From NCBI GenBank assembly GCA_902384525.1, contig CABMCA010000089.1, forward strand, positions 1-64,000: 64,000 bases of DNA. The letters are read 5' to 3'. The notes beneath the pieces are model-generated. The model ran no database searches. It worked only from the letters and a program-made list of their open reading frames with translations, and was not told the DNA's origin. This document shows, in pieces, positions 1 through 64,000 of the stretch. Position 1 is the stretch's first letter. Each line of letters starts with the position of its first letter. Position numbers and translations under genes: made by a program. Source of the DNA: an uncultured archaeon. Its GTDB lineage: Archaea; Halobacteriota; Methanosarcinia; Methanosarcinales; Methanoperedenaceae.

Positions 1-807
1 CTGGCAGGAAATAATCTGCTTAACCCGTATTCCTGGGAGTTCACAACCATCCCGGATATAATTCACCCATCTGTAACCGGGAATACACCTGTCGGAACTA
101 ACGTTGCGAATAGCTCCTCTATAACTGTGACTTTTAGCGAAGCGATGAATACCGCATCAGCTGAATCGGCATTCTCCACTATTCCTGCAACCACAGGGAG
201 CTTTAGCTGGAGCGGGAACAAATTAATCTATACCCCTGATTCCCTGAATTACAGCACAGCGTACAATGTCACAATTGGAACCGGTGCAGTGGATCTTGCA
301 GGCAATAATTTGTCATCTGTATTTGAATGGCAGTTCACGACAGCAGCAAAGTCTTCCATGATCAAGAATCCGGGATTTGAATCTGGAACATCCCCATGGA
401 CGAAATCCACAAATGGCGTCATGACGTTCAGTGCAGCAGCACCAGGCTATGAAGGAAGTTATGCTGGAAAGCTTGCTATTAGCAGCATTGGTACTAACAT
501 CCAGATATATCAGGGTATAACTCTGGAACCAAACACACACTATCGCCTGAGTTTCGCAGCATATTCGACAACAGGACATGATATGATCGCAAGGCTGATC
601 CTGGGAGTTTCACCATATTCTACAATCGGAACAGCTTATACAGCCAATCTCAACAATACCTGGCAGACTTTCACGACAGAATTTGACAACGCAGGCACTG
701 TGACCACTGCACGTTTACAATTCTTTTTGGGAAGTACAACACCTGGTTTAGCAGCGGCAGGAGATATCTACTACATAGATAATGTGGTGCTGGAGAAGAT
801 TATTTAA
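1..807 (+). CDS. Secreted Ig-like / carbohydrate-binding protein, C-terminal part
   Basis: The reading frame is open from base 1, so the gene is cut by the window edge and the ATG at 127 in the ORF track is internal. The visible part holds the end of one bacterial Ig-like (Big_5/SbsA type) domain, a complete second one (both end in the LAGNN...WxFTT pattern) and then a jelly-roll carbohydrate-binding-like module (CBM4_9 type) that starts at NPGFESGTSPW and ends at YYIDNVVLEK. That module is related to the N-terminal module of the three genes downstream. The role is presumably extracellular, either surface layer or adhesion. The next gene begins only about 58 bases after the stop and could be cotranscribed. 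The N-terminus and any signal peptide are outside the window. Confidence 0.8.
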   Translation: MAGNNLLNPYSWEFTTIPDIIHPSVTGNTPVGTNVANSSSITVTFSEAMNTASAESAFSTIPATTGSFSWSGNKLIYTPDSLNYSTAYNVTIGTGAVDLAGNNLSSVFEWQFTTAAKSSMIKNPGFESGTSPWTKSTNGVMTFSAAAPGYEGSYAGKLAISSIGTNIQIYQGITLEPNTHYRLSFAAYSTTGHDMIARLILGVSPYSTIGTAYTANLNNTWQTFTTEFDNAGTVTTARLQFFLGSTTPGLAAAGDIYYIDNVVLEKII

Positions 808-864
808 TACCTCCTCCCTGTCGTTTTTTTGTTGAAAATAAATATTCAGGGGAAACGAAAAAAT

Positions 865-3800
865 ATGTTGGAGAAAAATATGTTAGGAATAAAAGTGGGA
901 TGGAGAACGTATACAGGACTTATTTGTATCTTGCTTTTGGCTTTTTACCCGGTTACATCTTTAGCCGAATCGGTTAATATTGTATTAAACCCCGGTTTTG
1001 AGTCAGGCACGACTAATTGGGTATTTGCCACCAATGGCGCAGGGAGATTCTTAAATGATGTTCCGGGCCCTGTAAGCCCACATGCGGGACATATCAATAT
1101 TTTGACTCCCGGGACAAGTGTCCAGCTATACCAGAAAGGTCTCGTACTTGAACCAAAAACATTATATCGACTGAGCTTCAAAGCATATTCGAACACAGGC
1201 CATGATCTTTCGATTTCGCTAATAAAGCACGGTTCACCTTATACGAATTATGGATTATCGAATTATGTAGTAAATCTTGGTACTACGTGGAAGGATTATT
1301 CTATCCAGTTTAATACTTCTGGTTTTTCAGGAACGGTAAACGATGCCCGCCTTATGTTCTGGCTTGCTCCTTATGACGCTGCAGGGGATCAGTATTATAT
1401 TGATGATGTAACACTGGCACTCGTCTTTCCGCCTGAACCGGACACAACCCCTCCTAATATTACTTTATGGTACGGGAATTACCAGACCTTTGGACAAATT
1501 GGTGTTCCCCAGCAGTGGGTGAACATCCTGGGCAATGTGCAGGATGCATCCGGAGTCAGCTCTTTGAACTATTCCTTGAACAATGGAATAATAACGAATC
1601 TATCCATAGGACCCGATACCCGTCTTGAATCAAGCGGTGATTTTAATGTAGAGATCAACCACACTGACCTTCTCTGCGGAGATAACCAGTTAGTTATTAC
1701 AGCGGCAGATACTAAAGGAAATTCAAGGAATGAAATTGTATCGATCAATTACTTCTGCAACAATGTATGGCCTAAAAACTATACCATTAACTGGAGCGAT
1801 ACGGCGAGTATCCAGGAGGCGGCACAGATCGTGGATGGCCGATGGATCAAAGAAACAAACAGTATCCGTCCAGCCGTAATAGGTTATGACCGTTTGGTCA
1901 CAATTGGTGATATGACCTGGAAAGACTTTGAAATCACAGCCCCGATCACCCTCAATACTCCTCTTAATTCACTCTCTGGTCCAAATTTTGGTTTTATCAC
2001 CAGATGGCAGGGGCACTGGGACTGGAACATTACCTATCCTGCATATTGGAGAGGTAAACAACCAAGACCTGCATGGTATCCGCTGGGCGCTCTGGGTGTA
2101 TACATATGGGTACCCTCGATCAAAGACTATCGATTGCAGATCATCGGGAACAACATGAAAGTTATCGCAAATGATACGAGTGGAAAACATCTCTCTGTTG
2201 GCGTTCCCTATATATTCAAGATGAGGGCGGAGACTAATGGAACAACAACCCGTTATTCCCTCAAGGTATGGGAACAGAACAGGGCTGAACCTGCCGAGTG
2301 GACCATCAGTGGTTATGGGCCCACCGGAGAATTGAAACAGGGTTCAGTCCTGCTCGCTGCTAATAATGCCAATGTCAGCTTCGGGAACGTCACTATCAGG
2401 TCATTATCCAGGGAAGATCCCTTCCCTGAAATCAGGAATGTGTGGGTTGAAGTATATGAAAATAATGCAACTGTACGATGGAATACAAGCAAACCGGCTT
2501 CTGGCAAGGTTTCATACGGATTGAGCGCAGCCTATGAGAATGGCAGTGTGTATGATGGAATAATGGTCTTATCTCATGCGATCCTCCTGAATAATCTACA
2601 ACCAGGAACCACATATCATTATAAGATCAACTCCACCGATAGTGGAGGAAAATCTGCAAATACTTCTGACATGACCTTTACCACCAAGCCAATATCGCCC
2701 CCTGTTATAATATCGCAGCCTTTGAACCAGACGATTCTCAATGGGTCGGCGGCGACCTTTAGTGTGGCAGCTAACGGAACTGAACCTTTGAGTTATCAGT
2801 GGAAGAAAAACGGCGTAAATATAACGGGTGCAACAGGCTCTTCCTACATAACCCCTGTAATGAGCCTTTTAGACAATGGCACAAAGTTCAGTGTTCTTGT
2901 TCGGAATTCTTATGGCAGTGTAACAAGCAATGAGGTAAGGCTTACGGTAATCGAAGCGCCTCTCATAACGTGGTGGGATACATCAAGGCGTTTCCGCGTC
3001 CCTGTCACGGTTGATCCTGCAGGGTTTGAACGATATGAGAAACCAGTTGATGTGAGCGTGAACTTCACACAGATGCTGCGAGTATATGGACAGGCAGGCA
3101 CATTTGATGAAAACTCGATCCGGGTTGTTGAAACCGACAGCCTGGGGACAATATTGAATGATTCGGTGTCATTCCAGTTCGATAAAGACCCTGGTTTCGA
3201 TGCAGTTACCAAGGCGTCTGGGACTATCGTTTTCATTATGAATGGTACCACACAGGCAAACGAGATCAGGCATTATCATTTTTACTTTGGTACTTCAGGG
3301 GGATCCTACACGCCTCTTTCAGTAGCGCCTCTCATTACACTGACCGATAATGTCACTGATGAGGGACAAAACAGCTACCGGATCGAAGCCTTTGGGAGCA
3401 CATATTTCTTCCAGAAAGGAACCGGCGGATTCTCAAGCTGGCTTGATGCATCTGGAAATGACTGGATCAGTTATACTACGTCCGTTCCGGATGGAAAATA
3501 TCGTGGTATTCCCAATTCTGTTAATCCTGAGGGATACTTCCATCCATGGGCTACTGCATGCTGTACAAGTACAATACTATCCCGGGGGCCAATGAAGATA
3601 AGGATACGTTCAGTTACCAATGATGGAAAGTGGGAAAGCTTATGGGACATCTACCCTCAATATGCCACGATGACCATGGTAAAAGCTGATCACAATTATT
3701 GGTTCCTCTATGAGGGGACACCGGGTGGGACCCTGGAACCAAATAAAGACTTTATGGTCAGATCCGATGGGACAAGGACTTTTCTTAACCGGAGTTGGAA

Positions 3801-4881
3801 TACAGATATTCCAGGCAATGAATGGGCTTATTTCAGTGATCCTGCGGTAAATCGTTCATTGTTCGCTGCACATCACGAAGATGACACATCAAAGGATACA
3901 TACTGGCCATTTAAGACGGATATATTAACTGTCTTTGGCTTTGGCAGGACTGATAATCCTGCGGTAGGGTATCTTTCGACCGTCCCCCAGCATTTTACGA
4001 TCGGTCTGATGAATGGGACGGAATTCCCTCAAAATTCAAAGATAATTTATTCAGCCTATAAGGATCTAACAATTACGAAAAGCATAGCTGAAAAATATAA
4101 TACCGTAATGCCGCTGGGTATTGTTATTCAACCTGCGGATCAGAAAGTCGAAACTGGACAAACCGCAACATTCAGCATATTAGCTTCGGGCACAACACCA
4201 CTGATCTATCAGTGGCAGAAGAATGGTGTGAACATCTCAGGAGCGACTAATGCATCGTACACGACTCTTCCTGCGATCCAGTCAGACAGTGGATCGATAT
4301 ACCGGGTAGTTGTAACAAACACAATAGGTAGTGTTACCAGCAATCCGGCAATGCTGACTATTTCACCGCCACCAAAACAGGTTGTCTTTTTAGATGTTGT
4401 CTATACCCACACTACAACCAATAAAGCGTTTTCATCATTCAGTATTCCTTTCGGGTTCCCAAGTAACCTTGTTTCTCCTATCGATTATGCACACGGAACA
4501 GCCTACCAGAGGATCCAGGTAATCACCAAACCAAGCACGAAAATCGTACAATACCAGCAATGTGTATTCCAGGATGGGATTCTTGCAAATAAGCAGGTAT
4601 GCACAACGGCCTCTAAACTGCAATTCTCAAGCATAGGCACCTACTATGCTAATCAGTCGATGACATCATTATTCCAGTATAGCAATATCTCATGGAATCG
4701 GGCTCTTTTTCTCCAGGAGCTCATTGTTAAGGATGGAAGAGGCTGGCCTGTGGATGATAGATATGGATTCCTGGGAACATGGATCGGAAGTCCAGACTTT
4801 AGTCTCTATTATCCAATGCAGGTACGGTATACATACATAATAGTGGCCCCCGGAGGTGGAGAACCAATATGGCCAAAATAG
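865..4881 (+). CDS. Large secreted multidomain protein (CBM-like, FN3, Ig-like domains, conserved C-terminal domain)
   Basis: About 1,338 residues. I prefer the ATG at 865 over the TTG at 829 because the protein then starts MLEKN, like the paralogue at 6820, with GGGGAAAC upstream. An N-terminal hydrophobic signal (GLICILLLAFYPVTSLA) leads into a CBM4_9-like module (NPGFESG to YYIDDVTL), a laminin-like/DUF1080-like region, an FN3-type domain (NATVRWNTSKPASGKVSYG), an Ig-like domain (YQWKKNGVNITGA), a long region of unknown fold containing WWDTSRRFRVPV, a second Ig-like domain and a C-terminal domain shared with the next two genes (SPIDYAHGTAYQR ... SLYYPMQVRYTYIIV). No catalytic motif was recognised. 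It is probably a cell-surface or exported polysaccharide-associated protein. Confidence 0.82.
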   Translation: MLEKNMLGIKVGWRTYTGLICILLLAFYPVTSLAESVNIVLNPGFESGTTNWVFATNGAGRFLNDVPGPVSPHAGHINILTPGTSVQLYQKGLVLEPKTLYRLSFKAYSNTGHDLSISLIKHGSPYTNYGLSNYVVNLGTTWKDYSIQFNTSGFSGTVNDARLMFWLAPYDAAGDQYYIDDVTLALVFPPEPDTTPPNITLWYGNYQTFGQIGVPQQWVNILGNVQDASGVSSLNYSLNNGIITNLSIGPDTRLESSGDFNVEINHTDLLCGDNQLVITAADTKGNSRNEIVSINYFCNNVWPKNYTINWSDTASIQEAAQIVDGRWIKETNSIRPAVIGYDRLVTIGDMTWKDFEITAPITLNTPLNSLSGPNFGFITRWQGHWDWNITYPAYWRGKQPRPAWYPLGALGVYIWVPSIKDYRLQIIGNNMKVIANDTSGKHLSVGVPYIFKMRAETNGTTTRYSLKVWEQNRAEPAEWTISGYGPTGELKQGSVLLAANNANVSFGNVTIRSLSREDPFPEIRNVWVEVYENNATVRWNTSKPASGKVSYGLSAAYENGSVYDGIMVLSHAILLNNLQPGTTYHYKINSTDSGGKSANTSDMTFTTKPISPPVIISQPLNQTILNGSAATFSVAANGTEPLSYQWKKNGVNITGATGSSYITPVMSLLDNGTKFSVLVRNSYGSVTSNEVRLTVIEAPLITWWDTSRRFRVPVTVDPAGFERYEKPVDVSVNFTQMLRVYGQAGTFDENSIRVVETDSLGTILNDSVSFQFDKDPGFDAVTKASGTIVFIMNGTTQANEIRHYHFYFGTSGGSYTPLSVAPLITLTDNVTDEGQNSYRIEAFGSTYFFQKGTGGFSSWLDASGNDWISYTTSVPDGKYRGIPNSVNPEGYFHPWATACCTSTILSRGPMKIRIRSVTNDGKWESLWDIYPQYATMTMVKADHNYWFLYEGTPGGTLEPNKDFMVRSDGTRTFLNRSWNTDIPGNEWAYFSDPAVNRSLFAAHHEDDTSKDTYWPFKTDILTVFGFGRTDNPAVGYLSTVPQHFTIGLMNGTEFPQNSKIIYSAYKDLTITKSIAEKYNTVMPLGIVIQPADQKVETGQTATFSILASGTTPLIYQWQKNGVNISGATNASYTTLPAIQSDSGSIYRVVVTNTIGSVTSNPAMLTISPPPKQVVFLDVVYTHTTTNKAFSSFSIPFGFPSNLVSPIDYAHGTAYQRIQVITKPSTKIVQYQQCVFQDGILANKQVCTTASKLQFSSIGTYYANQSMTSLFQYSNISWNRALFLQELIVKDGRGWPVDDRYGFLGTWIGSPDFSLYYPMQVRYTYIIVAPGGGEPIWPK

Positions 4882-4918
4882 TCCTTGCTCCATTGCTTTA
4901 ATGGATACTGCAGGGGAG

Positions 4919-4974
4919 ATCAATCACAAAAGTACAGAGCTTTGACGTTTTTCTCTGTGCCCTTTGTGGTTGAT
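4919..4974. repeat. Imperfect 21/22-bp inverted repeat after the first large gene
   Basis: The left arm reads ATCAATCACAAAAGTACAGAG. The right arm, read on the other strand, gives ATCAACCACAAAGGGCACAGAG. The arms are separated by about 13 bases, so the RNA would fold into a long hairpin, and the element lies 38 bases after a stop codon. It resembles the dispersed CACAAAG/CACAGAG intergenic palindromes of Methanosarcinales genomes. It could be a mobile-repeat relic or act as a transcription terminator. Confidence 0.55.
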
Positions 4975-5060
4975 TTAGGAAAAAAGGTATTAATTCTGTA
5001 ATATCTCAGAAAATCAAATAGTAAGAACCTGATATTTTGGATTTAAAAATCCAAGTGTCA

Positions 5061-5182
5061 AACGTTATTAAATTTATAATCTGGAGATAATAAACTATAA
5101 AATTTGTATATAGGGTTATATAAACTTTAAAAATCTAAAATAATTGAAAAAATTATAGAAGTATTTATGCAGATTAACATTG
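5061..5182 (+). promoter_or_regulatory. Promoter region, copy A of a duplicated upstream sequence
   Basis: AT-rich sequence that aligns well with 6643-6766, the region upstream of the next paralogue. Shared blocks include GTTATTAAATT, AACTATAAAATTTGTA and AACTTTAAAAA. A TATA-like element (GTATTTATGC, about 5159-5168) lies about 30 bases before the ATG at 5194, so the transcript would be leaderless or nearly so. The duplication of genes therefore included their control region. Confidence 0.5.
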
Positions 5183-5193
5183 ACTAGAATTTG

Positions 5194-6546
5194 ATGTTAA
5201 ATAAAAGAATTTTTGGAAATAACATGGACTGGAAATATATTGGACTTATTTGTATCCTGCTTTTGGCGGTTTACACGGGTCCATCCTCAGCGGTATCGAC
5301 AAATCTAATTTTAAATCCTGGTTTTGAGTCAGGCACAACTTATTGGTCACTCTATACTGATGGCTCCGGGTCGTTCTTGAATGATGTTCCCGGCGTTGCA
5401 AGCCCACATGCGGGACATATCAAAATTATAAAGCCCGGGACAAACGTCCAGTTGTTTCAGAAAGGTCTTGTACTTTTACCCGATACACTTTATCAACTGA
5501 ATTTCAAAGCATATTCAAACACAGGCCATGATCTTTCAATTTCGCTAATGAAACATGGTTCACCTTATACCAAATATGGATTATCCAATTATGTGGTAAA
5601 TCTTGGCACAACATGGAAGGATTATTCTATCCAGTTCAAGTCTTCCGGTTTTTCGGGGACCGTAACTGATGCCCGACTTATGTTCTGGCTGGCTCCTTAT
5701 GATGCTGCAGGGGATCAGTATTTCTTTGATGATGTAACATTGACTTCTGCATCTGTTACGCCTCCAACAACGGAAAAACCCACAATTACCACGCAACCAA
5801 TAAGCCAAAAAGTCGTACTGGGAAGTGCTGCAACGATGCGAGTTGTCGCCACTGGCACAGCACCGCTGAGATATCAATGGCAGAAGAATGGTGTGAACAT
5901 CATTGGAGCTACAGGCGCAACATATATAACGCCAGCTACAAAGTTATCTGACAGTGGTTCCAGTTTCAGAGTAATTGTATCGAATAATGTCGGAAGCGTT
6001 ACCAGCAATGCAGCAACATTGACTGTCATATCCGCGCAAAAACAAGTTATCTTTTTAGATGTGACCTTTACCCATAATACTACAAGAAAAGCGTTCACAC
6101 CATTCCCAATTCCTCCGGATTTTCCAGACAACCTTGTTTCCCCTATCGATTATGCACATGGAACAGCCTACCAGAGGGTCCAGGTAATCACCAAACCAAG
6201 CAATAAAATAGTGCAATATCAACATTGTGTATTCCAGGATGGTATTCTTGCAAATAAGCAGGTATGCACAACGGCCTCTAAACTGCAGTTCTCAAGCCCA
6301 GGTACCTACTATTCCAATCAATCGATGACATCGTTATTCCAGTATCCATATATTTCCTGGGACAGGGCTCTTTTAGTACAGGAGCTTATTGTCAAAGATA
6401 GCAGAGGCTGGCCCGTGGACGATCGATATGGTTTTAGCGGAAAATGGATCGGCAGTCCGGACTTTAGCCTGTATTATCCAATGAAGGTACGATATACTTA
6501 CATAATAGTGGCACCGGGCGGTGGAGAACCGGTATGGCCGAAATAG
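5194..6546 (+). CDS. Secreted CBM-like / Ig-like protein, tandem paralogue 2
   Basis: 450 residues from the ATG at 5194; the TTG one codon earlier is less likely because the paralogues start ML. A signal peptide (GLICILLLAVYTGPSSA) is followed by the CBM4_9-like module (about residues 30-190, NPGFESGTTYWS to QYFFDDVTL), one Ig-like domain (about 200-285, YQWQKNGVNIIGATGATY) and the shared C-terminal domain (about 290-450, SPIDYAHGTAYQRVQ ... WPK). It is a compact version of the preceding protein, lacking the FN3 and unknown middle region. There is no clear ribosome binding site, which fits a leaderless message from the TATA-like element at 5159-5168. Function unknown; extracellular carbohydrate binding is inferred. 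Confidence 0.8.
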   Translation: MLNKRIFGNNMDWKYIGLICILLLAVYTGPSSAVSTNLILNPGFESGTTYWSLYTDGSGSFLNDVPGVASPHAGHIKIIKPGTNVQLFQKGLVLLPDTLYQLNFKAYSNTGHDLSISLMKHGSPYTKYGLSNYVVNLGTTWKDYSIQFKSSGFSGTVTDARLMFWLAPYDAAGDQYFFDDVTLTSASVTPPTTEKPTITTQPISQKVVLGSAATMRVVATGTAPLRYQWQKNGVNIIGATGATYITPATKLSDSGSSFRVIVSNNVGSVTSNAATLTVISAQKQVIFLDVTFTHNTTRKAFTPFPIPPDFPDNLVSPIDYAHGTAYQRVQVITKPSNKIVQYQHCVFQDGILANKQVCTTASKLQFSSPGTYYSNQSMTSLFQYPYISWDRALLVQELIVKDSRGWPVDDRYGFSGKWIGSPDFSLYYPMKVRYTYIIVAPGGGEPVWPK

Positions 6547-6642
6547 CACTCACAGCATTCGAATTAATGAATTATGCTGTTTTTATTATAATATTTTATG
6601 TAAAAACAATATCATAACTTATAAATTAAAATAAAAACATAT

Positions 6643-6766
6643 AATGTTATTAAATTGATAATTAGATGAGAATGAACTATAAAATTTGTAAATAAGATAC
6701 ATTGAACTTTAAAAACTCAATATAATCCAAAAAAATCATCGAAATACTTATACAGATTCATACCTG
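6643..6766 (+). promoter_or_regulatory. Promoter region, copy B of a duplicated upstream sequence
   Basis: Aligns with 5061-5182. The TATA-like element is AATACTTATACAG near 6743-6755. The predicted start point is about 25 bases further on, which gives a leader of roughly 45 bases carrying GAGGAAAGG before the ATG at 6820. Copy A lacks that binding site, so the two copies have diverged in how translation begins. Confidence 0.5.
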
Positions 6767-6819
6767 ATACGAATTTAATCTACAATAATTTTAGTTGGAA
6801 GTAGAGGAAAGGAATAAAG

Positions 6820-8220
6820 ATGTTAGAGAAGAAATTTTTAAGAATAAACATAGGATGGATAAAGTATACAGGACTTATTTGTATCCTGCTTTTGGCGGTT
6901 TACCCTGGTCCATCCTCAGCCGCACCGGTGAATATAATTTTAAATCCTGGTTTTGAGTCAGGCACAACTTATTGGTCATTCTATACTGATGGCTCCGGGT
7001 CGTTCTTGAATGATGTTCCGGGCGTTGCAAGCTCACATGCGGGACATATCAAAATTATAAAGCCCGGGACAAACGTCCAGTTGTTCCAGAAAGGTCTTGT
7101 ACTTTTACCCGATACACTTTATCAATTGAATTTCAAAGCATATTCAAACACAGGCCATGATCTTTCGATTTCGCTAATGAAACATGGTTCACCTTATACC
7201 AAATATGGGCTATCGAATTATGTGGTAAATCTTGGCACAACATGGAAGGATTATTCTATCCAGTTCAAGTCTTCCGGTTTTTCGGGGACCGTAACTGATG
7301 CCCGCCTGATGTTCTGGCTTGCTCCTTATGATGCTTCAGAGGATCAGTATTTCTTTGATGATGTAACATTGACTCCTGCATCTGTTACGCCGCCAACAAC
7401 GGGAACACCCACAATTACGACGCAACCATCCGGCCAGACAGTTGCAGTTGGATATACTGCCACGTTCGGAGTGACAGCCACAGGAACTGCGCCACTGTCA
7501 TACCAATGGCAGAAAAATAGTGTGAACATCCTGGGAGCGACGGGCGCAACATACACGACGAAACCAACCACATTGTCTGATAATGGAGCCATTTTCAGGG
7601 TAATCATATCGAATTCTTTAGGAAGTGTAACAAGCAATGGAGCAAAACTGACTGTTAGTTCTACACCCCCGTCAAATAAACAACTGGTAGTACTCGATGT
7701 GAATTATCAACACAGTACAACGATCACCAAGATTCCGCCGCTAAATGCTATTTCCGGAATGTCAGCATCTTTCTTTAATTTCCCGTCTTATGTTCCCGAC
7801 AACCTCATATCGCCAATCGATTACGCGCACGGCACAGTATATCAGAGGCTTCAGGTTTTCACTAAACCGAGCACGAAGACCGTTAAGTACCAGATATGTT
7901 TTTTCCAGGATACTATTACCCAGCCAAAGCATGCCTGTACCAATCGTGATTTATTGGCATTCAATAAGACAGGTACATACTATGCCTCTCAGCCATTGTC
8001 AAACATATATCAATCTGACCATATCGACTGGGGCCGGAAGCTTCTTATTATAATGCTGGATATGACCGATAAGAACGGAGTTCTAATTGATAGTAGACCT
8101 GTTTATAATATGGGCAAAATATGGGATGGATCCCCGAACTTGGCTCTCTATTATCCAATGAATGTACGGTATACAGCAATAATAGTGCCCAAAGGAGGCG
8201 GAGCGCCAGTCTGGCCATAA
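6820..8220 (+). CDS. Secreted CBM-like / Ig-like protein, tandem paralogue 3
   Basis: 466 residues. The start is supported by GAGGAAAGG eight bases upstream. The signal peptide (GLICILLLAVYPGPSSA) and the CBM4_9-like module are nearly identical to those of the preceding gene, pointing to recent duplication. The Ig-like domain (YQWQKNSVNILGATGATY) is moderately diverged. The C-terminal domain is clearly more diverged and has an insertion around TKIPPLNAISGMSASFFN, but it keeps SPIDYAHGTVYQR and LYYPMNVRYTAIIVPKGGG. The modular gradient (conserved front, diverged back) suggests domain-wise recombination or different selection on the C-terminal domain. Function is not known; surface or exported location is inferred from the signal peptide. 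Confidence 0.8.
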   Translation: MLEKKFLRINIGWIKYTGLICILLLAVYPGPSSAAPVNIILNPGFESGTTYWSFYTDGSGSFLNDVPGVASSHAGHIKIIKPGTNVQLFQKGLVLLPDTLYQLNFKAYSNTGHDLSISLMKHGSPYTKYGLSNYVVNLGTTWKDYSIQFKSSGFSGTVTDARLMFWLAPYDASEDQYFFDDVTLTPASVTPPTTGTPTITTQPSGQTVAVGYTATFGVTATGTAPLSYQWQKNSVNILGATGATYTTKPTTLSDNGAIFRVIISNSLGSVTSNGAKLTVSSTPPSNKQLVVLDVNYQHSTTITKIPPLNAISGMSASFFNFPSYVPDNLISPIDYAHGTVYQRLQVFTKPSTKTVKYQICFFQDTITQPKHACTNRDLLAFNKTGTYYASQPLSNIYQSDHIDWGRKLLIIMLDMTDKNGVLIDSRPVYNMGKIWDGSPNLALYYPMNVRYTAIIVPKGGGAPVWP

Positions 8221-8270
8221 GTTTGTTTCTTTGCAAACTTTCCGCCCTGGCATGAAAAAATCATGAACAA

Positions 8271-8320
8271 CTAACTGTATGAACAAGAATGAACTTAATT
8301 CCAGAGTTCATATTAGTTAG
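8271..8320. terminator. Inverted repeat between convergent genes, possible bidirectional terminator
   Basis: CTAACTGTATGAAC at 8271-8284 pairs with GTTCATATTAGTTAG at 8306-8320, with one bulged base and about 21 bases of loop. It sits between the stop of the paralogue array and the stop of the convergent acyltransferase gene. That position suits a two-way terminator, but archaeal termination more often relies on T-runs, so this is tentative. Confidence 0.35.
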
Positions 8321-8324
8321 CTGT

Positions 8325-9407
8325 TTATGGGTTAAGATTTTTACGATAGGTATTGCCTACAAGAAATCGTCCAAAAGGTAATCGACTAATAATTATTACA
8401 AATATTAACGATGTAATCAATACGACTGAAAAAAGTAGGAAGTTATAATAAAAAGAGTGATTATCAATATGCAACATATCAAATGATCTTGATGAAATGC
8501 TCAGGAAAAGTGCATGGCTTAAATAAATGCCAAATGAATTTTGACCGAATTTTTTCAATAATTGTGCAGGTAATTTCAGATTATCAGTGATTTTTAATTC
8601 ATTACTAAATTTAAATGCAATAATAATACTTAAGGTTGCATAGATCAATGTTTGTGGCCGCAGCCAGAATATGTTTTTATCCTGCAATCCATTTGAAAAG
8701 TAAGAAATATCAAGAGATACAAAAGTGATTAAAAATAAGAAAATAAAATATTTTAATGATCTATCGGATATCTGATATTTATTATTATCAATATTATAGC
8801 CCATTATCATTCCAAAAACGAAATAAAATATCCAGAAAATGAACACTTTTTTTAATATTTTTTCACTTAGATAGTCGAATTGATAATAATATGCAAAAAT
8901 AATTAATAAATTAAAGAAAAAAATTAAAAAAAGCAAGTTTGTATGTTGCTCTTTGAATTTTAGAAAATATTTCAAAATAAATGGAAATATCAAATAAAAT
9001 TGAATTATTAACACTATATAATATAAATGAAATTCTGCATTTCCGGTGATAAGTTTCCTGATTATAGAAATCGGATTGATATCGAAGGTTTTTTCAATTT
9101 CAACTGTATTATATATAATATATATAAACGACCATATTAGATAAGGGATTAGAATTGCCAGAAAACGTTTCCTTATGAATTCTTTATAATTCATCTTTAT
9201 ATCCCCATAATTATATGTCAAAACCAGGCCTGAAATAAATATGAAAAAAGGAACAGAAAATGCCGACAAATTGATCGTATTTATATACATAGTATATAGA
9301 AAATCATTGTTTAAAGGATATTCTGTGCCCAACGTATGTATGGCAACAACCCCAATGATTGCAAGGCCCTTCAAATAATCAAGATTAGTAAGATATCTTT
9401 TTCTCAT
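8325..9407 (-). CDS. Membrane acyltransferase (acyltransferase 3 family)
   Basis: 360 residues, almost entirely hydrophobic, with about ten predicted membrane segments. The N-terminus (NLDYLKGLAIIGVVAIHT) contains the invariant early His of acyltransferase-3 (OafA/WecH/NodX-like) proteins, and FIFISGLVLTYNYG matches the second conserved block. The family moves acetyl or other acyl groups onto sugars of surface glycans, so the likely role is decorating the polysaccharide made by the divergent cluster that begins at 9504. The gene is strikingly AT-rich, like the flippase and methyltransferases next to it and unlike the genes after 14.6 kb, which suggests transfer or a separate origin. Confidence 0.8.
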   Translation of the reverse strand: MRKRYLTNLDYLKGLAIIGVVAIHTLGTEYPLNNDFLYTMYINTINLSAFSVPFFIFISGLVLTYNYGDIKMNYKEFIRKRFLAILIPYLIWSFIYIIYNTVEIEKTFDINPISIIRKLITGNAEFHLYYIVLIIQFYLIFPFILKYFLKFKEQHTNLLFLIFFFNLLIIFAYYYQFDYLSEKILKKVFIFWIFYFVFGMIMGYNIDNNKYQISDRSLKYFIFLFLITFVSLDISYFSNGLQDKNIFWLRPQTLIYATLSIIIAFKFSNELKITDNLKLPAQLLKKFGQNSFGIYLSHALFLSISSRSFDMLHIDNHSFYYNFLLFSVVLITSLIFVIIISRLPFGRFLVGNTYRKNLNP

Positions 9408-9503
9408 CAGTTCTCATAATTTTCGATTCTATTTCCAAACTATATATATGATTCTATGAACAAGGTATTTAAGCCTGATTTGGTCATTAAAGGAAAGTCA
9501 ATT

Positions 9504-10958
9504 ATGTCATTAACAGAAAAAACCATAAAAAATCTGGGAACCGTTGGTTTATTGGAAATACTTGGTAAATTAATCAACTCAGTCACTCTACTAATTTTAG
9601 CACGGTTACTCCTGCCCTCTGATTTTGGCATTGTTGCTGTAGCAGGAATTTTGATCGCTATAGTGGACCGGTTCAAAGATTTTGGCCTCTCTAATGCAGT
9701 TATACAAACACAGGAAAAATTTGAAGAATCGTTACAGACCGGTTTTATATTAAGATCAGCTGCAGGTATTTTTCTGTTTTGCATAATATTTATAATCGCT
9801 CCATTCTGGGCAAATTTTTTCAACGATCAGGCAATTACCCCTGTTTTGAGAATTCTTGCGATAGTTCTTATCCTTGAAAATTTCCGGTTTTTTCCGGAAA
9901 CAAAATTATCGAAAACACTCAAATTCAGAACGATAAGAACCTCCACTATAATAGGTAATGTTTCATATTCATTGGTGGCAATTGCCCTGGCATATTCTGG
10001 CTATTCTTTTTGGAGCATCGTTTATGGCAGGATCACACAGAGCTTAACATCTATTATCTATTATCAGATAAAAAGTCCATGGAAACCTCAATTACAATAT
10101 GATACAAAAATTGCAAAACATCTCCTTAGCTATGGGAAATTTGTATTTGGAACAGCATTAATGTATTTATTAGCTGATAATCTGAATAGTGTAGTCCTGG
10201 GAAGGATACTTGGACCGACCGTTTTGGGATATTATTTTATCGCTTATAGCTGGGCAACTCTTTCAGCAAGAGAAGTTGTGGTGATAGTTGACAGGGTTCT
10301 ATTCCCAACATATTCGACTATCAAATCTGATATAACAAGGGTTGGAAATGCGTATCTAAAGACATTAAAATTCTCCTCGATGGTATCAATACCGATCAAT
10401 TTTGGAATGTTTGCACTTGCCCCGGAATTTGTTTATCTGTTTATTGGGGAAAAATGGGCTCCTTCCATTGTGCCCCTACAGATATTATGTATTTTGGGAT
10501 TATTTTATTCGATTAATTCATCGACACTTGCTATATATTATTCCATGGGGGCACCTAAGATCGCAACCACATTGACCGCGCTGCAATTGATTTTTATGAT
10601 TATTTTTGTTCTCCCGGCTGCAAATTTTTTTGGATTGATCGGAGCTGCATCTCTTGCTTCATTATCAATGGTCATAATTACACCCTTTAATTTTACTTTT
10701 GCAGGGAGACTCCTGAAAATAGAAGGCACAAGGTTTATTAGAGTTTTGATCCCTCCGATATTTTCAGCAATTTTAATGACAATATCTATCTTTGCGATCA
10801 AAGAATACACGAGTATTTTTTCAGCCTATCGCATAATATATCTATTGTTCCTGGTGACTTCAGGATTTATCATATATATATTATTTCTTTTCATTTTTAC
10901 AAAAGGAAAACTAATAGAAGACTTTCGGATGTTAGCTTCAAATCTGAAGTCACGATGA
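9504..10958 (+). CDS. Polysaccharide flippase (Wzx / MOP superfamily)
   Basis: About 484 residues. The ATG at 9504 (MSLTEKTIKNLG) is preferred over 9456 because AAAGGAAAG stands just upstream and it aligns with family starts. It has about 12-14 membrane helices with the polysaccharide-biosynthesis signature LARLLLPSDFGIVAVAGI near the N-terminus. Family members flip lipid-linked oligosaccharides across the cytoplasmic membrane. It heads the glycan cluster and is divergent from the acyltransferase; the 96-base gap between them holds a TATA-like TATATATATGATT. It could equally export teichuronic- or O-antigen-like repeats; the substrate cannot be told from sequence. Confidence 0.85.
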   Translation: MSLTEKTIKNLGTVGLLEILGKLINSVTLLILARLLLPSDFGIVAVAGILIAIVDRFKDFGLSNAVIQTQEKFEESLQTGFILRSAAGIFLFCIIFIIAPFWANFFNDQAITPVLRILAIVLILENFRFFPETKLSKTLKFRTIRTSTIIGNVSYSLVAIALAYSGYSFWSIVYGRITQSLTSIIYYQIKSPWKPQLQYDTKIAKHLLSYGKFVFGTALMYLLADNLNSVVLGRILGPTVLGYYFIAYSWATLSAREVVVIVDRVLFPTYSTIKSDITRVGNAYLKTLKFSSMVSIPINFGMFALAPEFVYLFIGEKWAPSIVPLQILCILGLFYSINSSTLAIYYSMGAPKIATTLTALQLIFMIIFVLPAANFFGLIGAASLASLSMVIITPFNFTFAGRLLKIEGTRFIRVLIPPIFSAILMTISIFAIKEYTSIFSAYRIIYLLFLVTSGFIIYILFLFIFTKGKLIEDFRMLASNLKSR

Positions 10959-11077
10959 TGAAATAGATCGGGTTCACATGATGGAATTCGTTACAACAAA
11001 TAGTATAAATAGAAACAAATACAAAAACCGCTAAATTTAAGGAATTATGCCAAATTATTAAAAGGAAAGTGAGAATA

Positions 11078-12271
11078 TTGGAAAAAAGCAGCTGTCCATG
11101 TTGTGGTTCAGAGGAAATTTCATCTATTTATGAAATAGATAACATACCCATTCATAGTGTCTTGTTATTTCAGACGAAAGAGAAAGCTCTAACATACCCA
11201 AAAGGAGATATAAAATTGGGATTTTGTGAAAATTGTGGTTTTATCTCAAACATTTCATTTGACCCGAGTTTACAGGAATATTCGGATGGATATGAATCAA
11301 CGCAAATTTATTCAACAACCTTTAATGTATTTGCCAGGAAATTAGCCCAAAGTTTGATTGACCGTTATTATCTACAGAGTAAGGACATAATTGAAATAGG
11401 GTGTGGGCAAGGTGAATTTCTGGAAATGCTCTGTGAACATGGGAAGAATCGCGGCATGGGTTTTGATCCGGCTTATACCCCCGGACGGAATGAGAACATG
11501 GAAAAGAATCAAGTGACCATCATAAAAGACTTTTATTCAGAAAAATACTCCAATATTCAATGCGACTTCCTTTGCTGCAGGATGACACTTGAACATATCT
11601 ATGAAACAGGAAATTTTATTGGAACTGTGAAGAAATCCATTCAGGACAAACCTGATACCATCGTATTTTTCCAGGTTCCCGATGTCAGACGAATCCTGAA
11701 AGACCAGGCATTTTGGGATATATATTATGAACACTGTTCGTATTTCAGTCCGGGATCTCTTGCTAAATTATTTAGAAATAATGGCTTTGAAATTATTGAT
11801 ATGTGGATAGATTATGACGATCAGTATATAATGTTAGGAGCACGATTGGGACATAGAGGGAAAATCAAATCATTACCAGCAGAAGAGGATATTATGCAGC
11901 TAAAAAGCCAGGTTGATTTATTCTCCAAAAACCATAAAAACCTTTTGAATACCTGGAAAAGCTATTTGGAAAAAGCAAAGACAGACGGTCGCAGAATAGT
12001 TATCTGGGGAGGAGGTTCCAAAGGCGTAGCGTTTCTCACAACTCTCCACATTATTAAGGAGATAGAATATGTAGTTGATATCAATCCAAATAAACATGGA
12101 ACATATATGGCCGGCACAGGGCAGCAGATCGTTTCTCCTGAATTTTTAGTGCAGTACAATCCTGATATAGTAATAGTTATGAATCCAATTTATTGTAATG
12201 AAATAAAGGAGTCCCTTGATAAAATGGGCATTAATGCAAAGCTCGAATCGGTTCAAATGTTTGGAAGATAG
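11078..12271 (+). CDS. Zinc-finger class I SAM methyltransferase, C-methyltransferase type (copy 1)
   Basis: About 397 residues from a TTG at 11078; a GTG at 11069 is the alternative. AAAGGAAAGTGAG upstream and the TTG start of the next paralogue favour 11078. The N-terminal zinc site is CPCCGS plus CENCG, the SAM motif is IIEIGCGQGEFLEML, and the C-terminal nucleotide-binding-like half begins IVIWGGGSKGVAFL. This three-part layout is that of NDP-sugar C-methyltransferases (TylC3/EvaC-like, Methyltransf_13 + Methyltransf_14 domains). It is likely to methylate an activated sugar for the glycan. The paralogue follows 18 bases later in the same direction, probably in one operon. Confidence 0.75.
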   Translation: MEKSSCPCCGSEEISSIYEIDNIPIHSVLLFQTKEKALTYPKGDIKLGFCENCGFISNISFDPSLQEYSDGYESTQIYSTTFNVFARKLAQSLIDRYYLQSKDIIEIGCGQGEFLEMLCEHGKNRGMGFDPAYTPGRNENMEKNQVTIIKDFYSEKYSNIQCDFLCCRMTLEHIYETGNFIGTVKKSIQDKPDTIVFFQVPDVRRILKDQAFWDIYYEHCSYFSPGSLAKLFRNNGFEIIDMWIDYDDQYIMLGARLGHRGKIKSLPAEEDIMQLKSQVDLFSKNHKNLLNTWKSYLEKAKTDGRRIVIWGGGSKGVAFLTTLHIIKEIEYVVDINPNKHGTYMAGTGQQIVSPEFLVQYNPDIVIVMNPIYCNEIKESLDKMGINAKLESVQMFGR

Positions 12272-12289
12272 AGTAAACAGGAGGAAATT

Positions 12290-13474
12290 TTGGGAAAAAA
12301 AAATATCGAAAGTATATGTCCTTCATGCAAATCATCAAATACCAATATCTTTCTTAATATTCCAAAAGTTCCTGTTCATTGCAACCTTCTCTGGGAAACA
12401 AGTGACGACGCCTTAAGAGCCCCAATGTCTGAGATTATCCTGGGGTTTTGTGGAGACTGTGAACATATTTTCAATTGTGCTTTTGATCCTGCCCTAATGG
12501 AATATACACAACAATATGAAAATTCATTACATTTTTCCCCGTATTTCCAGGATTATGCCAGGGAATTAGCGGATAGACTGATCGAAACTTATGATTTACA
12601 TGGAAAAAGTATCATAGAAATCGGATGTGGAAAAGGAGAGTTTTTGAAGTTGCTGTGTGAATGGGGTGGAAATCGGGGAGTTGGATTTGATTCAAGTTAT
12701 GAAAACGTTGGGGAGACAGATAGTGATCTGGAAATTACTTTCATTAAAGATTTTTATTCTGATCGCTATTTAAATTACAGGTCTGATTTTATATGTTGCC
12801 GGCAGGTCCTGGAGCACATCCAGTATCCTTACGACTTTATGACCGATCTTAGAAGAATGATAGGGAACAAGGATACTATTGTTTTTTTTGAAGTGCCGAA
12901 TGTTGATTATACTTTGAAGGATCTTGGAATATGGGATTTGATTTATGAACATAGATCGTTTTTCAGCAGGAGTTCACTCATGTATTTGTTCAAAGCATGT
13001 GGATTCTCGGTTCGAGATGTCTCTGAAAGTTATGAAGGCCAGTTCCTGTGCATAGAAGCAGTGCCAGAGAAGCTGCATCCTGATACAAAAGGCGAACACG
13101 TATGCGATATGAAAATGAGACATAATGTTGAGAAGTTTACTGAAACATTCTGGGCCAGGATTGAAACATGGCAGGAGAAAGTCAGGATGATGGAACGATC
13201 GGGTCAGAAAGCAGTATTATGGGGCGCAGGCTCAAAGGGTGTCACATTCTTGAATATGATCGGGGGCAAAGATAAAATAAAATATGTTATCGATATCAAT
13301 CCACGCAAACAGGGAAAATATACTCCGGGAACCGGACATAAAATCCTGCCGCCAGAGTTCCTGCGGGAATTCAGGCCGGACATTGTGATAATAATGAATC
13401 CGGTATATATTAATGAAATTCAACAAATGCTGGATAGTTATGGATTATCAGCTCAATTGATGCCCGTTTTATGA
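12290..13474 (+). CDS. Zinc-finger class I SAM methyltransferase, C-methyltransferase type (copy 2)
   Basis: 394 residues from a TTG start with an excellent CAGGAGGAAA site. It has the same layout as the preceding gene: CPSCKSS/CGDCEH zinc site, IIEIGCGKGEFLKLL SAM motif, and AVLWGAGSKGVTFLNM in the C-terminal half. The two proteins are clear tandem duplicates but well diverged, so they probably act on different positions or sugars. The stop overlaps the start of the glycosyltransferase by four bases (ATGA), which indicates translational coupling. A third family member lies at 16453. Confidence 0.75.
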   Translation: MGKKNIESICPSCKSSNTNIFLNIPKVPVHCNLLWETSDDALRAPMSEIILGFCGDCEHIFNCAFDPALMEYTQQYENSLHFSPYFQDYARELADRLIETYDLHGKSIIEIGCGKGEFLKLLCEWGGNRGVGFDSSYENVGETDSDLEITFIKDFYSDRYLNYRSDFICCRQVLEHIQYPYDFMTDLRRMIGNKDTIVFFEVPNVDYTLKDLGIWDLIYEHRSFFSRSSLMYLFKACGFSVRDVSESYEGQFLCIEAVPEKLHPDTKGEHVCDMKMRHNVEKFTETFWARIETWQEKVRMMERSGQKAVLWGAGSKGVTFLNMIGGKDKIKYVIDINPRKQGKYTPGTGHKILPPEFLREFRPDIVIIMNPVYINEIQQMLDSYGLSAQLMPVL

Positions 13475-14442
13475 ATAGAATAGATGTAAGTATAGTCATT
13501 CCAACTTTCAACAGGCAGGAGTCATTAGTAAGGACTCTTGATTCATTATTCAATCAAACATATCCGCAGGAAAATTTTGAAATAATTGTTGTGGATGGCG
13601 GAAATGACGATACGGAAAAAATAATAAGAGATATTGAAAAAAGTCATCCGAATATTCGATATATCAAACAGTATGATCGGGGCGCTTCGTCAGCAAGAAA
13701 TCTTGGAATTAATAATTCCAGAGGGGAAATAGTAGGTTTCACGGATGATGACTGCGTTGTAGATCCGGGTTGGATCGAACACGCAGTAAGATCGCTGCAA
13801 AACCTGGAATTTTGTGGAGTACAAGGGATAATCCTTCCTGAAAAAAAGATTCAATTGAAGAATAAAATATGGGGTTATGCGGATGTACCGACATGCACAG
13901 GGAAAGAAAATTATTTTTCATTTCCCACATGTAATATTTTTTACAGGAAGAAATATCTTATTGAGATTTCAGGTTTTGACAAAGAACTGACATATTCTGA
14001 GGACGATGATTTAGCATTCCGCCTGATCGAAAAAGGTTATAAAATTCATTTTAATAAAAATATGATAGTTTATCATGAAGTAAGATACTTAAACATAATT
14101 AAATATGTCTTTAAAAGATTAAAAAGAAAAGAAACAGTTCCACTGTTTTTCAAAAAACATCCGAAATTCAGGGACAGGTTTTTTCTTAAAACATTTGTAC
14201 CATCCCATGTATATATTATTTTTGCGATTGGAACATTAATAATTTATTTGTTAAATCTGGATATTACCATTCCAGTATTGTTTACCCTGTTCGCTTTTTT
14301 GGCCACAAGAGTTTTTATTGATCAAAAGTATAAAATGATGCCGGTTAGAGTACTATTTTTTTGGAGATATTTCATTATAGACTTTGCAAGTGTATATTAT
14401 CATGTAAAAGGCAGTATAAAATATAAGAGTCTATTGATTTAA
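13471..14442 (+). CDS. Family 2 glycosyltransferase with C-terminal membrane helices
   Basis: 323 residues. The N-terminal GT-A domain shows VSIVIPTFNRQESL, VVDGGNDDT and the metal/nucleotide site GFTDDDC (DDD), with GASSARNLGI between them. The later YSEDDDLAFRLIEKGY is the ED-type acceptor loop. Two or three hydrophobic segments follow near residues 235-305, so the enzyme is held at the membrane, facing the cytoplasm. It probably adds a sugar to the lipid-linked glycan. It is cotranscribed and overlaps the second methyltransferase by four bases. The donor sugar cannot be assigned. It is the only recognisable glycosyltransferase in the cluster itself. Confidence 0.85.
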   Translation: MNRIDVSIVIPTFNRQESLVRTLDSLFNQTYPQENFEIIVVDGGNDDTEKIIRDIEKSHPNIRYIKQYDRGASSARNLGINNSRGEIVGFTDDDCVVDPGWIEHAVRSLQNLEFCGVQGIILPEKKIQLKNKIWGYADVPTCTGKENYFSFPTCNIFYRKKYLIEISGFDKELTYSEDDDLAFRLIEKGYKIHFNKNMIVYHEVRYLNIIKYVFKRLKRKETVPLFFKKHPKFRDRFFLKTFVPSHVYIIFAIGTLIIYLLNLDITIPVLFTLFAFLATRVFIDQKYKMMPVRVLFFWRYFIIDFASVYYHVKGSIKYKSLLI

Positions 14443-14529
14443 TCCATAACTTGTCCATTTTAAAAAACATATGTTTCAAGGTGCATCCGAACCTGCCACA
14501 AGTCCATGATGAGCAAATTGATATTCACA

Positions 14530-14573
14530 TTTAAATACTACCTTAACCATAACCTGAATCGATAGTGTATCGA
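14530..14573 (+). promoter_or_regulatory. Promoter with palindrome ahead of the cytidylyltransferase operon
   Basis: The TATA-like TTTAAATA at 14530-14537 is followed, at the expected start of transcription, by the palindrome TCGATA-GTG-TATCGA (14559-14573). A 15-bp palindrome over the start point is a typical repressor operator position. The gap of about 170 bases after the glycosyltransferase supports a new transcription unit here. Confidence 0.4.
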
Positions 14574-14612
14574 ACAATAGATATTAAATAATAATTCCAA
14601 GGTGTGATTTTA

Positions 14613-15383
14613 ATGAAAGTTGCAATTCTTGCCGGTGGATACGGCACACGTTTAGCAGAAGAGACAGAAATAAGACCAAAGCCACTGGTAGAGATCGGAG
14701 GAAAGCCGATCCTGTGGCATATCATGATGCACTATGCTCACTATGGCTTCAAAGATTTTGTTATCGCCCTGGGATATAAAGGTGAAGCAATAAAAAAGTA
14801 CATGGTAGATTATTGTTCATTGAATAGTGATCTGACCATCGACCTTAAGTCAGGCAAAATAGAGATGGATGACGGCTATAAACCCGACTGGAAGGTTAAA
14901 CTTGTTGATACGGGGACAAATACCCAGACCGGGGGCAGGATCAAAAGACTGGCGCAGCACCTTGGAAATGAGACATTTATGTTAACCTGGGGGGATGGAG
15001 TATCTGATGTTAATCTTAAAGAGCTTCTGGCATTTCATCGCTCACATGGGAAATTAGCTACACTGACAGCTGTAAGACCTCCTGCGCGTTACGGCCACCT
15101 GAAATTTGATAATAACAGGATAACAGAATTCACTGAAAAACCCCAGACAGGTGAAGGCTGGATAAACGGGGCTTTTTTTGTGCTTGATCCGGATGTTTTT
15201 GATTATATCACAGGAGATGAAATAGTCTGGGAGAAAGAACCGCTGGAAGGACTTGCCAGGGACGGACAATTGATGGCCTATCAGCACACATCTTTCTGGC
15301 AATGTATGGATACCTTGCGTGAGAAATATATACTGGAGAAACTATGGCAAAGCGGAAAAGCCCCCTGGAAAATATGGGAGTGA
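14613..15383 (+). CDS. rfbF: Glucose-1-phosphate cytidylyltransferase
   Basis: 257 residues from the ATG at 14613 ([14 protein letters not shown]); the GTG at 14604 lies inside the ribosome binding site AAGGTGTGAT. The nucleotidyltransferase signature ([18 protein letters not shown]) is complete, and the length matches RfbF, which joins CTP and glucose-1-phosphate to give CDP-glucose. The close sequence type with [21 protein letters not shown] is characteristic of RfbF rather than RmlA. It opens a four-gene run (cytidylyltransferase, SDR, C-methyltransferase, FAD oxidoreductase). A recognisable CDP-glucose 4,6-dehydratase (RfbG) is not in the window. Confidence 0.88.
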
Positions 15384-15387
15384 TAAA

Positions 15388-16449
15388 ATGAAAGTATTAG
15401 TGACAGGACATAACGGTTATGTAGGTACGGTCATGATGCCCATGTTAATTAAAGCAGGGTATGATGTTACAGGACTTGATTCAAACCTGTATAAAGGATC
15501 AACATTTGGAGAAATGATTAAAACGCAAGATTATCCTGAAATAGAAAAAGATATCCGGGATATCCAGTCTTCTGACCTGAAAGGATTTGAGGCCATAATT
15601 CACCTGGCTGGCCTTTCAAATGACCCTCTGGGGGATCTGAATCCGGATTTGACGTTTGAAATCAATCACAAAGCATCAGTGCGATTGGCAAAACTTGGTA
15701 AAAACGCTGGCGTAAAACGTTTCATTTTTTCATCGTCGTGCAGTAATTATGGGGCAGGCGGCCAGGATTGGCTGGATGAAAAATCGCCTTTTAATCCTGT
15801 TACACCATATGGCACATCCAAGGTTCGTGTTGAACAGGAGGTAGCCAAACTTGCAGATGATGGTTTCAGCCCGACTTTCTTGCGAAGCGGTACTGCATAT
15901 GGCGTCTCACCGCGCCTGCGTTTTGACCTGGTATTGAATAATCTGCTGGCCTGGGCATTTACCACGGGAAAGGTCTTTCTAAAAAGCGATGGCCTGGCAT
16001 GGCGTCCGATCGTGCATATCCGGGATATGTCGCTTGCTTTCCTATCTGCCCTGGATGCCCCTATCGACCTTGTCCATAATGAGGCGTTCAATGTGGGCCG
16101 GACAGAAGAAAATTATCGCGTACGAGATCTGGCTGATATTGTTGCAGAAACAGTACCTGGCAGTAAAATAGAATACTCCTCAGGAGCAGAACCGGATAAA
16201 CGTAACTATCGTGTGTTATGTAATAAAATAGCAGAAACGCTTCCAGGGTATAAACCTTGCTGGACTGCCAGACAGGGTGCAAAAGAATTGTATGAAACTT
16301 ATAAGAAAATTGGACTTCGCCAGGAAGAATTTGAAGGATCTCGCTATCGGCGTGTAGACCATATCAAGCAATTGTTAAGCAGCGGCCTTTTAGATGATAC
16401 CCTTCGCTGGACTAAAAATGGAAAAAATGCTAAAAGCCAGGAGAATTAA
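15388..16449 (+). CDS. NAD-dependent sugar epimerase/dehydratase (extended SDR)
   Basis: 353 residues from the ATG at 15388, four bases after the RfbF stop; the 15319 start would overlap that gene heavily. The Rossmann motif is [12 protein letters not shown], the catalytic triad region is SSCSNYG with TPYGTSK (YxxxK), and the NAD-binding Asp follows at GLDSNLY. It acts on a nucleotide-sugar, probably the CDP-hexose supplied by the preceding gene, as a dehydratase or epimerase. The operon order RfbF - SDR - C-methyltransferase recurs in bacterial clusters for branched sugars. The exact reaction is not determined by sequence. Confidence 0.8.
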
Positions 16450-16452
16450 ATA

Positions 16453-17682
16453 ATGGCTCGATCAAAGCCCGCATGTTTTTCCTGCGCAAATACCCAATTG
16501 CGATCAATATTGAATTATGGCCAGACACCCATTGCTGATCGTCTGCTCACTAAAGAAAAATTAGGGGAACCGGAAATAACGGCACCTCTGGAACTTGTTT
16601 TTTGTCCTGAATGCAGATTAGTGCAAATAACTGAATCCGTATCTCCGGAAATCCTGTTTGTTAAGGATTATCCCTATTTCTCTTCAGTATCACCTGCGCT
16701 GCTTGAGCATTTCAGGAAGAGTGCCGGGGCAATAATCGGGTCAAGAAAACTAAACTTCAAAAGCCTGGTAATTGAAGCTGCAAGTAATGATGGCTATATG
16801 CTGAAAAATTTCGTCAAAATGGGTATTCCTGTGTTGGGTATCGATCCTGCCCAGGATCCTGCAGAAGCTGCCACGAAGGCGGGCATCCCGACCCTTTGCA
16901 CTTTCTTTGACAGGGATTTAGCAGTCAAACTTAAGAACGAAGGCCGCATGGCAGATGTTTTCCTGGCCAACAATGTCCTTGCCCATGTTCCCGATCTTAA
17001 TGGTTTTGTTGAAGGGTTAAAAATGCTATTAAAGGATACAGGCGTTGCTGTAATGGAGGTTCATTATGTGGCCGACCTTGTTGACCACCACGAATTTGAC
17101 ACTGTGTATCACCAGCACCTGTGCTATTTTTCAGTTACTGCATTAGATAATCTGTTCAGGAAGCATGGTCTTTTCCTGAATAAAGTTGAACGTATTTCTA
17201 CCTACGGCGGATCATTGCGTTTGTTTGTGGAACACCATGAAAATGTGAGTGAGTCTGTAAGTTCGCTCCTTGAAGAAGAGTCAAATAAAGGGGTCGACCA
17301 GATCGATTATTTCCTGGATTTTGCAGATCAGGCACATGAAATGAAGGATTCCCTTGTAAAGCTTTTACATGACCTGAAGCAGAAAGGAAATAGAATAGTC
17401 GCTTATGGGGCAGCTGCAAAAGCAACGACATTCCTCAGCTATTGTGGACTGGGGAAGGATCAGCTGGATTATATAATTGACTTGAACCAGTTCAAACAGG
17501 GTCGCTATATGGGAGGAAACCATCTCCAGATCGTACCACCAACAAAGCTTGCACAGGACATGCCGGATTATGTCCTGCTGCTTGCATGGAATTTTGCAGA
17601 TGAGATATTAAAGCAGCAGGCAGCTTACAGGGAAAAGGGTGGTAAATTTATCATTCCGATCCCTAATCCAAAAATCGTATAA
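16453..17682 (+). CDS. NDP-sugar C-methyltransferase (TylC3/EvaC-like)
   Basis: 409 residues. The N-terminal zinc-binding region has CFSCANTQ and CPEC, with the family hallmark [10 protein letters not shown]. The SAM domain follows ([14 protein letters not shown]), then [17 protein letters not shown] and the active-site stretch [14 protein letters not shown], comparable to the YHEH motif of EvaC/TcaB9. The C-terminal half starts [15 protein letters not shown]. These enzymes add a methyl group to a carbon of a keto-deoxy-sugar nucleotide. It is the third such protein in 6 kb and the closest to characterised sugar 3-C-methyltransferases. It directly follows the SDR gene with three bases between them. 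Confidence 0.82.
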
Positions 17683-17711
17683 TTTATTATAGTGTGGATA
17701 GATAAAACCGT

Positions 17712-18998
17712 ATGAAAACCGTAATCATCGGAGGAGGACTTGCAGGTCTTGCTGCTGCGTACAGGCTTGCAGGAAAAGATGAAGTAGTGATCATCGAAAA
17801 AGAACCTGAACTTGGAGGTATGGCTTCAAGCTACAGTATAAAAAGTACGGAATTTTATCATTATCGTATTGAAAAATATTATCACCATATCTTTGCAAGC
17901 GATAAAGAACTTATAGCTCTTATTAATGAACTGGGGACCGGCAATAAGCTTGAATGGCTGCGTGGAACCACCGGATATTTTTTTAACGGGAAGATTTATC
18001 CAATGAATACGCCGTTTGAAATCCTGAAAGCTTTGCCTTTCATGGATGTCATAAGATTGACACTGCTTGTCCTGAAAGCTAAGACCATAAAGGACAGGAC
18101 TGCTTTTGATGATATCACAGCAAAAAAATGGATCATAGACACAGCAGGTGAATCAGTATATAATAATTTTTTCGAGCCGCTATTGTCAAGTAAATTTGGG
18201 GATAATAAAGAGAAAGTGTCTGCCGCCTGGCTACTGGGACGGGTGCAGATCCGTTCGAACAGAGGCGCAAAAGGCGAAAAGCTTGGGTACATGCGCGGGG
18301 GTTTTTATGCTATTGTTGAAGCAATGGCTGATGCCATACGGAAAAAAGGGGGTAAAATAATCAATGGAAGCGTATCGAATATTCAGATAAAGGATGGTTG
18401 TGTAAGAGGCATCGTTGCAGGCGGAAAAATCATCGATTGCGATAGAGTTATTTCAACTGTAGCTCCTCATGTTCTTAAAAAAATAATTGATCCGCAGCTC
18501 CTTGGACTTGACCTGAATATAAGTTATCAGGGGACTGCCTGTGCACTTTTCGGCTTAAAGGAAACGCTCATGGATGAAGTCTATTGGCTGAATATTAAGG
18601 AGAATGTTCCTTTTGGTGCAGTGATAGAGCATACTAATTTTATTCCGTTATCTGATTATGGCGAACATCTTGTATACGTTACTTCATATTTCCAGAATCC
18701 TGATAGTCCTCTCTGGAGTTTGAAAGATGAAGAGGTCATCGAACTATACCTGAAAGGTCTTGAAAAACTGTTTCCAGGATCCAGGGAAAAAGTTAAGTGG
18801 TGGCGACTTCGAAGGGATATGGATACTGCGCCTGTTTATGAAGTTGGGTATGGGAAGAAAGTACTTCAATACAGGACTAAGATCAAAGGGCTTTATCTTG
18901 CAGGTATGTTCTCAGAAGCGAATTATCCTGAGAGAAGCATGAATGGATCGATCTTAGCAGGATTTAAGTGTGCTGATGAAATAATAAAAGCGCCCTAA
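17712..18998 (+). CDS. FAD-dependent NAD(P)/amine-oxidase-like oxidoreductase of the glycan cluster
   Basis: 428 residues. The dinucleotide-binding start is VIIGGGLAGLAAAYRL, followed by the Glu-ending strand VVIIEKEPELGGMASSY, and the C-terminus keeps the second FAD contact (GLYLAGMFSEANYPERSMNGSI). The family covers protoporphyrinogen-oxidase-like and UDP-galactopyranose-mutase-like flavoproteins that are common in polysaccharide clusters. There is no signal peptide, so it is cytoplasmic. It is the last gene of the same-strand run, 29 bases after the methyltransferase. A role in oxidising or rearranging a nucleotide- or lipid-linked sugar is inferred from position only. Confidence 0.75.
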   Translation: MKTVIIGGGLAGLAAAYRLAGKDEVVIIEKEPELGGMASSYSIKSTEFYHYRIEKYYHHIFASDKELIALINELGTGNKLEWLRGTTGYFFNGKIYPMNTPFEILKALPFMDVIRLTLLVLKAKTIKDRTAFDDITAKKWIIDTAGESVYNNFFEPLLSSKFGDNKEKVSAAWLLGRVQIRSNRGAKGEKLGYMRGGFYAIVEAMADAIRKKGGKIINGSVSNIQIKDGCVRGIVAGGKIIDCDRVISTVAPHVLKKIIDPQLLGLDLNISYQGTACALFGLKETLMDEVYWLNIKENVPFGAVIEHTNFIPLSDYGEHLVYVTSYFQNPDSPLWSLKDEEVIELYLKGLEKLFPGSREKVKWWRLRRDMDTAPVYEVGYGKKVLQYRTKIKGLYLAGMFSEANYPERSMNGSILAGFKCADEIIKAP

Positions 18999-19014
18999 AA
19001 ATATTTAAAGTCTG

Positions 19015-19317
19015 TTATTGTCCGCTATTTTTACCCTCTTCATAAAGGATTTTTTCCTTTTCTCTCTTCAAGTCCATTTCACGGCGCACGATGGCTTTCA
19101 TTGCTTCCGAGGGTTTTACGGTCACCTGTATCCTGTGCTTCCTGTCAATCATATAGGCAGCATAACCATAGACCATATATGCAATGAATGCTGCCGGGAT
19201 AATGAATAACCATCCTGCGGTAAAGGCAAGGAATGTTTCAGCCGGGTAATAATATGCCGATACCATAGAGGCACCCCCAAGAAACAGGGCTGCAATGTAT
19301 TTTATTCGATCATCCAT
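19015..19317 (-). CDS. Small membrane protein with charged C-terminal helix
   Basis: 100 residues from the ATG at 19317 (MDDRIKY), which has GAGTGTGAT upstream; the longer GTG start at 19332 sits in that site. Two hydrophobic segments (about residues 7-25 and 30-55) are followed by a basic tail rich in Glu/Lys (MKAIVRREMDLKREKEKILYEE) that could form a coiled coil in the cytoplasm. I do not recognise the family. It is convergent with the FAD oxidoreductase. Cotranscription with the genes to its right is unlikely given the 480-base gap. Confidence 0.6.
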   Translation of the reverse strand: MDDRIKYIAALFLGGASMVSAYYYPAETFLAFTAGWLFIIPAAFIAYMVYGYAAYMIDRKHRIQVTVKPSEAMKAIVRREMDLKREKEKILYEEGKNSGQ

Positions 19318-19332
19318 AAAAATCACACTCAC

Positions 19333-19812
19333 ACATCATTGTGTAATGACAATGTTAAAAGAATATTTGGCGACGGATTTAGTGGTTATGAACCTGTTGC
19401 GTCACGATCTTTAAGATATGCACTTTTTGAGCCATGTTATTTGGAATATGAACTTTATCTGCCACATGACCAATTATTGAGAATTAATTGGATTGTTATC
19501 ATGATTTTAACTCGTTACATCAGCAATGATTTCAAATAATTCATTGTCTGGCTTTTGAAGCGCTTTTTTTCGTTCAATGTCCGTTAATTGATGATAAATG
19601 ACTAACTCAAAGAATATTACTGAAGCTGGAACGAACAAAGAAAGAATTGCAAGACTCCGATCTTACCTTTCATTTTTTCCATCCTTTCATCATTTCAGGA
19701 GACACTTATGATTTTGCATATATCCTGTATTTCTGCTGTTCATATTTAGGCCATCGCAGAAGCTGTACCAAATATCAGTAATATCCCGAAGACACTGGCT
19801 ATAATTATCGTA
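19333..19812. other. Gene-poor stretch of about 480 bases
   Basis: No intact gene with a convincing start was found. The 66-residue ORF at 19339-19539 has no ribosome binding site or protein-like composition. On the minus strand, 19507-19682 holds a broken small membrane protein (listed separately). A short hydrophobic reading (IIIASVFGILLIFGTASAMA) ends near 19753 without any start codon and could be a signal-peptide remnant. Confidence 0.5.
19507..19682 (-). pseudogene. Small membrane protein broken by one missing base
   Basis: From an ATG at 19682 (preceded by GAAAGG) the protein reads MEKMKGK and then loses its frame. If one A is restored in GGTAAG, it continues RSLAILSLFVPASVIFFELV, a membrane segment, and then a charged tail (DIERKKALQKPDNELFEII) to a stop at 19507. 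The restored product is about 58 residues. The amphipathic pattern of the two halves fits together well, which is why I call it a gene, but no homologue was checked. Confidence 0.4.
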
Positions 19813-19941
19813 TTATTTCTTGATAATATCTCCGCATGCCAGTATATATTCAGTCACATTTCCAATAATATCGATCGCTTCAATCTTCTGCTTTCCGTGT
19901 TCTGGGCAGAATAGCTTTTGACGTTTATTTATTGTTTCCAT
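19813..19941 (-). CDS. Small zinc-ribbon-like protein, 42 residues
   Basis: The ORF track gives 75 residues, but the ATG at 19941 is preceded by a near-perfect GGAGGT six bases upstream, so the real product is probably METINKRQKLFCPEHGKQK and onwards, 42 residues. A Cys and His pair (CPEHG) and a later ACGD could bind a metal, though a full zinc site would need more ligands or a dimer. Family not recognised. Its neighbours are a broken membrane protein and the cytochrome gene. Confidence 0.5.
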   Translation of the reverse strand: METINKRQKLFCPEHGKQKIEAIDIIGNVTEYILACGDIIKK

Positions 19942-20148
19942 TTTTATACCTCCATTCAAATGTTTATAATATCCATCATAGGTGGTCATATCGTATATAT
20001 ACGAACGATTACCTATATAGTTTACGCTGAGTGTAAACAAATTTCAAGGCTATAAATCGAAATAACCACGTCCATGACTGACTCGTTTCGGAAGACTGCT
20101 CATACAATGGAAAAGAAAATTGAGAAAAATAAAAATAGCCCCTGGAAA

Positions 20149-21573
20149 TCAGGGACTTGAAAGTGACTTAAGATATTCTACCAGATCATTCTTCTCAGGA
20201 TTGGTCAACCCAAGGCCAAATGCCTTATCGTAATGATTTACAACATCTAACAATGTTTTAAAGCGACCATCATGGTAGAAGCGACCCTTGTTCTCAGGTT
20301 TCATGAACACGCCACGTTCTCTTACAAATATTCCTCCCAGGTTCATTGTCTTATAAACACCATCTGGTGCCCTGTCTGCCTGGAAACTATCTATTCCAAT
20401 TTCAGATGGAGTATGCAGGTTCCAACCTGGCTCTGTCCAGAGAGGTTCAGAATGACAATTGTTACACATAGCTTTTCCACTGAATAGTTCATCTCCTCGA
20501 GATGCAGCGCCTGCATCAAAGTCTATGCCTGCCTGTGGTTCCGGAGATGGTAGTGCAAGCTGATAGAATTGAAGAGCTGGAAGTTTGGATGTTACCAGAT
20601 CGTCATCAGGATTTATTCTTATATCTCCAAAGCCATTAGCAGCAGCTATCGGAAACTTTGCAGCATTATTCAATCGAGGATCAAAGAACCTTCCCTTTCC
20701 ATGCATTTCGAGAACTGCAACGAAGGCGTTCCAGTATGGTATTGAACCCCATGATCCTGTCCATGTATGCTGGTTGAATCCAGCCAGGCCATAAGCGTTC
20801 GGGATCAATGTAGCTCCAGGTACATTTGTACCGGTTACAACGCCATCAGTGACTTGCTGGGGATTAAATGCTTTTCCATCCAGGAAAAGCTCTGCATCAA
20901 ACTTACCAGGTCCCCAACTATTAAGTACTGTTCTCACAGTTGGTTCATTCGTATTCAGAAGGGTGGCAACAGAAGACAGGTCAGGAGACAGATTTACAAC
21001 TGCTCCTACATTTAGATCTCGATTTGCCCAGCCATCTAGCCTGTGACCAATACCAGGTGCAAATGAATCATCTACTGTTGAGTGACACAAAGCGCATGTA
21101 ATTCCAACTGAACTTAGTTTTCCGGTTTTATCAAATGAACCATTAATCCCGACAACAGCATTCAGTTTAAGCAGTGCAAGAGTTGTAGCCGGGTCATTGA
21201 GGTCAACCTTGCCTTTTTTGAGGTTTTCGATAAGAGGCTGTGGAAGCGCATCTACATCTACTTTTAAGCCCACTGCCAGAGCTGTGCCTGGGCTCACGCC
21301 TGGACCTATTCCTCCATTAGCTTTTCCGGCAATTGCCGTATGAAGTTTGAGTGTATCTCCCCAGAAAGCTTCATCGCCAAAAGTATCAAAACGGAAGATT
21401 TGTCTGCCATCTAAAAACAACTGTTGTGCATTTTCCATGGCCAGATCTTTTTTCATGTGCCCGGGAACATCCACATTATTGCTTTTTGAGGCACCTGCGT
21501 TCAAACTAGCGAAACCCGCAAAGCCCACAATAATGAGAGCTACGACTAAAATACCAATTAAATTTTTCTTCAT
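20149..21573 (-). CDS. Exported di-haem c-type cytochrome (cytochrome c peroxidase / MauG-like)
   Basis: 474 residues from the ATG at 21573, chosen because GGAGAAAG lies before it and it gives a clean signal peptide (MKKNLIGILVVALIIVGFAG); the 21645 start would add 24 basic residues in front. Two haem c sites are seen: CALCH in the first half and CNNCH in the second, as in di-haem peroxidase/MauG relatives. FRFDTFGDEAFWGD after the signal peptide and the late RFYHDGRFKTLLDVVNHY are typical of this family. It acts outside the cytoplasmic membrane in electron transfer or peroxide reduction. It is clustered with an exported frameshifted protein and a redox-like lipoprotein on the same strand. 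Confidence 0.82.
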   Translation of the reverse strand: MKKNLIGILVVALIIVGFAGFASLNAGASKSNNVDVPGHMKKDLAMENAQQLFLDGRQIFRFDTFGDEAFWGDTLKLHTAIAGKANGGIGPGVSPGTALAVGLKVDVDALPQPLIENLKKGKVDLNDPATTLALLKLNAVVGINGSFDKTGKLSSVGITCALCHSTVDDSFAPGIGHRLDGWANRDLNVGAVVNLSPDLSSVATLLNTNEPTVRTVLNSWGPGKFDAELFLDGKAFNPQQVTDGVVTGTNVPGATLIPNAYGLAGFNQHTWTGSWGSIPYWNAFVAVLEMHGKGRFFDPRLNNAAKFPIAAANGFGDIRINPDDDLVTSKLPALQFYQLALPSPEPQAGIDFDAGAASRGDELFSGKAMCNNCHSEPLWTEPGWNLHTPSEIGIDSFQADRAPDGVYKTMNLGGIFVRERGVFMKPENKGRFYHDGRFKTLLDVVNHYDKAFGLGLTNPEKNDLVEYLKSLSSP

Positions 21574-21619
21574 ATTCTTTCTCCATTTAATTTGTCCCTG
21601 TATTATTGTACGCCTTCTC

Positions 21620-22308
21620 CTACTTAGCATTGGAACTGACAACATTGAAGAAAAGGTAGATGTTTGTTATTACAGGACCTTGCACCTTTCCTAGTTTAGC
21701 AGCAGCTTGAAGAGCTTCATTAGAAGTAAGGCAACCTGTGCCAGCACTACATTCGCCTGTCTTCGGATTTGGCCAGATAGTTGGATCTGTAACTGCCCAT
21801 ACCTCCAATTTCCACCATCCGCCTTGAGCTGATTTCTGTCCATGGCCGCTGATTATGTGGCTGTGTATCGGTACTGGACTAACAATTCCTGAAATCGCAT
21901 TGGTAGTAAATGCCGGATGATTGATGCATTTGAGACTTGATGTGGTATCCGGGCATTGAGTGAAATTATTTGCTCCTAATGCTGGATTTACTAATTCTTC
22001 AGGACTCAAGAATGCAGGCACTATCACGTTTAGCTGATTGCTTGCGACATCTGGAACAGGATCTACTATCGCATCAGTACCTATTTACAAGGACTGAATG
22101 TAGCATTTGTTGCAGGTCCGGGTGAATCACAGAAATAAATCTGCGAATACTGGATCGTAACTACTTTGCCATCGTCAAAAGCCAAAGTTGTTCCTATACT
22201 TTCCGGCGCACGGGACTTCCCCGCGGCGGAAACACCTTGAATTGTCATTGGTATTATTATTGCTAAGGCTACCAATAGCAAAATGTTTCTTATATTCTTT
22301 ATATTCAT
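21620..22308 (-). pseudogene. Exported protein split by a one-base frameshift
   Basis: The track shows two ORFs, 22081-22308 (75 aa) and 21620-22027 (135 aa), in different frames. The first begins MNIKNIRNILLLVALAII with a signal peptide and GGGAGTTAG upstream, and ends ...FSPCK at TAG. If one A is added to TGTAAATAGG, the frame runs straight on as IGTDAIVDPVPDVASNQLNV into the second ORF, giving about 229 residues with no gap. The mature part is Cys-containing and hydrophilic, and its family is not recognised. It precedes the di-haem cytochrome by about 46 bases and is likely cotranscribed. True decay or a sequencing indel are both possible. Confidence 0.65.
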
Positions 22309-22446
22309 ATCTAACTCCCTATATATTTTCTTATTTCTTTATTTAATTTCCAACCAAGTTAGTTTCCCACTTGATCTTTAGAAAAAATAAAAAATATGAT
22401 TCACCGCTTTTTCACCCAAAAGATATTCTAATATCTCAACACCTCC

Positions 22447-23190
22447 TTATACAGTTCCACTTGCAGGGATATTTATTTCTGAGCTAAATTGCTGTGGTGT
22501 TTTTCCTGTCTGTATCGCAGTAGAATTTGAATAATCCGAAATATCTGCACTTCCGCTCTTATAGCCCCTTAGTATTGCGGTATTGCTGATATTTCCGGGA
22601 GTTCCTCCGGAAACTTCCCATCGAATAGTAATAATTGTATCTCCAAATGCGGTTGAGGGGAAGGATGTCACGTTGATGGCTGGCCCCAAAGATGAAGTAG
22701 CAACTGGAGATTGAGTAGTAATTGCGGATACTGCTGCAACCTGATTTGGCCTGGCGATAAACCATACATTAGCTATTCCTTCTCCTTTAATGTCACCAGG
22801 ACTTACATCACCGGAGAAATAATATAAGGGCCATCCTTTAAAAGTAGTCTGTTTGTTTCCATCGTTCCTTGTAATTGTCCCAAAATCCGAGGGGTTTAAT
22901 CCTGGAGATACGGATATCTTTTCATGGTAAAAAGCAGGCCATGTATTAAGACAATCACCGGCGCAATTGCTCTTTCCCTTCAAATCCTTTGTAAAATAAT
23001 AGAGAGTTTTTCCTTTGTCATCCACGATATAATTTCCAGCAGACAAACTAACTGTTGGTTGTTCCGATACAGGCTGTCCTGCAGGTGTTTGTATTGATGT
23101 CTGATTTCTTGGCTGTTGTTGAGTGCAACCGCTGATTAGTAAAATACCCAAAATTCCAAATACGACAAAAAATGAAAAACTCCTTTTCAT
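22447..23190 (-). CDS. Lipoprotein with Yx(FWY)xxD-type repeats (Lipoprotein_15)
   Basis: 247 residues with a strong GGGAGGAAA site. A lipobox (LLISGCTQ) marks lipid attachment to the outer face of the membrane. The centre carries the secreted-repeat motifs of PF03640: LYYFTKDLKGKSNCAGDCLNTWP followed by FKGWPLYYFSGD and an IANVWF end. The C-terminal 70 residues form the beginning of another beta domain (PAINVTSFPSTAFGDTI) that stops abruptly at IPASGTV, so the protein may be shortened at the C-terminus. Family function is unknown; it often travels with exported redox proteins, as here with the di-haem cytochrome downstream. Confidence 0.75.
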   Translation of the reverse strand: MKRSFSFFVVFGILGILLISGCTQQQPRNQTSIQTPAGQPVSEQPTVSLSAGNYIVDDKGKTLYYFTKDLKGKSNCAGDCLNTWPAFYHEKISVSPGLNPSDFGTITRNDGNKQTTFKGWPLYYFSGDVSPGDIKGEGIANVWFIARPNQVAAVSAITTQSPVATSSLGPAINVTSFPSTAFGDTIITIRWEVSGGTPGNISNTAILRGYKSGSADISDYSNSTAIQTGKTPQQFSSEINIPASGTV

Positions 23191-23517
23191 TTGATTTCCT
23201 CCCTCTTTTAATGAGAGAGAAACAGGTTAATAAACCTTTGCGTCTAATCTTTTATCCATCACCGCAAATGTATGACAATTAGACAGAAGCTACCAAATAT
23301 TCAAGGACCTCTTGCAGCAATTGGAGGAAGAGGAAGTGAAAAGGATTCAACAATCGTACCTCCATCATTTCCAGTGAGTTGACTCGATCGATGAAAAAAT
23401 ATCTATTGCAATGAAGGATGCAGGATATAATAGAATAGACTCCAGGATTGAATCCGGCAACGATTCGATGTTAAACAACACATGCGGGATAAAGTTCTGG
23501 CTAACCCAACGCTTTTG
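23191..23517. other. Intergenic stretch of about 330 bases
   Basis: The first part holds the upstream region of the lipoprotein gene. Then follow two short readings on the plus strand in different frames: a 36-residue one from an ATG at 23272, and VDSIDEKISIAMKDAGYNRI running to FW near 23500 without a start. They may be remnants of one decayed gene, but neither was recognisable. Nothing else was seen. Confidence 0.35.
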
Positions 23518-23967
23518 TCATCTTCTTACAGTCAACACCGGCATCCTTGAATTACGTATTACTTTATCAGCCACACTTCCAAGTACGAATTTCTCGATGG
23601 CGCTCCTGCCAAGCGTGCCCATTACTATTAAGTCAACAGATTGTTCATCTGCAAGTTTCAGTATTTCTTCTGCAGGATGTCCCTTTAAAATCCATTTTTT
23701 GACAATGAGACCTTCTTTAGCTGCCTGCTCTTCGATGTGTTTTGTAGCCTCTTCACCTTCGTATCTCAAAAAATTTTCCATGCCTTCGGTGGATATGTCC
23801 GTAGAAAGGTATGATTTAGGGCCATAATCGATTTTTATATCCATCACATAAACGGCATGGAGCTCTGCTTTATAGAGCTTTGCAAACTCGATTGCATGGG
23901 TTACTGCCTTTTTTATGTATTCTGATCCATCCGTTGCTATTAAGATTTTTTTATACAGATTTCTCAT
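23518..23967 (-). CDS. Universal stress protein (UspA family)
   Basis: 149 residues, the usual single-domain length. The start has GGAGTGG upstream. The N-terminal strand KILIATDGSEYIKKAV and the C-terminal nucleotide site G-x2-G-x9-G-S (GTLGRSAIEKFVLGSVAD) place it in the ATP-binding UspA group. It is cytoplasmic, and a role in stress survival is known only in general terms for the family. The 138-residue ORF on the opposite strand is a shadow. Confidence 0.88.
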   Translation of the reverse strand: MRNLYKKILIATDGSEYIKKAVTHAIEFAKLYKAELHAVYVMDIKIDYGPKSYLSTDISTEGMENFLRYEGEEATKHIEEQAAKEGLIVKKWILKGHPAEEILKLADEQSVDLIVMGTLGRSAIEKFVLGSVADKVIRNSRMPVLTVRR

Positions 23968-24120
23968 AAATTTTCCACTCCAGAACTATTTATTTCCTTC
24001 TTTATTCAAATGATTTTCCTTTTATGTTTTAGGGTATGAGCTCTGAGGTTGACCACTTGTATTTTAAAACAGCGGGATAACCTTAGCGTACGTAGAAATC
24101 GGAGCGATACCCTTACAGAC

Positions 24121-24626
24121 ATGTCAGAAACTGCATCACAGTCTCAAAAAACAGGACAGCGAGTTCCACGTTTAGTCGAGAGTTTTCAAAACACTGAATG
24201 GCATTCGAAAAATAAAATGCCTAAAAATCCGACCCTGAATCAAAGAGTCAAATGGCACATGGAACATACCAGGAATGCTCCTCTTCGCTTGATTCTCATG
24301 CGGCTGCTCGTGAAGTAGGAGAGGATAATGCGGCTCGTTTTGCCGCCCGTGCTGCAGGTCAGGCGGTGGCGACTGCGCATGTTCCCACTCATGCTCTCGG
24401 TGCTCCTATTTACGCTATTAAAGCTGTCGCTGTCATCAATCCCAGAGATGTCAAAGTCACCATAGCTAATGAACGAGATTGGCAATTTCGACGTCTTCCT
24501 GAAAACCTCCGGGAATGGGTAGATTCTGGAGTGAAACAGAAGCAACTCTTCTTCCCAAAAATCTTCGCAATTAAACTGAAAAACAGGGTGCAAACCAAGA
24601 TTTTACTTCTTGAGGTTACTGTTTAA
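24121..24626 (+). pseudogene. Decayed Imm-5-like protein fused out of frame to another N-terminus
   Basis: Two overlapping frames hold parts of one or two genes. The first (ATG at 24121 or 24217) reads MPKNPTLNQRVKWHMEHTRN and ends at 24318. In the next frame the second reads SLDSHAAAREVGEDNAARFA, then AAGQAVATAHVPTHALGAPI and IANERDWQFRRLPENL, which is the conserved core of the putative immunity (Imm-5-like) family. The usual N-terminal half of that family is missing and the junction is at about 24260-24285. The simplest view is a deletion that joined two genes out of frame. There is no ribosome binding site for the 24252 start. The end overlaps the convergent DUF457-like gene by 11 bases. 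Confidence 0.5.
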
Positions 24627-25116
24627 AATGCAGCCATAAAAATGTTAATACGGCAATTGTTATGATAATACCTGCCATAATCGCATAACTCTCTTCACCC
24701 AGGGTTATAGAGAATTTTTCATTACTGAATGGATAAAAGAGCATGATTCCATCGGCTGCTATATACCTTGTTACGTTCTCCTCAATACTTCGAGAAATGC
24801 TCTCATTTTCTATAACCTGATTTGCCAGATTCATAATCGTGTGATTGGAGTTGTCAAATAGAAAAATATCCAGAGCAGAATGCGACCAGAAGCCTATAAG
24901 TAATGGGAAAAATAGAGTTCGGTTTTGAATCGCAGGGAGCAGTGCAAATACGAGCAAGACTAGGGGCGAATGCAATTCGCTGCGATGATACCAGAGTATA
25001 TCCAGATCCGGCAGTAAACTTGCCGCCGCCAAAAATATTATTTTTCCTCGAAACCTGTATTTCAACAGGATTGCCCCAAGTGTAAGGCCAAACAGTAAAT
25101 GAGAGATCCAGTCCAT
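24616..25116 (-). CDS. Membrane-bound metal-dependent hydrolase-like protein (DUF457/YbcI type)
   Basis: 166 residues with about four membrane segments. The family metal-binding residues are visible: an early His in DWISHLLFG, LPDLD, the HRSELHSP block and GFWSHSALD. The size and order fit the DUF457 / YdjM-like integral membrane hydrolase family, whose substrate is not known. It is transcribed towards the Imm-5-like remnant. A truncated relative with the same type of N-terminus is seen at 34507-34656. Confidence 0.7.
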   Translation of the reverse strand: MDWISHLLFGLTLGAILLKYRFRGKIIFLAAASLLPDLDILWYHRSELHSPLVLLVFALLPAIQNRTLFFPLLIGFWSHSALDIFLFDNSNHTIMNLANQVIENESISRSIEENVTRYIAADGIMLFYPFSNEKFSITLGEESYAIMAGIIITIAVLTFLWLHFKQ

Positions 25117-25261
25117 ATTTCCTAATATGTTAGGGGCTAATCAAATTTTGTGTTTACGGTCTCTCTCCCCCATCGGAATGATGCTCAAATTTGAATATCG
25201 ATATTGGTAGACCAAATACATTGGAATTATTCAACACAGCAACTAGATCGGATCCTTTTTT

Positions 25262-26704
25262 TCAAGGCAACCTTATGACAACTTCGCATAGTTTATCCCC
25301 GTGAGATATCAATTTCTTGATCTCCAATACTGCCTTGTTCCCGAAAGCATAATTCAGCGCACCCTTGAAGGCTTCCCTGGATGTATTACATATATATTTG
25401 TCAAATTTGTTCCCTTCTGTGGCTATATGACATTTCCTTATCGTATATAGCAGATTTTTCCCATCTAATTTCCATTCACTTTCAGTATGGATCTTTGAAT
25501 TTATTATTTCAAAAACAGTTTTAAACTTTTCCAGGTCCCAGTTCTTGATGCCGTTCTCTTTTTCATATTCCTGCATTAACGAGGTTCCGATCTTTCGTCC
25601 TAGAGCTATAAAGGATAATGGAATATCCGGGATGTCCCTTAATCCTTTTAAAAAAGTCATGAACATTAGCAATTCCTGGTCAAAACTTGTCTTGCTTGTT
25701 TTCAAATTATCAACTATCTCATTGACTTTTATTCCTACATCAGGCCTGTGGGTCAATACTATCATATTGGCCGTTGTTTTGGGATCAAATAAATGACCAT
25801 TTGCTTCTAAAAGCAGGACAAGTGTTTTTTTTATTTTTTCAATGGCTTCATTAGATCTGTAACTATGAAATATTATTAAATTTTCGTTATCGATCTCCAC
25901 CTTATCAATTACCCTGGAAGTTTCATAAACTTCTTTGATCAATAAAAGCATCTCTTTTAAAGGTATTTCCTGTATCGGTTTTTTCGCCAGGTTTTCGATA
26001 CTTATTTCGCCAAGTGGTATATTATTGGAAAGCAGGTCTTCAAAGAAATTCCTGTGAACTGTAACCATATTGTAATTACTTAACAGGTGTCTTTTAACTA
26101 TTGCCTTCCAGAATGCTGGGCGGCTTTTTATTCCTTTTACTACTTCATCCATACCCCCAAAAAAAGTAAGAAGGCTGTTTGTGGCTTCTTTTTTAGTTGA
26201 TCTTGCAAGTTCAATCCTGATACTTTCATTAATCTTAAAAACAGATATTATCTCAAGAGGTATTTTTTCAAGAGAATTCTTAACCATATATTGTGATAAT
26301 ATGCGGGCGACGGTTCGTATCTTATTTGTTTCCCCTCTTAATTCTATCAAGACGCCGCTTGGTAATGTATCATTATCATATTTGAATTCAATATTAATAT
26401 CCCATTCAAGTTCCCTGAACCTGCAATTAAGGCACTCTTCCAGTTTCCTTATAGAATTGATCAATATCGGATCCAGTAATTCATCCATTACATTGTCAGG
26501 GATAAGTGTACCCTCGACCTCTGTCAGCATCCATTTTAAGAGGGAAGTATCTATTGCTGATGAATTATTCGGAAAAACGGATTTACCATTACGATCGATA
26601 ATCTCTCTTATTGCAGCGCTGAAATTCCCATTATGCCTTTCCAGTTGTGGCTTTAATTTATCAACACATTCTTTGTCAATGGATATATGCTTTGTAACTA
26701 TCAT
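25262..26704 (-). CDS. Large protein with ribbon-helix-helix-like N-terminus, function unknown
   Basis: 480 residues from the ATG at 26704; the TTG two codons earlier is the alternative. The first about 40 residues (KHISIDKECVDKLKPQLERH, then FSAAIREII) look like a ribbon-helix-helix DNA-binding unit, as in CopG/MetJ-type regulators. The rest is a long mixed alpha/beta region without recognised motifs, including LRDIPDIPLSFIALGRKIG and a C-terminal part resembling a small ligand-binding domain. Family members of this shape seem to be restricted to methanogen-type archaea, but that is recollection, not a search result. It stands alone, divergent from trpS. Confidence 0.55.
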   Translation of the reverse strand: MIVTKHISIDKECVDKLKPQLERHNGNFSAAIREIIDRNGKSVFPNNSSAIDTSLLKWMLTEVEGTLIPDNVMDELLDPILINSIRKLEECLNCRFRELEWDINIEFKYDNDTLPSGVLIELRGETNKIRTVARILSQYMVKNSLEKIPLEIISVFKINESIRIELARSTKKEATNSLLTFFGGMDEVVKGIKSRPAFWKAIVKRHLLSNYNMVTVHRNFFEDLLSNNIPLGEISIENLAKKPIQEIPLKEMLLLIKEVYETSRVIDKVEIDNENLIIFHSYRSNEAIEKIKKTLVLLLEANGHLFDPKTTANMIVLTHRPDVGIKVNEIVDNLKTSKTSFDQELLMFMTFLKGLRDIPDIPLSFIALGRKIGTSLMQEYEKENGIKNWDLEKFKTVFEIINSKIHTESEWKLDGKNLLYTIRKCHIATEGNKFDKYICNTSREAFKGALNYAFGNKAVLEIKKLISHGDKLCEVVIRLP

Positions 26705-26913
26705 GGCCAAAACCTTTTCCGTAAGGTTTGAATATACCCGTTTTCCTCCCCGTTTTACCGTTTTCCCCTTTTACACGAATAAAAAATTTTTAAGCTAGAC
26801 AAAACCTATAAGGGCGATTTTACCTGTCCATATTATACCTTCATTTTATAACGTATATATTTTTCTATTTTGAAAACAGAAATTTCAGGTTGATTCATGA
26901 TAAACTTTACATA

Positions 26914-26934
26914 TTTATAAGCCCTGAATAGGGC
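26914..26934 (+). promoter_or_regulatory. TATA element and 14-bp palindrome before trpS
   Basis: TTTATA at 26914-26919 lies only about 20 bases before the ATG at 26937, so transcription should begin at or next to the start codon and the message is probably leaderless. Between them is the perfect inverted repeat GCCCT-GAAT-AGGGC (26921-26934). It is too close to the TATA element for a leader hairpin but ideally placed as a repressor site. Confidence 0.45.
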
Positions 26935-26936
26935 AC

Positions 26937-28226
26937 ATGACCACTCTTGACCCCTGGGGCGCTGTCAAAATCGATAATTATTCAAAACTGTTTGATGAAT
27001 TCGGCATTTCAAAGTTTGATGACCTTCTCGGAAAAATAAAGAATCCGCACAGGTACATGCGCAGGCATGTCATATTCGGGCACAGGAGCTATGATTCTGT
27101 TCTCAATGCCATGCTATCGGGAAAACCTTTTGCGGCATTGAGCGGATTTATGCCTTCGGGAAAGGCACATCTGGGGCATAAAATGGTCATGGAAGAGATC
27201 ATCTGGCACCAGCAGCAGGGCGGGGATGCGTTCCTTGCTATTGCGGACATGGAAGCTCATGCCGTCAGGGGAAAAAGCTGGAAGGAATGTCGGGATCTGG
27301 GAATAAATGAATACATATTAAGCGCAATAGCTCTTGGTCTTGAGCCTGGTGCGCATATTTATTTCCAATCAGGGTTCAAGCCTGTGAGAGACCTGTCATT
27401 TGAACTTGGCATTAAAGCGAATTTCTCTGAGCTTTCTGCCATATATGGTTTTTCAGGTGAGACAAATATTGCGCACATGGTGAGCGCACTTACGCAAAGC
27501 GCTGACATCCTGCATCCGCAATTGAAGGAATTCGGCGGTCCCAAACCTGTGGTCATTCCGGTAGGCTCTGACCAGGACCCGCATATCAGGCTGACAAGGG
27601 GGCTTGCTTATAAAACAAATATGTTTATGGTCGAAGAACGCCGCGCAGAGAATGGATTGATCAGCGTCCGGGGAAAAGCGGCACCAAAGGAAGCCCTGAA
27701 GGAAATTGCAAAAAGCACAGGCGGCAAACTGTACGAAGAACATGTGGATATTTCCGGACGAACACTGGATGAAGTGGAATCAGTTGTTCGGGAAGTAGAA
27801 CTGAAACATGGTGGCTATGCCTTCATGCCCCCCGCTTCTACATATCACAAATTCATGACAGGACTCCAGGGCGGCAAAATGTCAAGCAGCATCCCTGAAA
27901 GCTATATTGCACTTACGGATAAACCCGAAGATGGGGCAAAGAAAGTAATGCGGGCAATAACGGGCGGCAGGGTGACGCTTGAAGAGCAGAAAAAGCTTGG
28001 CGGTGAGCCTGATAAATGCAGCGTGTATGAGTTATTGCTTTACCATCTTGTGGAGGACGACAATGAGCTTCTGGAGGTATATAAAGACTGTGTGGGAGGC
28101 ACGCGCGTATGCGGAAATTGCAAGAAATTTACGGCAGAGCTAATGCGCAGGTTCCTGAAAGACCACCAGGAGAAAAGAGAGGCGGCTAAGGAGAGGTTGG
28201 AGGAGTTCGGTTTGAGTATCACATAG
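26937..28226 (+). CDS. trpS: Tryptophanyl-tRNA synthetase
   Basis: 429 residues. Class I aminoacyl-tRNA synthetase signatures are present: [10 protein letters not shown] (HIGH-type) and GGKMSSS (KMSKS-type), with [12 protein letters not shown] between them. The long N-terminal extension (about 80 residues before the HIGH motif) is usual in archaeal and eukaryotic TrpRS. It charges tRNA-Trp, whose intron-containing gene is at 52340-52555 in this window. There is no ribosome binding site, which agrees with a leaderless message. Cysteines near the C-terminus ([14 protein letters not shown]) may bind zinc. Confidence 0.93.
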
Positions 28227-28236
28227 CCATTTTATT

Positions 28237-28554
<318 letters not shown>

Positions 28555-28652
28555 TTATATAATTTAATTGAACTAACGTGTATTTAACTCCTTTTCTCTT
28601 CTCTCTTTTCCCTTTTCTCTTAAGGGCTAAAAATATATCAGTGTAATATTTC

Positions 28653-31115
28653 TTATTTCAATAATTTTTGATATTCCGAAAGCGTTGGAATCCTGCCAAG
28701 GACAGCAGTGATCGCGGCAAGTTCAGCCGAACCAAGATAGACCTGTGCATTTTTACCCATGCGGTTATCAAAATTACGGGTAGATGTCGAAAATACTACA
28801 GCATTATCAGCTACTCTTGCCTGGTTCCCCATGCAAAGGCTGCATCCTGGGATTTCCATTCTTGCGCCGAGTTCCTTGAACCTGGAATACCCACCTGTTT
28901 CTTTAAGACTTTTTTCGATAAGCCTTGTAGGCGGAGCTATCCATAATTTCGATTTAATGCTGCCTGCTTTTTCAAGTATTCCGGATGCTCTGTCCAGATG
29001 TTCGACCCCTATCATACATGACCCGATAAATACTTCGTCAATTTTAACTCCCTGCGTTTCAGATAGCGGTTTGATAAAATCAGGATCATTAGGGCAAGCA
29101 AGGAGCGGCTCATTGATAGCGGATAGATCGATTTCAAGAACCTCCGAATATTGTGCATCAGTATCAGCCTCCAGCAAAGATGGATCATTAAGCCATTCCT
29201 GCATGGCTTTTATTCGCTTCTCAAGGGCTTTTGATGCATAACCTTCCTCAATGAGCGATCTTAAAATAGATATGTTCGTTTCAAGGAAGCGTGCCACCTG
29301 TTCTTTTGAAAGCGCTATCACAGCAGCTTCGGCTGACCTTTCTGCGCTTGCATCTGTAAGTTCAAAAGCCTGCTCCACAGTAATGTCGGAAAGACCTTCT
29401 ATCTCCAGTATCCTGCCATTAAAGATATTCTTTTTATTCTTTTTGGGAAGTGTCAGTTTACCCTGCTTTAATGCAAAATAAGGAATTGCATTGACAACAT
29501 CACGTAAGTACAGGTCTTTTTTTAGTTTGCCCTTAAATCTTACAAGTACGCTTTCAGGCATGTCAAGAGGCATTACTCCTAACGCTGCGGCAAATGCCAC
29601 AAGACCGCTTCCCGCGGGAAATGAAATACCTATTGGGAACCTTGTATGGCTGTCGCCTCCTGTGCCAACAGTATCGGGCAGGATCATACGGTTGAGCCAT
29701 GAATGGATTATTCCGTCACCGGGTTTTAAAGCAACCCCGCCCCTGTCTTTGAAAAACTGCGAGAGCTCTTTATGCATTGCTCTGTCAGCAGGCGTCGGAT
29801 ATGCAGCTGTGTGGCAGAAGGATTGCATAACCAGAGGCGCCATAAATTCAAGGCATACAAGTTCCTTGATCTCATCAACGGTCATCGGGCCTGTTGTATC
29901 CTGTGACCCGACTGTCGATATTTTTGGAAGGCATGGTTGCCCGGGACGCACGCCTGGAAGTCCGCAGGCTTTTCCCACGATCTTTTGAGCCAGTGTGTAA
30001 CCGCGATTTGAAGCCGCAGGTTCCCTGGGTTTGATGAATATATCGTAATTTACACCAAGTGCAAGTTGTGCTTTTTTTGTGAGTTCTTTTCCTATTAAAA
30101 GTAAAAGCCTTCCGCCTGCCCTGAATTCATCTGGCAGCGTTTCAGGCTCAAGGCAAAATGACGTGATATCTTCACCTTTTTCACCAAGTATCTTCCCATG
30201 TTTGAAATCCAATGTAACTACATCGCCTGATCTTAGTGTTGAGACATCGCATTTGACAGGAAGAGCGCCGCTATCCCTGGCGGTGTTGAAAAATATTGGC
30301 GCTATCTGGCTTCCGAGTATAATTCCGCCTTTTCGCTTGTTCGGGACACCGGGAATGTCCTGTCCTATCCACCAGATAAGGGAATTAGCTGCTGATTTCC
30401 TGCTGCTTCCTGTTCCAACAACGTCTGCTGCAAAGGCTATCGGATAGCCTTTCTTTTTAAGCTCCCTTATCTCAGGAAGTGCGCCTGGATAACGGATTTC
30501 GAGCATGGAGAGGGCATGGAGCGGGATATCGGCGCGGGTTCCGGCGCGTGATGCCGGGGAAAAATCATCGGTATTTACTTCTCCCTGGACTTTAAATACG
30601 GTCACTTTTTGTGTTTCGGGGATTTTATGTCCTCCTGTAAACCATTGTGCTTTTGCCCAGCTTTCAAGAACTTTTTTTGCGCTGGGGTTTGTAACTGAAA
30701 GCTGTTTTATCCGGTCAAAGAAACCGAAAATAAGGATCGTATTTGAAAGGGCAAAAACCGCTTCGTCCGCAAGTTCCTTATCACCCAGCAATTCAATGAG
30801 CGTCTCAATATTATACCCGCCTTTCATCATTCCTAAAAGGGAGACTGCCCCGCGCGGCGTGAGCAGTTTTGATCTTTTCTCGCCCAGGGCAATTTTTCGC
30901 AATATTTTTGATTTTTCAAGAGCAGCAGAGTCAACACCGGGTGGAATGTAATTTTTCAGGAGTTCCAGGATAAAATCTTCCTGGCCTTCCGGAGGATCAA
31001 AAACAAGGACTGAGAGCGCTTTAACCTGTTCGGCATTCATTGGAAGTGGGGGAATTCCCTGTTTTTGCCTTTCTGTGATATGATTTTGATAAGATTCCAG
31101 AATTTGCGGTGTCAT
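28653..31115 (-). CDS. acnB: Aconitate hydratase, AcnB type
   Basis: 820 residues, slightly shorter than bacterial AcnB (about 860). The N-terminus (NHITERQKQGIPPLPMNAEQ) carries the HEAT-like domain unique to AcnB, followed by the swivel domain (FSPASRAGTRADIPLHAL) and the catalytic domains. Iron-sulphur ligands are seen in FIGSCMIGVEHL and GCSLCMGNQARV, and active-site residues in QDTTGPMT, SFCHTAAYPTP and GGDSHTRFPIG. It interconverts citrate and isocitrate (and possibly 2-methylisocitrate). The isocitrate dehydrogenase gene is at 56263 and a succinate dehydrogenase-like flavoprotein at 40482, so citric-acid-cycle genes are present but scattered. The AcnB form in an archaeon suggests transfer from bacteria. 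Confidence 0.93.
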   Translation of the reverse strand: MTPQILESYQNHITERQKQGIPPLPMNAEQVKALSVLVFDPPEGQEDFILELLKNYIPPGVDSAALEKSKILRKIALGEKRSKLLTPRGAVSLLGMMKGGYNIETLIELLGDKELADEAVFALSNTILIFGFFDRIKQLSVTNPSAKKVLESWAKAQWFTGGHKIPETQKVTVFKVQGEVNTDDFSPASRAGTRADIPLHALSMLEIRYPGALPEIRELKKKGYPIAFAADVVGTGSSRKSAANSLIWWIGQDIPGVPNKRKGGIILGSQIAPIFFNTARDSGALPVKCDVSTLRSGDVVTLDFKHGKILGEKGEDITSFCLEPETLPDEFRAGGRLLLLIGKELTKKAQLALGVNYDIFIKPREPAASNRGYTLAQKIVGKACGLPGVRPGQPCLPKISTVGSQDTTGPMTVDEIKELVCLEFMAPLVMQSFCHTAAYPTPADRAMHKELSQFFKDRGGVALKPGDGIIHSWLNRMILPDTVGTGGDSHTRFPIGISFPAGSGLVAFAAALGVMPLDMPESVLVRFKGKLKKDLYLRDVVNAIPYFALKQGKLTLPKKNKKNIFNGRILEIEGLSDITVEQAFELTDASAERSAEAAVIALSKEQVARFLETNISILRSLIEEGYASKALEKRIKAMQEWLNDPSLLEADTDAQYSEVLEIDLSAINEPLLACPNDPDFIKPLSETQGVKIDEVFIGSCMIGVEHLDRASGILEKAGSIKSKLWIAPPTRLIEKSLKETGGYSRFKELGARMEIPGCSLCMGNQARVADNAVVFSTSTRNFDNRMGKNAQVYLGSAELAAITAVLGRIPTLSEYQKLLK

Positions 31116-31201
31116 ACGGATTCAAAATGGCGGTTCTTAGTATTAATTTTTTGATACTTACGATAAATTAATATTGACTAAATGCCATACACAATGAGAT
31201 T

Positions 31202-31420
31202 ATGAATTTATCCGATTTCCTCAAAAATACTGTATATGCGATTGTTTTTGGATTCATGGGCTTAATAATAGGCATATGGATATCAGATGTGTTATATATG
31301 GTATTACTAAAAAATATTGACCGCATGACCACGATATACATATCAGTTGGTCTGATCGTCTTGATCATACTATCCGCATCAGTTCTGGGTTTTGCAAAAG
31401 GCAAGAATTTGCTTGAATAA
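31202..31420 (+). CDS. Small membrane protein with two helices
   Basis: 72 residues: two clear membrane helices (YAIVFGFMGLIIGIWISDVL and IYISVGLIVLIILSASVLGF) joined by a short polar loop and ending in a basic tail. Family not recognised. It is divergent from acnB and upstream of adk by 65 bases. Only a weak GAGAT lies before the ATG, but amino-acid composition and codon phase support a real gene. Confidence 0.5.
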   Translation: MNLSDFLKNTVYAIVFGFMGLIIGIWISDVLYMVLLKNIDRMTTIYISVGLIVLIILSASVLGFAKGKNLLE

Positions 31421-31485
31421 ATTTTTTTGGCGTTTATTTTGAAAAGCTTTATTAGATACACCTGACCATTACGGATTCGATCAAG

Positions 31486-32148
31486 ATGAATATTATTTTA
31501 CTTGGGCCGCCCGGAGCAGGAAAGGGCACACAGGCCAAAAAAATACAGAAATACTATTCACTTCCCCATATTTCTACAGGGGATATCCTGCGTGAAAATA
31601 TTAATAATAATACAGGTCTTGGAATAAAGGCAAAATCATATATGTCAAGGGGCGAGCTTGTGCCGGATGAACTTTTGATAACCCTTATCAAGGACAGATT
31701 GTCAAAAAAAGATTGCGATGAAGGATTTATGTTAGATGGCTATCCCAGGACGATCCCGCAGGCTGATGCTTTGCAGATGATATTGACAGAATCGGGTAAG
31801 AAGATTGATGCTGTCCTTAATATCTCGGTGGATGACAACGAACTCATAAAGCGCCTGTCGGGGCGAAGAATGTGCAAATGCGGGGCAAGTTTCCATGTTT
31901 TATTCAATAGTCCTGAAAAAGAAGACATATGCAATGCATGCAAAGGGAAATTATACCAGCGTGACGATGATAAACCTGAAGCCATAAGGAACAGGTTAAA
32001 TGTATATAAAAAACAAACGCAGCCATTGATAGATTATTACGATAAGAAAAAAATACTTCGGACAATTGATGGAAGCAAAGAAATATCACAGATTTTTGAG
32101 GAAATAAAAAAAGTATTGGAGGAATATGATAAAAAAGACGCTAAATAA
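31486..32148 (+). CDS. adk: Adenylate kinase
   Basis: 220 residues. It has the P-loop GPPGAGKGTQAKK, the AMP-site STGDILREN, DGYPRT, and a long LID domain with a zinc site (CKCG ... CNAC), the form found in bacterial-type Adk and many methanogens. It converts ATP and AMP to two ADP in the cytoplasm. It begins the conserved archaeal run adk - DUF106 - cmk - cbf5. The TATA-like region lies about 40 bases upstream. Confidence 0.95.
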   Translation: MNIILLGPPGAGKGTQAKKIQKYYSLPHISTGDILRENINNNTGLGIKAKSYMSRGELVPDELLITLIKDRLSKKDCDEGFMLDGYPRTIPQADALQMILTESGKKIDAVLNISVDDNELIKRLSGRRMCKCGASFHVLFNSPEKEDICNACKGKLYQRDDDKPEAIRNRLNVYKKQTQPLIDYYDKKKILRTIDGSKEISQIFEEIKKVLEEYDKKDAK

Positions 32149-32746
32149 GCTTGCAATGGTTCTGGGTATTTTTTTAATGTTTGGCATTATTATGTTTCCC
32201 GAAATGAGGGGCATAATCGGCCACCTGATGGATATCATTTTGAAACCATTATTGGGATGGCTTCCAATACATATGATAATTTTCGTGCTGGCGGCTTTTA
32301 CTGGTCTTTACGCATCCCTTATCCAGAAATATACAATGGACTGGGGATTGATGAAACGCGTCCAGGAGAAATCGAAAACAATCCAGAAGGAAATGCGTGA
32401 GGCTCAATTATCCAACAATGCTGCGAAAATAAAGAAATTAGAAGGGCAATACGCTGAAATGATGGGCGACCAGATGGAAATGTTCAAACAGCAGTTCAAA
32501 CCCATGCTTTATATAAGTATTATCTCAATCCCGCTTTTCTACTGGGTGTATCTTCTTATCAGCCAGAACCCTGATGCTACCATGATATTTCCTTTCTGGG
32601 GAAAACAGAAATTAGATGCAACTGTTTTCTGGGCATTCCAATACTGGCTATTCTGGTATTTCATGTGTTCAATACCTGTCAGCCAGATGACCAGGAAGGC
32701 ATTGAATATAGGTGGAACATCAGTGGATACTACAGGTGTAGCGTAA
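32126..32746 (+). CDS. DUF106 membrane insertase-like protein (EMC3/YidC superfamily)
   Basis: 206 residues from the ATG at 32126, directly after GGAGGAAT and overlapping the end of adk by 23 bases. An alternative ATG at 32156 avoids the overlap but lacks a binding site. There are three membrane segments with the characteristic cytoplasmic coiled coil between the first pair and the last (EKSKTIQKEMREAQLSNNAA). Archaeal DUF106 proteins belong with EMC3, TMCO1 and YidC and help insert membrane proteins. The position between adk and cmk is conserved in many euryarchaea, where it replaces or follows secY. Confidence 0.85.
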   Translation: MIKKTLNKLAMVLGIFLMFGIIMFPEMRGIIGHLMDIILKPLLGWLPIHMIIFVLAAFTGLYASLIQKYTMDWGLMKRVQEKSKTIQKEMREAQLSNNAAKIKKLEGQYAEMMGDQMEMFKQQFKPMLYISIISIPLFYWVYLLISQNPDATMIFPFWGKQKLDATVFWAFQYWLFWYFMCSIPVSQMTRKALNIGGTSVDTTGVA

Positions 32747-33268
32747 TTGATAATCACGATCAGTGGCCCTCCCGGAAGCGGTAAGAGCACTCTCTCAAAG
32801 ATAATTTCAGTTAAGCTTGGCCTGGAACTGGTCTCTATGGGAGATATATTCCGCAAATGCGCGCAGGATCGATGCATGTCACTTGATGAGTTCGGACAAA
32901 TTGCTAAATGCAATGAAAAAATTGACCATGAGATCGATGCGATGCAAAAAAAGATCGCAAATGAAAAAGATAATATTGTGATAGAAGGAAGGCTTTCCGG
33001 CTTTCTTGTAGATGCCGATCTTAAGGTATGGCTAAAAGCATCTCTTGAAGTACGAGCCCGGCGTATTGCTAAGAGAGAATGTAAATCAGTAGCAAAAGCA
33101 ATGGAAGAGACTTCTGAAAGGGAAGAGTGTGAAAGGGAGCGTTATTTGAAATATTATGACCTGGATATTAAAGACCTGTCAGTTTATGATATAGTAATAG
33201 ATTCAAGTAAATGGAGCGCACAGGAGATAAGTGAAATTGTAGAAAAAGCGGCTGGTTTCCTGATATAA
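32747..33268 (+). CDS. cmk: Cytidylate kinase (archaeal type)
   Basis: 173 residues starting at a TTG that immediately follows the preceding stop codon, giving MIITISGPPGSGKSTLSK. The P-loop is complete, MGDIFRKCA forms the nucleoside-binding region, and the LID is short (RIAKRECKS). The length matches archaeal CMP kinase, which is smaller than the bacterial enzyme. It phosphorylates CMP/dCMP. Zero spacing to both neighbours implies one operon and translational coupling. Confidence 0.9.
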   Translation: MIITISGPPGSGKSTLSKIISVKLGLELVSMGDIFRKCAQDRCMSLDEFGQIAKCNEKIDHEIDAMQKKIANEKDNIVIEGRLSGFLVDADLKVWLKASLEVRARRIAKRECKSVAKAMEETSEREECERERYLKYYDLDIKDLSVYDIVIDSSKWSAQEISEIVEKAAGFLI

Positions 33269-33269
33269 T

Positions 33270-34262
33270 ATGATACTACCATCTGAAATAAAAAGAGAAA
33301 CATTGATAAAATCCGAGGATACGACCGACGATAAGTATGGTAAGAAACCGCAGGACCGCACAATTGAAGAGTATATTAAAAAAGGGGCGATCAATCTTGA
33401 CAAGCCGGCCGGGCCAACAAGCCATGAAGTGACTTCATGGGTAAAAAAAATCCTTTGTTTGAACAAAGCAGGACATAGTGGTACGCTTGACCCCAATGTG
33501 ACCGGGCTTCTTCCTGTCATGCTTGAGGACGCGACAAAAGCCGTTGATGGTCTTCTTACGGCAGGGAAAGAATATGTCTGCCTGATGAAACTGCATACGG
33601 TAATGCCGGAAAGCGTTATAAGAAAAGTTATGTCCGAGTTCACAGGTAATATTTACCAGAAGCCTTCAATTAAATCTGCTGTAAGACGAGAAACAAGAAT
33701 TAGAACTATTTATTATAATGAGCTTCTTGAAATAGAGGATAATAATGTACTTATTAAGGTGGGTTGTGAGGCAGGAACCTACATTCGTAAATTATGCCAC
33801 GATATGGGAATGTCAATGGGAACAGGCGCGCACATGCAGGAATTGCGGCGCACAAAATCAGGTCCTTTTCGGGAAGATGAAACAATGATCACTCTCCAGG
33901 ACCTGCAGGATGCTTATATTGAATGGAAGGAAAACGGGAATGAAAGCGTATTGCGAAAAGTTATCCGCCCCATGGAATTCGGGGTTTCGCATCTTCCGAA
34001 GATAGTTATACGCGATAACGCTGTGGATGCGGTGTGTCACGGCGCAGGTCTTGCCGCGCCTGGTGTGCTTTCGGTTGAGACTGGAATTGAAAAAGGCGAT
34101 GTAGTTGCTGTTTTTACGTTAAAGGGTGAGGTAGTATCCCTGGGTAATGCAAAGATGAAGACAATGGATATCTTAAAAGCTGCGACCGGGATCGTTGTAA
34201 GTACGGACAGGGTTCTTCTGGAAGCGGGCACATATCCAAAAGGATGGAAAGCAAAAGCATAA
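33270..34262 (+). CDS. cbf5: tRNA/rRNA pseudouridine synthase Cbf5
   Basis: 330 residues, one base after cmk. The catalytic motif GHSGTLDPNVTGLLPVML holds the nucleophilic Asp. LDKPAGPTSHEV, KVGCEAGTYIRKLCHD and a C-terminal PUA domain (about residues 245-325, IVIRDNAVDAVCHGAGL) complete the archaeal Cbf5/dyskerin form. With Nop10, Gar1 and L7Ae it makes the box H/ACA particle that isomerises uridines in rRNA, and it can act alone on tRNA U55. It closes the adk operon; a tRNA-Ser gene follows after 109 bases. Confidence 0.94.
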   Translation: MILPSEIKRETLIKSEDTTDDKYGKKPQDRTIEEYIKKGAINLDKPAGPTSHEVTSWVKKILCLNKAGHSGTLDPNVTGLLPVMLEDATKAVDGLLTAGKEYVCLMKLHTVMPESVIRKVMSEFTGNIYQKPSIKSAVRRETRIRTIYYNELLEIEDNNVLIKVGCEAGTYIRKLCHDMGMSMGTGAHMQELRRTKSGPFREDETMITLQDLQDAYIEWKENGNESVLRKVIRPMEFGVSHLPKIVIRDNAVDAVCHGAGLAAPGVLSVETGIEKGDVVAVFTLKGEVVSLGNAKMKTMDILKAATGIVVSTDRVLLEAGTYPKGWKAKA

Positions 34263-34371
34263 GAAATGGTTTATTAAAACAAAGCAATAAATTCCTGAAC
34301 AGGTTTTTATACTTCAAATATCTATTAAGGGCAAGAAGTATCGATACCGCTATTTGATATTTTTTTCACAT

Positions 34372-34456
34372 GCCGAGGTAGTCTAGCGGCTAAGGCGCAA
34401 GCCTGGAAAGCTTGTGGGGCTTACGCCCCTCGGGAGTTCAATTCCCCCCCTCGGCG
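34372..34456 (+). tRNA. tRNA-Ser (anticodon GGA)
   Basis: 85 bases. The acceptor stem GCCGAGG pairs with CCTCGGC and the discriminator base is G, as expected for Ser. The anticodon arm is CAAGC-CTGGAAA-GCTTG, a long variable arm (TGGGGCTTACGCCCCTC) follows, and the T loop is TTCAATT. No intron. CCA is not encoded. The ORF 34414-34656 in the track starts inside this tRNA. Confidence 0.95.
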
Positions 34457-34506
34457 CTTCTGATGATAGGAAAATAGATGCCAGACCAAATTCAATAATA
34501 TCAGTT

Positions 34507-34656
34507 ATGGCCTTTACACCATTTCATTTTGGCCCTGCACTGTTTTTCGGTTTGTTGTTATTCCGGTATATCCACTTCCCAACATTTCTTATTGCAAATA
34601 TCATTGTTGATCTAGAACCTTTCCTCATTTTGGTTTTTAATCCTGGTCATGAATAA
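34507..34656 (+). pseudogene. Truncated membrane hydrolase-like (DUF457-type) gene
   Basis: Just after the tRNA-Ser, an ATG at 34507 opens a well-formed N-terminus (MAFTPFHFGPALFFGLLLFR, then FPTFLIANIIVDLEPFLIL) that has the H...D/E pattern of integral membrane metal-dependent hydrolases, but after 49 residues it ends at VFNPGHE. The family normally continues for another 100 or more residues with further metal ligands. The rest is not found nearby. It is a remnant, and its position behind a tRNA gene would suit past insertion and deletion of a mobile element. Confidence 0.5.
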
Positions 34657-34717
34657 AATGGATAAACATCTCCAAAATCTCCTTGTGACCCTCAAACTTT
34701 CGCAGGAGTTGTAATAT

Positions 34718-35665
34718 ATGCATATAAATATAAGGATAAACTGCATGCAGGAAAAAAATCATTCTGATAAAAAAATCAATTTCTTCATCACGTCTGACAC
34801 TTTCCCTTCTATATCAGTCACAGGAAATTCATGTTCCCTTATGTGCCAGCATTGCAGTGGCAAATTATTACAGCGCCTGATCCATGCAACCACAAATGAG
34901 GAGCTTGAAAAGAAGGCCCTGACGCTTTACAGGTCAGGCGCAAAAGGAATACTTCTGACAGGAGGCTGTGATAAGCAGGGGCGCGTGCCAATTAAAAGTT
35001 TAATACCCGCAATAAAAAAACTAAAGGAAACAACTGACCTTATTCTTATCGCGCATACAGGTTTCATATCTGGGGAAGAAGCAGGGTCATTAAAAGACTC
35101 CGGCCTTGATGGTATCGGATTTGATGTAATGGGTGATATGACTTCAGTGCTGGCAGTTTATGGCCTTCATGTGTCCGAAAAAGAATATATGGACAGCCTT
35201 CACGCCATTTCGGATTCAGGACTGCTCATCTTTCCCCATGTTTGCGTTGGCATCCATTTCGGAAAATTGGGCGGAGAATACCGCGCCCTTGAAATGATCC
35301 GTTCGAAAGTGGCTACAACGGTAATCATAACCGGATTGATGCCAGTAGTCGGGACGCCAATGGAGCATATTAAGCCGGATCCATTAGATTTTGAAAAAAT
35401 CATAAAAAAAGCAATCGCTATGTTCCCTGATATTCCAGTCGTATTAGGATGCGCCCATTCAAGCGGAAAAGACAGGGCTGATATTGAAAAGATTGCACTT
35501 CTTTGCGGCGTGTCAGGAATTGCAGCGCCGACTTTTGAAACAATAAGGTTTGCTAAGGAAAGTAATTATAAGATAAATTATTACGGCACTTGCTGCGGTC
35601 TGATTCCTGATGATAAAATGAAGATAAATTATCCGCTCTTACCCACCCTCAAGAGAGCCTGGTAA
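34718..35665 (+). CDS. Radical SAM enzyme related to biotin synthase (COG1856-like), possible lipoyl synthase component
   Basis: 315 residues. The start at 34718 has GGAG nine bases upstream. The CxxxCxxC cluster motif is CSLMCQHC, followed by ILLTGGCDKQG (glycine-rich SAM site) and a TIM-barrel pattern. The C-terminal GTCCGL, with two adjacent cysteines, could bind an auxiliary cluster. A clear relative lies at 44045-44983. Radical SAM proteins of this biotin-synthase-like sort in archaea include the LipS1/LipS2 pair that together insert sulphur into the lipoyl group, so that is a candidate function, not a firm assignment. Its 3' end overlaps the convergent LUD gene by 37 bases. Confidence 0.7.
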   Translation: MHINIRINCMQEKNHSDKKINFFITSDTFPSISVTGNSCSLMCQHCSGKLLQRLIHATTNEELEKKALTLYRSGAKGILLTGGCDKQGRVPIKSLIPAIKKLKETTDLILIAHTGFISGEEAGSLKDSGLDGIGFDVMGDMTSVLAVYGLHVSEKEYMDSLHAISDSGLLIFPHVCVGIHFGKLGGEYRALEMIRSKVATTVIITGLMPVVGTPMEHIKPDPLDFEKIIKKAIAMFPDIPVVLGCAHSSGKDRADIEKIALLCGVSGIAAPTFETIRFAKESNYKINYYGTCCGLIPDDKMKINYPLLPTLKRAW

Positions 35666-36828
35666 TATACCCAGATGAAATGAGATTTCAGGAAATAATA
35701 AACCTCTGAAGATATACCAGTACTTCTAAGATTCTTGATCAGATCAGGAATATCAAGTTCAAGAGGGCAATTTTCCATACATTTCCCGCAGCCAAGGCAT
35801 AACTCCAGTTTCTCATTCGATTCATTGGTATATACCGAATAATAAGCTAATCCCTTCCCTCCGAGGTAGCTATCTATTGCATATTCATTCCCAATGGTAT
35901 TATACATGGGGCAATGCAGCAAACAATTCCCGCATCCTATGCATTTAAGAAGTTCTTTAAATCCTTTTTTTGCAAGGTCGCTCCTCCTATTATCGACCAG
36001 CACAAGAACGATTTCAGATGGATTATGGACACCTGTAATGAATTTTTTTTCCACATCTGCTGTTTTGCTTACACTGGTTATTATATCAACAAATGAAGGG
36101 ATTATCGCACCTGTAGCATTATAGCATAGTATCCGTATCATATTTATAGCAGATTCAATATCAGGATATATCTTATCAATCGAGGTTACTACGATATGTT
36201 TTTGTTTTCTCATGACCTCATGGATATTTCCTTCATTATGTGTCATGATAATAGAGCCTTCCTCAGCAGCGATGGCATTGGCTCCCGTAATTCCGATTTT
36301 TGCCTTATCAAGGCTTGAGACGATATCCTCTTTTACTATTTTCACGATATCTTCAGGTGTCTCAGTAACTGGTACATCATAATATTTTGAGATGCCTTTT
36401 GCAATTTGTTTTGCTGAAAGGTGGGTCACAGGACCCGTGGGGTGTGAAGGTTTTGCATTCAATATCTGTAAAATCCTGTCCCCAATATCTGTTTCCACAA
36501 CAGTTGCCCCGTTTTTTTCAAGAAATTTTGTTAATTCCAGTTCCTTGGTCACATTGGATTTTGATTTTACGATGAATTTTTCCTTCCCTATCTCATTGAA
36601 TATTATTTCAAGCGCTTCCTGCTTTTCCCTGGCAAGACAGACCTTTATTCCGTTTTTTTGCAGCTTTGCGATAGCCTGTTCAAGAAGCACTTCATTTCCC
36701 ACACAAAGTTCTCGTGATGAAATAAGTCTCTTTGTTCTTTCTGCAAAGCCTTTCGACTGGTTAAAAGCCTGCCTTTCTTTAACTGAATCAAATGCTTTAC
36801 GAAGCGCCCTGACTTCTTCGTTATTCAT
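35629..36828 (-). CDS. LUD-domain / ferredoxin-type iron-sulphur protein (LutB-like)
   Basis: 399 residues. The N-terminal about 250 residues form a LUD domain (GITGANAIAAEEGSIIMTHNEGN), as in LutB/LutC lactate-utilisation proteins. Two 4Fe-4S motifs follow: CIGCGNCLLHCP and CLGCGKCMENCP. The combined layout resembles LutB, which forms a complex oxidising L-lactate, but no LutA or LutC neighbour is present, and archaeal homologues often accompany other electron-transfer complexes. It is cytoplasmic, with no membrane segment. The ATG overlaps the end of the upstream glycosyltransferase by eight bases, so the two may be cotranscribed. Confidence 0.8.
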   Translation of the reverse strand: MNNEEVRALRKAFDSVKERQAFNQSKGFAERTKRLISSRELCVGNEVLLEQAIAKLQKNGIKVCLAREKQEALEIIFNEIGKEKFIVKSKSNVTKELELTKFLEKNGATVVETDIGDRILQILNAKPSHPTGPVTHLSAKQIAKGISKYYDVPVTETPEDIVKIVKEDIVSSLDKAKIGITGANAIAAEEGSIIMTHNEGNIHEVMRKQKHIVVTSIDKIYPDIESAINMIRILCYNATGAIIPSFVDIITSVSKTADVEKKFITGVHNPSEIVLVLVDNRRSDLAKKGFKELLKCIGCGNCLLHCPMYNTIGNEYAIDSYLGGKGLAYYSVYTNESNEKLELCLGCGKCMENCPLELDIPDLIKNLRSTGISSEVYYFLKSHFIWVYYQALLRVGKSG

Positions 36829-38164
36829 GATGTTTTTTAATTCCTGAGTGTTTAATAGAGTGTTTAATATCTACTTTTAAACTATTTAAATCTGATGAAA
36901 AACAATAAATTGTATATATAAAGAGGATTAGGTTAATCCCGGCTATTAGAGGTATTAAGAATTGACGATTCGCAAATGCAATACCTGTTTTTGATTCCTC
37001 CAGAACAAAGTGCAGGTTGAACAAAAAAGTTATTGTTGCTGATAAATACACATAAGAAAGACGCCTGTCAAGGGCCATTGCAACTGCAAGCGGAGCAAAA
37101 AGAGAAAAGAGATACCTTTCATGTATCCGGGTAAATAACATAAAAAACCCGAAAAATAATATTGCTGAGGCAATATATATCGATCTGTCGTCTTTTCGTT
37201 CCGTGATAATATACGCCACATAAATAAAAAGCAAGCTGAATAAGAGATATCCCCATAATCGATATGTCAAAAACAGGAACATCTTATTATCAGGCTGGAA
37301 CAGACCTCCGAAAGCCCATATATTCAAAGCATTTAAAGAATTAAACGGATATTGGGTATATGATGAAAAATATAGCCTGAACAATTCAAAAATCGACGTA
37401 TGCAGATAGAAAGGCAATGCTACGAGCACAAATACAGTAAATGATGCAATTGATACTTTTACAAATGTAAGTAGTGAATGTTTTTTCAGCATTATCAGGG
37501 CAAAAAGAGGAACAAGTACAAGACTCTGGGGTTTGGTCAAGATCCCCAGTGCAAGAGAAGTTCCTGCAATCATCGGCTTTCCTGAGACAAATTCCATAAG
37601 AGCAAACATTAAAAACAGCGTGTAAACTGAATCCACCTGCCCCCATATTGCAGAGTTGTAGATGATAGCAGGATTGAATGCATAAACTGTCATGCATAGG
37701 ATTGCCAGCCTGAAACTTCCATATTTCCTTACGATCAAAAATATCAATAAAGCAGTTGCAATATCAGCTATTATAGCAGGAGTTTTTAGTAAAATTGTAA
37801 AAACAGGGGATTGGATATCAAAGGATGAAGATATGAATAATTCATAAAATGCTCCTACTGCCCATAGAATATAGATGTATAATGGGGGATAATCGGACTT
37901 TACACCATGATAGAAATCAGAAATTCCTGTAAAGTGAATTCCACGACTCCATGTCCTGAACAGTGAAATATCAAATTCAAATCCTTCTAACTTAGATAGA
38001 TACATCCGCACAAGGAAGGCAAAAAATAAAATAAAGGCAACTGATATATATTGATTTCTTGTAATGCTAAACCAGGTGTTGATCTTTGATTTAATATCTT
38101 TTCCAGTGATCTGGAAAGGTTTGAGAGTTATGGAACCATCCCCAACGTTTAATTGTGAAACCAA
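36821..38164 (-). CDS. Multi-pass membrane glycosyltransferase (GT-C fold)
   Basis: 447 residues with about ten to twelve membrane helices. A loop after the first helix (EGFEFDISLFRTWSRG, then YPPLYIYILW) has the Asp-containing pattern of GT-C enzymes such as mannosyltransferases (PMT/GT87-like). YNSAIWGQVDSVYTLF and FTRIHERYLFSLFAP are typical later motifs. Such enzymes transfer a sugar from a polyprenyl-phosphate donor on the outer face of the membrane, for example in protein or lipid glycosylation. It begins at a TTG codon. The substrate is not known. Confidence 0.78.
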   Translation of the reverse strand: MVSQLNVGDGSITLKPFQITGKDIKSKINTWFSITRNQYISVAFILFFAFLVRMYLSKLEGFEFDISLFRTWSRGIHFTGISDFYHGVKSDYPPLYIYILWAVGAFYELFISSSFDIQSPVFTILLKTPAIIADIATALLIFLIVRKYGSFRLAILCMTVYAFNPAIIYNSAIWGQVDSVYTLFLMFALMEFVSGKPMIAGTSLALGILTKPQSLVLVPLFALIMLKKHSLLTFVKVSIASFTVFVLVALPFYLHTSIFELFRLYFSSYTQYPFNSLNALNIWAFGGLFQPDNKMFLFLTYRLWGYLLFSLLFIYVAYIITERKDDRSIYIASAILFFGFFMLFTRIHERYLFSLFAPLAVAMALDRRLSYVYLSATITFLFNLHFVLEESKTGIAFANRQFLIPLIAGINLILFIYTIYCFSSDLNSLKVDIKHSIKHSGIKKHHE

Positions 38165-38237
38165 TATTTATGATTTTCCATGGTTCTTCCGGAAACAATA
38201 GTTTGATACCCACACCAGAGAATCATAAGTGACAATT

Positions 38238-39281
38238 ATGGGTGACATAAAAAATCTTCTGGAACGGTTATCGAACGCTCACGGGGTTTCGGGATATGAA
38301 AATAATATCCGGAAAATCATCGAGGATGAGATATGGCCTTTTGTGGATAAGATCAGGACCGATAAAATGGGAAATCTTCTGGCCACAAAAAACGGCGGAT
38401 CTCCCGAATTGATGCTTGCCGCCCATATGGATGAGATCGGGCTTATGGTAAAATATGTCGATGAAAAAGGCTTTATCTATTTTACAACAACTGGCGGCTG
38501 GTTTGACCAGACCCTTCTTAACCAGAGAATGATACTGCATACAGTGAATGGTCCTATTTATGGCGTCATAGGTTCAAAGCCCCCACATGCTATGAAAAAG
38601 GAAGAAACCAAAAAACCGGTTAAAGCCGAAGATATGTTCATAGATATAGGGGCAACAAGTAAAGAAAATGCTGAAAAATCCGGTGTATTCCCCGGAACAC
38701 CCATCACATCAGATATGGAATTCAAGTCACTCTGTAATGACTTTGTCACAGGTAAGGCTCTTGATGACCGTGGAGGCTGCGTTGTACTGATCGAGGCAAT
38801 GAAGCGGATAAAGGATACAAAGGCCACCATACATGCTGTTTTTACAGTACAGGAAGAAGTCGGCCTCAAGGGCGGCCGTACTTCTGCTTTTGGGCTTGAC
38901 CCCGATGTTGCGCTTGTGTCAGAAGTCACATTCACCGGAGATCATCCCGGGATCGAGAAAAAAGATTCAGCTCTTGAAATCGGTAAAGGGCCTGTTATCA
39001 CAGTAAGTGATGCCGAAGGACGCGGAATAATCGTATCCGAACCTGTATTGAAGTGGTTAAAAAATGCAGCCGTGAATATTCCATATCAGTTAAAGGTGGG
39101 TTCAGGGGGACAAACCGATGCTTCTATCATACACCTTACCAGGGAAGGGATACCAACAGGCGTGATCAGCATACCATCAAGATATATCCATACCCCTGTA
39201 AACGTATTGAACATGAATGATCTTGAAAACAGTGTAAAACTTATAGTACGGGCAGTGGAAAAGGTCGATCAATTCTTTTAA
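38238..39281 (+). CDS. M42-family metallo-aminopeptidase
   Basis: 347 residues from the ATG at 38238; the start at 38229 adds three residues. Metal ligands are spread as in M42: LAAHMDEIGL, KALDDRGGC, QEEVGLKG, and the final ligand near IPSRYIHTPVN. The GGQTDASIIH motif also belongs to the family. These enzymes form dodecameric tetrahedral shells that trim peptides released by the proteasome in archaea; some members were misnamed endoglucanases. It is cytoplasmic. The proteasome alpha gene lies at 61829. Confidence 0.9.
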   Translation: MGDIKNLLERLSNAHGVSGYENNIRKIIEDEIWPFVDKIRTDKMGNLLATKNGGSPELMLAAHMDEIGLMVKYVDEKGFIYFTTTGGWFDQTLLNQRMILHTVNGPIYGVIGSKPPHAMKKEETKKPVKAEDMFIDIGATSKENAEKSGVFPGTPITSDMEFKSLCNDFVTGKALDDRGGCVVLIEAMKRIKDTKATIHAVFTVQEEVGLKGGRTSAFGLDPDVALVSEVTFTGDHPGIEKKDSALEIGKGPVITVSDAEGRGIIVSEPVLKWLKNAAVNIPYQLKVGSGGQTDASIIHLTREGIPTGVISIPSRYIHTPVNVLNMNDLENSVKLIVRAVEKVDQFF

Positions 39282-39400
39282 AAAAAATATTCCTGCATCT
39301 TCGAATTCAATAAAACAACCATTAAATACCCCACCCGTAAGCTATATCCATGTTAGTGCCAGATTGTTTGAATGTTCAAAAAAATACCTGGAAAAAGAAA

Positions 39401-40438
39401 ATGACTGATGAGAAAGTTGCAGCTTACATAAAAAAATGCCTTGATGCAGGAAGGATGGAAGAAGCAATAGATACCTCCAGAGTTACAGGCACGCCGCTTT
39501 CAAAAGAAGAACTTGATGGATATATCAGGAAATATCTTGAGAACGGGTGGGTGCAAAAAGCAATCGATGGGGCAAAAGCAGCAGGTATAGAGCTTTCCAA
39601 GGATGTACTTTCAGGATATGTTGATAAATATCTGGAGAAAGAAAAAATTTATTCTGCGGTGGATGCTTCAAGAATAATCGGAATACCTCTTCCAAAGGAG
39701 AAGATCGCTGTTATCGCAAAAGAATGCCTGCGCAAAGGAAAGATCGCATCTGCTCTTGAAGCCTATAAGATCATTAAAGAAAAACCACCTGAAGAGGAGC
39801 TTATTATTTGCGGCAACATATGTTTCAAAGACGGCTTGCTTGCAGATGGCCTGGAGGCATACAAGTTAGCTAATAAGACCCCGCCTGAAGATGAACTGGT
39901 TATCTGCGGTAACGTTTGTTTCAACATTGGACAGGTAACATCCGGCCTTGATGCTTACAAACTGGCAAATAAAACTCCAACAAAAGAAATACTTCGTATT
40001 TGCGGTGAGGCATGTCTTCTTGAACAACGCAATGATGATGCAAGAAAAGCTTTTGTGGCAGCGCAGAAAGTTGAAGAAATGATTTACTCAAGAACCATTG
40101 ATGTCAGGGAAATCTCTCTTGAAGAGTTAAAAAAATTAAAAATTGATATATCAAAAAAAGATTTGACATGTCCGGATTGTGAAAACAGGACTAACATAAA
40201 GGAAAGATATTTTGAAGTTTCAAGATGCCCTGAAAATAAAGAAGATGAAGAAGAGCTTCATAAAATCATGAAATTACAATATGGAGTTGAGAATTTTTAT
40301 ATTGAGCTCGATGTTCTGGGGAATGGAAGAGGCTTAATCAGCTCAAGCATATGCGGGAATTGCGGGTCGAATAATATTGTTTTAAGTTCTGATGATGAGA
40401 TAGGGTATACGGAGATAAAAGCCAGGAAAAAGGAGTAA
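39401..40438 (+). CDS. Helical-repeat protein with C-terminal zinc ribbon
   Basis: About 345 residues from the ATG at 39401 (MTDEKVAAY), which has GGAAAAAG upstream; a start at 39350 is possible. At least six degenerate repeats of about 33 residues run from the N-terminus to about residue 230: [19 protein letters not shown], then [19 protein letters not shown] and [19 protein letters not shown] occurring twice. This is a solenoid of TPR/PPR-like helical pairs. The C-terminal part has Cys pairs (CPDC and CGNC) that would make a zinc ribbon. Family and partner are unknown. It is followed by the SdhA-like gene after 43 bases. Confidence 0.65.
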
Positions 40439-40481
40439 AACAACATTTATTTCTTCCCGCATACCTTTGTATAATATAATT

Positions 40482-42155
40482 ATGTTCCAGCACGATATTA
40501 TCATAGTTGGGGGAGGACTTTCCGGATTACGTGCTGCATTATCTGTAAAATCAGCTGATGTAGCCGTTATATCAAAAGTCCATCCCCTGCGTTCACATTC
40601 AATTGCTGCACAGGGTGGAATAAACGCTGTGCTTGCAACTAATGACAGATGGGAAGACCATGTCTTTGACACTATTAAAGGCAGTGATTATCTTGCTGAC
40701 CAGGATGCTGTAGAGGTACTTTGCAGGGATGCACCGGGGCGCGTCATTGAGATGGAACACTGGGGAACGCTTTTTTCAAGAACAGATGGCGGCAGGATCG
40801 CCCAGCGTCCCTTCGGAGGCGCAGGATTTCCAAGGACTGTGTATGCAGAAGACAGGACAGGCCATCACTTGCTGCATACCATGTATGAACAGGCGCTAAA
40901 GAAAGGCATCAAGTTCTATGATGAATGGCTCATAACCCGCCTTGTGGTTGATAAAGGGAGGTGTTGCGGGGTCACAGGATATAATATTCCAGATGGGATG
41001 GTTGAGGGTTTTAAGGCAAAGGCTGTGATCTTTGCAACAGGAGGTTACGGGAGAATATATAAACATTCCACAAATTCAGTAATTAACACAGGATTTGGCT
41101 GCGCCGTAGCATATCGGGCAGGAGCGCCGCTTGAAGATATGGAATTTGTGCAGTTCCATCCTACTACCCTTTTCGGCACCAATATCCTTATTACAGAAGG
41201 AGCGCGTGGCGAAGGGGGGTTTCTTGTGAACAGGGGAGGGGAGCGGTTCATGAAGCGGTATTCACCGCATCAGCTCGACCTTGCGCCAAGAGATATCGTT
41301 GCGCGCGCAATTCAAACAGAGATTAACGAAGGCCGGGGATTTGAGGGTGGATATGTGCATCTTGACCTCACACATCTTGGGGAAGAAAAGATAAATGAGC
41401 GCCTGCCAGGGATCAGGCAGATAGCGATTGATTTTGCTAATATCGATCCTGTCAAAAAACCAATCCCGATCAGGCCGGGGCAGCATTATTCTATGGGAGG
41501 CATTGCCTCAAATAAGGACTGTGAAACATCGATATCCGGATTCTATGTGTGCGGGGAATGTTCCTGCATCAGTGTACATGGAGCGAACAGGCTTGGAGGG
41601 AATTCGCTTCTTGAGACTCTTGTTTTCGGCAGGATCGCAGGAGAAAATGCGGAAAAATACGTAAATTCGAATGGTGCTGGGGAAAAAGAAATGATCGACA
41701 GGGCAACAGAGGATGAAAAGAAAAAAATATCAGGGTTATTAGAGCATAAAGTTGGTGAGGAATTCTTCAGGATACGGGATGAACTCAAAACCATCCTTGA
41801 TGAAAAATCAGGAATATTCCGGATAGAGTTGGATTTGACAATCGCACTTGATAAGATCAGGGAACTCAAAATGCGTTACAAGAATGTGTATGTCCGGAAT
41901 AAAGGCACTATTTTTAACCAGGAACTTGTAAACGTGATCGAGCTTGAGGGAATGCTGGATGTTGCCGAGGCCATATGTCTGGGAGCGAAAGCCCGCAAGG
42001 AAAGCCGCGGTTCTCATTTTCGCCTGGATTATCCGATAAGGGATGATGCCAATTGGCTGAAACACACGCTTGTTACATTCGCGCCAGAGGGCGCGCAAAT
42101 TGATTATAAACCTGTAAATATCAAGATTTTCCAGCCAAAACCAAGGGAATATTAA
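40482..42155 (+). CDS. sdhA: Succinate dehydrogenase / fumarate reductase flavoprotein subunit
   Basis: 557 residues from the ATG at 40482; the TTG at 40467 is less likely. The FAD-binding start is [16 protein letters not shown], and [13 protein letters not shown] holds the His that links covalently to FAD. Substrate-site residues are seen in [18 protein letters not shown] and GQHYSMGGI, and the late [11 protein letters not shown] with [11 protein letters not shown] is typical of SdhA/FrdA rather than L-aspartate oxidase. No iron-sulphur or membrane subunit gene lies next to it, so its partners must be elsewhere, or it works as a soluble fumarate reductase like methanogen TfrA. It catalyses succinate-fumarate conversion. 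Confidence 0.88.
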
Positions 42156-42158
42156 GGG

Positions 42159-42605
42159 TTAATTTTTCATCGCATCGTTAAAAACCTTCTTATGATGTGG
42201 GATCATATCTTCAGGCGCACTTTTAAAATGCTTCAGTTCAGTATTATCCGGATTTGGGGCAATAGTCCCGCCTACGATCTTAACAATATGCGCAAGTGCG
42301 ATCATATGCCCTCGTGGATCGTCATTTATGTATTCATAGACGCCAAGCAATTTCACGACCTCAACATCAGCACCGGTTTCACGTTTTGCAACCCTTTTTA
42401 CTGCATCTGATATTTTCTCGTTGTAGTGCACAAATCCGCCAGTCAGATGCCACATTCCGCGAAAAGGCTCAGTATTGCGCTTTCCAAGCAGTATACTGTT
42501 CTCGTTTTTTACAATTACCTCAACAATCGTAGTCGTTACAATTTTCAGCACTCTGTCAAACTCTTTTTGTGAGAGGTTGGGTATTGATTTAACTTGGGTT
42601 TCCAT
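42159..42605 (-). CDS. Nudix hydrolase with an altered Nudix box (GDP-mannose hydrolase-like)
   Basis: 148 residues from the ATG at 42605 (METQVKS), chosen for GGGAGTTG upstream and because the extra 39 residues of the longer ORF look unprotein-like. The Nudix box reads GGFVHYNEKISDAVKRVAKR, then ETGAD. The usual REUxEExGU is replaced by RVAKRETGA, losing two of the usual acidic residues. A similar change is known in GDP-mannose mannosyl hydrolases, which cleave sugar rather than diphosphate. The substrate is probably a nucleotide-sugar, but that is inference. It is convergent with sdhA, with four bases between the stops. Confidence 0.7.
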   Translation of the reverse strand: METQVKSIPNLSQKEFDRVLKIVTTTIVEVIVKNENSILLGKRNTEPFRGMWHLTGGFVHYNEKISDAVKRVAKRETGADVEVVKLLGVYEYINDDPRGHMIALAHIVKIVGGTIAPNPDNTELKHFKSAPEDMIPHHKKVFNDAMKN

Positions 42606-42720
42606 AAAATTCAACTCCCTTTTAGTTACAATAAAGAAAAATCTTCTGGAAATAATATTGATCATTACATCTTTCACCTTGAAGATAATTATAAATATCC
42701 ATCCGTACCAGCTTGTTGTC

Positions 42721-43217
42721 ATGAACGATTACTGGGGTGTCCCTGAAAAAGAATACGAAATATCTATCCTGCAATTCGCAAAACAACAATTATCAGATAG
42801 TGGTTATTGTGTGCTTAGCGAACAGGTGGAAGTATGCAGCGGCGCAGGGGCACTTACCTTACTGCAATAATAAAAACAGACAGTGGACTCTTTGGATTAT
42901 ATATTCACGATGGTCCGAGGCAGCGGAAAAAAAGAGGAGCGCCCATTCTCAGGGTGCTCGGGTTATTACCGGAAATGAAAAAAGTTGAAGACCTCAGGAA
43001 GTTTGTAATAACACACCAGGATGATTTTCATATAATCCTGGCACCTGAAAATACGGATTTAAAAGATAAAGCAGAAAAAGACCTTCTTCAAACCTACTCT
43101 ATTTTATATGATTCAATAATCAGGGATCTTTATGAAACCGATATAAGCAGTGCAGCAGATGTATTGAGAGTGAGGCTTCGAAAAGAAAATCAAGGATCCT
43201 GCGCTTCATGTGAATAA
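42721..43217 (+). pseudogene. Hypothetical protein split by a frameshift
   Basis: An ATG at 42721 starts MNDYWGVPEKEYEISILQFA and ends at 42870 with CSGAGALTLLQ. A second frame, open from the ATG at 42834, continues RRRGTYLTAIIKTDSGLFGL to a stop at 43217. Adding one base in GAAGTATGCAG (about 42830) would join them as SEQVEVMQRRRGTYLTAI, a plausible beta-strand run, giving about 165 residues. Alternatively they could be two overlapping coupled genes. The C-terminus ends CASCE. Family not recognised; divergent from the Nudix gene. Confidence 0.45.
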
Positions 43218-43222
43218 AGTAA

Positions 43223-44044
43223 TTAATAAATATCGAGTACGATCTTGATTTTGTCGCCCTTAGATAACGGTTTATCACCATATTTTTCCGGGATCAACTT
43301 TATTCTGGGCTCATTGAAAGATAAACAAAAGGCAATTCCGGAACATTTTACCGATTTATTTTCTTTTGTTATTTGAAGAAGAGAAACTTCCGGGCGGAAA
43401 AATCCTTCTGGTTTGACCACACCAAAAAAATGGTCTTCCCCATTTGAGCTTATATAGCCATCAATAAACCCCCCATCAATTGCGAATCCTCCGATCATCC
43501 CACAGGTCTGGAATGGGGCATAAAGGAGAGAATAATTCTCATTTACCTCTTCAACAACACACTCAAATTCCACTGTTTTTCCATCAGGAAGGCTTCTCCA
43601 TTCAATATTTGGCGAAAGTTCATGATCATTCGATGCCCGCAAATAATTACAGGCATCCCTGACCTCGACATGCATTACAGGATCATTCCAGAAAATAAAA
43701 TATCCATTCTTGATAAATGTCCCTATGCGTTCGCCAATTGATATTTCCTCGCCGATTGAAATGTCTGGTTCTATATGGATTATTTTAACAACATATTTTC
43801 CCTGTCGTATCGCTATAAGATATTCTTTGGAATCCCTGTCTTTAAAAGGGGTAGGCGTATCAAAACTCCGGATATCGATTACCTTTCCATCAACCGGAGA
43901 AAGAGCCTCTCCCCCGAAACATCCATAATAAATATCAACCGCACTGTTTGTCTTATGGGCTGCGTAAGGGCTTTTCATGAAGGAAAATTTTGAATTATCG
44001 GGTGCATAAATATCTACTTCATCATGCCCTGCAATTTTTTTCAT
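43223..44044 (-). CDS. Cytosolic M23-peptidase-like protein linked to a radical SAM gene
   Basis: 273 residues, no signal peptide. A lysostaphin/LasA-like core is visible: HKTNSAVDIYYG gives the His and Asp metal ligands, GEALSPVDGKVIDI matches the next strands, and MHVEVRD offers the later His. M23 enzymes normally cut peptidoglycan cross-links outside the cell, which makes a cytoplasmic, archaeal version unusual. The start codon directly abuts the stop of the radical SAM gene (44045-44983), so the two are made together. Beyond about residue 150 the sequence (FQTCGMIGGFAIDGGFIDGY) is not recognised. The role may lie in handling a small molecule or peptide made by the partner. Confidence 0.65.
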   Translation of the reverse strand: MKKIAGHDEVDIYAPDNSKFSFMKSPYAAHKTNSAVDIYYGCFGGEALSPVDGKVIDIRSFDTPTPFKDRDSKEYLIAIRQGKYVVKIIHIEPDISIGEEISIGERIGTFIKNGYFIFWNDPVMHVEVRDACNYLRASNDHELSPNIEWRSLPDGKTVEFECVVEEVNENYSLLYAPFQTCGMIGGFAIDGGFIDGYISSNGEDHFFGVVKPEGFFRPEVSLLQITKENKSVKCSGIAFCLSFNEPRIKLIPEKYGDKPLSKGDKIKIVLDIY

Positions 44045-44983
44045 CTAAACTCCATAAGAACAGCACATTTTTGGTATCTCAATGATGTTCAAACCTATAT
44101 CCTGCCCGGTCTTATAGGCGCTTCTTGATGGAACAGCCGTCCTGTCAATTCCGCCCAGTACCGCGTACTTATCAAGCATTGAACGGTATCGCCCCCCAGG
44201 GCGCACGCAGCTCAATGACAGGGGCACATCAAACATTTCCCGTGCTTTTGTTATTACCTTTACCACATCCTCAATTCCAGGAGGCGCTGCATCTTGCGAT
44301 GCTGTCCCTTTTGTGGGTATGAATACAACTATCACTACCACATTTGGATCAAATTTCCTGGCGATCTCAAGTGCTCTTATTTCCCCTTTTAATTCACCGT
44401 TATGGAGTCCCACAATGATATGCGGCGCAATCCTTATCCCGAAGGAAGACAGGTGCGATAATGTATTTTCATAATCCTGTACCGTCGCGGAAAGGCCGAG
44501 GATATCATGTATGGTCTCATCATCCCCGATAACATCAACAAGCGCCATGTCAAGATATTTTGAAAGCAGTTCTGCCTGTCCCCTGTTAACGATCCCGGTG
44601 TGGGCGCTGATCTTAAGATGTGTATCCTTTTTTATTTGTGCGATCTCATCAGCCTGCAAGTATGTGGGAACGCTTCCGTCAGGCAAACTTCCGCCGCTTA
44701 ATAATATTCCATTAGCGCCCATGCCAGCCAGGCGATGTACGCACGATCGAAGTTTGCCATTTGAGCCATCAAGCATATGTGCAAGATAATGTGAATCACA
44801 ATGCTTGCATTTCAAAGAGCATCGGGTTCCGGTCAATGATACCGGTGTAAAAGGCTCCCTGAAAAAAAGCAGGTCGTTGCCGAATAATTCCATCCTTCTG
44901 GTGAAGGATTCATGCATAGCATTTTTTGTTGCGTCGTCGGTGCTGAGGTTATCAATTTCGGCGCAATATTTGTCAAAATGCAT
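44045..44983 (-). CDS. Radical SAM enzyme related to biotin synthase (second copy)
   Basis: 312 residues. CxxxCxxC cluster motif CSLKCKHC; the glycine-rich SAM site is GANGILLSGGSLPDG. VSLTGTRC before the cluster and the C-terminal KMCCSYG, with paired cysteines, match the protein at 34718 in order and spacing, so they are paralogues (PHVCVGIH against PHIIVGLH). Lipoyl synthase partners LipS1 and LipS2 have this pairwise relation, but so do other COG1856-like proteins of unknown role. The start gives MHFDKYCAEI. The M23-like gene follows without a gap. Cytoplasmic. Confidence 0.7.
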   Translation of the reverse strand: MHFDKYCAEIDNLSTDDATKNAMHESFTRRMELFGNDLLFFREPFTPVSLTGTRCSLKCKHCDSHYLAHMLDGSNGKLRSCVHRLAGMGANGILLSGGSLPDGSVPTYLQADEIAQIKKDTHLKISAHTGIVNRGQAELLSKYLDMALVDVIGDDETIHDILGLSATVQDYENTLSHLSSFGIRIAPHIIVGLHNGELKGEIRALEIARKFDPNVVVIVVFIPTKGTASQDAAPPGIEDVVKVITKAREMFDVPLSLSCVRPGGRYRSMLDKYAVLGGIDRTAVPSRSAYKTGQDIGLNIIEIPKMCCSYGV

Positions 44984-45136
44984 ATGTTGCTTATTGGATT
45001 TGCGATATAAAGAGATTATCCCTTTCTTGATTCTTCAAGCAATAGTTCCCACCAAGGCGGGATTTTTAATGAATTTAAAAATATTTTCAACTGACTGCTG
45101 TCCTTAAAAATAAATATTAGGAAAAAGGAAAAAAAT

Positions 45137-46057
45137 TCATTTTTTTTCCTTTGCATATGCTACTAAAGCATCTTTTACCCCATACTTGAATGCCACGACT
45201 ATGGCGACACCCCACGCAATAGGTCCGAGGAATATATAGAAAATATTGGTTTTGATCAACATGGTGTCAAATGCTAATACTATCAATACCAGGAACAAAA
45301 ATCCCCTCATCAAAGGAACGAACATTTCCGAGCCTTCGACATTCATTCCTTTCATTGTTGCCTGCATATAATCCATAATAATGTCGATGGATAAAAATCC
45401 GATTATCAATATCAGGACTCCTGTGAACAGATTAGGAATATAATTTAATACATTTATCAGGAATTCAGTTAGGAATTTAAAACGCAATATCTCTACGGCA
45501 GCCAATATAAATATCAGATAGCCGAACAATTTTATTAAGCCAGAAAGGATACCTGAGACAGATGCGCCGCTTGCTTTCAGGGGTTCTCCCATAGAGCTCT
45601 TCATAATCTTATCATCTACACCCATAGCAACAAGTGTTTTGCGGATAATATCTGCGAGAAAATCAACAATTATCAGACCAATGATCAATACTATCAAAGC
45701 CGTTACTATAAGAGGTATATATGAAATAACCTGGGTGACAAAATCTGTTATAATCTGTATTTTTAGTATATCCAGGATGATAGCAGCAAAAATTATATAA
45801 ATAAATAGCTTGATTGTTGATTCGAAGAATCCTACAGTGTTCATTCCTGCTTTTCTTATTATTCCTCCTAAAGATGTTTTATCAATAAGATTGTCAAGTC
45901 CTATCTTGTCTAAGATCTTAGCCCCGATTTTTCCAATAAATGTTCCCAAAATCCATCCGAGAATTATTAGAACAATTACTGCTACCAATGTTGGTATAAA
46001 TGCAATAAATTGGTCTGCCAGATTGTATAAACTATTTTGTATTCTAGAATCCACCAT
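45137..46057 (-). CDS. Membrane protein with repeated TM-helix domains (MscS-related)
   Basis: 306 residues from the ATG at 46057, which has GGAGTGAG upstream; the GTG at 46066 lies in that site. Two similar units (LVAVIVLIILGWILGTFIGK with LDKIGLDNLID, and LIVLIIGLIIVDFLADIIRK with VAMGVDDKIM) plus a third hydrophobic pair match the conserved TM-helix repeat found in small-conductance mechanosensitive-channel relatives. There is no classical MscS beta domain, so gating function is uncertain. The protein lies in the cytoplasmic membrane. It stands alone, with 66 bases to the Smr-like gene upstream. Confidence 0.75.
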   Translation of the reverse strand: MVDSRIQNSLYNLADQFIAFIPTLVAVIVLIILGWILGTFIGKIGAKILDKIGLDNLIDKTSLGGIIRKAGMNTVGFFESTIKLFIYIIFAAIILDILKIQIITDFVTQVISYIPLIVTALIVLIIGLIIVDFLADIIRKTLVAMGVDDKIMKSSMGEPLKASGASVSGILSGLIKLFGYLIFILAAVEILRFKFLTEFLINVLNYIPNLFTGVLILIIGFLSIDIIMDYMQATMKGMNVEGSEMFVPLMRGFLFLVLIVLAFDTMLIKTNIFYIFLGPIAWGVAIVVAFKYGVKDALVAYAKEKK

Positions 46058-46123
46058 ATAACTCACTCCAATAATACATTGAAGTCAAAGTTATTAAAAG
46101 TTTTTGTCTGGCCACAATTCGGT

Positions 46124-46468
46124 CTAATAATCCTCCAGAGGCATCTCTTTCCACTCCCGCTCCACCGCCACTGAATTCTTCCTGATTTCAAGTATCAAGG
46201 ATTCATCACGGACCCTGGAGCCATTTTTATCGATCCATTTGTCAAGTTCCCCGCTTTTTAACATAGTGCGCAATGCGAACTTGATGCTCCCGCCTTCATT
46301 CTTATTCGTAATATTTGTTGCCCCGTGAATTAATCTCATATGCCTGAACCCATGTTCATAAGCCTCTTTGATCTTTTCACGGGCTGTCATGAGCGCAGTC
46401 CTTGTTGAATAATTATGCAGGTCAACCTCAACACATTTCTTGAAGATATCTACTTCGAACCATGCCAT
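46124..46468 (-). CDS. Smr-domain-like protein
   Basis: 114 residues. The sequence EVDLHNYSTRTALMTAREKI followed by AYEHGFRHMRLIHGATN has the DLH and IHG motifs of the Smr domain (C-terminal domain of MutS2), a nuclease or nucleic-acid binding fold. The GKGxG stretch usual after IHG is replaced by ATNITNKNEGGS, so nuclease activity is doubtful. Single-domain Smr proteins occur in many archaea without known function. It is probably its own unit. Confidence 0.7.
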   Translation of the reverse strand: MAWFEVDIFKKCVEVDLHNYSTRTALMTAREKIKEAYEHGFRHMRLIHGATNITNKNEGGSIKFALRTMLKSGELDKWIDKNGSRVRDESLILEIRKNSVAVEREWKEMPLEDY

Positions 46469-46639
46469 ATGGAGGATAAGATTATACGAGATTTATTTAT
46501 AATTTTGCAAAACTTTAATTATTTTCTGAAATAATTCAAAAATTACTGGTAAATATTCTTGATATTAAAAAAAGAAAAAAAGAAAAAAAGGAAAATCAAT
46601 GAAATCTATTATATTTCACTTCTTTTAATTGCGTATGTT

Positions 46640-46990
46640 TCACTCCTCTTTATTTTTCTTATTCTTCCTGCTGAAGAGGAACATCAAACCGATTGCTGCT
46701 CCTGCTGGCAGGGCGATTGTGGGGAATTCCGGTATTTGCTCAGGCGGGGCACACTGCCCTTCAGTATTAGATATGAAATCACCAGAATGTGCTCCCTGAC
46801 CATTGCCATGGCCGTTCTCCCATGCACTATCAAAACCTTGTTGACTGTAAAAATCAATAATTACATAAGGATTTGAAGCAGATCCTGTCGAATGACATAT
46901 TGTACCCACGTAATTGGGGCTTGCTCCCGCAAATCCAGTCATCGCTATTATCACAATCAACAGTGCTAATATTGCTAATTTTTGTTTCAA
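46640..46990 (-). CDS. Small exported PEF-CTERM protein
   Basis: About 116 residues from a TTG at 46990; the site GGGGTGAT stands right before it and overlaps the GTG at 46999. The signal peptide is LAILALLIVIIAMTGFAGAS. The mature part is short and His/Gly/Asn rich (WENGHGNGQGAHSGDF) with two Cys. The C-terminus has the sorting tag PEFPTIALPAGAAIGLMFLF followed by basic residues, the PEF-CTERM pattern processed by archaeosortase in methanogen relatives. The protein should be exported, cut at the tag and anchored or released at the surface. No archaeosortase gene lies in the window. Confidence 0.82.
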   Translation of the reverse strand: MKQKLAILALLIVIIAMTGFAGASPNYVGTICHSTGSASNPYVIIDFYSQQGFDSAWENGHGNGQGAHSGDFISNTEGQCAPPEQIPEFPTIALPAGAAIGLMFLFSRKNKKNKEE

Positions 46991-47370
46991 ATTTATCACC
47001 CCTATAGATATTTTTCAAGATCCTAAATTCTTGATGTGATTCCTAAAGATTTCTTTTTTTAACCCGATAAGTTTTGATTGTGTTTTCCGTGATCGTTTTT
47101 ATCCCACAACGTTATAAATATTTTCCTGGAATCTTTTATCAAGCAATTACATTCTTGAATAAACTAAAAACTGTGCATTACTACTATATATATCCATCAC
47201 AATCTAAATTTCTACATGCAGGGACTACCTCTAAAGCCAAGCGCAGTTGGCTGTTATTTTGACATACAAGAAAAAAGCTAAGACTATAAAATTTTCGAGA
47301 TAGAATTCAGCCTTAAGATAGAGGAATGTATTCAAACTTCCTTATCCGTAAAAAACTGGATTTACCGACT
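46991..47370. other. Intergenic stretch of about 380 bases
   Basis: AT-rich, with several TATA-like stretches (TTATAAATATTTTCC near 47112 and ACTATATATATCC near 47183). The 62-residue ORF at 47074 has no ribosome binding site and no protein-like features. It presumably contains the promoter of the PEF-CTERM gene and the downstream end of the ABC operon. No RNA gene was recognised. Confidence 0.5.
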
Positions 47371-49281
47371 TTAATCCATAATTTCCTTTCTTAACAAAAT
47401 ATACGCCATTCCCAGCCCCGCAACGCCATATAAAAGAAGCGGCAGAAGATAACCGGAAAGCGCGCCAAACCCTTCCTGGTATATCAATACTGAATCAAGA
47501 GCCTTGATGCCCATTGTTATTGGAAGGGCGCTCCCGATCTTTACCATCAATGCCGGCATGGTCTCAAACGGGAAAAAAACACCGCAAAGGAAGAGCATGG
47601 GGATACTCAACACAAGGGATGATAACATGGCTGTGTTTTCCGATTCTGCAAACGTTGCAACTGCCATACCGATACCTATGAAAGCCGCTGAATATACAAG
47701 GATCACAAGGAACAATAGTCCCAGCTGGCCTGTCGGGATCAGGATCCCATAGAACAGGTATGCAACAATCACGAGGATAATTCCCTGGAGCATGGCTATC
47801 AGAATAAGTGCCAGGATCTTTGCGAAAATGAACTCTTCAAGTGATAAGGGTGTCAAAAGTGTTCTCAAAAGTGTCTTTTTGGTTCTCTCCTGCACTATCG
47901 TTATTGATGAAAGCAGGAATGAAATGAACATCAGGACGATAGATACGATCGCAGGCATCAGGAAATCAAGATTAGACATGTTTTTGAATACCGGTTCCCG
48001 TTCTAATTTGATGGGGGCAGCAATAGCAGCGGGTGACTTTGTTCTTACATCACCCAGGATGTTTTTTGTCCTGTTAATTTCTGATATCAGGTTTGAAGTG
48101 CTATTTTCCATTTCTGTAGAGAGGTTTTTCATCTGAAATGAAACATCGGATGACTGATTCTTGACCTGATCCAGGATCATGATTGCAGTCTGGATGTTTG
48201 AGATATTTCCCTGGATATTTGATATCTCAAATATGTAATTGCCGATCAAAGATTGCATATTCTGCAACCTGATGTCGGTGCGTATCAGTTTTTCATGTAA
48301 TTCAGAGCCTTTTTGGGCAACATTTGCAAGGCCATTATAAAGTGATCTTATACGGTCGGTCTTTTCAAGTAAAAGCGCCCTTGTATTTTGAATCTGCAGG
48401 ACGGTGTTTGCAATGGAAATGCATTGTGGTGTTGAAGGAATTGTACATGTTGAATGATATGTTCCCTGAAGATCGCTCTGGATCGACAATAATGCGGCAT
48501 CTGTGGAATCGATATTATCGACCACAAACTTCAGGTCATCTCTCAAGCTCGCTGAGTCATTATAGATCGAACTTACATTCTTATCAAGTTCTAAAATGTC
48601 ATTCCGGGTTGTATTTATATCCACGGAAGTCCGGGACAGATCAATCTCCATCTGGTCAAGCGTGTTTTTCATCATATTAATGGATTGATTCATCTTGGTT
48701 ACATTGATCTCATTCATCTGGACAAGCACATTCTGTGTATCATTGTTCAGTCTGCTGATATTCCCGTTTATAGAAAAGACTCCTTCTTTTAATGGGGCAA
48801 GTTCTGATTCCATCTCTCCCAGTTTTTCCCAGAGCGTGCTGATAAATCCAAGAGTGATTTCGTAGGACATTTTTTCAGTGGTGGTAAGGAAAACCGTAGA
48901 TATTACAGGCGCTATCTGGACACGGGAATTATCAATATATAATTTCATAGATTGCGTCTGGTTTTCGGGAATGAATATCCCGGCGCTGTATTTTCCCTTC
49001 ATAACTCCATCTTCGATAACAGACGGGTCATTAGTGTTCTCTTTAACGATTATGAACATCTTACTGCTGTTTAATTCTTCGATTATGTCATTCCCGGATG
49101 TTGATCCGCCTCCAACGCCCAGTTTTACTTCTTTTAAGCCTTCGCCGGATGCTCCTGAGAACACTGAACCGATCAATATCATAATAAGAATAGGAGCAAG
49201 AAATATCAAAAGTAAAGTCTTCCTGTGGCGGACATATACTAAAAAATCTTTCTTTATGACTGGAACAATGCTCAATGCCAC
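47371..49281 (-). CDS. ABC-2 type export permease with large extracytoplasmic domain
   Basis: 636 residues from a GTG overlapping the end of the ATPase gene by ten bases. One membrane helix near the N-terminus (LLLIFLAPILIMILIGSVFS) is followed by about 370 outward residues rich in Asn, Ser and heptad-like Leu/Ile (coiled coil, for example NISNIQTAIMILDQVKNQSS), then five or six helices at the C-terminus. This is the layout of YhgE/Pip-like and ABC-2 exporters that handle polymers, lipids or proteins. It partners the ATPase at 49272. The substrate is unknown. Confidence 0.85.
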   Translation of the reverse strand: MALSIVPVIKKDFLVYVRHRKTLLLIFLAPILIMILIGSVFSGASGEGLKEVKLGVGGGSTSGNDIIEELNSSKMFIIVKENTNDPSVIEDGVMKGKYSAGIFIPENQTQSMKLYIDNSRVQIAPVISTVFLTTTEKMSYEITLGFISTLWEKLGEMESELAPLKEGVFSINGNISRLNNDTQNVLVQMNEINVTKMNQSINMMKNTLDQMEIDLSRTSVDINTTRNDILELDKNVSSIYNDSASLRDDLKFVVDNIDSTDAALLSIQSDLQGTYHSTCTIPSTPQCISIANTVLQIQNTRALLLEKTDRIRSLYNGLANVAQKGSELHEKLIRTDIRLQNMQSLIGNYIFEISNIQGNISNIQTAIMILDQVKNQSSDVSFQMKNLSTEMENSTSNLISEINRTKNILGDVRTKSPAAIAAPIKLEREPVFKNMSNLDFLMPAIVSIVLMFISFLLSSITIVQERTKKTLLRTLLTPLSLEEFIFAKILALILIAMLQGIILVIVAYLFYGILIPTGQLGLLFLVILVYSAAFIGIGMAVATFAESENTAMLSSLVLSIPMLFLCGVFFPFETMPALMVKIGSALPITMGIKALDSVLIYQEGFGALSGYLLPLLLYGVAGLGMAYILLRKEIMD

Positions 49282-50204
49282 TCTTCTCCTGAAGCATGAA
49301 TAAATACGTCTTCCAGGCTGGGCGTGCTTGATTCAATATTCCTGATAGTCTCTCCATGTGATTCAAAAATCTCAAAAATTGCCTGGAGCGGCTGCTCATC
49401 CGTAAAAGTTATTTTAAGCCCTTTTTCATTTACGTTGCACGAAGAAATATTTTTGATGGAGCCCAGGTTATTTTGTATGGCCGCATAATCCCCTGGTGAG
49501 CTTGTTATTAAAATAACCTTTTCCCCCACCTTTTTTTTCAAATCATCCTGTTTTCCTTCGATAACTATTTTTCCCCTGTTCATTATCAGTATCCGATCGC
49601 ACAATAAGTCCGCTTCTTCCATATAATGTGTAGTAAGAAGGATCGTCGTTCCTTCATCGTTAACAACCCTGATGGTTTCCCAGAGGGCTTTTCTTGATAC
49701 AGGGTCAAGCCCCACACTTGGTTCATCAAGGATCAATACCTCTGGTTTATGAATGAGCGCACATGCGATATTCAGCCTTGTTTTCATTCCTCCCGACAGG
49801 TTATAGGCCCTTACATCTCTTTTTTCATCCAGTTTTAGCAATGCAAGTATTTTATGGCTCCTTTTCTTGATATCAATAACAGGTATTCGATATAATGAAC
49901 CGAAGAACATGAGATTTTCACTCACAGTAAGCTCATCGTAGAAACTGTTCTCCTGGGGGACAACTCCGATAATTGAAAGTACGTCTTTCTTATCAGATAC
50001 AACATCAAGACCGCAAATAAATGCATGACCTGACGATGGTCTTGATTGGCAGGACAGGACTTTGATCAAAGTTGACTTTCCGGCGCCGTTTGGTCCGAGA
50101 AGGCCGAATATGATCCCCTTTTCAATAGCCAGAGTCACATTATCCAGTACTTTGAAATCCCCGTAGCTTTTTGTGATTGAACGAAATTCTATTATCAGTT
50201 CCAT
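49272..50204 (-). CDS. ABC transporter ATP-binding protein
   Basis: 310 residues. Walker A GPNGAGKSTLIK, Q-loop VVPQENSFYDELTV, signature LSGGMKTRL, Walker B VLILDEPSVGLDP and H-loop LLTTHYMEEADLL are all intact. The signature reads LSGGM rather than LSGGQ, as is common in ABC-2 drug/lipid exporter ATPases (CcmA/NatA-like). A C-terminal domain of about 80 residues follows (EGKQDDLKKKVGEKVILI). It energises the permease encoded just downstream, and the two form one operon. Confidence 0.93.
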   Translation of the reverse strand: MELIIEFRSITKSYGDFKVLDNVTLAIEKGIIFGLLGPNGAGKSTLIKVLSCQSRPSSGHAFICGLDVVSDKKDVLSIIGVVPQENSFYDELTVSENLMFFGSLYRIPVIDIKKRSHKILALLKLDEKRDVRAYNLSGGMKTRLNIACALIHKPEVLILDEPSVGLDPVSRKALWETIRVVNDEGTTILLTTHYMEEADLLCDRILIMNRGKIVIEGKQDDLKKKVGEKVILITSSPGDYAAIQNNLGSIKNISSCNVNEKGLKITFTDEQPLQAIFEIFESHGETIRNIESSTPSLEDVFIHASGEEWH

Positions 50205-50281
50205 GATTTATTACATCTGATATTCAGGACTTTTTTTACTCATATGAGCTATAAACACTTATTACTATCTTATAGTTTTTA

Positions 50282-50599
50282 TTAAACAAGGATATTTTTG
50301 TCTAAAAGTTTAACGACCGCAAATCCGATTAGTACTGTTCCTGCGATCATTGATACAGACATCACTATTGGAGCAAGTGGGAAATCTGATGCACCGGTTA
50401 ATCCAAGTACGACCCAGAAAAGCCCGGCTCCGTAACCCAGTATTAAAGTTACGATGATCCCTGTTATTGACCCGATTGCGCTGACGCTCTTTTTTTTAGA
50501 AATATGATAAAATATGAAATATGAAATAACTATCGGTAACACTATTATTACCAGTACTAACAATAATTCAAATAATCCGTATGCTAATCCTGCATCCAT
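50282..50599 (-). CDS. Small membrane protein with three helices
   Basis: 105 residues with three clear membrane segments (LLVLVIIVLPIVISYFIFYH, IGSITGIIVTLILGYGAGLF and a third around APIVMSVSMIAGTVLIGFAV). KKKSVSA between the first two should face the cytoplasm. Family not recognised. It lies 77 bases upstream of the ABC ATPase on the same strand and may belong to the same unit, though no ribosome binding site was checked as decisive. Confidence 0.6.
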   Translation of the reverse strand: MDAGLAYGLFELLLVLVIIVLPIVISYFIFYHISKKKSVSAIGSITGIIVTLILGYGAGLFWVVLGLTGASDFPLAPIVMSVSMIAGTVLIGFAVVKLLDKNILV

Positions 50600-50791
50600 A
50601 TTCTAACTTACGTCATACATACATAAAATCCATCGCTTCCAGGCGCTTGTTTTTAAAATCTTGTATTGTTGACCGAGACCAGGAAAAGAGGTAAATAATA
50701 TTTCATCATTATGATAAGTATCACTACCACTTTATTTCCACTGGAGAAATTCCTACCTTTGAAATTTCAGGTATTCAAATAATTATTTATG

Positions 50792-50807
50792 TGATACTAA
50801 GGTATCA
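50792..50807. promoter_or_regulatory. 16-bp palindrome before the B12/radical SAM gene
   Basis: TGATAC-TAAG-GTATCA is perfect. It lies about 10-25 bases after a TATA-like AATTATTTAT (50781-50790), covering the expected start of transcription, and about 30 bases before the chosen ATG. A half-site GTATCAC occurs upstream near 50718. The arrangement is that of an operator; the regulator is unknown. Confidence 0.4.
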
Positions 50808-50838
50808 AATGCAAGTGTGTAAAAATGGAAAAATAAAA

Positions 50839-52266
50839 ATGGAAAAGAATACTATAATTTTATTTAACCCGATGCCTGTGGAACATCCTGTTGCGATCCC
50901 CAATAAAATGACAACGTCCCTGCAGGTCCCGCTTATTAATGTTCCCCTATCGCTTCTTGCTCTTGGGAGAATGATCCGGGATGAATATGACGTCAAAATA
51001 ATCAATGCAGTAGTAGATAATGATTATAAAAGAAATATTATCGATGCCAGCAAAAACGCCTTATGTCTGGCGGTCAGCAGCATGACCTGCTACCAGATAA
51101 GTGACGGTATTGATGTGTGCAAAGCTGTCAAGGAACTTTATCCACAGCTTCCGGTCATCTGGGGAGGATATCACCCATCAACAGAGCCGGTGCAAACCCT
51201 TAATAATCCTTATATTGATATTGTTATCAGGGGGCAGGGAGAGGTACCATTTAAAGAAACAGTGGAAAAACTTAAGAAAAAAGAATCCTTTTACGGGATT
51301 CGGGGTGTTTCCTATAAAGAAGGTGGGAAAATAATTGAAAATCCAGGACAGGAATTCAAAGCCCTTGATTCTTTCCTTCCCATACAATATGATATGATAG
51401 ATGTGGAGCGACACGTCAAAGGATATAAATTCGCAGATCGATGCATTGATTATTATTCAAGTACGGGCTGTGCGGCAGGATGCGATTTCTGTTCAGAGCC
51501 CCTGTTTTGCGGCAGGCGCTGGTCAGGGCTTCCCGCAGAAACAGTGGTTTCGGAACTTGAATACTTAGCAAAAAAATATAATATTGATACATTCATGATC
51601 CGGGACAGTGATTTTTTCATCAATGTGAAACGGGTGAAGGAGATTTGCATGCTCCTGATAGAGAAAAATCTGGGGCTTCGCCTCACGAGCGTCAATGGCA
51701 GGATGGAGAAGCTTTCGAGAATGGATCATGAGGTATGGGGACTTTTACGAAAAGCTGGTATTCATGAAATATTCATAGGCTTTGAAAGCGGGCTCCAGGA
51801 GGCGCTTGATGCTATGAATAAAGGAGCAAGCACCAGCCAGATAAAAATGTGCATTGATAAATGCATAGAATATGATATCGATATTCGCGGCTCATTCATG
51901 GTGGGAATTCCGGGGGTGGATGCAAAAGAAGAAGTAACAAGGACATTTGAGGAGATCCATAACATCATTTCTGCTTATGGGAAAATGGGGAAACTTAAGC
52001 ACATGGATATTTTGTTATCGTTTTTTACGCCATATCCGCATACTAAACTATACGAAGCCTCAGTTAAGTGCGGATTAGAGCCCCTGAATACTCTTGAAGA
52101 TTGGGGCGACTTTGACCAGTTTGATTTCAAAGCACCGTGGTTTTCACAGGAATATTTTGATATTACCAGGGATTTCAGGGCAGGGATGCCAATGAACTCG
52201 GGATGTGATTTTGAGGAATGGTGCAGGTTTTATGAGGGGATAGTAAAGAGGCTGGAACGTATTTGA
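50839..52266 (+). CDS. B12-binding-type radical SAM enzyme
   Basis: 475 residues from the ATG at 50839; two earlier ATGs would cover the operator-like palindrome. The N-terminal about 150 residues form a cobalamin-binding-like domain (PLINVPLSLLALGRMI, then VIWGGYHPSTEP), without an obvious DxHxxG. The radical SAM motif is CAAGCDFC in the second domain, with ETVVSELEYLAKKY after it. GFESGLQEALDAMNKG and RGSFMVGIPGVDA are typical of the class B methyltransferase/cyclase group related to hopanoid and bacteriochlorophyll enzymes. The substrate is not known. Cytoplasmic, single gene unit. Confidence 0.82.
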   Translation: MEKNTIILFNPMPVEHPVAIPNKMTTSLQVPLINVPLSLLALGRMIRDEYDVKIINAVVDNDYKRNIIDASKNALCLAVSSMTCYQISDGIDVCKAVKELYPQLPVIWGGYHPSTEPVQTLNNPYIDIVIRGQGEVPFKETVEKLKKKESFYGIRGVSYKEGGKIIENPGQEFKALDSFLPIQYDMIDVERHVKGYKFADRCIDYYSSTGCAAGCDFCSEPLFCGRRWSGLPAETVVSELEYLAKKYNIDTFMIRDSDFFINVKRVKEICMLLIEKNLGLRLTSVNGRMEKLSRMDHEVWGLLRKAGIHEIFIGFESGLQEALDAMNKGASTSQIKMCIDKCIEYDIDIRGSFMVGIPGVDAKEEVTRTFEEIHNIISAYGKMGKLKHMDILLSFFTPYPHTKLYEASVKCGLEPLNTLEDWGDFDQFDFKAPWFSQEYFDITRDFRAGMPMNSGCDFEEWCRFYEGIVKRLERI

Positions 52267-52339
52267 GATAAAAGAATCAATGTTCACTTTGAAGTATACT
52301 GCGCTTTTAATACAATACAAACTGCAATTTATTTTAATG

Positions 52340-52555
52340 TGGGGCTGGTGAGATTTGAACTCACGATCGACGGGTCTCTCCGAAAATGCCAGGTTTTTGG
52401 CAATTTAATCTTTGAGCAGCACGTTCAGTGCTCCAACGGTTCCTCATTGCTTACCGCGTCCGGTTCACTCGGTAGACCCGTTGCTCATCATCACTTCCGG
52501 ATTTCTCCGGTTTTCCGCTGGAGCCCGTCGCCATGCCGGACTAGGCCACAGCCCC
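52340..52555 (-). tRNA. tRNA-Trp (anticodon CCA) with a 142-base intron
   Basis: Exon 1 is 52555-52518 and exon 2 is 52375-52340, giving a 74-base mature tRNA. The acceptor stem GGGGCTG pairs with CAGCCCC and the discriminator is A. The D arm is GCC...GGC, the anticodon stem ACGGG pairs with CCCGT around loop CTCCAGA, and the T arm is GTGAG-TTCAAAT-CTCAC. The intron sits between positions 37 and 38, the standard archaeal place. The 76-residue ORF on the plus strand here is an artefact. Confidence 0.95.
52376..52517 (-). ncRNA. Box C/D guide RNA inside the tRNA-Trp intron
   Basis: The intron contains box C (GTGATGA), a C'-like ATGAGG, box D (CTGA) and a degenerate D' (CCGA). The guide before box D, GTTGGAGCA, pairs over eight positions with GCTCCAGC of exon 1 (one G-U), and the fifth base from box D faces C34. 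The guide before D', CGGGTCTA, pairs with AGACCCG around the 3' splice site; its fifth base faces position 39. This matches the known archaeal pre-tRNA-Trp sRNA that directs 2'-O-methylation at positions 34 and 39 before splicing. Here position 39 is C instead of U. Confidence 0.85.
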
Positions 52556-52757
52556 TTGTGGGTCGCTAATAATTCCTCCGATTGTTATTAAAGGTATCTA
52601 ATGGGATGAAATTTCCACGCACTTAAAAACACTGAAGGAATCCTTTGTAAACTATGTGCATACATGGAGAAATACATCCAAACACAGGATAAACGTTGTG
52701 CAAAATCGACTGCTACAGGCTTCGGACTTAAGCTGGGGCAAGGGGAAATTGAGGTGA

Positions 52758-54950
52758 CTATTTCGCGCATAAAACCTCATGTATGGTTTTGAGCAATTCC
52801 TCAGCGGTGTAAGGCTTTGGCAAAAAAGCGTTTGTAAGATCTGCGACTTTCGCAAGTCTATCTTTTTCTGTTAATCCGCTCACTGCAATAATTTTGACCT
52901 CAGGGTTAATTTTACGGATCGCCCGGATGCTCGCCTGGCCATCCATTATCGGCATCATCATATCCACAAGAACAAGTTTGATTTTATCTATATTTTCAGC
53001 ATACAATGCTACTGCTTCTGCACCATCTTTAGCATTAAGCAATTTATACTCATTCTCCTCCAATATCGAAGAAGTAATATCTTGAATTGATTCTTCATCT
53101 TCAGCAACAAGAATCCATTCCCCATTTCCTGTGAGCAATCCAGATTGCTCCTCACATGCTTCATGTATTCCAGTTGTTTCACTTATTTCAGTTTCATTCG
53201 CTGGCAAATATACCCTGAATGCTGTTCCTCTCCCGATTTCGCTATACACATTAATAAATCCTCCATGGCCTTTCACGATCGCTTGAGCTGTTGAAAGACC
53301 AAGACCTGTGCCTTTGCCCTGCTCCTTTGTGGTGAAAAATGGCTCAAAGATCCTATCCATTATTTTAGGAAGAATACCAGTTCCAGTATCAGAGACTGTA
53401 ATGACAACATATGAGCCGATTTTTGCATCCGCATGCATTCTCACATAGTTCTTATCAACAAAAAAATTCGAAGCTATAATACTCAATATACCGCCATAGG
53501 GCATAGCGTCGCGTGCATTTACGCACAGGTTCATTATGACCTGGTGCAGTTGCGTGGCATCTCCTGATACTGTCCAGAGATCATCCGGTGCATCTTTTTT
53601 GAGTTCAATATCTCTTGGGAATGTCTCTTGTGCAATTTTCTCAATTTCAGATATAAAATGCATTACCTGGAGAGGTTTTCGTTCGCCCTCTATCCCGCGC
53701 GCAAATGACATGACCTGCTTTATTAAATCAGCACTGCGCCGGGAGTTCTGCTCAAGAATAGTAAGCAGTTTCTGGCTTTGCTCATCCGTTAATTTTTCTT
53801 TTAACGTTTGCAGGGATAGCATCATCGGCGTAAGCATATTGTTGAGGTCATGCGCTAAGCCTCCGGCAAGTGTGCCTATACTCTCCATCCTCTGGGGACG
53901 CATTAACTGCAATTCAAGCTTCTTTATCTCTGTGATGTCCTCAATGGCCAGGATTATCAATCCCCCACCCCCATGGTAGATTCGGCGGACATTCAGTAGC
54001 ATAGTTCTAGGCCCAATGTTTTGAAACTCGTGCTCAACCTCAAAATCCTGGAACTGAGTGTTTTCGGGGAGAATTTCTTCAAGCAGTTTTTGGAGTTTTG
54101 GAATATCCCACTGTCGGTCACCGATGTCGTAGATGAATTTGTTCAAGGTTTCTTCCGGCGTAACCTTGAAAGTATTGTAAAAAGTCTGATTCACTGTCAC
54201 TATTTGCAATTGTGCATCCAGAACTGCAAGTGATTCTCGTAATGTTTCCACTATGCTCTTGGCATAAATACTGGCATCCTGCTCGGCTTTTTCAGCACGC
54301 TTTCGCTCGACAATTTCATCCTGTAACGCTTCGTTGGCATCTACCAACTCTGAGGTGCGCTTCTCTACCTGTGTTTCCAATTCATTGTGCGCTCTTTGCA
54401 GTTTGTCTTCTGCTTTCTTAATTTCTGTGATATCGGTTATCGCTGTTCGACACTGGCTGAAGTTGCCCCCGCTATCCTGCACTAACAGGCTCTCCAGTCG
54501 GGCGTCGAATTGATTCTTATTCTTATCCACAAGTTTAATTTCGCAAGTTTGCCTGGTATTGGTTCCAAAAACCTTCCGCAGGTGCTGAGAAAACACATCC
54601 CTGCTGCTAAAAGTTATATAAAACAAGAACGGTTTTTTGATCAAAAAGCTTCTTTCCACTCCTAATTTATGAGCGCCTGTAAGGTTTACTTCTATAATCA
54701 GCCCGTTCTTATCAAAAGTAAAATAACCAATGGGAGCGAAATCATACAGATTAGAATACCTGTTGCGTGACTCTTCGAGTTCATTTTGTGCCCTGCGAAG
54801 CTCTTCGTTCTGAATTTCCAGTTCAATCTGGTGCACCTGTAGTTCGTGAACCATGCCCTGGACATCCTCAGCCGATAGCTTCTGCAAGTCTAGTGTCTTA
54901 CTTTTCAACTGTCTCTCTGCCTGCTTGCGCAGGGTTTCTGATTTTTCCAT
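52758..54950 (-). CDS. Hybrid sensor histidine kinase (PAS-PAS-HisKA-HATPase-receiver)
   Basis: 730 residues, no membrane segment, so cytoplasmic. In order: N-terminal coiled coil ([18 protein letters not shown]), PAS 1 ([20 protein letters not shown]), coiled coil, PAS 2 (about residues 235-350), HisKA with the phospho-His in [11 protein letters not shown], HATPase with N-box VNARDAM and G-boxes DTGTGIL and GKGTGLGLS, then a receiver with [12 protein letters not shown] (phospho-Asp) and the conserved Lys in [11 protein letters not shown]. The whole is of bacterial type. No response-regulator gene adjoins it. A decayed copy of the second PAS domain lies upstream at 55049-55250. Confidence 0.9.
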
Positions 54951-55048
54951 TTATTATCAACCATAGACAAAGTCTTATATTAACATAGCGAGTATTCTAT
55001 TTAATAAATTTAAATATATATATATATTAATACATATATAATAGTCAT

Positions 55049-55250
55049 TCATCGCTCTGCTGCCAGCCTGCGCTCGGTGATATCTTCAATGGCCAAGAGG
55101 ATTCTCTCTATGGCTGTTCCCTCCTGATAGATCCGGCGGGCATTGAGTAACATTACCTTTCGCCCTATGCCAGGGAACACATGGTCAACTTCGAAAAATG
55201 AATTTGTTTTCAGTTTCTTCTGGCGAAACATTAAAAGTGTCGTAGAAAGC
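55049..55250 (-). pseudogene. Decayed fragment of a PAS-type sensor kinase
   Basis: The reading FEVDHVFPGIGRKVMLLNAR, then RRIYQEGTAIERILLAIEDI, is clearly related to the second PAS domain of the neighbouring kinase ([20 protein letters not shown]). Just before it, in another frame, stands FYDTFNVSPEETENKFI, the counterpart of [17 protein letters not shown] there. About 35 residues between the two blocks are missing and the frame has shifted. There is no kinase part. It is a relic of a duplicated or deleted sensor gene. Confidence 0.65.
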
Positions 55251-55440
55251 CCGTATTTCCTTTTACTTGAAAACAAGAGTATCGAGCACCATTGTTCAGG
55301 TCGCTGACAGTTTTTGACTGATATACGGGGTTTAGTGACTGAAAAACGGGTGGGCATAAGATAAATAGATATTATAGCATTAATTGGCTATTTGTTTTTA
55401 TCAATTAATAGGTTGAGGTATGGATTCTGAAAAAATGGAA

Positions 55441-55470
55441 CCGCAGATGGACGCAGATGAACGCAGATTG
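55441..55470. repeat. Three tandem 10-bp units (ACGCAGATGG type)
   Basis: CCGCAGATGG, ACGCAGATGA and ACGCAGATTG follow each other without spacing. The unit is one turn of the helix long. Similar ACGCAGATGA strings are dispersed between genes in some archaeal and bacterial genomes. It lies about 50 bases before the toroid protein gene. Confidence 0.5.
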
Positions 55471-55520
55471 AATGCTTTATCCCGACTTTTGAATATAGCA
55501 ATGTTCGTGGAGTTTTGAAG

Positions 55521-56243
55521 ATGGTTCATAATGATCCAAGCATTGCAGCTTTGCGCGGACTGGAATGGTTAAAAGAACAACAACCCGAAACTATCAAGGA
55601 CATATCCCGCTCCATCCAGGCATTGACATTATGGAATGAACCCGCATCCTTTCTGATCGAAAAATTGTTATCCCTCAAAAAAGATGGATACTGGGAAACG
55701 CAAACTCCTCTTACTGATACGTCAAGAGCATTCATTGCTCTATGCAAATGCGGGAAGGTACAACACGAAACAATCAGCTGGATAAAGGAACAGCAGCATG
55801 GTGATAACTGGAACAACAGTGAAATTGACACAGCTTATGCTCTCATGGCATTAGGAGAGTGCAGCATAAAAAATGAAAACGGATGTAATTGGCTCGTCAG
55901 CAATTATGGGAAGAAATGGGAACATCCCGGAACAACTTCTCTTATAATTACGGCACTGTCTATCCAGGACAAGGAAAAATATCGCGATTTTATCAACGAT
56001 CGTGCAAGGTGGCTGCTTTCAAAAAGAGAAAATGGGGGCTGGGCATATATCGCAACAAGCAACCTTGTTATCCAGGCTTTGATCCTGGCAGGGACAAAGG
56101 ATGAGGATATCGCGCCATCCATCAAATGGCTTCTTGGAAAACAGCAGGAAAACGGAAGCTGGAAAGATATAATTTCAACAACCCTGTCATTGGTCACATT
56201 AAAAATGTACCTGGATAAAGTTAATAGCATTTCAAATAAATGA
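55521..56243 (+). CDS. Alpha/alpha-toroid protein (prenyltransferase / terpene-cyclase-like repeats)
   Basis: About 240 residues. The start at 55521 (ATG) is chosen over the TTG two codons earlier; GGAG lies nine bases before it. Repeats of about 45-50 residues with the pattern xWLxxxQxxDGxW (GLEWLKEQQPETIKDISRSI, SWIKEQQHGDNWNNSEIDTA, IKWLLGKQQENGSWKDI) match the prenyltransferase/squalene-oxidase repeat that builds alpha/alpha barrels. No DxDD or cyclase motif is seen and the protein is short, so catalysis is doubtful. It is 19 bases before the isocitrate dehydrogenase gene and may be cotranscribed with it. Confidence 0.65.
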   Translation: MVHNDPSIAALRGLEWLKEQQPETIKDISRSIQALTLWNEPASFLIEKLLSLKKDGYWETQTPLTDTSRAFIALCKCGKVQHETISWIKEQQHGDNWNNSEIDTAYALMALGECSIKNENGCNWLVSNYGKKWEHPGTTSLIITALSIQDKEKYRDFINDRARWLLSKRENGGWAYIATSNLVIQALILAGTKDEDIAPSIKWLLGKQQENGSWKDIISTTLSLVTLKMYLDKVNSISNK

Positions 56244-56262
56244 AGGGGCAGGAAAGATAATC

Positions 56263-57279
56263 ATGAGTAAAAAAGCAGCAGTAATAAAAGGCGACGGCGT
56301 AGGACCTGAACTTGTAAACAGTATGCTCAGGGTGGCAAAAGCTGTCGGTACAAAAGTCGAGTTCATAATGTGCGAAGGCGGAGAGCAATGGTGGAAAGAG
56401 AACGGGGGTGATTCACTGATCCCCCAGGAAACATATGATATTCTTGGGACTACAGATGCTGGTTTTAAGGGCCCCACGACCACACCGGGCGGCGCAGGCT
56501 CACCAAGGAGCGTAGCCGTATCGATCCGCCAGAGGTTCAATCTCTATGCAAACGTCCGCCCGATCAAATCTTTTCCAAATACCCAGAAACCTCTTGGTGA
56601 TGTGGATTTTGTCTGCGTAAGAGAAGGTACCGAAGGCCTGTATATCGGAAAGGAAGTCCAGTTGACAGATGATGTTTTTATCGCCATTCGAAAGATCACC
56701 CGGCCTGCATGCCGGAATGTTGCAAAGTACGCATTCGAGGAAGCCGTAAGGAGAGGCTGGACGAGCGTGGTGGCAATTCATAAGAGCAATATCCTGAAAC
56801 AGACCTGCGGCACGTTCCTTGAGGAAACAGAAAAAGTCTCAAAGAATTATCCGGGAATCGAGCTTGAAGAATATCATATAGATAACATAGCCCAGCAGCT
56901 CATCAAGAACCCGCAGATATTCAACAAGAAAATCCTGCTTTCAACCAACCTATTCATGGATATCCTGAGCGAGGAGTGTTCTGCTCTTGTGGGAAGCATC
57001 GGGCTCATTTATTCGGCAAATATCGGTGACAATTATGCGATGTTTGAGCCTGCTCACGGTTCAGCGCCAAAATATGCAGGACTTGACAAGGTAAATCCTG
57101 TGGCTACAGTGCTTGCTGGGGCATGGCTTCTTGATTATTTGGGCGAGAAAAAGAATTCCGAAGCTATTTTTGAGGCAACGGAAAAAGTTATCTCAGAAGG
57201 CAAATATCTGACTTATGACCTTGGAGGGAGCGCAATGTCAAGCAAGATGGTTGATGAGATAATCAGAAAAATAAAATGA
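56263..57279 (+). CDS. icd: Isocitrate dehydrogenase (decarboxylating family)
   Basis: 338 residues, the short archaeal/NAD-type length. The start VIKGDGVGPELV, the substrate loop SPRSVAVSIRQRFNLYANVR, and the metal site (NLFMDILSEE, SIGLIYSANIGDN, EPAHGSAP) belong to the isocitrate/isopropylmalate dehydrogenase family. Ser and Asn in the loop (SPRS, FNLYANVRP) point to isocitrate rather than isopropylmalate, whose loop has RPExGLL. It makes 2-oxoglutarate, CO2 and reduced cofactor. acnB (28653) supplies its substrate. Homoisocitrate dehydrogenase is a less likely alternative. Confidence 0.82.
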   Translation: MSKKAAVIKGDGVGPELVNSMLRVAKAVGTKVEFIMCEGGEQWWKENGGDSLIPQETYDILGTTDAGFKGPTTTPGGAGSPRSVAVSIRQRFNLYANVRPIKSFPNTQKPLGDVDFVCVREGTEGLYIGKEVQLTDDVFIAIRKITRPACRNVAKYAFEEAVRRGWTSVVAIHKSNILKQTCGTFLEETEKVSKNYPGIELEEYHIDNIAQQLIKNPQIFNKKILLSTNLFMDILSEECSALVGSIGLIYSANIGDNYAMFEPAHGSAPKYAGLDKVNPVATVLAGAWLLDYLGEKKNSEAIFEATEKVISEGKYLTYDLGGSAMSSKMVDEIIRKIK

Positions 57280-57288
57280 ACTGAAAAT

Positions 57289-57450
57289 TTATTTTTTTAG
57301 TCTTATTCGCAACCCATTGTCACCGCCACATGTAAATTGCTCGATCTCAACTTCATTCCCATCTTTGAGATCCAAATTTTCACATATTGCGGTCGGTATG
57401 GCAATTACCAGGTTCTTACCCGACTTTTGAAGTTTTACTACTTCACCCAT
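57289..57450 (-). CDS. AbrB/MazE-like small DNA-binding protein (53 residues)
   Basis: Too short for the ORF track. The ATG at 57450 has an exact GGTGAT site five bases upstream. It begins MGEVVKLQKSGKNLVIAIPT, continues AICENLDLKDGNEVEIE and ends LRIRLKK. The swapped-hairpin pattern with IPTAICENLDLKDGNEVEI is that of SpoVT/AbrB-type domains found in archaeal regulators and antitoxins. No toxin partner is seen. It stands 27 bases downstream of the SPASM radical SAM gene in the same direction and is convergent with icd. Confidence 0.75.
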   Translation of the reverse strand: MGEVVKLQKSGKNLVIAIPTAICENLDLKDGNEVEIEQFTCGGDNGLRIRLKK

Positions 57451-57477
57451 ATTATCACCTTTTTTGATATTCTGGCT

Positions 57478-58641
57478 TTAACCCGAATCATGTGACTGGA
57501 TGCGCTTCATCATCAATGGCATTATTCCATTCTTTGCGGTCTTTTTTGGTTCCCCCGGAAGACCGAACATCGGCATATCGGGGGAGCCAAAAAACTCATT
57601 CTCCCACCTGTCCTTTATTTCCTTGAATATCCTCTTATAAGCAATACAGTGCGGGTCAACGCCTTTTATTTGGCCATTATGAGGCGCCATGGCATTGTAC
57701 GGACATCCGCCCCTGCAGAATTTGATGTTGCTGCATTCTTTGCAATTCCGGTCCACATAATCCTTAAATTGGAACATTTTCTTCCAGGCATCGGATTTTG
57801 CAAGATCTTCCTTTCCGGGATGATCTGAAACATTACCCATTACATATTCAGGCATGCCTATGAAACGATAACATGGATATATGCTCCCGTCAGGCCCTAC
57901 CGCAAAGGTATCCCCCATACAATCAACGAAGGTACAAACGGTGCCACGACTTGTGAACATGCATTTGCACAGGTGATCAATATTCATGATCTCGATCTTG
58001 CCCATGTTTTCCAGGTATTTATCAAGGAGATAAACCAGCAATTCCCCATACTCTTCCGGGGAAAGTGCAAATTTTTCCGGGGTCTCATCACGAATTGAAG
58101 GAAGTGCAGGATGTAATTTCAGGGTTATGCCATTCTCCAGGAAAAAATTAAATATTTCCTCTTTCTGTTTTACAGAATGGGATGTGAATGTGCAGATAAA
58201 GCTGACCTTAAGACCATTTTCCCTGGCAATTTTATATCCACTCATGGTTTTATCGAAGTATCCTTTTCCCCTCTGGAGGTCAGTAAGTTCCTTTGGGCCA
58301 TCAAGGCTGGAACCTATTGGAATATTATACTCCGCAAGGACCTTTGCCATATCCGGGGTCATTAGCCAGAGATTTGACTGAAGTGCAAAAGCAGGTTTTA
58401 TGTGGCGTAAGTTCTTAGCCAGTAATGGAAGCGCCTCACGGTAAAAATCAACACCTGCCATCAGCGGCTCACCGCCGTGGAAGGTAAAAGTAACTTGATC
58501 GGAACGGAAATCCTTGAGCCACTCAACTACTTCTTTGATGGTTTCAATGCTCATTATCGGGGAGCCTTTATCGGAACTCCAGCAATAACTGCAATTAGCG
58601 GGACAGCTTAAAGTTGGGATCAGCATTACATGAAAAGCCAT
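57478..58641 (-). CDS. SPASM-domain radical SAM enzyme (anaerobic sulfatase-maturase-like)
   Basis: 387 residues. Near the N-terminus TLSCPANCSYCW gives the CxxxCxxC cluster, FHGGEPLMAG the SAM site. The C-terminal SPASM region carries further cysteines (CTFVDCMGD, IYPCYRF, CKECSNIKFCRGGCPY) for two auxiliary clusters. This is the layout of sulfatase maturases and of radical SAM peptide-modifying enzymes, including families in methanogens paired with short Cys-rich peptides. No such peptide or sulfatase gene could be found in this window. The AbrB-like gene follows. Confidence 0.82.
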   Translation of the reverse strand: MAFHVMLIPTLSCPANCSYCWSSDKGSPIMSIETIKEVVEWLKDFRSDQVTFTFHGGEPLMAGVDFYREALPLLAKNLRHIKPAFALQSNLWLMTPDMAKVLAEYNIPIGSSLDGPKELTDLQRGKGYFDKTMSGYKIARENGLKVSFICTFTSHSVKQKEEIFNFFLENGITLKLHPALPSIRDETPEKFALSPEEYGELLVYLLDKYLENMGKIEIMNIDHLCKCMFTSRGTVCTFVDCMGDTFAVGPDGSIYPCYRFIGMPEYVMGNVSDHPGKEDLAKSDAWKKMFQFKDYVDRNCKECSNIKFCRGGCPYNAMAPHNGQIKGVDPHCIAYKRIFKEIKDRWENEFFGSPDMPMFGLPGEPKKTAKNGIMPLMMKRIQSHDSG

Positions 58642-59079
58642 ATGACATCATGATTTAGCGATTCTTTAAAGTATTAATAGTTTTGCTGCAATTTTTCAAC
58701 TGAACAGTATGTTACTCTATAGTAAGCTTCATAAATAGAAGGAAGACCTGATTGAAACCGATTTAAATATATCCGAAAGAGGGTACACCGATCTTGTCGC
58801 GGAAAAGGACGGCCAGGTTCTTAGGCAACTTCCGTTAATAAGTTGACATCTATAAATTAATAGTTCATGATGGTATAGTATGCTAAGCCTTTATCCCGGA
58901 ATAATTTTTACGGAAAAAAATTCTTAAAAAATGAAAACAGCTTTTAAAAAATGGCCGGTGTAGGGAATAAGTGAATATGACTTTATTGGATAACCATAAA
59001 AATACGGTTGTTTCTTCTTGACAATAGCGGGAGGTCATAGCCATCGTATTTGTACCATGAGCAATAAATTGAATATTCA
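58642..59079. other. Intergenic stretch of about 440 bases with a possible gene remnant
   Basis: From 58742 to 58846 a plus-strand frame reads KEDLIETDLNISERGYTDLV, then AEKDGQVLRQLPLIS and a stop, without any start codon after the upstream TAG. It looks like the tail of a lost gene, but I do not recognise it. The hairpin at 58992-59009 is listed separately. Nothing else was found; the 65-residue minus-strand ORF is AT-rich noise. Confidence 0.35.
58992..59009. repeat. Short hairpin AACC(A/G)TAAAAATACGGTT, copy 1
   Basis: AACCATAAAAATACGGTT: seven-base arms with one G/A mismatch around a loop of A residues. The perfect version of the same hairpin is at 61168-61185. The two copies bracket the genes between 59080 and 61076. 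Confidence 0.5.
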
Positions 59080-59493
59080 ATGAAACGAAGACAAAAAGTC
59101 TGGGTCTATAGTCCGCCCAAGCCTCCCAAGCTCAAAGTCCCGGAAAATATCAAGGCAGAGGTGGAAACAAAAGCAAAGGAGCTTATAGAGTCGTTTCTAA
59201 AGCCGAATTACATCAAGCCACCGCCGGAAAACAAGAATTTCAGCTACATCGTGGACATTTACGCCAAGTGGTACCGCAGTTACTATCACTTCTATGCGAA
59301 GTACTGCTGTCCCGCTCCAAATTGCATCTCGCCATTTTTTGAAACAAAGTTTACCCGCCTGGAATATGTTGGCAATGGACTTTTCAATCTCTCATATATG
59401 AGACACACAGAGCAATGGTTTGAACTTTATACCGATCTATCCATAGACGAACGTTTAGCCACCATCAAAGACGATCCGCACTTTATGCCATGA
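59080..59493 (+). CDS. Conserved hypothetical protein (DUF3024-like?)
   Basis: 137 residues. It begins MKRRQKVWVYSPPKPPK and later has IVDIYAKWYRSYYHFYAKYC, CCPAPNCISPFFETKFTRLE and LSYMRHTEQWFELY. I have a recollection of such plasmid- or island-borne proteins in bacteria and archaea, annotated only as hypothetical; the family name given is a guess. The aromatic-rich body and basic Pro-rich start do not suggest a membrane protein. No ribosome binding site is obvious. It opens the small module that ends next to tRNA-Lys. Confidence 0.55.
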   Translation: MKRRQKVWVYSPPKPPKLKVPENIKAEVETKAKELIESFLKPNYIKPPPENKNFSYIVDIYAKWYRSYYHFYAKYCCPAPNCISPFFETKFTRLEYVGNGLFNLSYMRHTEQWFELYTDLSIDERLATIKDDPHFMP

Positions 59494-59564
59494 GAAAGGA
59501 TAAGCCACTTGTATCTATTCACCTTTTGGAGTAAAGTTTTAATGAGTGTGGGCTAATATCTATT

Positions 59565-59962
59565 ATGCAGGAGGGAAAGCCCACGGCTAAAATAAAACAA
59601 CCCGAGGATATCGATGTTTATCAGATGAAAGTAACACTGGAGGATATTAAACTGCCGATCTGGAGAAGGATTCAGGTCACGAGCGCAACTACCTTATACA
59701 GGTTTCACAAGATTTTGCAGGTGGTCATGGGTTGGAGCGACTACCATCTTCACGAGTTCATTATTGATGAGACCCATTACGGCGAACCGAGCCCGGATTA
59801 TGATTTTCTGGACGCAATTCAGAATCCCAACCATCCGGAACACGAGGACATGCTGGAATGGTAGGCGGCAGCTTTGATCCTGAGGTTTTTGATCTTGATG
59901 AGATCAACCTAAAGTTGAAAAAATCCCAATGCAAATCCAAGCTTATGGTGGCCACAAGTTAG
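59565..59962 (+). pseudogene. Plasmid pRiA4b ORF-3-like protein, degraded
   Basis: The first 99 residues run from VYQMKVTLEDIKLPIWRRIQ through LYRFHKILQVVMGWSDYHLH, the conserved front of the pRiA4b ORF-3 family. After SPDYDF the family core of roughly 80-90 residues is missing and the sequence jumps to the C-terminal NPNHPEHEDMLEW. It then meets a TAG, while the next frame continues GGSFDPEVFDLDEINLKL to a stop at 59960-59962. Adding one base (TGG-G-TAGGC) would restore EW-V-GGSFDPE. The gene thus carries an internal deletion and a frameshift. Family function is not known, but it is found on plasmids and islands. Confidence 0.65.
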
Positions 59963-60032
59963 GCGAATCACTCCTCTACAAGAAAGATGGAGCATTCCGA
60001 TTTGGATTGGCAGAGAGAAAGAAGATATTGGT

Positions 60033-60188
60033 ATGAAATTTGATATTGCTGTTATTTTAGTGAACGAAAAAGATGATCAGTATTTCCAAGATTATCTACA
60101 GAATGGACAGAGAAATAGAGATTATTCAGGTATATTAATACCTGATAGTGTAACCGTTATGGATCAAATTACAGTAACTAGGATATAG
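60033..60188 (+). CDS. Short hypothetical ORF, 51 residues
   Basis: An ATG at 60033 starts MKFDIAVILVNEKDDQYFQD and ends QITVTRI at 60188. The composition is protein-like, but no ribosome binding site or homologue is known to me. Just before it a different frame reads GGHKLGESLLYKKDGAFRFG without a convincing start, so this could also be part of a larger decayed gene. Confidence 0.3.
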   Translation: MKFDIAVILVNEKDDQYFQDYLQNGQRNRDYSGILIPDSVTVMDQITVTRI

Positions 60189-60236
60189 GTAAGAATAAGC
60201 GAAAAATACTTCAGAAACCCAACTAAAGTAATAACT

Positions 60237-61076
60237 ATGTCCAAGTATAATGAAATGGATACAGAGAGTTTAATAAATGAGATGATATATCTCAATCTCG
60301 ATGTTCCGCCTGATCTAGCTCAAGAGATAGCCTCAAGGGAAGATGCTATTATTCATTTAAAGCGCATACTTCAGGATGATAAATACTGGTATCAAGGCGG
60401 GCCAGGGGATGCATGGGCGCCGATTCATGCCATTCACATACTACCTCTAATAAAAACAAAAGGGGCTCTTGAGCTTTTGCTTGATATAATGATGATCGAG
60501 AAGGATGCTTTAGGTGATTGGATCACAGAGAGCATGCCGACTCTGCTTGCTGCCTTTGGTGAAGATGCGGTAGAGCGGCTGAAGGAATATATTCTCGATG
60601 AAACGCTTGACCTATATATTCGCAGTTCAGTCGCCACCGCATTGAACGTCATCGCCCACCAGTATTCTGTTAGAAATGAGGACATAAAAGCATTCCTATC
60701 GAAGCTTTTAGAGGATACAACTGACCAGACATTTGCTGCATTTCTGGCAGACGAACTGCTTTCATTCAAAGACCAGAACCTCCTGCCTCAGGTACGGAAA
60801 GCATTTGAAGACGAAAGAATTGATACAGAGGTAATAAATCAAGATGATGTGGATTGGGTCTTCAATCTGCCAGAAGAAGAGCAAAGCTATTTCAAATTCA
60901 TGAAAAGCCCGCTTGAGCATTTTTCTAGAGAGAATATCAGCTACCTCAAAAAGATCTCTTATCCGGAGAAAAAAACTCCCGATAAAAAGAAAGAGAAGAA
61001 AATAGGCCGTAATGCTCCGTGTCCTTGTGGAAGCGGCAAGAAGTATAAGAAATGTTGCTTAAAGAAGGGAAAATAG
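60237..61076 (+). CDS. HEAT-like repeat protein with SEC-C zinc motif (DUF1186-like)
   Basis: 279 residues. The body is all-helical ([40 protein letters not shown]), in HEAT-like pairs, as in DUF1186 proteins. The C-terminus is a complete SEC-C motif, [18 protein letters not shown], preceded by a very Lys-rich linker. SEC-C binds zinc and, in SecA, contacts SecB or the ribosome; in stand-alone proteins its partner is unknown. Such genes travel on plasmids and islands together with pRiA4b ORF-3-like genes. Last gene of the module, 158 bases from the tRNA-Lys 3' end. Confidence 0.75.
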
Positions 61077-61167
61077 TCCTCGATTGGTCAAGTTCAAAAA
61101 ATGTATTATATCAAAGCAGTTTCAAAAAGTGGTTTGAAGCAGGAGGGAATAGGTAAGCCCTCTTTCT

Positions 61168-61185
61168 AACCGTAAAAATACGGTT
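61168..61185. repeat. Short hairpin AACCGTAAAAATACGGTT, copy 2
   Basis: AACCGTA and TACGGTT pair perfectly around AAAA. It matches 58992-59009 except for one base and lies after the last gene of the module. It could also serve as a terminator for the SEC-C gene. Confidence 0.5.
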
Positions 61186-61200
61186 AATGTTAACATTAAC
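61183..61200. repeat. Perfect 18-bp palindrome
   Basis: GTTAATGTTAACATTAAC is its own reverse complement and overlaps the end of the hairpin at 61168-61185 by three bases. It lies 35 bases from the 3' end of tRNA-Lys. It may be a protein-binding site or part of an insertion junction. Confidence 0.45.
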
Positions 61201-61234
61201 TTTCGAAGTACTTGGTTTTGAAATAAATCAATAA

Positions 61235-61308
61235 CGGGCTGGGAGGGATTTGAACCCACGGCCGTCGGATTAAGAGTCCGACGCTCTGCCTGTCTAAGCT
61301 ACCAGCCC
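61235..61308 (-). tRNA. tRNA-Lys (anticodon CTT)
   Basis: 74 bases, no intron. The acceptor stem GGGCTGG pairs with CCAGCCC and the discriminator is G. The D arm contains TAGCTTAGACAGGCAGAGC, the anticodon stem GTCGGA pairs with TCCGAC around loop CTCTTAA, and the T loop is TTCAAAT. CCA is not encoded. The 3' end faces the plasmid-like module at 59-61.2 kb, the side on which integrating elements usually sit. Confidence 0.95.
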
Positions 61309-61366
61309 AGGACTTCCCTCTAATAATGCTAAGCTAATATATACATTTCGCACCAATAAGGTTAAC

Positions 61367-61762
61367 ATGAAAATCGCGCGGGAAACTTTACAATTCATAC
61401 TTGAAGTATGCAAATCATCAGCACCACATGAATTTGCAGGAATGCTTTCGGCGCGTGGGGATGTGATTACTGAAGTCATAGTAGTCCCTGGCACAGAGTC
61501 AAGCGATGAGAGCGCAGTGATGCAGTTATTCATGCTTCCAAACATACATACGATCGGGTCGGTGCACAGCCATCCTTCCGGGAATATGACCCCTTCCGGT
61601 CCGGATCTTGAGCTCTTTGATAAGAAGGGAGTTGTTCATATTATTGCAGGCGCGCCATTTGATCTCAATAGCTATAGATGCTATGATAAAGATGGGCTCC
61701 CGATCAAACTTGAAGTGGTTGATTATGAATTCAAAGATGAAAATGACATATTATTTGAGTAA
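61367..61762 (+). CDS. JAMM/MPN+ metalloprotease (archaeal Rpn11-like)
   Basis: 131 residues. The zinc site is complete: Glu in PHEFAGMLS and HSHPSGNMTPSGPD, which fits H-x-H-x7-S-x2-D. The length is that of single-domain archaeal JAMM proteins, which remove ubiquitin-like SAMP modifiers from proteins. A TATA-like TAATATATAC (about 61336-61345) lies some 25 bases before the ATG, so the message is leaderless or has a very short leader. The proteasome alpha gene follows 66 bases later on the same strand, which supports a role in protein turnover. Confidence 0.88.
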   Translation: MKIARETLQFILEVCKSSAPHEFAGMLSARGDVITEVIVVPGTESSDESAVMQLFMLPNIHTIGSVHSHPSGNMTPSGPDLELFDKKGVVHIIAGAPFDLNSYRCYDKDGLPIKLEVVDYEFKDENDILFE

Positions 61763-61828
61763 AAACCAATATAGTATAGAAATAGATATATACTCTGCAA
61801 CCTTCAAACATAAAAACCAGGAGAAAAT

Positions 61829-62578
61829 ATGATGCAGTCACCACAAACAGGATATGATAGTGCAATAACCGTATTCAGCCCTGATGGGAGGCTGTTCCAG
61901 GTAGAATATGCACGTGAAGCTGTGAAAAGAGGAACAACAGCAGTCGGAATTAAAGCAACAGACGGCGCAGTCTTATTAGTAGATAAGCGTGCCACCACAA
62001 GACTTGTGGAGATGGAATCCATTGAAAAAATTTTCCAGATAGACGATCATATAGGAGTGGCAACATCGGGATTGGTAGCTGATGCGCGCGCTCTTGTAGA
62101 TTTCGCCCGCGCACAGGCCCAGATCAACAAGACAACTTATGACGAGCCCATCGGGATCGAGACCCTGTCCAAAGAGATATGCGATTTCAAGCAGTCCTAC
62201 ACACAGACAGGCGGAGTAAGACCTTTCGGCACATCTCTTCTTATCGCCGGGATCGAGGGGCATAGAATGCGCATTTTTGAAACCGACCCCAGCGGGGCTT
62301 TGCTTGAGTACAAAGCAACCGGAATTGGCTCAGGAAGATCTGAAATAATGGAGTTCCTGGAGAGAAGATATACTGAAGATATTGATCTTGATAAAGCTAC
62401 TGTTCTTGGGCTTGAAGCCCTCAGGACAGTAACAGAAGGCAGCCTGAATGAATTGAATATCGAAGTCGGAGTGATCGAACTTTCAACGCGAAAATTCAGA
62501 AAGCTGACTGTTTCCGAAGTGAAAAAATTTATATCAGAGGTTCCCAAAGAAACCAGTGAGAAGGGAAAGAAAAAATAA
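61829..62578 (+). CDS. psmA: Proteasome alpha subunit
   Basis: 249 residues, starting at the first of two ATGs. The family signature GYDSAITVFSPDGRLFQVEY is complete, including the N-terminal gate residues, and GTTAVGIKATDGAVLLVDKR follows. Seven copies form each outer ring of the 20S proteasome, which controls entry to the beta chamber. The charged C-terminus (KETSEKGKKK) is usual in archaea. A TATA-like TAGATATATACT lies about 40 bases upstream, so it has its own promoter. RPA follows with one base between the stop and ATG. Confidence 0.96.
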   Translation: MMQSPQTGYDSAITVFSPDGRLFQVEYAREAVKRGTTAVGIKATDGAVLLVDKRATTRLVEMESIEKIFQIDDHIGVATSGLVADARALVDFARAQAQINKTTYDEPIGIETLSKEICDFKQSYTQTGGVRPFGTSLLIAGIEGHRMRIFETDPSGALLEYKATGIGSGRSEIMEFLERRYTEDIDLDKATVLGLEALRTVTEGSLNELNIEVGVIELSTRKFRKLTVSEVKKFISEVPKETSEKGKKK

Positions 62579-62579
62579 T

Positions 62580-63704
62580 ATGGTGAATTTCGAAGAGATT
62601 GAAGAGATTTTTAAAAGACTCCAGGGGAAACTTACACCTGACGAATTCAAGTCAAGGGTTGAGGCGAAATTTACGGAAATGAATGGCCTTTGCGATTCAA
62701 GGACCGCAGCGATGCTTGTTGCAAGCGAACTGGGATTGAATGAGAATGTTAAGATCAAGGACATGACTGCAGATAAGGGCAATGTTGTTTTTATTGCAAA
62801 GGTGACTTCTGTTGGGGATATCAAGGAGTTTTCGCGCGATAATGATACCATGGGCCGCGTGGTAAATCTTAACCTTGCAGATGAAACTGGCTCTATCAGG
62901 GCTGCGTTATGGGATGATGCTGCCGACCTTGTGAAAATCGGGGATATAAAGATGGGGCAAACCATTAAAGTGAAAGGATTTATCAAACAGGGGCAGCGAG
63001 GGCTTGAAGTGAACGTGGGAAGGGGCGGGAATGTTGAACATGTTGAAATCGAAGTTCCTGTGAAAGTAAAATCTCATAAGATCAGTGAGATCAAAGCAGG
63101 AATGAACGACCTGAATGTTCTTGGCAAGGTGCTTGATATGGGGAAAGTGCGCACATTTGCACGCAAGGATGGAAAGACAGGTAAGGTCGCAAATATTACC
63201 ATAGGTGATGAAACAGGAAAGATCCGGGTTACTTTATGGGATGCAAAAGCTGAATCCTCCGGTGTAAATGCAGGGGATATTGTGGAAATAATGAATGCAT
63301 ACGCCCGGGAAAATACGTTCAGCAACTCGACAGAACTGTCGCTTGGTTCTGGCGGGGGAATTGCCAAAAGTAGCGCGGTAGTTACCTATAACGAACCTCT
63401 CACCCCAATATCCGATATAGGTATTAACTCAGCTTACAGCGTGGCCGGGCATGTTTCAGGAATTGATGATTTAAGGGAATTCGACAGGCCTGACGGCACA
63501 AAAAGCAAGGTGTCAAACATTTATATCTCAGATAGTACCGGACGTATAAAAGTGGCGCTGTGGGGCGAACATGCAGACCTTGTCAATGAACTTGAAATCG
63601 GAAGTGAGATACGCATTGTGGATGCTTTTGCAAAATCGGGAAGGAATGAGGAAGTGGAACTGAGCGCGGGGGCAAGGACAAGCATCCAGGTTATTCGAAA
63701 GTAA
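62580..63704 (+). CDS. rpa: Replication protein A, three OB-fold single-strand DNA-binding protein
   Basis: 374 residues from the ATG at 62580 (MVNFEEIEEIFKRL), one base after psmA; the 62556 start would overlap that gene. A helical N-terminus (about 55 residues) is followed by three OB folds at about 65-160, 175-260 and 285-370. Each has the pattern GxV...xxxREFxRxxGxxGxVxNxxxxDxTGxIRxxLWxxxA, for example VVNLNLADETGSIRAALWDD and VANITIGDETGKIRVTLWDA. No zinc finger is seen, as in several Methanosarcina-type RPAs. It coats single-stranded DNA in replication and repair; radA follows. Confidence 0.9.
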   Translation: MVNFEEIEEIFKRLQGKLTPDEFKSRVEAKFTEMNGLCDSRTAAMLVASELGLNENVKIKDMTADKGNVVFIAKVTSVGDIKEFSRDNDTMGRVVNLNLADETGSIRAALWDDAADLVKIGDIKMGQTIKVKGFIKQGQRGLEVNVGRGGNVEHVEIEVPVKVKSHKISEIKAGMNDLNVLGKVLDMGKVRTFARKDGKTGKVANITIGDETGKIRVTLWDAKAESSGVNAGDIVEIMNAYARENTFSNSTELSLGSGGGIAKSSAVVTYNEPLTPISDIGINSAYSVAGHVSGIDDLREFDRPDGTKSKVSNIYISDSTGRIKVALWGEHADLVNELEIGSEIRIVDAFAKSGRNEEVELSAGARTSIQVIRK

Positions 63705-63822
63705 GTCCTATGATGAGATTCTCCAGTGGAAATGATGGGGTTTCATTATCATAGCAAATTTCAACTTATGATGATACCATAAAAGTTACGATCAATATTA
63801 CTTTCACCCCGCTCTCATAAGG

Positions 63823-63890
63823 TTTATTTATAGATACACCAAGATGATGGATAATTGTGCACCAGACAACAAACAAAACGTGCACTGGAG
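63823..63890 (+). promoter_or_regulatory. Promoter and leader hairpin of radA
   Basis: TTTATTTATA near 63823-63832 serves as the TATA box, which would place the start near 63857. The leader then contains GTGCACCAG at 63858 and GTGCACTGG at 63880; the two GTGCAC blocks can pair with each other, with GGAG just after and ATG at 63897. The hairpin could hide the ribosome binding site. Confidence 0.4.
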
Positions 63891-63896
63891 AACAAC

Positions 63897-64000
63897 ATGG
63901 CAGAAAGAAAAACTTTGGAAGATTTGCCGGGTGTAGGTCCGGCAACAGCAGAGAAATTGAAAGAAGCAGGTTTTGGCTCCATTGAAGCCATAGCGGTATC
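63897..64000 (+). CDS. radA: DNA repair and recombination protein RadA, N-terminal part
   Basis: Only the first 34 residues are in the window. [20 protein letters not shown] begins the helix-hairpin-helix domain that precedes the RecA core in archaeal RadA. The rest lies beyond the window edge. RadA is the archaeal RecA/Rad51 recombinase, and its place after RPA fits the single-strand DNA function of both. GGAG lies eight bases before the ATG. Confidence 0.85.

Follow-up and report, generated by a model that had tools for sequence, protein, structure and literature searches.

What does the intron of this tRNA-Trp gene do besides being spliced out, and does it act on the tRNA that it interrupts? 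The 64,000-nt stretch of DNA analysed here (the window), from an uncultured member of the Methanoperedenaceae, carries on its minus strand a tRNA-Trp gene with anticodon CCA, broken after G37 according to both the sequence reading and Rfam, whose tRNA match (52555-52340, minus strand) reproduces exactly the borders given in the initial annotation (Table 1). The two exons are the sole tRNA-Trp that a search with the spliced sequence recovered from the 2.9-Mb assembly, and they are identical across 29 members of the family. Read from the sequence, the exon-intron borders form a canonical bulge-helix-bulge, in which CUCC (52523-52520) pairs with GGAG (52381-52378), the bulges are AG^C and AG^A, and each splice cut separates the second from the third base of a three-base bulge. 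ARAGORN made no call for the tRNA-Trp gene at 52340-52555. The program did call a tRNA-Ser(AGA) at 12918-13008 on the plus strand; this call falls within a reading frame of 394 codons (12290-13474), has no Rfam support and is probably a false positive.

Table 1. Features of the tRNA-Trp locus and its intronic guide RNA, in window coordinates.
Feature	Position	Strand	Basis or remark
tRNA-Trp(CCA) gene with intron	52340..52555	-	Rfam RF00005, 44.5 bits
5' exon, 38 nt, last base G37; C34 = 52521	52518..52555	-	Intron parse
Intron, 142 nt, after G37	52376..52517	-	Sequence reading; relatives share borders
3' exon, 36 nt; A38 = 52375, C39 = 52374	52340..52375	-	Intron parse
sR3 box C/D guide RNA (RF01133)	52495-52423	-	Rfam, 52 bits; curated cut-off 41
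Box C, AUGAUGA	52485..52491	-	Rfam sR3 alignment
D' guide, ACGGGUCU	52474..52481	-	Pairing region: end of intron and positions 38-43; G, the fifth base, faces C39
Box D', CCGA, non-canonical	52469..52472	-	CCGA in 25/29 family members
D'-C' hairpin, ACCG-GACG-CGGU, in 22-nt spacer	52453..52464	-	Covarying stem, invariant loop, 71 distinct introns
Box C', UGAGGA, non-canonical	52441..52446	-	UGAGGA in 26/29 family members
D guide, CCGUUGGAGC	52430..52439	-	Pairing region: G31-G37 plus three bases at intron start; G, the fifth base, faces C34
Box D, CUGA	52425..52428	-	Rfam sR3 alignment

The intron contains the parts of a box C/D guide RNA in their usual order, and boxes C and D match the archaeal box C/D sRNA consensus. 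Ten pairs, one of them G.U, join the D guide to its target over the 5' splice site, and the fifth guide base upstream of box D faces C34; the D' guide forms 8 pairs over the 3' splice site, with C39 opposite the fifth base upstream of box D'. Boxes D' and C' depart from the consensus and, with 22 nt between them, lack a short spacer. The C'/D' boxes of box C/D sRNAs are commonly degenerate, and the non-canonical, distant boxes here weaken the case for the C39 half, not the membership of the intron in this RNA class. We are highly confident that the intron of this pre-tRNA-Trp is the archaeal sR3/tRNA-Trp-intron box C/D guide, which would methylate its own tRNA species at C34 and probably at C39. 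The genome encodes fibrillarin, Nop5 and the splicing endonuclease EndA. In the proposed mechanism, L7Ae, Nop5 and fibrillarin would assemble on the intron, and fibrillarin would 2'-O-methylate C34, and probably C39, in the same tRNA species, either before or after the endonuclease cuts at the bulge-helix-bulge; for this organism we infer both the assembly and the methylation. In folding of the intron, a check proposed in the initial annotation, the free RNA is more stable than shuffled sequences (z = -4.5), but the predicted structure holds the guides within intramolecular helices, so that pairing with the targets would need the protein complex (RNP) or a rearrangement. Two more hairpins lie outside the guide core, of which one (52510-52497) varies freely among relatives and the other (52402-52387) is mostly kept within the family.

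An ordinary splicing intron might show box-like motifs by chance or through the constraint imposed by the bulge-helix-bulge, which by itself demands a GGAG complementary to CUCC. The GGAG used in splicing is, however, distinct from the GGAG of the guide. Moreover, when the intron was shuffled 20,000 times with dinucleotides preserved, pairing equal to that observed, counted anywhere in the intron and with no adjoining D box demanded, arose in 12 shuffles for C34 and 93 for C39. Loci of relatives were gathered from RF01133 matches, from a pattern scan of named genomes (Methanomicrobiales, Methanothrix, Archaeoglobus, ANME-2, Methanohalarchaeum and others) that favours introns whose box D lies close to the 3' exon, from a draw fitting the haloarchaeal class, and by direct fetch. 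RF01133 matched in 168 of 295 genomes sampled from the phylum and in 30 of 34 genomes of the same family. Parsing gave 207 distinct introns among the matches listed, a sample and not a census, and in all 207 both guides adjoin D boxes. The core pairs of the D guide (its third to eighth bases) are intact in 207/207 and those of the D' guide in 192/207. Such conservation makes a chance origin of the guides untenable and, together with the co-variation of target and guide described below, already refutes the reading as an ordinary intron, to which we assign a very small probability. The claims that the intron encodes a C/D guide aimed at positions 34 and 39 of its own tRNA, that both guide segments pair with the exons, and that the fifth base before box D falls on C34 are thus supported, with Rfam, the anatomy of the intron and the relatives in agreement. 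Some relatives have second, weaker RF01133 matches (for example G295:C7:602719-602770 and G305:C123:4354-4403), which may represent distinct guide RNAs or mere chance hits.

The second guide does point at position 39, and that position is C here, as the initial annotation had stated. It had gone further and suggested that the guide base had co-varied locally with a change of its target. This part we reject: among the 182 introns with C39, the fifth guide base is G in 180, and the two exceptions (L078 and L242) have additional bases ahead of D', so that C39 facing a guide G is the ordinary combination outside the U39 group. The 25 introns with U39 are all of haloarchaeal type, a class inferred from the U39 form of tRNA-Trp shared with a Halobacteriales locus (L110), and 18 of them have A as the guide base, the other seven a G that pairs by wobble. 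Co-variation is thus found on the haloarchaeal side. Position 41 and its guide base are C and G in 168 introns and A and U in 26, and since the guide follows its target at both 39 and 41, a genuine D' guide is supported in general. Judged by these sequences, C39 is the usual state in the phylum sample and U39 the haloarchaeal variant, which corrects the view of C39 as a lineage-specific novelty. The alignment with introns of relatives that had been suggested as a check therefore upheld the conservation of both guides and not a change to C39 in this lineage. In line with this, the consensus D' guide of the Rfam sR3 model, ACGGGUCU, already aims at C39, and a table in a review assigns 'Cm34 and Um39 (or Cm39)' to the intronic guide and lists Um39 for P. 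abyssi (PMC6313347).

Two features absent from the initial annotation are the non-canonical D' and C' boxes and the interruption of the position-39 guide in close relatives. Across 29 family members the ten-base D guide is identical, and the C34 half is, by this measure, under strong constraint. The D' guide, in contrast, has a mismatch at base 2 in five members, a mismatch at base 7 in three and a one-base deletion in five. Its core (bases 3-8) is interrupted in 8/29 introns of the family compared with 7/178 elsewhere (Fisher p = 0.0002, relatedness ignored). Because these interruptions occur despite identical exons, the position-39 half looks to be under weaker selection in the family, which is not proven loss. 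One may go further and argue that only the C34 half works, and that the D'/C' half is a disappearing relic in the family with C39 un- or poorly methylated. The mismatches and deletions beside an invariant D guide and invariant exons, the excess of interrupted cores, and the family's boxes, with CCGA as D' in 25/29 and UGAGGA as C' in 26/29, would all fit such a relic. Nevertheless, all 29 members retain bases 3-6 of the D' guide and with them the G that faces C39, and the D' guide of the window's own intron is intact. Nor does a degenerate D' box prove loss, an argument that we considered and rejected: CCGA is the rule in haloarchaea, where both methylations have been demonstrated, and occurs as box D in 23/25 and as box D' in 17/25 introns of the inferred haloarchaeal type. 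On balance we consider a relic half unlikely, if a serious contender, and prefer a working guide for C34 with a probable one for C39. A loosening of the C39 half is plausible, since Haloferax volcanii tolerates loss of the whole tRNA-Trp intron under standard conditions (PMC7714728). Natural introns with the position-39 guide either intact or interrupted, between the same exons, are ready-made material for testing what extent of pairing a D' guide requires and whether Cm39 matters.

A further feature of the intron is the hairpin between D' and C'. The loop GACG is present in 71/71 distinct introns, which were chosen because their spacers, at least 24 nt long, contain GACG and which come from this family, other Methanosarcinia, Methanohalarchaeum and a few others; it is absent from only six other C39 introns with such long spacers, and those bear different insertions. 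The closing pair is G-C in 30, C-G in 35, U-A in four and G.U in two, and is thus paired in all 71, while pairs 2 to 4 form in 65 to 69 introns with several pair types. A constant loop on a stem that undergoes compensatory changes suggests a specific contact. The equivalent loop in most haloarchaeal introns is CUGAUCA. We considered pairing of GACG with tRNA bases 41-44 (CGUC), which is unsupported: the exon shows little variation among GACG carriers, and locus L079 retains GACG although its exon reads CGUA. The haloarchaeal loop region, too, looks like a complement of positions 38-44, but L074 and L161 retain CUGAUCA with changed exons. Pairing of the loop with the tRNA exon is thus not upheld. 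In this family the hairpin persists beside an eroding position-39 guide, so the intron may serve something other than guiding Cm39. That the hairpin is a functional element with a specific contact, be it a protein, a tRNA exon or a second intron, and that the intron is perhaps kept for a purpose other than Cm39, is a speculative proposal that we consider unlikely. The literature consulted, which covers the original biochemical work through citing papers, contained no account of the GACG loop.

Clouet d'Orval and colleagues in 2001 and Singh and colleagues in 2004 reportedly described a box C/D guide lodged in the intron of archaeal pre-tRNA-Trp. The locus shares with that guide the gene, the position of the intron, the order of the boxes, the two target positions, and duplexes that both span the splice sites. 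It differs in its C39, where the known guide has U39, in its CCGA and UGAGGA boxes, in the 22-nt D'-C' spacer with the GACG-loop hairpin, and in the length of the intron, 142 nt compared with 103 in Haloferax. The match to RF01133 is full-length, whereas the model has no D'-C' insertion of the kind present here. According to passages in two papers, the Haloferax intron directs methylation of C34 and U39 (PMC7714728, PMC7994747). The system is thus already published for Haloferax and Pyrococcus and is no discovery; only the eroding second guide in the family and the hairpin with its invariant loop appear to be fresh points.

In addition, perfect palindromes such as CCCCGGAATTAATTCCGGGG occur at varying sites in the tRNA-Trp introns of relatives (L033, L038, L042, L043, L045, L046, L047 and L051). 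A palindrome search of the 34 family genomes, allowing at most one mismatch, found such sequences elsewhere in 10 of them and none in the window's own genome. The palindromes may be a small dispersed element tolerating insertion in the intron.
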